The notes beneath the pieces are model-generated. The model made no database searches. It was not told the DNA's origin and saw only the letters and a program-made list of their open reading frames with translations. Shown here piece after piece: positions 1 through 23,622 of a DNA stretch of 23,622 nt. The stretch is from a virus: positions 1 to 23,622 of IMG/VR virus record IMGVR_UViG_3300030117_004323; one strand, given 5' to 3'. The position numbers and the translations under genes were made by a program. Numbering within the stretch: position 1 is the stretch's first letter; each line of letters starts with the position of its first letter.

Positions 1-1650
1 GCTTCCAACTGCAACATTATAATCTGCTGTAGTATTGGCATCTAAGGCTTGAGAACCTAGGGCTGTATTCTGTGAACCAGTTGTGTTTGCTGCTAATGCA
101 CTCCTTCCAACGGCTGTATTATTACTTGCCGTTGTGTTTGCAGTTAAGGCACTATTACCGATTGCAACGTTATTACTTCCAGTAGTATTAGCATCAAGTG
201 CATTTACACCCAGTGCATTTAGAGCAGTACCAGTCGTGTTAACAAGTAAAGCATTTTTACCAACAGCAGTGTTATCTCCTCCAGTTGTGTTTGCTTTGAG
301 TGCTGCTGTTCCGATTGCCGTATTGCTTGCCCCTGTAGTATTTGCTTCTAAAGCAAGAGAACCCATACCAACATTACTAGCACCTGTTGTATTTGTTGTT
401 AATGCTCCATAACCAACAGCTGTATTTTCATTAGCTGTGGTATTAGCATCTAAAGCATTAGCACCTACGGCTACGTTAAATGTTCCAGTTGTGTTTGATA
501 GTAAAGCATCATGTCCAACAGCTGTGTTGTTATCGGCTGTAGTGTTGTTTTGTAATGCACTTCTGCCTAAAGCCGTATTTGCTCCTCCTGTTGTGTTTAA
601 AAGTAACGAACTTAGTCCAACCCCTACATTTTCTTCTCCTGTTGTGTTTGCCCCTAAAGAGTTATAACCAACAGCAGTATTAAATGATGCTGTGGTGTTT
701 GCATCTAAAGCTCTTCCACCTACAGCTACATTATTTTCTCCTGTTGTGTTTGCTCCTAAAGCATCTGAACCAACAGCAGTATTAAGACCTCCAGTTGTAT
801 TTGCATCTAATGAATTTGCACCCACTGCTACGTTTTGTGCTCCAGTTGTGTTATTTTCTAAAGTTTTATAACCTAGAGCAGTATTATCACCAGCAGTAGT
901 GTTATTAGTTAATGAATTAAATCCAAGCGAAGTATTGTAATCTCCTGTTGTATTAGCATCTAAACTTAAGGCTCCAACTGCTACGTTTCTTTCCCCAGTT
1001 GTGTTTGCCACCAATGCGTCTTTACCTATTCCTGTGTTATTGGAAGCTGTAGTATTTGCAAATAAAGCACCTTGTCCTACTGCTGTATTAGATCCTCCTG
1101 TTGTATTTTCACTTAAAGCTTGATCTCCGACAGCTACGTTTGGGCCTCCAGTTGTGTTAGCATCTAAGGCTCTAGAACCTACGGCTGTGTTGTTAGTTCC
1201 AGTTGTGTTTAAATCTAACGCATGATAACCAACTGCAGTGTTATTACTGCCAGTAGTGTTTGCAGATAAAGCTCCCTTACCAACAGCCGAGTTTTGTGCT
1301 CCAGTTGTGTTTTCTGATAATGCAACATGACCCACAGCAGTATTATCATCAGCAGTTGTATTTGCATCAAGAGAAAATGCACCTACGGCTACATTCTGCG
1401 TACCAGTTGTATTAGATAGTAAGGCATTTTTACCAAAAGCATCATTATAGTTTGCAGTTGTGTTACTTGATAAAGCATCCTTACCAACAGCGGTATTATC
1501 AATTCCAGTTGTATTTGCTGATAAAGAACCATTACCTACAGCAGTATTTGATGCTCCACTTGTGTTTGTTGTTAGTGCTGAATTGCCAATAGCAGTATTA
1601 TTTCCACCAGAAACAGAAGCATCTAAAGCACTTTCCCCAAGAACAGTGTT
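1..1650 (-). repeat. Tandem 51-bp coding repeats in the fibre gene
   Basis: Thirty-two full units of 51 bp and one partial unit lie head to tail with no indels; I translated every unit and all keep the same frame. The best-kept codons encode N-x-A-V-G at the unit start and N-T-T-G near its end. The DNA of neighbouring units varies well beyond wobble positions, so this is an old, diversified array and not a fresh satellite. It continues past the left edge. Confidence 0.92.
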
Positions 1651-1938
1651 ACCAGCAACAGAATTTGCACCTTTACCAATATTTACAGAATTTATTGTTC
1701 CATCAACAGCAAATGCCGGCCCACCAGCCAAAGTAAAAACATTTACATGAGCATTATTTGATGTATTTCTAAGCTGCATGATACTTGTAGAAGTATTTGC
1801 AAAAAATTGACTTGCGTAGTTTGTAGAAGGTGCTGATGATCCAGAATTATTACTTGAAATTGCTAATAATGCATTATTTATATCAGTTCTGACGTTGGCT
1901 CCTGTGGAGTTATCTATAACATAATCATGTTGAGCCAT
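1..1938 (-). CDS. Tail fibre with 17-residue tandem repeats (partial, 3' end outside window)
   Basis: The frame opens at ATG 1938 and stays open for 646 codons to the left edge, so the C-terminus is missing. The start follows a weak TAGG ribosome site 7 bases upstream. Residues 1-96 form a non-repetitive head beginning MAQHDYVIDN, a start I recognise from fibre proteins of uncultured marine phages; this part probably attaches to the tail tip. From residue 97 there are 32 complete 17-residue units and a partial one, pattern N-T/V-A-V-G-x-x-A/S-L-x-x-N-T-T-G-x-x. The repeats recall the beta-roll head repeats of trimeric adhesins, so a trimeric fibre shaft is inferred. It follows the J-like gene after a 42-base gap, the usual place for a host-range fibre. 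The tip and any chaperone domain lie outside the window. Fibre role is confident; receptor unknown. Confidence 0.85.
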   Translation of the reverse strand, partial: MAQHDYVIDNSTGANVRTDINNALLAISSNNSGSSAPSTNYASQFFANTSTSIMQLRNTSNNAHVNVFTLAGGPAFAVDGTINSVNIGKGANSVAGNTVLGESALDASVSGGNNTAIGNSALTTNTSGASNTAVGNGSLSANTTGIDNTAVGKDALSSNTTANYNDAFGKNALLSNTTGTQNVAVGAFSLDANTTADDNTAVGHVALSENTTGAQNSAVGKGALSANTTGSNNTAVGYHALDLNTTGTNNTAVGSRALDANTTGGPNVAVGDQALSENTTGGSNTAVGQGALFANTTASNNTGIGKDALVANTTGERNVAVGALSLDANTTGDYNTSLGFNSLTNNTTAGDNTALGYKTLENNTTGAQNVAVGANSLDANTTGGLNTAVGSDALGANTTGENNVAVGGRALDANTTASFNTAVGYNSLGANTTGEENVGVGLSSLLLNTTGGANTALGRSALQNNTTADNNTAVGHDALLSNTTGTFNVAVGANALDANTTANENTAVGYGALTTNTTGASNVGMGSLALEANTTGASNTAIGTAALKANTTGGDNTAVGKNALLVNTTGTALNALGVNALDANTTGSNNVAIGNSALTANTTASNNTAVGRSALAANTTGSQNTALGSQALDANTTADYNVAVGS

Positions 1939-1980
1939 TGTCTAACCTAATTTTTTATCTAAGTATATCCTACTTTAAAA

Positions 1981-4900
1981 TTAACTACCACGCCCAAATC
2001 CAGTAGCAGCATATTTGAAATTTCTATTTACATGACTTGAGCCATTTTTAATATCTATATTGAAGCCACTACCAGTGATAGAAGATAAAGCAAAAAAATC
2101 TCCTGATTCTGCATTTTCAATTGTTATTCCTATTGAAGGTAAAACTGAATCTGCTGCAACGCTAGTACCAGATTGACCTGTAAAAAATGTATTTGTAAAT
2201 GTTACTGACTTTTGCGAAGTTCCAGAAGCAATAAAACCACCAGTAGATGCCCCTGCATTACCAAGACTTGTTTCTGTTCTGCTTTCTAATTCGGCTGTAT
2301 AGCCTAGTTGGTCAATTTCAATACTTTGTGCGGGGTCATCAGAATCCATTTCACATCTGAATTTAAAACCACGGCCTACATAAGTACCGTTTACAAATGG
2401 GTTAAATCTTGTAAAGTTTGCTCCATAAGTACATGAAGTTCCACTTGATATTGTTGCACTTGTAGCTGAAGTAACAGTAAATGTGTTATCTGTTTTTGAT
2501 GCTATTTCATAGTTACCATCTGTGGCAGAACCAGCAGTGAAATCTATCACAACAAAATCACCGACAGAATATCCATGGGAACTCTTTGTGATTGTTATGG
2601 TTGTACCACTTTGCTCATAGGTGGCTGAAACTGACAAATCAGGATCAAGGTCAGTTGTAGCAACTAACAATAATGCACCAACATCAACCGCAGTAGCACC
2701 GTCAAAGTCTGTCCATGTATCAATATTTCCTGATCTTTTATCAATTAGATCATTTGGATAAAAACCTTGCGTAACAAAATGCCTGAGTAGTCTTAAAGGT
2801 TGTTTTCCACCTAAATCCAAAGTATTAGCAAATTCATATGAGCCACCTGTAATATCAACAGCACCTAAAAAGTCAAAATCATTAATATCATCAAAATCTG
2901 TCACATCATCTAATAATTCAAGAGAACCAAGAACAAGGCCATTTACTTCATCACTGAAAAAACAATCTACTTTTGCACCAGCAAAGGGTGTTGCATCTAA
3001 ATCTTCTCTATCAACAAGAACAGAAAGTTTTGGAAAAGGGTCAGGGCTGTTAACTATTACAGAAGCTTCCCCAGAACTTAGCCTGCCACCATCATCTCTA
3101 AATTTTAAAATATATTCACCTGAAACAATATTTGGAACAATAGTTTCACTGATGCTACCCGGAAGAGCAGGAACTACATCAACGCTGTTTGTAAAAGTAC
3201 CAGTACCATCTGTCAGGTTTGATGATCTGACTACCACGTTTCCACCATGAATTACATCAACATCTGTGGATTTATCAAAACGTAATCTCACAAACTGATC
3301 TGATATTGGTTCGATGCGTAAATTCTGCACATCTGCTGGCAGGGCTGTTTTACCAATTGTTGTGATCGATGTTGTTGCTGGATTTGTGCTTGGTTTTCCT
3401 AATGCGTTATAACTGAACACTCTGATTTCATAAGTTCCATTTTTTGTTTCAAAAATAGTGAAGTCTGGCCTTGTAATTCTTTCTGATATAAAGTTTTCAT
3501 TCTCAAATCTATATTGCACCATGTATTCAGTAACACCGAGCACAGGCTGCCATTGAATAAACAGTTTTGATACGGCACGGTTGTTGAGTACGACAATCTG
3601 CTCTGAACTCGACAAGTTACTTGGGGAAGGTTTTAGTTCTGTGAGTGTTGTTATTGTTCTTGCTGCTAATGCCGTACCATCTTCAACATTTGAATATTTA
3701 GATGAATTATGAGCAACGGCTGTGATTTGATAGGCAAGTTGACCTACTTCTGTTACACCAATCACCCTAAAAGTCTGAAGTTGAACTGTTGTATTTTCTA
3801 TTACCCAAACACTGTTTGATGGTGGAGTTGATGAAAATGCAGAAGATACTGTTATTGTTGTTCCTGATATTGTGTCTATTGTTTTTGTTTCAAGTGTGCC
3901 ATCTGCAAGTATTACTGATAATGTCGCAGAACCTGTTGTTGCCAAATCTGTATTATTTTCATCATCAACAATTATCTGTGTTGTAGATACTCCTGTTTTT
4001 ATACGACCACCTCTTCGCACCCCTGCCCTTAAAGGATCAGCAATATTTATAACAGCACCCGGTCTGACAATAGTTCCAGATTCAAGGGAAGTCGTAAAGG
4101 AAACAACTTCAGCTTCATTTGATTGTGTGTATAGAAACCATTTACCAAGTCGTGAAGCCTGACCTCTTGATGTTGTGGCAAAACCTCTTAAATTTTTTGT
4201 AACGACCCCATACTTTGCCTGTAATGCAGTATCTTCAACGGTTTCATAATCTATTTCTTGAGTTTCATTATTAAAATATGCAACATTAACAACTGTCACT
4301 TTTGAATTTCTTGCTGAATTAGTATATGAAAACCCCTGTTCTGTAACATTTGAAAGGTTAAATAAATAACTTGGATCAGTTGGTCTGTCCTGTGTAATTA
4401 ATATTGTGCCAGCCGAATAGAAAGGCATAACACGCATCACAGAACATAAATCATTGATAAGGTTATATGCTTGTTTCTGATTTTGTATCACTACGTTACA
4501 GCTAAATCTTGGTTCTGTTCCTCCAAATCCATCATCTACCTGTTCTGCACAATAAACAGAAGCTGAATAAAAACTAAAAACATCTAACTGTGTTGTATCT
4601 ATCTGATCACCAAATCCTTTGGATGTTGTTAATAAATCATATAAAATCCATGCTGGATCGTTTGTAAATTCTTTTAAAGTAACTGAAACATCTCCGCTAT
4701 TTGTTGCACTTTCGGCGGCTGTAACTGTAAACGTGTTTACATCTGCACTAGTTGCTATCGCAAAATCTCCATTAATAGCAGAGCCAGATGTATAGTCAAT
4801 ACTTACAATATCACCAATCGCAAGGCCATGATTCGAAATAGTTATTGTGACAGTAGTGTCTGATTGTGAGTAAGTACCTGTGTCAGTTTTAAAACTGCCG

Positions 4901-5775
4901 TTGAAAGTACCTGAGTAAGAAATAGAGCCATCAGATTGAACCGTTCCATTATGTGGGATTTTTATTTTTGTTCCACGGACTTTATACATCCGTTTTGGAA
5001 TAGTGGGAAAGGTCTGTGCATCAAATCTAATTGCAACATGAGCCGAGTTTGCATATGCTCTTTGTTCATTTATTATTTCTGTAAACGATGACCAAAATGA
5101 ACTATTTTGCAAAGTTGTTTCTGTACTGTCATCCGTTGTTCTGTTCACTCTGATCGTTACAGGAAAAGAAGTGCCAGATGCAAAATTAATTTTATAGTCT
5201 CTAAAATATGTGCTGGCAGTTCTTCCTTTTACAGTATCAGTTATAACAGTTGTTGTTGTTCCATCATTTTCAATAGTTTGAATATTTATTGCAACTTCCG
5301 CACCATTTATATCACCATCATCTTCAAATTTTTGCAGAGATGGAAAACCAAGAGTGACCCTAACGGCATTAACAGAAGTATTTGTAATTGATCTTGATAC
5401 AGGACTTGCTTTTGTTACAGCAACACTGACACTCGTTTCAGTTTCTATTTCAGAAATACCCTGTATTGCAGTTTGACTAGGAGTGCCAAATCTAGGTTCA
5501 AAAGAAATATTAGGAAAATTAAAATCAGTATCTGCTGGACTTGTATTGCTTGCCGTTGATTGTAAAACTTGAGTGCCATTTAAAAATACATCTTTCAAAG
5601 CTGCATTGTTGTAAGCAGTTGTTCCCTGAGTAAGGCCAGCAGCACTTGGGAAACCTTCGATAACACCAGATCCAAGAAGTTCAACTAATGTCTGAAATTG
5701 TTTTGACGCAAGAACATCACCTGTAACTGCTGGATCAGTGAGCCTTGTATTTTCATCAAAAGCTGGAATTGTCAT
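1981..5775 (-). CDS. J: Tail tip / host specificity protein, lambda gpJ family
   Basis: A 1264-residue protein forming the central tail tip. The stretch from about residue 270 to 570 follows lambda gpJ closely as I remember it, including DDGFGGTEPR, the QDRP motif and TSRGQA. Fibronectin-III-like beta segments follow at about 700-880 (LFIQWQPVLGVTEYMVQYRF). Two copies of a ~70-residue beta-rich domain interrupt it: at about residues 296-367, exactly between the gpJ segments YSGTFNGSFK and DPAWILYDLLT, and at about 1047-1117, between VATTDLDPD and FNPFVNGTYVGRGFKF. The C-terminal 100 residues are Ser/Thr/Gly-rich. Its ATG overlaps the stop of gene I (TAATG), with GAGG 10 bases upstream. It is somewhat longer than lambda J, mainly through the insertions. 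The fibre gene follows, so receptor contact may be shared. Confidence 0.93.
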   Translation of the reverse strand: MTIPAFDENTRLTDPAVTGDVLASKQFQTLVELLGSGVIEGFPSAAGLTQGTTAYNNAALKDVFLNGTQVLQSTASNTSPADTDFNFPNISFEPRFGTPSQTAIQGISEIETETSVSVAVTKASPVSRSITNTSVNAVRVTLGFPSLQKFEDDGDINGAEVAINIQTIENDGTTTTVITDTVKGRTASTYFRDYKINFASGTSFPVTIRVNRTTDDSTETTLQNSSFWSSFTEIINEQRAYANSAHVAIRFDAQTFPTIPKRMYKVRGTKIKIPHNGTVQSDGSISYSGTFNGSFKTDTGTYSQSDTTVTITISNHGLAIGDIVSIDYTSGSAINGDFAIATSADVNTFTVTAAESATNSGDVSVTLKEFTNDPAWILYDLLTTSKGFGDQIDTTQLDVFSFYSASVYCAEQVDDGFGGTEPRFSCNVVIQNQKQAYNLINDLCSVMRVMPFYSAGTILITQDRPTDPSYLFNLSNVTEQGFSYTNSARNSKVTVVNVAYFNNETQEIDYETVEDTALQAKYGVVTKNLRGFATTSRGQASRLGKWFLYTQSNEAEVVSFTTSLESGTIVRPGAVINIADPLRAGVRRGGRIKTGVSTTQIIVDDENNTDLATTGSATLSVILADGTLETKTIDTISGTTITVSSAFSSTPPSNSVWVIENTTVQLQTFRVIGVTEVGQLAYQITAVAHNSSKYSNVEDGTALAARTITTLTELKPSPSNLSSSEQIVVLNNRAVSKLFIQWQPVLGVTEYMVQYRFENENFISERITRPDFTIFETKNGTYEIRVFSYNALGKPSTNPATTSITTIGKTALPADVQNLRIEPISDQFVRLRFDKSTDVDVIHGGNVVVRSSNLTDGTGTFTNSVDVVPALPGSISETIVPNIVSGEYILKFRDDGGRLSSGEASVIVNSPDPFPKLSVLVDREDLDATPFAGAKVDCFFSDEVNGLVLGSLELLDDVTDFDDINDFDFLGAVDITGGSYEFANTLDLGGKQPLRLLRHFVTQGFYPNDLIDKRSGNIDTWTDFDGATAVDVGALLLVATTDLDPDLSVSATYEQSGTTITITKSSHGYSVGDFVVIDFTAGSATDGNYEIASKTDNTFTVTSATSATISSGTSCTYGANFTRFNPFVNGTYVGRGFKFRCEMDSDDPAQSIEIDQLGYTAELESRTETSLGNAGASTGGFIASGTSQKSVTFTNTFFTGQSGTSVAADSVLPSIGITIENAESGDFFALSSITGSGFNIDIKNGSSHVNRNFKYAATGFGRGS
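2425..2635 (-). repeat. Inserted ~70-aa beta-rich domain, copy J2
   Basis: This encodes residues ~1047-1117 of the J-like protein. It shares the landmarks of the other copies in diverged form: YEQSGTTITIT, SHGYSVGDFVVIDFTAGSA, DGNYEIAS, NTFTVTSA. It interrupts the C-terminal region between VATTDLDPD and FTRFNPFVNG. It is clearly less similar to copies J1 and M than those are to each other. Confidence 0.75.
4674..4886 (-). repeat. Inserted ~70-aa beta-rich domain, copy J1
   Basis: This encodes residues ~296-367 of the J-like protein. Landmarks in order are TGTYSQS, TTVTITI, NHGLAIGD, IDYTSGS, GDFAIAT, NTFTVTAA and VSVTL. By hand alignment about three quarters of positions match the copy in gene M (7853-8076), and parts of the DNA also match. 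Remembered lambda J has the flanking segments adjacent, with no equivalent domain, so this is a clean insertion. Confidence 0.8.
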
Positions 5776-6488
5776 TATGTAGTTCCCTCTAGCTGTACTG
5801 TATCAACCCCAGAACTGATGACTACTGAACCAGTGAAAACCTCACCATAAATTATCGGGACACTTACCCCAGACACACTGACGTTCTGGATGCCTGAAAA
5901 CGAATAAGAGTTTGCCATTTGTGGATCTAATGCGCCATCAGGTTCGGAAGCTCCAAAGCCACTAGCAGCAGCACTGGAAGATTCAAAAGGGGCAGGGGTT
6001 GGAGCTAATAATGAAGTGACACCACTTATTGCTAAATCAGTAGAAACAGCACTGGCAACAGCTCCGACAACAGGAATTGTAGGAATAAAATTAGCAACAG
6101 TACTTACTGCCCCAGCAACAGTTCCTACAGCACCTATAGCTGCTGATGTTATACCTCCTACAACAGGAATAGCTGAAGCAGCAGTAGCTACAGCCGCAGC
6201 ACCAGATGAGAAAGCACCAAAAATAGCTCCGATAGCACCAAATGATCCTGTTGCAATAGGTATTATCTGAATATCACCTCGGCCTTTCATTGATAAAAAA
6301 TCCAAAGAAACATCCATATTATTCATTTTTATCTTGTAATATTGTTCACTCATATGAGTTTCAACCTCTGGAAAATTACACAACAAAAAACGAATCGCCT
6401 CTGCCGGACTTGAAACGGCTGCCTCAAAATACGATGAACCGAGGAATTTTCTTAATCTTCCATATACTTTTATTCTTTTAAGTTTCAT
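5775..6488 (-). CDS. I: Tail tip assembly protein, lambda gpI family
   Basis: A 237-residue protein. Residues 1-80 form a ubiquitin/ThiS-like alpha-beta start (MKLKRIKVYGRLRKFLG) typical of lambda gpI. Residues about 80-165 are a long Ala/Gly/Val/Ile-rich stretch that could be membrane-active. The last 40 residues (NVSVSGVSVPIIYGEVFTG) match the conserved end of the family. In lambda, I acts with K, L and J to build the tail-tip initiator and is not found in the mature tail. The ATG overlaps the end of gene K by 11 bases and has AAGG 9 bases upstream; the stop overlaps the ATG of J. Order K-I-J is the lambda order. Family confident; role of the hydrophobic segment is inference. Confidence 0.87.
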   Translation of the reverse strand: MKLKRIKVYGRLRKFLGSSYFEAAVSSPAEAIRFLLCNFPEVETHMSEQYYKIKMNNMDVSLDFLSMKGRGDIQIIPIATGSFGAIGAIFGAFSSGAAAVATAASAIPVVGGITSAAIGAVGTVAGAVSTVANFIPTIPVVGAVASAVSTDLAISGVTSLLAPTPAPFESSSAAASGFGASEPDGALDPQMANSYSFSGIQNVSVSGVSVPIIYGEVFTGSVVISSGVDTVQLEGTT

Positions 6489-7179
6489 ATCTATATACCT
6501 TTTTTGTGGCTTGTATATATTTTAAATCATATATTTCTCTACAACTTAATTGTTTTATATTATGGTGTAATATTGTTTGATCTCCAATATATAAAGCTAC
6601 ATGGTTAAGTTTGTCATAGATTCCCTGCATTAATAAAACATCATTTACTTGAATATCATCATGCACTTTTTTAAAACCTGATTCTGTTAAAATTTTTTCA
6701 AAATATGGATTATTTGCAAAAGTTCGCAAATCTTTTGGTCTATAACATCCTCTTAAAATTATATTTAAATTTTCTTTGAAATAGTCTGTGATCAAACTCC
6801 AACAATCATGTTTTCCCCAAATCCAAGTTCTACCAATTAGGTTTGGTGTTTTCCATCCACTAGGCTTAAAAGAAAACCACTCCTTCATCCTTACGCTGTA
6901 AATATGTGAAGGTAAATCTAAATGTTCGCAACTTGCTTTATCATTATCAGATGGTTGCGGTGGATCATAAGGATGTGAATGAACAATCCCGATTATCTCT
7001 CCTGTATCTTCACATTCTGCCCAATCGTCAGGATCAATTACAAAATATTCAAAGCCAGATTCTGCAATATTTTTACAAGGCCAGTAGGTTTCTTTTCCCT
7101 TTATAACTGCAAGCAATCCACAGGACTCTTTTGGCATAGATTCTTCAGCGTGTTTTGTAGCATCAATTTTCCAAGTCAT
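6478..7179 (-). CDS. K: Tail assembly protein, JAMM peptidase plus NlpC/P60, lambda gpK family
   Basis: A 233-residue two-domain enzyme. The N-terminal JAMM/MPN metallopeptidase domain shows E18 (KESCG), H67-S-H69-P and S77-x-x-D80, so the metal-binding set looks complete. The C-terminal NlpC/P60 cysteine peptidase domain shows H124-D-C126-W with the likely nucleophile C126 and H193 in NHVALYIGD. In the lambda family K is a tail-tip component; NlpC/P60 activity is thought to cut peptidoglycan at entry, and JAMM domains cut isopeptide-type bonds. Its ATG overlaps the stop of gene L (ATGA). Nothing is missing or shifted. Substrates are not visible from the sequence. Confidence 0.92.
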   Translation of the reverse strand: MTWKIDATKHAEESMPKESCGLLAVIKGKETYWPCKNIAESGFEYFVIDPDDWAECEDTGEIIGIVHSHPYDPPQPSDNDKASCEHLDLPSHIYSVRMKEWFSFKPSGWKTPNLIGRTWIWGKHDCWSLITDYFKENLNIILRGCYRPKDLRTFANNPYFEKILTESGFKKVHDDIQVNDVLLMQGIYDKLNHVALYIGDQTILHHNIKQLSCREIYDLKYIQATKKVYRYET

Positions 7180-7754
7180 GCGTTTACAAAAGTACCTACC
7201 CCGGGGAAATCTTTTCTTGTAACCTGTCTTTTTGGCGCACGAACTCCCTGTAAATCAAGGGCTGAAACAAGTTCAAACTGTACAATATCTCTATTTTCTA
7301 TAATTTTTCTATTTATAAAATAAATTTCCTGTGGTAGTTCTGCCGTGCTGTCTGGTGTGCCGAAAGGATTTTGATTTGAAGGAAAGTTTGCAGCATCTAA
7401 AAACTGGCTGAGAGTGCGTATGCGAACAAATTTTGCACCTTGTAGATCATTAAATGGTGTTGTGGCATTAACTGTTGCCATTAATGCTGTAATTGTTCCC
7501 AATATATTAGAAACTGTTATTATCGGTCTTGGTAACGTCCCACGGCCAGAATATTCAAAACCTTCAGCTTGTATTGGGAATTTATCATAAGTATTACCTT
7601 GCCATATTATTGAAGCATTACTGTTCATTCCAACTCCCGAATGAAACCTTGAAACATCTGTGGAGCCATGTAATGCAGATACTAAAGTCAAAGTATAAAG
7701 TTCAATAACAGATTTGTTTGTTAGTGCCTGTAATTCTGCTGTAGGTAATCCCAT
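7176..7754 (-). CDS. L: Minor tail protein L, lacking the C-terminal cysteine domain
   Basis: A 192-residue protein with the lambda gpL N-terminal domain: IIWQGNTYDKFPIQAEGFEYSG is followed by LPRPIITVSN and, further on, FLDAANF, each with a clear lambda counterpart as remembered. Family members usually continue, after the P-x-R-x-V segment, into a cysteine-rich Fe-S-binding domain. Here the protein stops 16 residues after PKRQV, and it contains no cysteine at all. Its end overlaps the ATG of K by ATGA, and its ATG overlaps the stop of M (TAATG), so the shortened form is built into the operon. L forms part of the tail-tip ring around J. Whether another protein replaces the missing domain cannot be seen. 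Confidence 0.85.
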   Translation of the reverse strand: MGLPTAELQALTNKSVIELYTLTLVSALHGSTDVSRFHSGVGMNSNASIIWQGNTYDKFPIQAEGFEYSGRGTLPRPIITVSNILGTITALMATVNATTPFNDLQGAKFVRIRTLSQFLDAANFPSNQNPFGTPDSTAELPQEIYFINRKIIENRDIVQFELVSALDLQGVRAPKRQVTRKDFPGVGTFVNA

Positions 7755-8329
7755 TACGGTTCAAATACCTCCCTGAAAGTGCAGTTTAATATTGCTCTGT
7801 TGTTATATGGAATTGTTTTAGTCCATGATTGACAAACATATTTACCAGCCCCTGATAAAGTTACAGAAACAGTACCACTATCAGTTGCGGAAGAAGCCGC
7901 TGTTACAGTTAATGTATTTTGATCAACAGCCGTAGCTATTGCAAAGTCGCCATCTGTAGGAGAACCACTTGCGGTTGAAGTATAGTCAATTGTTATAACA
8001 TCACCAATAGCAAGACCATGATTCGTTATTGTAATTGTGACAGTTGTTCCGCTCTGGGAATAAGTACCTGTTTTTGTACCGCCTTCGGCTGGTGGGGTAA
8101 ATGTAAAACTTGCCTGATCATTTACACGACTTCTTAAAAAAGCCTCTATGATGTCAGATTCTTCTTCTGAAACGTTAAAAGTTAAATCATATATTTTTGG
8201 GTCTTGTGTAAGTGGAAGGCCAAACAATGCTCTAAATTCATAACCATCACCAAGTCTTGTCGATCTGATTCTCGGTGCGCTTGTTTTTCTCATGCCATAA
8301 GTAGGCTGAATAGAAGGAAAAGTTGCCAT
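7754..8329 (-). CDS. M: Minor tail protein M with an inserted beta-rich domain
   Basis: A 191-residue protein; lambda gpM has about 110. Residues 1-83 (RLGDGYEFRA, then YDLTFNVSEEESDIIEAFL and FTFTPP) and 161-191 (YVCQSWTKT, CTFREVFEP) together make one normal gpM. Between TPP and KYVCQSW sits a ~74-residue domain also found twice in the J-like protein. Removing it would restore a lambda-sized protein. M joins the end of the tape measure to the tail tip. A good ribosome site (GAGG, 5 bases before ATG) lies at the end of the tape-measure gene, and the stop overlaps the ATG of L. Family assignment is firm; the function of the insert is unknown. Confidence 0.88.
   Translation of the reverse strand: MATFPSIQPTYGMRKTSAPRIRSTRLGDGYEFRALFGLPLTQDPKIYDLTFNVSEEESDIIEAFLRSRVNDQASFTFTPPAEGGTKTGTYSQSGTTVTITITNHGLAIGDVITIDYTSTASGSPTDGDFAIATAVDQNTLTVTAASSATDSGTVSVTLSGAGKYVCQSWTKTIPYNNRAILNCTFREVFEP
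7853..8076 (-). repeat. Inserted ~70-aa beta-rich domain, copy M
   Basis: This encodes residues ~85-159 of gpM. Landmarks are TGTYSQSGTTVTITI, NHGLAIGD, IDYTST, DGDFAIAT, NTLTVTAA and VSVTL. It is closest to copy J1, with a three-residue extension after IDYTS. It splits gpM between FTFTPP and KYVCQSW. Confidence 0.82.
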
Positions 8330-8330
8330 G

Positions 8331-10049
8331 TTACCTCGTCAAAAGTCCTCCGGGTCTTTTTTCTTTTATAAGTTGAGCCTGTACAGCAGCCCCTATTGCT
8401 GCCCCTAAAGCCTGTGCATCTGTACTGTTGCCAGCCACAGAAGAACCCGAAGCATCTACATTTACTGTAACCATGTTTGTTGTACCACCGCCGATTTCAT
8501 TATTTGGGATAATATTGCCACTTCGTGACCCCATTTGCAAAATTTCAGGACCTCGCTCACCTACGAGGAAAGCACCACCAGCAGCTACAGGTCCACCATT
8601 TGCTCTCTTGCCAAATAAACCGCCTAAAAATCCTCCTATTCTTCCACCTATACCAGAAACAGCCCTTTGTATGGCAACCTCAACAAGTTTTCTCTTTAAA
8701 TCATTCAAAACACCGATTGCAGCTTGAGCAAGTGTTTTTGTTCCCATCACAGCATCGGTAAGGTTAGAAACGATACCTTGTTCAACACTCTCTCCTATCT
8801 CCATAAATTTATCTTTCAATTGATCTGCTGCGGTTTTTGTCTTATCTAAATCATCATTAACTTTCTTTATCTCATCATTTTTCTTTGTTATTTCTTTTGT
8901 TCCCTCATTATGTTTTTTATTTACTTGTTCAATGATTGTTATTTCTTCAAAGGATTTTTTTCTTAATTTTTCTCTTTCAATATTTTGTTTTTTTAAAATT
9001 TCAAATTGTTCCTTAAAAAACTTATTTTCTTCTTTACTTGCAAAAACACTTTGGCCTTTAAATCTAGTGCCAAATCTTGTTGCTGTTAGTCTTGCTGCAT
9101 CTCTTTGTGCTTTTTGCTCTGCCTTTGCAACATTACCTAAACCAACATCACCAATATCTCCAAATCTACTGAAAATTTTTTCAATCGCCACCACACCTTT
9201 AGTTGCTAAATCTAAAGCACCTTTTATTGCTGGTGAAAGTTGAGAGCCAATAGTTCTTGCTAAACTTTCAGTTGAATCTATTAAAGTTGATAATTTTCCA
9301 TTTAAGGTTGTTGCTTGTGAAGAAGCACCTTTAAAGAAAGCTCCACCTTCATTTGTTAAATTTATAAGTGCTTGATTTACAAGATCAGCTCCAATCTTTC
9401 CTTGTCTTTGTGCTTTTTCAAAAGCCTCGCCTTGTAATCCTGTAATATTTTTAAGTTCAGTTGTTATATCAACTCCTCTTTCTAATAACTGTAAATTTTC
9501 TTCCTGTTGTAATTTTCCTTTTGCTCTTATCTGTCCAAAGGCTGTTGCAATACCTTGTAAATCTGCTCCAGTAGCACCAGCAACATCAGCCAGCCTTTTT
9601 GTGGTATCAACTAATTCATTAGTCTCAAATCCGAAAGCCTTTAATCTTTTTGTTTGCTCTATTAATTCACTACTTTTAAATGGTGTAACAGCACCAAAAT
9701 CCTGTAATTCTTTTATTATTTCATTTGTCTTAGAAAGAGAACCAGTAAGAACCTCTAAGCTTTTTCTTTGAGTCTCAATGTCTGCAGCATTAACAAAAAT
9801 AAATTGTGCAGTTTTAATTAGTGCAAATGCAGCCGCTAATTTTTTTATAGTTCCAGTTAAAGTATTTACTTTTGAAGAGGCTCCTTTTCCAGCATTACCA
9901 AATTTATCAAAAGATTTTTTTCCCTCATTTAATTTATTTTTTAATTTATCTGTATTTTTATTTAAATTTTTTGTAGCATCATTTACTCTTTTAAGTGGAG
10001 AGATAGCATTTTGTGCATCAACTATAAGTTTTACTGTTGATTGTGCCAC
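8331..10049 (-). CDS. Tail tape measure protein
   Basis: A 572-residue protein starting at GTG (MAQSTVKLIVDAQ). Residues 20-60 are lysine-rich and probably coiled coil. Residues about 80-250 match the tape-measure N-terminal domain (FGAVTPFKSSELIEQTKRL, then TGADLQGIATAFGQI). Another charged helical region lies at about 330-410. The C-terminus has the family-typical glycine-rich block with FLVGERGPEIL and a gap-prone tail. The protein spans the tail tube and fixes its length; at the usual ~0.15 nm per residue this suggests a tail of about 85 nm, a rough inference. It lies directly after the frameshifted chaperone pair, as in most siphoviruses. The gap in front carries a TAATATATAATAA element and only a weak AAAGG. 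Confidence 0.92.
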   Translation of the reverse strand: MAQSTVKLIVDAQNAISPLKRVNDATKNLNKNTDKLKNKLNEGKKSFDKFGNAGKGASSKVNTLTGTIKKLAAAFALIKTAQFIFVNAADIETQRKSLEVLTGSLSKTNEIIKELQDFGAVTPFKSSELIEQTKRLKAFGFETNELVDTTKRLADVAGATGADLQGIATAFGQIRAKGKLQQEENLQLLERGVDITTELKNITGLQGEAFEKAQRQGKIGADLVNQALINLTNEGGAFFKGASSQATTLNGKLSTLIDSTESLARTIGSQLSPAIKGALDLATKGVVAIEKIFSRFGDIGDVGLGNVAKAEQKAQRDAARLTATRFGTRFKGQSVFASKEENKFFKEQFEILKKQNIEREKLRKKSFEEITIIEQVNKKHNEGTKEITKKNDEIKKVNDDLDKTKTAADQLKDKFMEIGESVEQGIVSNLTDAVMGTKTLAQAAIGVLNDLKRKLVEVAIQRAVSGIGGRIGGFLGGLFGKRANGGPVAAGGAFLVGERGPEILQMGSRSGNIIPNNEIGGGTTNMVTVNVDASGSSVAGNSTDAQALGAAIGAAVQAQLIKEKRPGGLLTR

Positions 10050-10074
10050 AAATACAAATAACCTTTATTATATA

Positions 10075-10604
10075 TTACCTTGTTTTATTCTTTTGACGAT
10101 TGATTTCTTGTTTTTCCCTGTCATTTTTAACTTCATAATAAGCAGCCCAATGTACAAGCTCTTCTTCTGTGATGCTTTTTCTTAACTCAATTAATGTTTT
10201 ACCTAGTTCTGTTGCGAGAAAAAACTCAAAATTTAACCAGTTATCTCGCCTGATTCGTTTTTTGCTGTATCTAAATCAACTTGTATATCCATCATAAATA
10301 ATTCCAGTTCATTTAAAACTGTCTCAGGTAAAAATCTCTTAAGATTCTCAGCATCAGCAGATGCAAATGCTTTTGTGCCATCTTCATTCTGTGCAATTTG
10401 ACAAAGTAATCTGGTTGATATTGCCAAAGCCTCATCAGTTCCAGTTGCAGCTTGTGCTTGTATTCTGTCGAATCTAGTAAGTGGTGGAAAGTATAATTCT
10501 TTTAAAAGTTCTCCATTTGGCTTTTTTAATTCATATTTTCTTCTTGAGGTCATGACATCACTGAAAGCCTCAGTGATTAAATCAACGGTTCTTTTTGTTG
10601 GCAT
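10075..10604 (-). CDS. Tail assembly chaperone GT fusion by -1 frameshift
   Basis: If ribosomes slip back one base at 10263-10257, translation leaves G after codon 116 and continues for 60 codons to TAA at 10077, giving a 176-residue fusion. The T part begins RIRRDNWLNFEFFLATELG, includes ITEEELVHWAAYYE, and ends with a charged helix. Leu/Glu-rich helices and a W-A-x-Y-x-E motif are typical of gpT-like extensions. The T frame has no start codon of its own near its beginning, so it can hardly be made any other way. In lambda the GT form binds the tape measure through T and the G:GT ratio matters for assembly. The slip efficiency is unknown. Confidence 0.85.
10233..10604 (-). CDS. Tail assembly chaperone, gpG-like (short product)
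   Basis: A 123-residue acidic protein between the major tail protein and the tape measure, the fixed position of the tail chaperone. It has MPTKRTVDLITEAF at the start and Ala/Leu-rich helical stretches (TRFDRIQAQAATGTDEALAIS). No enzymatic motif is seen. G-type chaperones coat the tape measure and recruit tube protein. Codons 114-116 contain the slippery heptamer A AAA AAC, eight codons before its stop, so part of the ribosomes should produce the longer GT form. The start ATG has no clear Shine-Dalgarno. Assignment rests on position, size and the frameshift architecture, not on sequence similarity that I recognise. Confidence 0.82.
   Translation of the reverse strand: MPTKRTVDLITEAFSDVMTSRRKYELKKPNGELLKELYFPPLTRFDRIQAQAATGTDEALAISTRLLCQIAQNEDGTKAFASADAENLKRFLPETVLNELELFMMDIQVDLDTAKNESGEITG
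10257..10263 (-). promoter_or_regulatory. Slippery heptamer A AAA AAC for -1 frameshifting
   Basis: In the G frame the codons read GCA AAA AAC, matching X XXY YYZ with X=A, Y=A, Z=C. Slipping back one base gives AAA AAA and enters the 60-codon T frame. It lies 22 bases before the G stop codon, as expected for a tail chaperone shift. I do not see a strong downstream hairpin. Confidence 0.85.
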
Positions 10605-10631
10605 AAGGGTTTTTTAGATTACCCTAATATA

Positions 10632-11048
10632 CTATATAGCTGATGTGATGGCACCATTAGTGATAAACGTAATGTTTACCTCTTGAATCTCTCCAAGAGT
10701 CGCACCATATTCTGCATTAGTAATTATGCCAGCAAAACCAATCTTTTTAGCTGATTGTGCAGAGTCAGGAAACAACTCAAATAATGCATCTCCAGCATCT
10801 CCAGTCACAAGGACATCATCAATAAATGCTTGATAATCTGAATTACCAGATGGATTGTAAAGTAAGGTTGCAGAGCCTTCTCCTGAAATAAGACCACCAA
10901 CAAATGATTTTGAGGTATCGCCCATTTTTGTAGTTTCTTGTGTGTCTTTAGTGACAGACAATGACCATGCTCTTAAATCTGAAATGTCGGCTTCAGTTCC
11001 GCCAGCATTTTCAAACATGATTTTTCCTACATCACCTTTTACAGCCAT
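10632..11048 (-). CDS. Major tail tube protein
   Basis: A 138-residue protein. The pattern of TEADISDLRAWSLSVTKDTQET followed by GDTSKSFVGGLISGEGSA and TLGEIQEVNITF resembles small tail-tube proteins of siphoviruses, which stack as hexamers to make the tube. It lies just upstream of the G/GT chaperone pair, which supports the role. Its start is preceded by a run of eight Ts and no Shine-Dalgarno; the 25-base gap contains a TTAATATAAAATAAATA element starting at the stop of the previous gene. The protein is mildly acidic and has no cysteine. Head decoration is a less likely alternative. Confidence 0.8.
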   Translation of the reverse strand: MAVKGDVGKIMFENAGGTEADISDLRAWSLSVTKDTQETTKMGDTSKSFVGGLISGEGSATLLYNPSGNSDYQAFIDDVLVTGDAGDALFELFPDSAQSAKKIGFAGIITNAEYGATLGEIQEVNITFITNGAITSAI

Positions 11049-11060
11049 AACAAAAAAAAG

Positions 11061-11077
11061 TATTTATTTTATATTAA
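11061..11077 (-). promoter_or_regulatory. AT-rich element before the major tail protein, possible late promoter
   Basis: The sequence TTAATATAAAATAAATA begins at the stop of the 50-codon gene and is very like the one before the capsid gene. It ends in ATAAATA, close to a T4-type late promoter core. No -35 is evident, and low GC alone could yield such runs. Confidence 0.3.
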
Positions 11078-11226
11078 CCTTTTTTGGACTTTTTCACATC
11101 TTTTTTTGTATTTTGTTGTTGCTCCATATATCTTTTACATCTATTGTCCCAATAATTTGCTTCTCTTCTTCCTTTCACAGCTTCAATCGCATCTAGCATT
11201 TCCTCTGTGATTACAAGTTTTGGCAT
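11074..11226 (-). CDS. Small conserved-looking tail-region protein of 50 aa
   Basis: A complete 50-codon frame starting MPKLVITEEMLDAIEAVKG and ending in a lysine-rich tail (KKDVKKSKKG). The ATG lies two bases after the stop of the tail terminator gene, with GAGG 10 bases upstream, so translation is well supported. The middle (REANYWDNRCKRY) is likely helical. I do not recognise a family. Its place between the tail terminator and the tube protein suggests a role in tail assembly, but this is only position. Confidence 0.65.
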   Translation of the reverse strand: MPKLVITEEMLDAIEAVKGRREANYWDNRCKRYMEQQQNTKKDVKKSKKG

Positions 11227-11228
11227 GA

Positions 11229-11651
11229 TTAAAGATCCTCATATATTTCAAAAGTTACTCTTATTTGAGTTTGAAACTTTCCTTCTGGACTTGAAGATAA
11301 AACTTCTGGTCCTATAGGAGAATCAAAAATAACATTTGAAACCGTAATATTATTGTAAAGGTCACGCAGCCGTTTGCCAATCGTGTAATTAGACCCTGCC
11401 CCGATACCTTCTTCAGTAAAAATATTTAATAACATTAAACCAACGACTCTATTCGTTGAATTGGCTGAGCCGCCCATCGTTAAATAATTTCCAGTTCCAA
11501 AACTTGTTAAACACTGAACAAAAGTGTCCTCAGTTGTTGAATCAAAAGCCATGTTATTAAATACAACTGGTATAGCTGGACTTGATTCAAGTTCTGTTGC
11601 GAGTCTGCTTTCAATGGTTGATCTGACTGTGTTTAAATCAATTGCAGCCAT
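11229..11651 (-). CDS. Tail terminator-like protein (DUF4128-like)
   Basis: A 140-residue protein starting MAAIDLNTVRSTIESRLATEL. I chose ATG 11651 over an upstream ATG at 11756 because it has a strong AGGAG six bases upstream and overlaps the stop of the previous gene as TAATG, whereas the longer form would overlap that gene by 105 bases. Size, the N-terminal helix and the strands VVFNNMAFDS and QTQIRVTFEIYEDL fit proteins that cap the tail tube and join it to the head. The gene order (connector, closure, gp10-like, this gene, tube) is the standard one. The family name is from memory and less sure than the role. Confidence 0.75.
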   Translation of the reverse strand: MAAIDLNTVRSTIESRLATELESSPAIPVVFNNMAFDSTTEDTFVQCLTSFGTGNYLTMGGSANSTNRVVGLMLLNIFTEEGIGAGSNYTIGKRLRDLYNNITVSNVIFDSPIGPEVLSSSPEGKFQTQIRVTFEIYEDL

Positions 11652-11989
11652 TATGCACTCCTGAATTGATCTGAAATATATTGTTCCAGTTGTTTTGCAA
11701 TAAGCTCTGGATAACCTTTGATTGTTTGTTGCCTTGTTCTGAATTGACCACCCCAACTTGGAGGTAAGTTTGTTCCATAAGCAACAGGTTCTGCATATTC
11801 AACATTTGTAAAAACCTCTCCCACAAAAGGTTCAACTTTGTTTTTAAAAGAGTTTCTTAAGTTTCCAGTGTCAACAGGAGTAAACTCCTTTATATCTTTT
11901 TCTCCTTTAAGAGTTGCTTTCCTTACGGTGTTAATTACTTTTTGCTCAAAATGATCACCGATTCCTGACAGCCTAATTTCTCTTGCCAT
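11651..11989 (-). CDS. HK97 gp10-like tail completion protein
   Basis: A 112-residue protein with the family signature FTPVDTGNLRNSF at about residues 40-52, preceded by a helical basic stretch and followed by VEYAEPVAYGT at about 68-78. The P-V-D-T-G-x-L-R motif is the hallmark of HK97 gp10-like proteins, which complete the head-tail joint. GAGG lies five bases before the ATG. The stop shares a base with the next gene's ATG. Identification is firm at family level. Confidence 0.88.
   Translation of the reverse strand: MAREIRLSGIGDHFEQKVINTVRKATLKGEKDIKEFTPVDTGNLRNSFKNKVEPFVGEVFTNVEYAEPVAYGTNLPPSWGGQFRTRQQTIKGYPELIAKQLEQYISDQFRSA
11658..11662 (-). promoter_or_regulatory. Ribosome binding site deciding the tail terminator start
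   Basis: AGGAG lies six bases before ATG 11651. It is one of the best Shine-Dalgarno sites in the window and supports the internal start over the longer open frame. Confidence 0.75.
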
Positions 11990-11991
11990 AA

Positions 11992-12345
11992 TTACCTCAA
12001 TACAAGATCAAAACTTACAGGAGTGTTATTTTGCTCATTTATTGTCACTTGAATAATTTTAAACTCAACGCTGCTTATAACAACTCGGTCTTTGGTTGTT
12101 GGCACAAAGTTAAGGTCGCCAGCCGATATTGTTAGAATCTTATCTTGAGACTCGATGAGATCGTTAACTTCTGATCTTGAAACATTACTTAAAACGCCCT
12201 TAATAGTTGTATCTGAAGTCGACTCGGTTATTGCACCAGTTGTGGTGTTATAAGTGCCAGCGGTAACCTGTCGTATCGTCACATCTCCTCCAAGTTTGCT
12301 CAGAGTCTTTGATGCAGCTTTTTTAAGAGCGTTTGCAAGACTCAT
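11992..12345 (-). CDS. Head closure / head-tail adaptor protein
   Basis: A 117-residue protein starting MSLANALKKAASKTLSKLG. I use ATG 12345, which overlaps the stop of the previous gene as ATGA; the frame is open upstream, but that would overlap the neighbour by a further 57 bases. The body is mostly beta (VTIRQVTAGTYNTTTGAITES, ...KGVLSNVSRSEV, ...RVVISSVEFKIIQVT), a layout typical of SPP1 gp16/HK97 gp7-like stopper proteins. Position between connector and gp10-like protein agrees. Assignment is by fold pattern and order. Confidence 0.7.
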   Translation of the reverse strand: MSLANALKKAASKTLSKLGGDVTIRQVTAGTYNTTTGAITESTSDTTIKGVLSNVSRSEVNDLIESQDKILTISAGDLNFVPTTKDRVVISSVEFKIIQVTINEQNNTPVSFDLVLR

Positions 12346-12572
12346 AGTGAATAAGCAATAACAGTTCCACTGTCGAGTTTGACGCTGGTTATTACACCGC
12401 AAATTTCAGCAGTTGATTTAAATTGTAAGGAAGTAAGATCTCCTGTGATATTCTCAGCAGCTAAGGTGTTAATAACAGAATCTTGTAATGCAACAACTTT
12501 ACCAAACCTTCCAGTATGGGCTGCTGTATCATTAATAATTTTTGCTGCTGGATATTCGTATCCGTAACCCAT
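12342..12572 (-). CDS. Small head-tail region protein of 76 aa
   Basis: A 76-residue protein starting MGYGYEYPAAKIINDTAAHTG. Two ATGs are available; the one at 12572 is eight bases from GAGG, whereas the one at 12578 is only two bases from it, so the inner start is preferred. The middle (VVALQDSVI) and end (ICGVITSVKLDSGTVIAY) look like a small beta sandwich. Similar short proteins occur in marine phage head regions in my memory, but I cannot give a function. A decoration or accessory structural protein is plausible. It overlaps the following gene by ATGA. Confidence 0.7.
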   Translation of the reverse strand: MGYGYEYPAAKIINDTAAHTGRFGKVVALQDSVINTLAAENITGDLTSLQFKSTAEICGVITSVKLDSGTVIAYSL

Positions 12573-12574
12573 TT

Positions 12575-13135
12575 TCATGACCTCTTGATTTGTAAGTTTG
12601 CTCTTCCTCCTATTCTAATGCCCATCAAATAATGATCAACGATTGGAGGTATTCGATCAACACCAACAGCACCAAAAAATCTGGGGGTGACGTTGATATT
12701 TCCTATACTAACAGTTTGAAAATCCTCCAAACCACTTAGTTCTAGCCCGTTCCTGTTGTTGTTTAAATATACAGCCAAAATGACTTGTGCGTTTTTTACA
12801 CGATCTGGAATTTCAGTATCTGTGTAATAATCGGCAACTAATCTATTTGGAAAAGATAAACCATAAAGGTTGGTATAAGTGTCTGGTTTGCGAACTCCTG
12901 ATCTTGGCCACTCTAAAGCCTGAGTGTCGTCAACCCTTGCACCGAGGAACTTTTCTCTATCGATTCTTTGTGCAGCTGTGAACAATGCACGATTTTTGTT
13001 ATCGTTGCTTGACCCATCCCAAGCAGCAGCATCATCACTCAAGACTAAGCCTTCAATAAATGAATTTGCATCAGCAAGTGTTATATAGGTGTTTGCGTTT
13101 GCACCACCAACCGTTGCATCAAGAGTTATCGCCAT
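12575..13135 (-). CDS. Head-tail connector, DnaT-like family
   Basis: A 186-residue protein. The start TVGGANANTYITLADANSFIEG, then RALFTAAQRIDREKFLGARV and ALEWPRSGV are the recognisable signature of the so-called DnaT-like phage family, whose members sit in head-tail operons and most likely act as the first connector (gp6-like adaptor) under the portal, not as DnaT. A helical C-terminus contains the short PRFFGAVGVDRIPPIVDHYL. The ATG is inside the end of the preceding 45-codon gene, with AAAAAGG about 10 bases upstream. The family is clear; the adaptor role is inferred from order. Confidence 0.82.
   Translation of the reverse strand: MAITLDATVGGANANTYITLADANSFIEGLVLSDDAAAWDGSSNDNKNRALFTAAQRIDREKFLGARVDDTQALEWPRSGVRKPDTYTNLYGLSFPNRLVADYYTDTEIPDRVKNAQVILAVYLNNNRNGLELSGLEDFQTVSIGNINVTPRFFGAVGVDRIPPIVDHYLMGIRIGGRANLQIKRS
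12581..12584 (-). promoter_or_regulatory. Ribosome site favouring the inner of two starts
   Basis: GAGG is eight bases before ATG 12572 but two bases before ATG 12578. The spacing favours the inner start and avoids overlap with the upstream connector gene. Confidence 0.6.
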
Positions 13136-13256
13136 CGAGTTTTACCTTTTTTGTTTTGGGTTTAGGTTTTGGCTTTTCAAGAGTTGGAGTTAATGAAGCT
13201 GCCTTTTGAGCAGCCTCATTCCTCGCTCTCATACGCCTAAAAGCGTACATTCCCAT
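13119..13256 (-). CDS. Small basic head-region protein of 45 aa
   Basis: A complete 45-codon frame beginning MGMYAFRRMRARNEAAQKAA, continuing into a Lys/Pro run (KPKPKPKTKK) and ending DGDNS. Its ATG directly follows the stop of the decoration gene without a gap, and its end overlaps the connector by 17 bases, so it fits the operon. An arginine-rich helix plus a flexible Lys/Pro tail suggests nucleic-acid or capsid contact, but nothing proves this. No family recognised. Confidence 0.6.
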   Translation of the reverse strand: MGMYAFRRMRARNEAAQKAASLTPTLEKPKPKPKTKKVKLDGDNS

Positions 13257-13622
13257 TTAGCTAGATGCTCCTTTTAGAGCAACAAAGTTAATAACGATAG
13301 CTTCACTTAAAGCTCCACCCGATACGTTAGAAACTGTGATTGCAAAAGAACCAGCCGCAATTGCATTAGCACTTACGATATAAGCACCGGCAGTTCCTGC
13401 AGAACCATGACAGGCAACAACAACATCTGTTGCAGCGATTTTGCTGTTTGTAACTGTAAAAGATACCTCAGCAGCATCAGCTAAAGCAGCGTTGTTCATT
13501 GTGATTTGTCCACTCTCTGTATTAAGAGTTACACCTGTTGATTTGTTTGTGGCTTGAGTTACTGTGCCACCACCTGTTGGTCCAACTAAAAGACCAGCAG
13601 TTACGTCAAATAAAGAAGCCAT
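13257..13622 (-). CDS. Probable capsid decoration protein
   Basis: A 121-residue, Ala/Val/Thr-rich, mostly beta protein directly after the capsid gene. The N-terminus (MASLFDVTAGLLVGP) is helical; the rest (GVTLNTESGQITMNNAALADAAEVSFTV..., SFAITVSNVSGGALSEAIVINF) looks like a beta sandwich found in phage surface proteins. Gene position right after the major capsid points to a head decoration protein. It has one cysteine. The start lies two bases after the capsid stop, without a Shine-Dalgarno. A fibre-like or other surface role is a less likely alternative. Confidence 0.65.
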   Translation of the reverse strand: MASLFDVTAGLLVGPTGGGTVTQATNKSTGVTLNTESGQITMNNAALADAAEVSFTVTNSKIAATDVVVACHGSAGTAGAYIVSANAIAAGSFAITVSNVSGGALSEAIVINFVALKGASS

Positions 13623-13624
13623 AA

Positions 13625-14662
13625 TTAATCTTGGTTACTTACGTTAGTAGCACGGACTATTCCGATGTTCTTTGTCTCATACACTTTCGACCAAGAGGCA
13701 ACTGTCTCTAATACGGTACGAGTTGGGTTAACAGTAGATACTGCATACTTCAAACCAACTGGATGGTAGATGTAATGAAGATCAACAGCCATGGCTTCTT
13801 CCAAAGCAAGGATGTCTCTATCTGTTTGAGTTCTGATTGGTGCTTGCTCTCCTGTTACAACTGCTCCTTGAGTAAAGAAGAAAGTTGAATATTCGGTTGA
13901 AGAACCAGATCCAGTTGTTGGTACATCATCCGAAACAATTACCCTGAGCCCCATGAAGGTCGGGATTGAAGTTGTACCGGGGAATGCGTTTGCTGTTGTA
14001 CCAGAAGTTGCTGCAGTATCGGGAGCTCCAGTGTTGTCATAAATACGATCAATCGCATTTCTTTCAACTAAGTCGTAATACACTTTAGAGTGCATTGCCA
14101 CAGCTGTAAGTTTAGATCCCTGATCACCAAGTAAAGCCTGTGCCTTTGCAACGTGTCTTGGACTTAGAGTTGTTGGAGAGTCACCTGATTCTGAGTCAAT
14201 TGTTAACGCAAATAAAGCAGAGTTGCTGTCGTTTGCGTTTATTGAACCAAATGCACCAGTTAAACAAGAGAATAAATCTTTCTGCTTTTGGTTATTAACA
14301 TAAGCAGCCATCTTTTGAGCAATAGCAGCCATTGGATCAGGACCACCACCAACTGCCAGCGCAGCCAAGTCTCTTGAACTAAATGCACGACCTCTATGAA
14401 GAACAGCAGCAATTTGGTTATCAGCTGTGATTTTTCCGGGTGTTAATGATAATGAATCTGTAAGAACTTCAAAGTCTCCAGATAAGTTAGCTTTGTAGAA
14501 TGGAATCTTTACAAAGTCACCGCCTCTTTCTGCGGATAGATTTAATTCTGCCAAAGGTGTCACGACCCCACTCTGCAAGAAAGCATCTCTTTGAGTTGTT
14601 TCTTCAATCAGATAGGGTGTAAAAACCTCAGGGATTATTAAATCACTTCTTAATGTAGCCAT
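13625..14662 (-). CDS. Major capsid protein
   Basis: A 345-residue protein with an N-terminal helix region (IIPEVFTPYLIEETTQRDAFLQSGVV), then a strand-rich part (GGDFVKIPFYKANLSGDFEVL) and HRGRAFSSRDLAALAVGGGPDPM. It follows the scaffold and precedes the decoration gene, and resembles the gp13-like group of HK97-fold capsid proteins as I remember it. YYDLVERNAIDRIYD and the late FTQGAVVTGEQAPIRTQTDRD fit spine helix and P-domain. It has the longest non-coding leader of the structural genes (70 bases), with two short hairpins and six Ts before the ATG, no Shine-Dalgarno. Capsid role confident; subgroup less so. Confidence 0.88.
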   Translation of the reverse strand: MATLRSDLIIPEVFTPYLIEETTQRDAFLQSGVVTPLAELNLSAERGGDFVKIPFYKANLSGDFEVLTDSLSLTPGKITADNQIAAVLHRGRAFSSRDLAALAVGGGPDPMAAIAQKMAAYVNNQKQKDLFSCLTGAFGSINANDSNSALFALTIDSESGDSPTTLSPRHVAKAQALLGDQGSKLTAVAMHSKVYYDLVERNAIDRIYDNTGAPDTAATSGTTANAFPGTTSIPTFMGLRVIVSDDVPTTGSGSSTEYSTFFFTQGAVVTGEQAPIRTQTDRDILALEEAMAVDLHYIYHPVGLKYAVSTVNPTRTVLETVASWSKVYETKNIGIVRATNVSNQD

Positions 14663-14692
14663 TAAAAAATGTACTAATGATTTTTACTGTTC

Positions 14693-14724
14693 GGTGACAA
14701 CACCTAACTTATACAAACAAGTTA
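14693..14724 (-). promoter_or_regulatory. Two tandem hairpins in the capsid gene leader
   Basis: Reading the minus strand, TAACTT pairs with AAGTTA around an eight-base loop, immediately followed by GGTG-TTGT-CACC. The stems (6 and 4 bp) are short and not followed by T-runs typical of terminators. They may stabilise or punctuate the capsid message; this is inference. Confidence 0.35.
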
Positions 14725-14736
14725 TTTTTATATTAA
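14721..14736 (-). promoter_or_regulatory. AT-rich element before the capsid gene, possible late promoter
   Basis: TTAATATAAAAATAAC starts at the scaffold stop codon and is nearly the same as the element before the major tail protein (TTAATATAAAATAAATA). No -35 box is apparent; overlap with the first hairpin is notable. Confidence 0.3.
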
Positions 14737-15404
14737 CCGCTAACTGCGTTTTTGAGCATATTATATTTATTAATGTCTGTACGATATAGTCTAGCCTGTT
14801 CAGTTAAATTGAAAGATTCTTTAGCAAATGGATTGGATTCTCCTGTAATTACATCAGCAGTGACTTTTGTTGTTGTAGCACCACCGCCCTGTGGTCTTGG
14901 GTTTTTTTGTACCCACTGAGGCATTTTTTGTTGCGCCCATTCTTTTACAGGTGTCCTGTTATATCCGTCAACAATTACAACCGTGCCATCTGTTTCTCTT
15001 GCTAGTTGCTCTTTATTAATTTGAGAAAGTGCATATTGAGGATCGTGAACAACATCAGCGAGGGCAGTTATTGCAGGAGTTTCGATCTCAAGTTCTCTTT
15101 GTCTCTGCTCAAATTTACTGATCTGTTCTTTATATGCAGCCTCAGCATCTCTAAATTGTTGAGCTTGTTTTGCAATTGCCTCATCATATCTACCTTTTGC
15201 TTCTAACTCTTCTTGTTCTTTCTTTTGCTTAAAAGCAATCAATTCATTTACATCAACGTCAGGAGGAACCGCTTTTCCTGCTTCTTTAGCCTTGATATTT
15301 TGATCAAGTAATTTTGCATTATTAGCTTTTAACTTTTGGAGTTCTTCCTGAAGAGCAGCAAATTGTTCAGGAGATGGATTTGGTTTGATTGGTTCTTCAG
15401 CCAT
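14733..15404 (-). CDS. Capsid scaffold protein
   Basis: A 223-residue, highly charged protein. Residues about 10-110 are a long predicted coiled coil rich in Glu, Lys, Gln and Ala (LQEELQKLKANNAKLLDQ; KQAQQFRDAEAAYKEQ). The C-terminal part is basic or flexible, with FNLTEQARLYRTDINKYNML close to the end, a helical coat-binding style tail. It lies directly upstream of the capsid gene, the normal place of scaffolds, which occupy the procapsid interior and leave before DNA packaging. No protease gene or motif is visible, so exit without cleavage is possible. The ATG follows six Ts and has no Shine-Dalgarno. Confidence 0.85.
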   Translation of the reverse strand: MAEEPIKPNPSPEQFAALQEELQKLKANNAKLLDQNIKAKEAGKAVPPDVDVNELIAFKQKKEQEELEAKGRYDEAIAKQAQQFRDAEAAYKEQISKFEQRQRELEIETPAITALADVVHDPQYALSQINKEQLARETDGTVVIVDGYNRTPVKEWAQQKMPQWVQKNPRPQGGGATTTKVTADVITGESNPFAKESFNLTEQARLYRTDINKYNMLKNAVSG

Positions 15405-15430
15405 AAAAAATCTTAATAATTATTAATATA

Positions 15431-15712
15431 CTAACTCCACTTTACTTTGTCAGCCCAATAAGCTGCACTTGTCTTACCTTTTGCAATATTTTTAGCATGA
15501 CGAGCTTTGAAAGACCGTCTTTTAGCTTTATCTGCCTCTGACTCACCCTTTCTTGGAGGCTTTGTTTTTGCACCTTGCATCCCAAATCTAATTAATCTAA
15601 AGCCATCGCCTTGCTTTATAACAACTGCATGAGACTTTCCACTTTTATGGTTTGGAGTTCGTATTGGTTTATCAACACCAGCAAAAGTATGTCCACCTCT
15701 TTTGATTGTCAT
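15431..15712 (-). CDS. Small very basic protein of 93 aa
   Basis: A 93-residue protein, starting MTIKRGGHTFAGVDKPIRTP and ending ARHAKNIAKGKTSAAYWADKVKWS. It is rich in Lys/Arg throughout with GFRLIRFGMQGAKT in the middle. I remember similar proteins in marine podo- and siphophages near head genes, always without known function. The ATG overlaps the stop of the upstream 54-codon gene (ATGA). Its charge and position between MuF and scaffold suggest contact with DNA or the head interior; this is inference. Confidence 0.75.
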   Translation of the reverse strand: MTIKRGGHTFAGVDKPIRTPNHKSGKSHAVVIKQGDGFRLIRFGMQGAKTKPPRKGESEADKAKRRSFKARHAKNIAKGKTSAAYWADKVKWS

Positions 15713-15873
15713 TTCCCTTTTTTCCTCATGGCAAGCCTGTGAGCTTCTGTAAATGTTTTACCAGCAAGCATCGCCTTTATCATCTCATCCATGTGTGCTT
15801 TTGTGTGTCCATGAGTTGACTTATGACGCTTTAAAGCATTTTTTTGTCGAGTTGTGAGTTCTTTTTTCTTCAT
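15709..15873 (-). CDS. Small basic protein of 54 aa, His-rich
   Basis: A complete 54-codon frame: MKKKELTTRQKNALKRHKST, then HGHTKAHMDEMIKAMLAGK, ending HRLAMRKKGK. It is strongly basic with five histidines and helix-forming segments separated by a turn. The start is two bases after the stop of the DUF5824-like gene, with GAGA five bases upstream; the end overlaps the next gene by ATGA. This coupling makes it very likely to be real. No family is recognised with certainty. Confidence 0.7.
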   Translation of the reverse strand: MKKKELTTRQKNALKRHKSTHGHTKAHMDEMIKAMLAGKTFTEAHRLAMRKKGK

Positions 15874-15875
15874 TT

Positions 15876-16142
15876 TTATCTCAATAAATCAGCGTCGGCC
15901 TTTCTTGCACCGCCTTTTCCTGTTATAAAACTATTAACTCTCCCCATCGCCCACGCTTGCATCGTCACATTTCTTGATCCTCCACCAAGATAAGCACCTT
16001 GACCTCTTCTATATACAGCCTTCAGCTGTCCAAGAGTGAATTTTGAATTGTTTGCTTTTCTTTCTAGCGTTTTGATAACAGTTGCACTGAGTGGTTTAGG
16101 CTCAGGCTTTTTTCTTACGCTTTTTCTTTTTCTTGGAGCCAT
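15876..16142 (-). CDS. DUF5824-like small basic protein
   Basis: An 88-residue protein from ATG 16142 (MAPRKRKSVRKKPEPKPLS). The frame runs three codons further to a TTG, but ATG is the more likely start. The C-terminal two thirds, with FTLGQLKAVYRRGQGAYLGGG, QAWAMGRVNSFITGKG and a final DADLL, match DUF5824 as I remember it, a family found in phages with no known function. The N-terminus is a basic extension. The start lies inside the end of the 72-codon gene. It belongs to the run of basic proteins between MuF and scaffold. Confidence 0.75.
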   Translation of the reverse strand: MAPRKRKSVRKKPEPKPLSATVIKTLERKANNSKFTLGQLKAVYRRGQGAYLGGGSRNVTMQAWAMGRVNSFITGKGGARKADADLLR

Positions 16143-16320
16143 CTTGAGCAACCCTTGATTTTTGTACAGCTTTTATATCAATATACTCTCCTCGCTTGTA
16201 AGCTGCTGCCGTTCTTTTTATTTCAGCAGCCTTTGCAGCTTTATTTTTGGCCCCACTAAGATATTTTTTAGCGACACCAGTTTTTTTATCCTTTGGAACT
16301 TTTCTAAAGCGTCTAGTCAC
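16102..16320 (-). CDS. Small lysine-rich protein of 72 aa
   Basis: A 72-residue protein with GTG start (MTRRFRKVPKDKKTGVAKKY). The middle (KNKAAKAAEIKRTAAAYKRG) is probably a helix; the end is a cluster of Lys and Arg. It overlaps the preceding 34-codon gene by 8 bases and the next gene by 41 bases. AAAGG lies just before the GTG, rather close for a ribosome site; coupled translation is likely. Related proteins occur in marine phage head regions in my memory, role unknown. Confidence 0.72.
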   Translation of the reverse strand: MTRRFRKVPKDKKTGVAKKYLSGAKNKAAKAAEIKRTAAAYKRGEYIDIKAVQKSRVAQDGSKKKKKRKKKA

Positions 16321-16417
16321 CTTTCTTTTTTGATTTTTTGGCTTTTGGCTTTACTTCTGAGTTTTCAGCCTTTGGCTTTGGTTCGTCATAAGTTTGAACC
16401 TTAAAAGTATATCCCAT
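16313..16417 (-). CDS. Small lysine-rich protein of 34 aa
   Basis: A complete 34-codon frame: MGYTFKVQTYDEPKPKAENS followed by a Lys-rich tail. It is preceded by AAAGGAGG, the strongest ribosome site in the window, nine bases upstream, and its ATG shares a base with the previous stop (TAATG). Both facts support real translation. The protein has a short beta-like start and a disordered Lys/Pro/Glu tail. Function unknown. Confidence 0.65.
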   Translation of the reverse strand: MGYTFKVQTYDEPKPKAENSEVKPKAKKSKKKGD

Positions 16418-16485
16418 TACTTCTTGCCTCCTTTCTTTTTCTTCTTCTTACCTTTTGGTTTCATTGATCCGTAGTGTGAAGGCAT
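16417..16485 (-). CDS. Tiny lysine-rich protein of 22 aa
   Basis: A 22-codon frame: MPSHYGSMKPKG followed by a Lys/Gly tail. Short starts of this type (M-P-x-H-Y-G) recur in marine phage head regions as I remember. It lies between the 49-codon and 34-codon genes without other reading frames in the gap. No ribosome site is visible, so confidence is moderate. A role as a DNA-associated or packaged peptide would be a guess. Confidence 0.5.
   Translation of the reverse strand: MPSHYGSMKPKGKKKKKKGGKK
16427..16431 (-). promoter_or_regulatory. Strong ribosome binding site for the 34-codon gene
   Basis: GGAGG (within AAAGGAGG) lies nine bases before ATG 16417 and inside the coding sequence of the preceding 22-codon gene. 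A perfect site placed here supports the reality of this very small gene. Confidence 0.7.
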
Positions 16486-16510
16486 GATTTAAAATGCAAC
16501 TAAATATATC

Positions 16511-16660
16511 TTATCTCCTTTTGCGTTTCTTGGCTGGTTTAGATTTGCCAGCAGAACTTAATGCAATCGCCACAGCCTGTGATCTTGATTTGCCTTCTTT
16601 CATAAGCATTCTGATATTCCCTGTTATTGTTTTTTGAGACTTTCCTTTTTTAATTGGCAT
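16511..16660 (-). CDS. Small basic protein of 49 aa
   Basis: A complete 49-codon frame: [20 protein letters not shown], then [18 protein letters not shown] and a Lys/Arg end. The S[10 protein letters not shown] segment recurs in small phage proteins that I have seen in annotations without function. Its ATG overlaps the end of the MuF-like gene by 11 bases, which suggests coupling. It begins the run of basic genes. Confidence 0.72.
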
Positions 16661-17840
16661 TTGGATATCTTTTGGCTAATTGATCTAATGTTAACTCCGT
16701 TCCATCTTCTCGGATAATTTTTTTTAAGGCATTTGTGGCATTTAGTTGTTTCTTTCCTCTTTTAGGATTCATCAAAAAATTAAAATATCTTTTCTTTTTT
16801 CCCAGCACTTTGTCTTGGATATCTGGATTATCTTTTAACCAGTTTGCATAATTTGTATCTTGCGGAACACGACCTGTTGCAGAGGGTCTTGTATTTGGAA
16901 AGGCTCTAGCAAGATCGTCGTCATCAATAATTGGAACAGTTGTGGATCTGCAATTGAAATGTTGAGGAGGAACAGGACCTTGATCATATTTAAACAACTG
17001 CCCATCTAACCTTTGACAAATAGAGCTTGTTCTTGCATCAAGAGTTGCAACATACTGATATCTGCCTGTGATATCGCTGTTTGCTGCATAAACTGCCTGA
17101 CTTGCAGCATTCTGCACCTGATTGACGGTTGTCCTGACGACGGTTTGGATTTGTTTATTTGATAAGAGCATTCCCTCTGAATCTTTTAAAGCAGAGTTTA
17201 AAGCAATAGCATTTTGAGGTTTACTAACAAAACTTAAGTTAGGACCTTTGAGCCTTCTAACAATTTTTGGTAAAGACTCTCCTTCCAAAACACCAAGTCG
17301 GATTGCTTTGGAAAGTCTCGAAGCAGAGTCATCAGCAATACCTCTGAATGCTTTTTTAACAGTTTTTCCATTTGGCAGTGATATATCTGATCCTCTTTTG
17401 GCAGTCAAAGCAAATTGTGCAGTTCTAAATACTCCATCTTTATCACGCAAACGGATCGTCAAAGCAGTTGGATCTCTGGTCACAACTGATTTTGCAAAGT
17501 CAGGAGAAACAGCAACGGTGTTTACTTGAAACTCTCCTTTTGGGAGGACTCGTTGGAGTTGATCTTGCACAAAGCCAACTTGAAACTCTGCCAAGTTTTG
17601 CAATTCATCAATCATATAAACAGCACTTTCATTCTCCCAGCCTTTCAGACTATCAACCATTTGAGCCAATATTGATCGGAGCCTTGCAGTCGTTGCTGGG
17701 CTGTTTCCTTCGAGGTCTCTTATCTGCCTAAGAACATCAAGTATAACTTCGTTAAATTGCGTGGCAACTTGAAATTGCACCTTGTTGCTATATCTGTTGA
17801 GATCTATAGCTTCTCTGTAAAAAGCCTCTGGAACTGCCAT
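16650..17840 (-). CDS. MuF-like head morphogenesis protein
   Basis: A 396-residue protein directly after the portal. Residues about 1-100 are helical. At about 224-300 lies the MuF/SPP1 gp7-like domain, with [19 protein letters not shown], then [19 protein letters not shown] and [10 protein letters not shown], which holds the family's conserved Cys and His residues. The end ([21 protein letters not shown]) is also family-typical. Such minor head proteins bind the portal and are often packaged with DNA. A toxin-like C-terminal addition, as on some MuF proteins, is not visible. The start is close to the portal stop. Confident at family level. Confidence 0.9.
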
Positions 17841-17843
17841 TTA

Positions 17844-19232
17844 TTAAGCTGCTTCACTTTCTGGGTTCATCTCGATCAACCCACCCGACTGCGTTTTTTC
17901 TAGTTCTTCTTCAATATCAAAGTCATCTCCGAGTATTTCTCCGCTCGCAAGTTGCTCAAGAAGTTTCTCTTGGCTGATACCATTTGCAGCATATATTTTG
18001 AGGAGGCTGTCAATCTCTGCTGGCTCAAGCCTTGCTGTAACAAAGTCTCTGTTAACAAAAGAACTGCCAGCGTTAGGTTCGTTTAAATATTCACTGTGAA
18101 ACTTGAGACAGTTATCAATTAAGTCTTGCATTTGCTGTGCGATAACCATCATCGTTGAGTCGTTCTGCGATCTGTCGATTCGCTTTGCTTCGGCAGTTTC
18201 TCCGACTAATTTTTGACCAAGCACCGCTGCCAAAGACAAAGTATTAATTTGATCTTTAATATCTCCAAGCCTTTTGAACTGGCTGTCGTAGCTGTCCCCA
18301 GATGGAGATACATATTCAAGTCTTGATTCTGGTGGTAACGATAATGCTTCATTCGGACCTGTTGTTATCTCATCTGCGTTTGGATAACCAAAAACCGCAA
18401 GCAAAGGAACAGAACTAATATGCAGAATATTATCAAGGTCGCTTTGTATTTGATAATGCTTGAGGTTCAATTCTGCAATATCGTATAAAGGGCTGCGTGA
18501 TTCGTAATATCCAACTCGGTTTGAATATGCAACTGCAAACGGAATCTTGTCTTTAATGCTCATCTCACCTTCATCAACTAATTTATATTCGCCTTTCTTA
18601 TCCTTGCGATGTATTTCATATCGACCAAGTTCAAGAACTCGGATTTGTTTCACCAACTTTTCACCATATTTGCCATCATTTTCAACAACTTGTTCCATCA
18701 ATCTAAGTTGAGTCAGTTGCCTTGTTCCTTCAACGATTTCTGTTCGCCAACCAAGAATATCTCTCGGTGTATATGATACCCAATAAGGTCTTGCCTTTTC
18801 TCCTTCCTTTGGTGCATCAACTAAAACACCAACATGACCAAACGAAATAGCTACTCTTGCAGTTTGATACAACCAAACGTTTAAATCGTTTCCCTCAAGG
18901 TCAACATCAAAAAGCTGCTCTCGAACAAGATCAGAAACATCATCAAGTCGGACAGGCTTTCGCACCAACATTCCTGACAGCATTTTTTCTATCCGTTGCA
19001 AATAAGGAACAACAGTTGATCTTGCAAGCCTTGTATCGTAAGCATCATCAGTCTCTCTTGGTTCTTGTTGTAAATATTTTCTATGTTCGCTGCGTATTTT
19101 ATAAGTTCCTTCCTTCAAATCCTCAATCAATCCCCAGAAATTTGCCATCCTTTGATAAGCAGCATTTGGTGAGGCAACCGTTGTAGGAGCTAAAGTTACA
19201 GGCTGGTTGTAAATATTTAGTGAGCTATACAC
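17844..19232 (-). CDS. Portal protein (DUF4055 type)
   Basis: A 462-residue protein, start GTG (MYSSLNIYNQPVTLAP), with GAGG about eight bases before it. The N-terminal MANFWGLIEDLKEGT, the segment RSTVVPYLQRIEKMLSGMLVRKPV and the later SLAAVLGQKLVGETAEAKRID match the DUF4055 portal group as I remember it. The portal is a dodecamer at one capsid vertex, through which TerL pumps DNA and to which the tail connectors bind. The C-terminus ends in an acidic tail (DDFDIEEELEKTQ). The order TerL-portal-MuF is canonical. A gap of 26 bases before it holds an AATATATTAAAAGTAA element. Confidence 0.88.
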   Translation of the reverse strand: MYSSLNIYNQPVTLAPTTVASPNAAYQRMANFWGLIEDLKEGTYKIRSEHRKYLQQEPRETDDAYDTRLARSTVVPYLQRIEKMLSGMLVRKPVRLDDVSDLVREQLFDVDLEGNDLNVWLYQTARVAISFGHVGVLVDAPKEGEKARPYWVSYTPRDILGWRTEIVEGTRQLTQLRLMEQVVENDGKYGEKLVKQIRVLELGRYEIHRKDKKGEYKLVDEGEMSIKDKIPFAVAYSNRVGYYESRSPLYDIAELNLKHYQIQSDLDNILHISSVPLLAVFGYPNADEITTGPNEALSLPPESRLEYVSPSGDSYDSQFKRLGDIKDQINTLSLAAVLGQKLVGETAEAKRIDRSQNDSTMMVIAQQMQDLIDNCLKFHSEYLNEPNAGSSFVNRDFVTARLEPAEIDSLLKIYAANGISQEKLLEQLASGEILGDDFDIEEELEKTQSGGLIEMNPESEAA

Positions 19233-19258
19233 GGTTTTTCCTCATAATATCATTACTT

Positions 19259-20605
19259 TTAATATATTCTAATACCAGTTCGACGACCTGCCCTTGCATG
19301 AATAATATTAAATTCTCTATACACAAGGTAACCTAAAGCATCGTTGAGGTGATCATATCCATTCTGCTTATCTGGATCTCCACTTTTTTCATCGTAACTC
19401 TGCAACTCCAAACATTCTACTAAGCGTCGGCAACGGGCATGAATCGCCAAACGCACCCATCCTTTGCTGTTCTCCAAGAGTGCTTGTAAGGTTTGAACTC
19501 TGTCTTTGATCGGTGGGTTACTACGTAATGCCATGCTTGAGAAACCGTAGCCTTCGAGAATTGCAATATCTGTTTTTGAAGCGTTGATCGTTGATCTGGC
19601 AGCACCACTAGCATCTGGGTAAACTAATATCTTGTTGTTAGGATACCTTCTTTTAATTTCCTGAGCCAATGCATCTGTATCATTTTGTTTTGTGATTTCA
19701 TCAATCACAAACAATTTATCTCCGTCTTTGACTGCTACGACTGCATTGCAGTTCATCACGTTAAAGTCGATCCCTATCAAGAGCGTCTCCATTTTTATAT
19801 CGAACGGAATATTATCAACCAAATGCTTGTTGCGATCAAATCTGGAGTAGACGGCTCCTGTTGTGAGATTGGTAAAATTTCCATTAAGATAAGCTTGTAT
19901 TAGTTGCGGTGGATAGTTTTCTAAAAGAGAATCTATGAAACCCTCTGGCAAGTAAGGATTGTCACTTGTCTTAGCTTTTATTAGTCTTGTATCTTCCTTT
20001 GCGTTCTTTTCAAAAGTCTCGAAAGCCCAAGCGTGACCTTCGGGAGTTGTTGTTGCATAAAATTGCTGAATGTTGCCTGACCTTAATCTTGCAAGAGCCA
20101 TGTTCATCGCTTGCTCTGCGTCTCTTTTATTTACGGTATCGGCCTCATCAAATCCAACCGCACAAAGGTTCTGTCCTCTCAATCTTTGATAAGTCAAAAT
20201 GGTTCTCAGTAGGATCGTATGAGTTCCTTCTTCAAAGGTAAGTTGATATTCTGGCAAAGGCGAAGCTCTGAAAGTATAAGGTATCTCCCACTCCTCAAGA
20301 AGCTCGTTCATAGTTCGCATTAAAATATCTCTGAGCATTGGGCTTGTTGGTTCAAAGATGGCAGATATATGACCAACGTTCATGCAAGCAAGAATAATAC
20401 TTTTAGAGACTAAAGCGTAAGTTTTGCCAGCACCAAAGCCACAAACGAGTGCAAGTTTGCGATGGCTTGTGTCGTCACAGAAAGATGCTTGATGCGGAAG
20501 CAACTTAGTTTTTATTTTTTTTATCACATCTTTTGACGAGGGAATATAACTAAAGCCTTCTTCGAATAAAACATGGCCTTGCGAGACAGTTTCCAAGAGA
20601 CTCAT
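19259..20605 (-). CDS. terL: Terminase large subunit
   Basis: A 448-residue DNA-packaging motor. The ATPase domain has a Walker A at residues 56-62 (GFGAGKT), a Walker B at 149-156 (AVGFDEAD) and the coupling motif TTTPEGH at 185-191. The nuclease domain begins at about 276 (LIGIDFNV, D280), with a second acidic site in YPDASG (D331) and a third near the C-terminus in DHLNDALGY. All key residues appear present. It cuts concatemers and drives DNA through the portal. The ATG overlaps the TerS stop (ATGA). The packaging type (cos or pac) cannot be told from this sequence by eye. Confidence 0.95.
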   Translation of the reverse strand: MSLLETVSQGHVLFEEGFSYIPSSKDVIKKIKTKLLPHQASFCDDTSHRKLALVCGFGAGKTYALVSKSIILACMNVGHISAIFEPTSPMLRDILMRTMNELLEEWEIPYTFRASPLPEYQLTFEEGTHTILLRTILTYQRLRGQNLCAVGFDEADTVNKRDAEQAMNMALARLRSGNIQQFYATTTPEGHAWAFETFEKNAKEDTRLIKAKTSDNPYLPEGFIDSLLENYPPQLIQAYLNGNFTNLTTGAVYSRFDRNKHLVDNIPFDIKMETLLIGIDFNVMNCNAVVAVKDGDKLFVIDEITKQNDTDALAQEIKRRYPNNKILVYPDASGAARSTINASKTDIAILEGYGFSSMALRSNPPIKDRVQTLQALLENSKGWVRLAIHARCRRLVECLELQSYDEKSGDPDKQNGYDHLNDALGYLVYREFNIIHARAGRRTGIRIY

Positions 20606-20922
20606 GAGACCAAGTGTGCAAGTTTAGCTGCAGTATTGATCGCACCAAGAGCAATGTGATATTGGCCAGACCTTCTAGCTTCCATCTGTAAGGTGCTGCA
20701 TTGAGCCAAAAGATCAGCAATCATCTGAGGTCGTTCCATGTCCCAATCCTTCTTCAGCTCCTCCCTAGCTATCTGTAAATACTTAGCAACGCTTCTCTCT
20801 CCCACCCCCCAATTCTCGGAAGCATAACGAACGCAGTCAGACCGACGACCTCCGTTAGCAATTATCCGAGCGAACCGTTGAGCCCTGACAATAGTCTCTG
20901 CTTGCGTACCTTTTTTGCCCAT
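20602..20922 (-). CDS. terS: Terminase small subunit
   Basis: A 106-residue, helical, basic protein. Residues about 10-60 hold a helix-turn-helix-like unit (RRSDCVRYASENWGVGERSVAKYL), followed by a helical oligomerisation part and AALGAIN-like turn (YHIALGAINTAAKLAH). Immediately before TerL and overlapping it, it fits a small terminase that recognises the packaging site. No clear Shine-Dalgarno is seen before the ATG; only 12 bases separate it from the methylase gene stop. Confidence 0.85.
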   Translation of the reverse strand: MGKKGTQAETIVRAQRFARIIANGGRRSDCVRYASENWGVGERSVAKYLQIAREELKKDWDMERPQMIADLLAQCSTLQMEARRSGQYHIALGAINTAAKLAHLVS

Positions 20923-20934
20923 AAAATGTAGTTC

Positions 20935-22131
20935 TTAGTTAAATACTACACGCTCTGCTTTATTTCCAGTGAAATTCTCCCATCTTTTAATTATTACATC
21001 GCAGTATTTTGGGTCAAGTTCAACAAGGCGAGCTTTTCTTTGTATTCTTTCTGCAGCGATCAAAGTTGTGCCTGAGCCGCCAAAAGTATCAAGTATTAAG
21101 TCATTTGGTTTTGATGAATTGGTCATTTGATATTGAAACAGGTCAACTGGCTTCATAGTTGGATGTTCTTTATTTCGATTGGGTTTATCAAAATTTAAAA
21201 CCGTAGTTTGCTTGCGATCTGCGTTCCAAAAATGAGATGCACCTTTTTTCCACCCATAAAGGCATGGTTCATGTTGCCAGTGATAATCTTGACGACCCAT
21301 AACCATTGCTGACTTTACCCAAATCAAGCACTGCCTTATCTGCAAGTTAGCATCTTTTGCTGCTCCTCTGAAGTTATAACCTTCTGAGTCTGCATGCCAG
21401 ATATAAAAGGAAGCACCGTCATTGATGTAATGAGAAGCAACCGTATATGCCGAAGCCAAAAATTGTCTAAATTCTTCATCCGCAAACTGGTCGTTTTGTA
21501 TTTTTAATTTATCTGCAGTTTTTCCTTCATAGTTCACATTATAAGGAGGATCAGTTAACCAAAGGTCTGCCAGTTCATTTTCCATCAAAGACTGGAGTTG
21601 GTTTTGGTCGGTTGAGTCTCCGCATAATAATTTATGGTTTCCAAGTTTCCAAACCTCTCCAAATTGAACTGTTGCCTCTTCGGGAGTTTCAGGAACTTCA
21701 TCTGGATCTGTTAAACCTTCGGTTAGGATAATATCTGGCTCGCCAAGTATTTCTGCAAGGTCCTCTTTTGTAAAAAATGGATCTATATCGTGGTCCTCTG
21801 AAAGTTGATGCAACATTTCTTTATCCCACTCGGATAAGTCGGAGGTTCTGTTGTCAGCTAAAGCAAGACCGACCTTTTGGTCTTCGGAGAGTCCTTTTCT
21901 TTTTACAGCAATAATTTCATCTCCCTCGGTTTCAATTACTCTGACGTTTTTTATACCAGCTGCTCTTGCCCCAGCGATTGTTCCATTGCCAGCAAGGATT
22001 CGATTCTCTTCGTCAATAACAATTGAACGACCAGCACCATATTTTTGTAGCGATTCTTTTATCAAAGCGGAAGAACGATCTGTTCTTTTTCTTGCATTTT
22101 TGTGATCGTTTTTAAGTTCGTTAATTTTCAT
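20935..22131 (-). CDS. ParB-like domain fused to a DNA methyltransferase
   Basis: A 398-residue protein. Residues about 1-75 form a ParB/Srx-like domain (RSIVIDEENRILAGNGTIAG), then a linker with KVGLALADNRTSDLSEWD typical of ParB-methylase fusions. Residues about 160-390 form an amino-methyltransferase: DPPY at 194-197, HPTMKP at 323-328, DTFGGSGTT at 348-356. The catalytic motif comes before the SAM motif, as in the beta group; N6-adenine or N4-cytosine methylation is expected. No restriction partner is nearby, so it is an orphan. It lies upstream of the terminase; protection against host nucleases or marking DNA for packaging are possible roles. The ATG overlaps the previous stop (ATGA). 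Confidence 0.9.
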   Translation of the reverse strand: MKINELKNDHKNARKRTDRSSALIKESLQKYGAGRSIVIDEENRILAGNGTIAGARAAGIKNVRVIETEGDEIIAVKRKGLSEDQKVGLALADNRTSDLSEWDKEMLHQLSEDHDIDPFFTKEDLAEILGEPDIILTEGLTDPDEVPETPEEATVQFGEVWKLGNHKLLCGDSTDQNQLQSLMENELADLWLTDPPYNVNYEGKTADKLKIQNDQFADEEFRQFLASAYTVASHYINDGASFYIWHADSEGYNFRGAAKDANLQIRQCLIWVKSAMVMGRQDYHWQHEPCLYGWKKGASHFWNADRKQTTVLNFDKPNRNKEHPTMKPVDLFQYQMTNSSKPNDLILDTFGGSGTTLIAAERIQRKARLVELDPKYCDVIIKRWENFTGNKAERVVFN

Positions 22132-22601
22132 GCTGCGTTTTTGAATTGATTATATTTTTGGATATGAAGTTTAACAACCGCAGTTGGGCATACTATTTGA
22201 CCCATCTTTTGTAGATCTAATTTAAAATCCTGATAAATTTCATAAAAAGCATAAAAAAGATCAGATATTAAGTTTTCTCCATAAAGGTGAGGATTTTTGC
22301 CGTGCAAATGAAAAAACCAACGAATCATATCATTGGCAGAGCATACTTCAATTAAATTTATTGAGTACAACGGTTCATCGTGGTCCCAAATGCCAAAGTG
22401 ACAGTCAGGCATCAAATCAAGGGTGTATGTTTCCTCATTTAAATACCAATCACCCCAATTCATGTGAACAGGCCAGTTATAACTCATTAAGTTTGCAAGA
22501 GGGACAGGATAAGGGTTTTGCTTAGAAAACTCTATATTTTCCTTCTTTTCTCTTGCTTGAGCCGACTCATAAAGAAGGTTTTTAGGAAGGCGGTGGTTCA
22601 C
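22128..22601 (-). CDS. Unrecognised protein of 157 aa
   Basis: A 157-residue protein with GTG start (MNHRLPKNLLYESAQARE). The body is rich in Trp, Tyr, His and Asp, with YNWPVHMNWGDWYL and HFGIWDHDEP. A helical section follows (LFYAFYEIYQDF). Three cysteines are spread out without a motif. It overlaps the gene upstream by 20 bases and the methylase downstream by 4, so it is part of this operon. No family recognised; its aromatic composition suggests a compact globular protein. A later ATG at residue 39 is a possible alternative start. Confidence 0.6.
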   Translation of the reverse strand: MNHRLPKNLLYESAQAREKKENIEFSKQNPYPVPLANLMSYNWPVHMNWGDWYLNEETYTLDLMPDCHFGIWDHDEPLYSINLIEVCSANDMIRWFFHLHGKNPHLYGENLISDLFYAFYEIYQDFKLDLQKMGQIVCPTAVVKLHIQKYNQFKNAA

Positions 22602-23136
22602 TTTGGTTGAGTTTCATTGATTCAACAGTAGCTTTTTCTGTTGGAAATGAAAACAGGGAGGGAGTATTTTTTAAAGTTTCTTTGACAGTTTGTATAAAAT
22701 ATGGCAATTCTTTCTTTGGATTGTTTATATTTTGCAAACGATAATCGTTCATTAATTTAACACTTTGTTGCCAAGATTCCTTTCTTTTGTTGTGCAGGAT
22801 TCTTGATTCATCTTTTGTTAAAGAAACGCCTAAAGTGTGTTCCCCACTGGAAGTTATTATGGTTTTAATGTTACCTAACGAGTCCCTATATCCAGACGAG
22901 ATAACATTTTGTTCTTCATCTAATTGTTGATATGCTTTTTTGCAATGGCATATTATGGCTGCATCAGAGCCAGCAAACTTTCTGCCTTTTTCATCCATAT
23001 CATAGTCGTGCCAGTAAAGTCGATTGACTAAACGATCTGAATTATTAACTATTCCTGTGTCGTAGCAAGCGTAGCATTCCTTGTCGGGTGCATAAAAATT
23101 TATTGTTTTTTCAGTTAGTTTTCTTTTGTAGGACAT
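22582..23136 (-). CDS. Unrecognised protein of 184 aa with putative zinc site
   Basis: A 184-residue protein. C21-x2-C24 (ECYACYDTG) and C63-H-C65 (IICHCKK) could together bind one zinc, a pattern also seen in phage replication accessory proteins, though this is only resemblance. The C-terminal half is helical and charged (KDESRILHNKRKESWQQSVKLMND). The ATG lies six bases after the stop of the initiator-like gene with no Shine-Dalgarno. Function unknown; a nucleic-acid role is inferred from the cysteines and the neighbour. Confidence 0.65.
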   Translation of the reverse strand: MSYKRKLTEKTINFYAPDKECYACYDTGIVNNSDRLVNRLYWHDYDMDEKGRKFAGSDAAIICHCKKAYQQLDEEQNVISSGYRDSLGNIKTIITSSGEHTLGVSLTKDESRILHNKRKESWQQSVKLMNDYRLQNINNPKKELPYFIQTVKETLKNTPSLFSFPTEKATVESMKLNQSEPPPS

Positions 23137-23142
23137 GGCAAG

Positions 23143-23622
23143 TTAAAAAGGTAAGTCTTGGGATTTATCTTTCTCCCAATTTTGTTTTGACAAATCGACT
23201 GTGCTTGGTAAGTAGGCTTCAAAACTGCCGTTCTTCAGCCACCGATAAGCGTCTGGAAAGGGAGATGCGAAACCCCCTTTGTTCTCAATTTGGTGCTGAT
23301 CAGTTATAGCTCTTTGCAAAGCTAAAGCAAGTGTTTCTGAAGAATGACTTTTCATAACGACACAATATTCTTCAAAGGCTCTTGGCTTTGTTTGACCAGA
23401 TGCTCTCTTTTTAATTTTTAAATATTTTAGCCAAAAAAGCTCAAATTCCTCTGAATAAATCTTTTTCTTGGTTTTTTGCTTACTAGCTTTATTAATATTG
23501 TTATTTGTATTTAGTTTATATGAATCTAGTTTGGTGGCATCTGGTGCTATGGGGGGGTGCAGATTTTGCACTGGGGGTATGGCATATTTTGCAGGGGTGC
23601 AGGATTTGCCACGCCCATCAAT
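23143..23622 (-). CDS. Replication initiator-like protein, C-terminal part (5' end outside window)
   Basis: The frame is open to the right edge, so only the last 159 codons are seen. GTG 23571 is a possible start, but the codons upstream (IDGRGKSCTPAKYAIPPVQN) read on naturally, so the gene most likely starts outside. A flexible Asn/Lys-rich linker is followed by YSEEFELFWLKYLKIKKRASG, TLALALQRAITD and FPDAYRWLKNGSFEAYLP, which fits the C-terminal domain of helix-turn-helix phage replication proteins (the usual pattern is F-W-x-x-Y-P, then a W-L-x-x-x-x-F/W-E end). The DNA at the edge carries iteron-like repeats. The HTH itself is not in view. Confidence 0.65.
   Translation of the reverse strand: MDGRGKSCTPAKYAIPPVQNLHPPIAPDATKLDSYKLNTNNNINKASKQKTKKKIYSEEFELFWLKYLKIKKRASGQTKPRAFEEYCVVMKSHSSETLALALQRAITDQHQIENKGGFASPFPDAYRWLKNGSFEAYLPSTVDLSKQNWEKDKSQDLPF
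23551..23610 (-). repeat. Three iteron-like repeats within the initiator-like gene
   Basis: Three related units on the minus strand begin at 23610 (GGCAAATCCTGCACCCC), 23593 (TGCAAAATATGCCATACCCCC) and 23570 (TGCAAAATCTGCACCCCCCC). The last, with the preceding G, holds the inverted repeat GTGCA/TGCAC. They are read in three different frames, as K-S-C-T-P, A-K-Y-A-I-P-P and V-Q-N-L-H-P-P, so what is conserved is the DNA. A set may continue beyond the edge. An origin or an operator inside the initiator gene, as in lambda O, is the likely meaning. Confidence 0.5.

Follow-up and report, generated by a model that had tools for sequence, protein, structure and literature searches.

The window analysed here is a virus record of 23,622 nt with a G + C content of 38%. 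Its minus strand carries a lambda-like tail-tip operon that encodes a tape measure protein, M, L, K-like and I-like proteins, and J. The distal tail (Dit-like) protein gpM (191 amino acids; positions 7754–8329, minus strand) matches PF05939 (E 2.2e-13), and its predicted core superposes on lambda gpM. It is followed on the same strand by gpL (192 amino acids; 7176–7754; PF05100), a K-like protein with JAB and NlpC domains (6478–7179), an I-like protein (5775–6488) and the central tail-tip protein gpJ (1264 amino acids; 1981–5775; PF24801, PF13550, phrog_31). In the clade of the window, gpL (7176–7754, minus strand) stops at about 192 amino acids. The four-cysteine Fe-S domain found at the C-terminus of lambda gpL is missing from it but retained in gpL of Synechococcus phage S-H1 (L164). 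The window begins with an open-ended ORF of 646 amino acids (1–1938, minus strand), seven stretches of which match phrog_23837, phrog_6002 and phrog_4636; it is a repetitive virion or fibre protein truncated by the contig end.

Two of the tail-tip proteins, gpM and gpJ, carry three copies of one module, all on the minus strand, and gpL of the window is free of it. The copy in gpM (residues 87–158; about 7856–8071), a predicted four-stranded beta barrel, takes the place of a hairpin turn after a helix. The first copy in gpJ, J1 (residues 299–367), is exactly 207 nt long (4675–4881) and lies between the equivalents of residues 265 and 266 of lambda gpJ. The second, J2 (residues 1050–1117; 2425–2628), lies near the C-terminus. 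Local protein alignment gave scores of 262 for M and J1, 183 for J1 and J2, and 174 for M and J2, against maxima of 57–72 in 300 shuffles; the three segments are homologous by this measure, in agreement with a preliminary description that had assigned them to one shared domain. The same description had considered the M-type and J1 copies to be closely related, and they are 78% identical at the protein level, with DNA that can be aligned over about 215 nt at 70.5% identity. A search of the entire window record found no module copy beyond M, J1 and J2.

The phage endosialidase beta-barrel family (PF12195, End_beta_barrel) has a curated cut-off of 35 bits, which is exceeded by J1 (37.4 bits). The M and J2 copies, which on their own score below it (31.8 and 21.2 bits), are nevertheless clear homologues of J1 at the level of sequence. 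The nearest solved structure by sequence is the endosialidase of phage phi92 (4hiz; E 2.8e-4), and a profile search returned 4hiz (E 0.0011) and 1v0e (E 0.0014). An AlphaFold2 model of gpM, predicted with alignment rows from the collection loci only (pLDDT 80), splits into a core and an insert (residues 82–161). The core superposes with all of its 109 residues on lambda gpM (8iyk_E; Z 13.6, rmsd 2.0) and is predicted to have the Dit/gpM fold. The insert folds in the model as one independent barrel, which superposes on 4hiz (Z 9.8, rmsd 1.8 over 76 residues) and 3ju4 (Z 8.6), with rmsd values of 1.8–1.9. The FCCH domain of ubiquitin E1 enzymes, which has the same predicted fold in a different biological context, fits the insert about equally well (Z up to 8.7; rmsd 2.0 for Uba1). 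A Pfam search at E values up to 1 yielded no FCCH match among the module sequences, and among the papers of the library searched there was none tying FCCH domains to phage tail tips.

The model of gpJ is of low confidence (pLDDT 61), with local pLDDT values of about 70–90 in J1 and J2, and the predicted models of the M insert, J1 and J2 have the strand order long-short-short-long in common. Among the structure matches listed for the J model, fibronectin-type domains and lambda J dominate, and neither J1 nor J2 has a barrel match of its own, which is no argument against the fold. That J1 and J2 form barrels is suggested mainly by their homology to the other sequences and additionally by the strand order. 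We regard all three copies as representatives of a single accessory module, a beta barrel of the type found in phage endosialidases, as predicted from PF12195; the fold itself is already known.

Among the relatives, surveyed in 320 loci, segment-free forms were found for every site. The module is missing from 84 of the 280 M ORFs, which are then 110–118 amino acids long, and from the J2 site of 21 of 137 complete J proteins. The J1 site is empty in 94 ORFs, which read like FNGTFKTDKEYSNDPAW; at the junctions, the empty relatives have SYSGTFNGTFKTDKEYSNDPAW where the window has FKTD-(module)-KEFTNDPAW. The clean joins of the flanks at all three sites and the separate insertion of one homologous beta module at each of them, both proposed in the preliminary description, are borne out by these module-free relatives. 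The outcomes that this description had named as refuting it are not observed: each of the three sites has relatives without the segment, and the M segment is modelled as a barrel of its own.

In a tree of the M core, from which the module columns had been removed, a single gain suffices to explain the module in gpM (branch support 98/95; 97% of bootstrap trees), and the module-bearing clade includes Prochlorococcus phage MED4-184. The M module is an old acquisition that took place a single time. The J2 module is likewise an older insertion and common in relatives; the cultured phages MED4-184 and MED4-117 possess both the M and the J2 modules, and J1 was not seen in either of them. Both modules diverge together with their flanks. 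In pairwise comparisons with a loose threshold for a young module between old flanks, 2 of 19,503 M pairs and 2 of 5,050 J2 pairs showed this pattern. The lowest module pS among pairs with saturated flanks was 0.256 in M (12,831 pairs) and 0.273 in J2 (2,844 pairs), and no such pair of either kind had a module pS below 0.25. The median pN/pS was 0.08 for the M module and 0.05 for the J2 module, and both are under strong purifying selection. A generally high mobility of the module is rejected for M and J2 by this divergence in step with the flanks. The earlier proposal that the module is mobile between tail-tip genes thus holds for J1 but not as a general claim.

J1 is a recent insertion, an exact piece of 207 nt that moved without its surroundings. 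Outside the insert, the J DNA of the window can be matched to empty J genes as far as both borders, and similarity to M copies covers precisely the 207 nt between these borders. Carriers of J1 besides the window are only the contigs 2788500479_000022 and 2788500479_000063, which are 99.4% identical to each other; pattern scans of both J1 junctions over all viral contigs revealed no further carriers beyond these two. The J genes of the window and of locus L034 differ by a pS of 0.3–1.07 along the gene (about 0.6), whereas their J1 copies (4675–4881 in the window, 6658–6864 in L034) differ by a pS of 0.075 between flanks of 0.6–0.78. At both ends, no more than a few bases separate this shift from the module border. 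Since the flanks are saturated (pS about 0.6) and J1 is not, J1 has moved recently as a unit, either passing between the J backgrounds of the window and L034 or entering both from one source after their divergence. The nearest empty J genes (L187 and L189) have a pS of about 0.35 to the J gene of the window, and J1 therefore arrived later than that split too. Purifying selection is not the cause of the low-pS island, because the nonsynonymous differences between the two J1 copies (0.091 per site) are as many as the synonymous ones. The resulting pN/pS is about 1.2 (14 vs 4 changes), compared with at most 0.40 in other module pairs, and the excess over the differences between J1 and M has a Fisher p of 0.008, computed from rounded counts. 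The high ratio points to relaxed or diversifying change after arrival, and it could be that functional constraint on J1 has yet to set in. No clear microhomology was found at the M-to-J junctions.

Among the M modules, those of L038, L039 and L042 are closest to J1 (87% identity in protein, 82% in DNA), ahead of the module in the window's own gpM (78% and 70.5%). In a DNA tree, J1 is nested in M beside these three M modules (support 99/96 for the five-row set). The synonymous distance of J1 is about 0.43 to the L038-type M and 0.61 to the M of the window (codon bootstrap p about 0.02), and it is also lower to the M modules of L038, L039 and L042 than to other M modules (p about 0.003) and to J2. 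In a further search for the donor, no M module exceeded 84% DNA identity to either J1 copy. J1 is likely an M-type module, and its sequence makes the M gene of another phage lineage, of the L038 type, the likely donor. This donor assignment is a likely one, short of proof, because AU tests on the 207 columns, which have low power, do not reject other placements (J1 outside M, p 0.44; J1 beside the M of the window, p 0.42; range of p 0.42–0.45).

Other origins of J1 have to be weighed against this one. The preliminary description had suspected recent copying between M and J1 within this genome, and J1 might accordingly have been copied from the window's own gpM, or the M module of the window might have been exchanged after the copying. 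The 78% protein identity of the two copies and the AU test that leaves J1 beside the window's M (p 0.42) speak for such an event. The DNA comparison over about 215 nt does not, given that M modules of other lineages are closer to J1 (82% vs 70.5%), and the synonymous distances (0.61 vs about 0.43, codon bootstrap p about 0.02) point the same way, as does the parallel case of L034, whose J1 is similarly distant from its own M (pS 0.58). Copying from the window's own M is disfavoured on all three counts, and we consider this origin improbable; the nearest sequences to J1 are the M modules of other lineages and the J1 of L034. The window and L034 are the sole J backgrounds with J1 in this sampling, which would also fit an ancestral part of J that was lost from nearly all relatives, or an assembly chimera. 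An ancestral segment, however, should have diverged as much as its flanks (pS about 0.6 instead of the 0.075 observed), and a chimera is at odds both with the presence of J1 at the identical codon position in contigs of another sample code and with the lack of a near-identical repeat of the insert in the window, so that this explanation is hardly credible.

The module is more widespread than the preliminary description had noted. In relatives of the window it is also found in gpL (16 ORFs, at residues about 36–105), and gpJ of other lineages has at least three further N-terminal module sites, at residues about 121–220 (L045, L080, L054 and L348), about 289–354 (L054 and L348) and about 292–363 (L315 and L318, phages in which M is empty). 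Outside this group of phages, the major capsid protein of cyanophage P-SSP2 (L320:634-1944) matches PF12195 with 36.4 bits at residues 290–348, adjoining a Gp10A-like capsid domain, which would mean many copies of the module on the capsid. The module is also located at the N-terminus of a tail tube protein of NATL1A-7 and in a tail fibre of a myovirus. A fibre-like ORF after J (L315:6306-7523) joins the module to a pectate-lyase-like domain and also matches End_N_terminal (endosialidase) weakly. A bolder reading, which we consider doubtful, takes the module for a self-contained domain cassette of about 207 nt that has jumped between virion genes time and again with exact boundaries (from M to J, from J to J, and also to L and the capsid gene), through a type of recombination with a preference for its edges and not through rare illegitimate events followed by selection.

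The modules of the window resemble the barrel of the endosialidases of phages K1F and phi92 in sequence (J1, 37.4 bits), in predicted fold (4hiz, Z 9.8; 3ju4, Z 8.6) and as accessory barrels in a host-contact protein, but here the module sits in gpM, gpL and gpJ and is not accompanied by a catalytic propeller. They are also reminiscent of the 'evolved Dit' proteins, in which insertions of carbohydrate-binding modules into distal tail proteins are established (PMC7291167); transfer of an evolved Dit to a phage whose own Dit is plain restored both infection of and adsorption to EPS-bearing lactococci (PMC10688798). As in the evolved Dit and Tal proteins of phages of lactic acid bacteria, an accessory beta domain is housed in a loop, either of Dit (here gpM) or of Tal (here gpJ), and is variably present in relatives. 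The extra loop domain of gpM is absent from related Dits (the 84 insert-free ORFs among 280), as in evolved Dits, but it is not inserted in a peripheral galectin domain: the core of gpM is a short ring domain of the lambda type, without a galectin domain as carrier, and the insert replaces a hairpin turn. The fold is also a different one, the host is presumably Gram-negative or cyanobacterial, one type of module serves M, L and J, and carbohydrate binding is putative. In the marine roseophage R4C, the insertion domain of the Dit protrudes outward, and hub and megatron bear sugar-binding domains (PMC10276861). The tail tips of R4C and RcGTA share with the window the extra barrel-like Dit domain, further domains in hub and megatron, and the setting of a marine siphophage; in R4C, the domains in each protein are unrelated, whereas here one module family serves all. 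Domains common to otherwise unrelated virion proteins are also known from the domain mosaicism of phage proteins (Smug et al. 2023, PMC10684548); in the present case, a pair of donor type and recipient is resolved at the nucleotide level between saturated flanks.

The favoured reading, which we hold to be probable though far from certain, is that accessory modules entered the two proteins at three places: a single old gain put one into a loop of gpM, a likewise old insertion brought J2 into the C-terminal portion of gpJ, and a recent one brought J1 into a gpJ loop. There they would provide outward contacts to surface material, probably glycans. J1 would have arrived as an exact piece of 207 nt from or through another phage lineage, by a recombination event that left both flanks in the state of their own lineage. 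The modules are expected to project outward from the tail tip and may add weak, multivalent contacts to host surface material, in a manner similar to the carbohydrate-binding insertions of evolved Dits. Glycans are plausible as ligand class, and probable by this analogy; avoidance of neutralisation, the other role suggested in the preliminary description, is speculative. The lambda tail tip contains six gpM and three gpJ (PMC10721106); if gpM is hexameric and gpJ trimeric here as well, each tip would display 12 modules. Endosialidases have three polysialic-acid sites, of which the barrel is one, and the barrel is also a hotspot of host discrimination, with loops that tell hosts apart (PMC12632334). 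The residues aligned to the sialic-acid-site serines S460 and S468 of endosialidase (numbering of PMC12632334, matched by spacing and alignment) are Asp in 99% and 100% of the M copies and in 79% and 90% of the J copies. Polysialic acid is thus an unlikely ligand of the window-type modules, and the ligand is not transferable from the endosialidase family, because both serines align with the near-invariant Asp.

The fold alone is no sign of sugar binding either, because it is shared by the ubiquitin E1 FCCH domains (Z up to 8.7). In E1 enzymes, the FCCH fold is not known as a sugar binder. This would suit a structural role, in which the modules brace the contacts that gpJ, gpL and the gpM ring make with one another, or just add bulk to the tip, without a ligand. 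So would the occurrence of the module in a major capsid protein and in a tail tube protein, both of which it may serve as a scaffold. In lambda, moreover, the proteins that bear modules here contact one another (PMC10721106). Against bracing, relatives without the module at each of the sites evidently assemble, and the many unrelated insertion sites, tail fibres included, are a better fit to surface display than to a specific contact; we regard a purely structural role as unlikely, yet as the most serious competitor. A view of the modules as passengers without selective effect, which loops tolerate, would agree with the pN/pS of about 1.2 in J1, but the strong constraint on M and J2 (medians 0.08 and 0.05) and their retention across clades make this very improbable.

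Compared with the known fold and the known principle of accessory tail-tip domains, including additions of the sugar-binding type, what is new is the view of one domain jump into gpJ at the nucleotide level and the occurrence of one module family across M, L and J. Remote homology is the usual basis for inferring that domains have been shuffled among phage virion proteins, whereas the jump of J1 can be read in the DNA: the empty site is known, the inserted sequence is of donor type and has exact borders, the flanks are saturated, and change since the arrival has been relaxed or diversifying. The idea of the evolved Dit, developed for phages of Gram-positive bacteria, is extended to lambda-like marine phages with another fold, and the natural pairs with and without module (M, L, and J with and without J1) allow tests of an accessory tail-tip domain in the adsorption of ocean phages.

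Of the records linked to a host, the closest is a contig of 18 kb (L400, CACGZD010000010.1) in a single-cell genome labelled Alphaproteobacteria AG-426-I04. Its M is 90% identical to that of the window and its tail operon is very similar, with a J that lacks J1. Cultured relatives at about 53% infect Prochlorococcus MED4, and the host signals of the group differ between an alphaproteobacterial single-cell contig and phages of Prochlorococcus. A different insert of about 130 residues, with the motif YYCTTHGNAMG, is present in gpL of L034 (3458–4450) and L163 (7418–8407). It has no Pfam family match, follows FLDAANF or FLDAVNF, and appears cupredoxin-like by eye; the tail tip of L034 combines two kinds of extra domain, the barrel module and this gpL insert.
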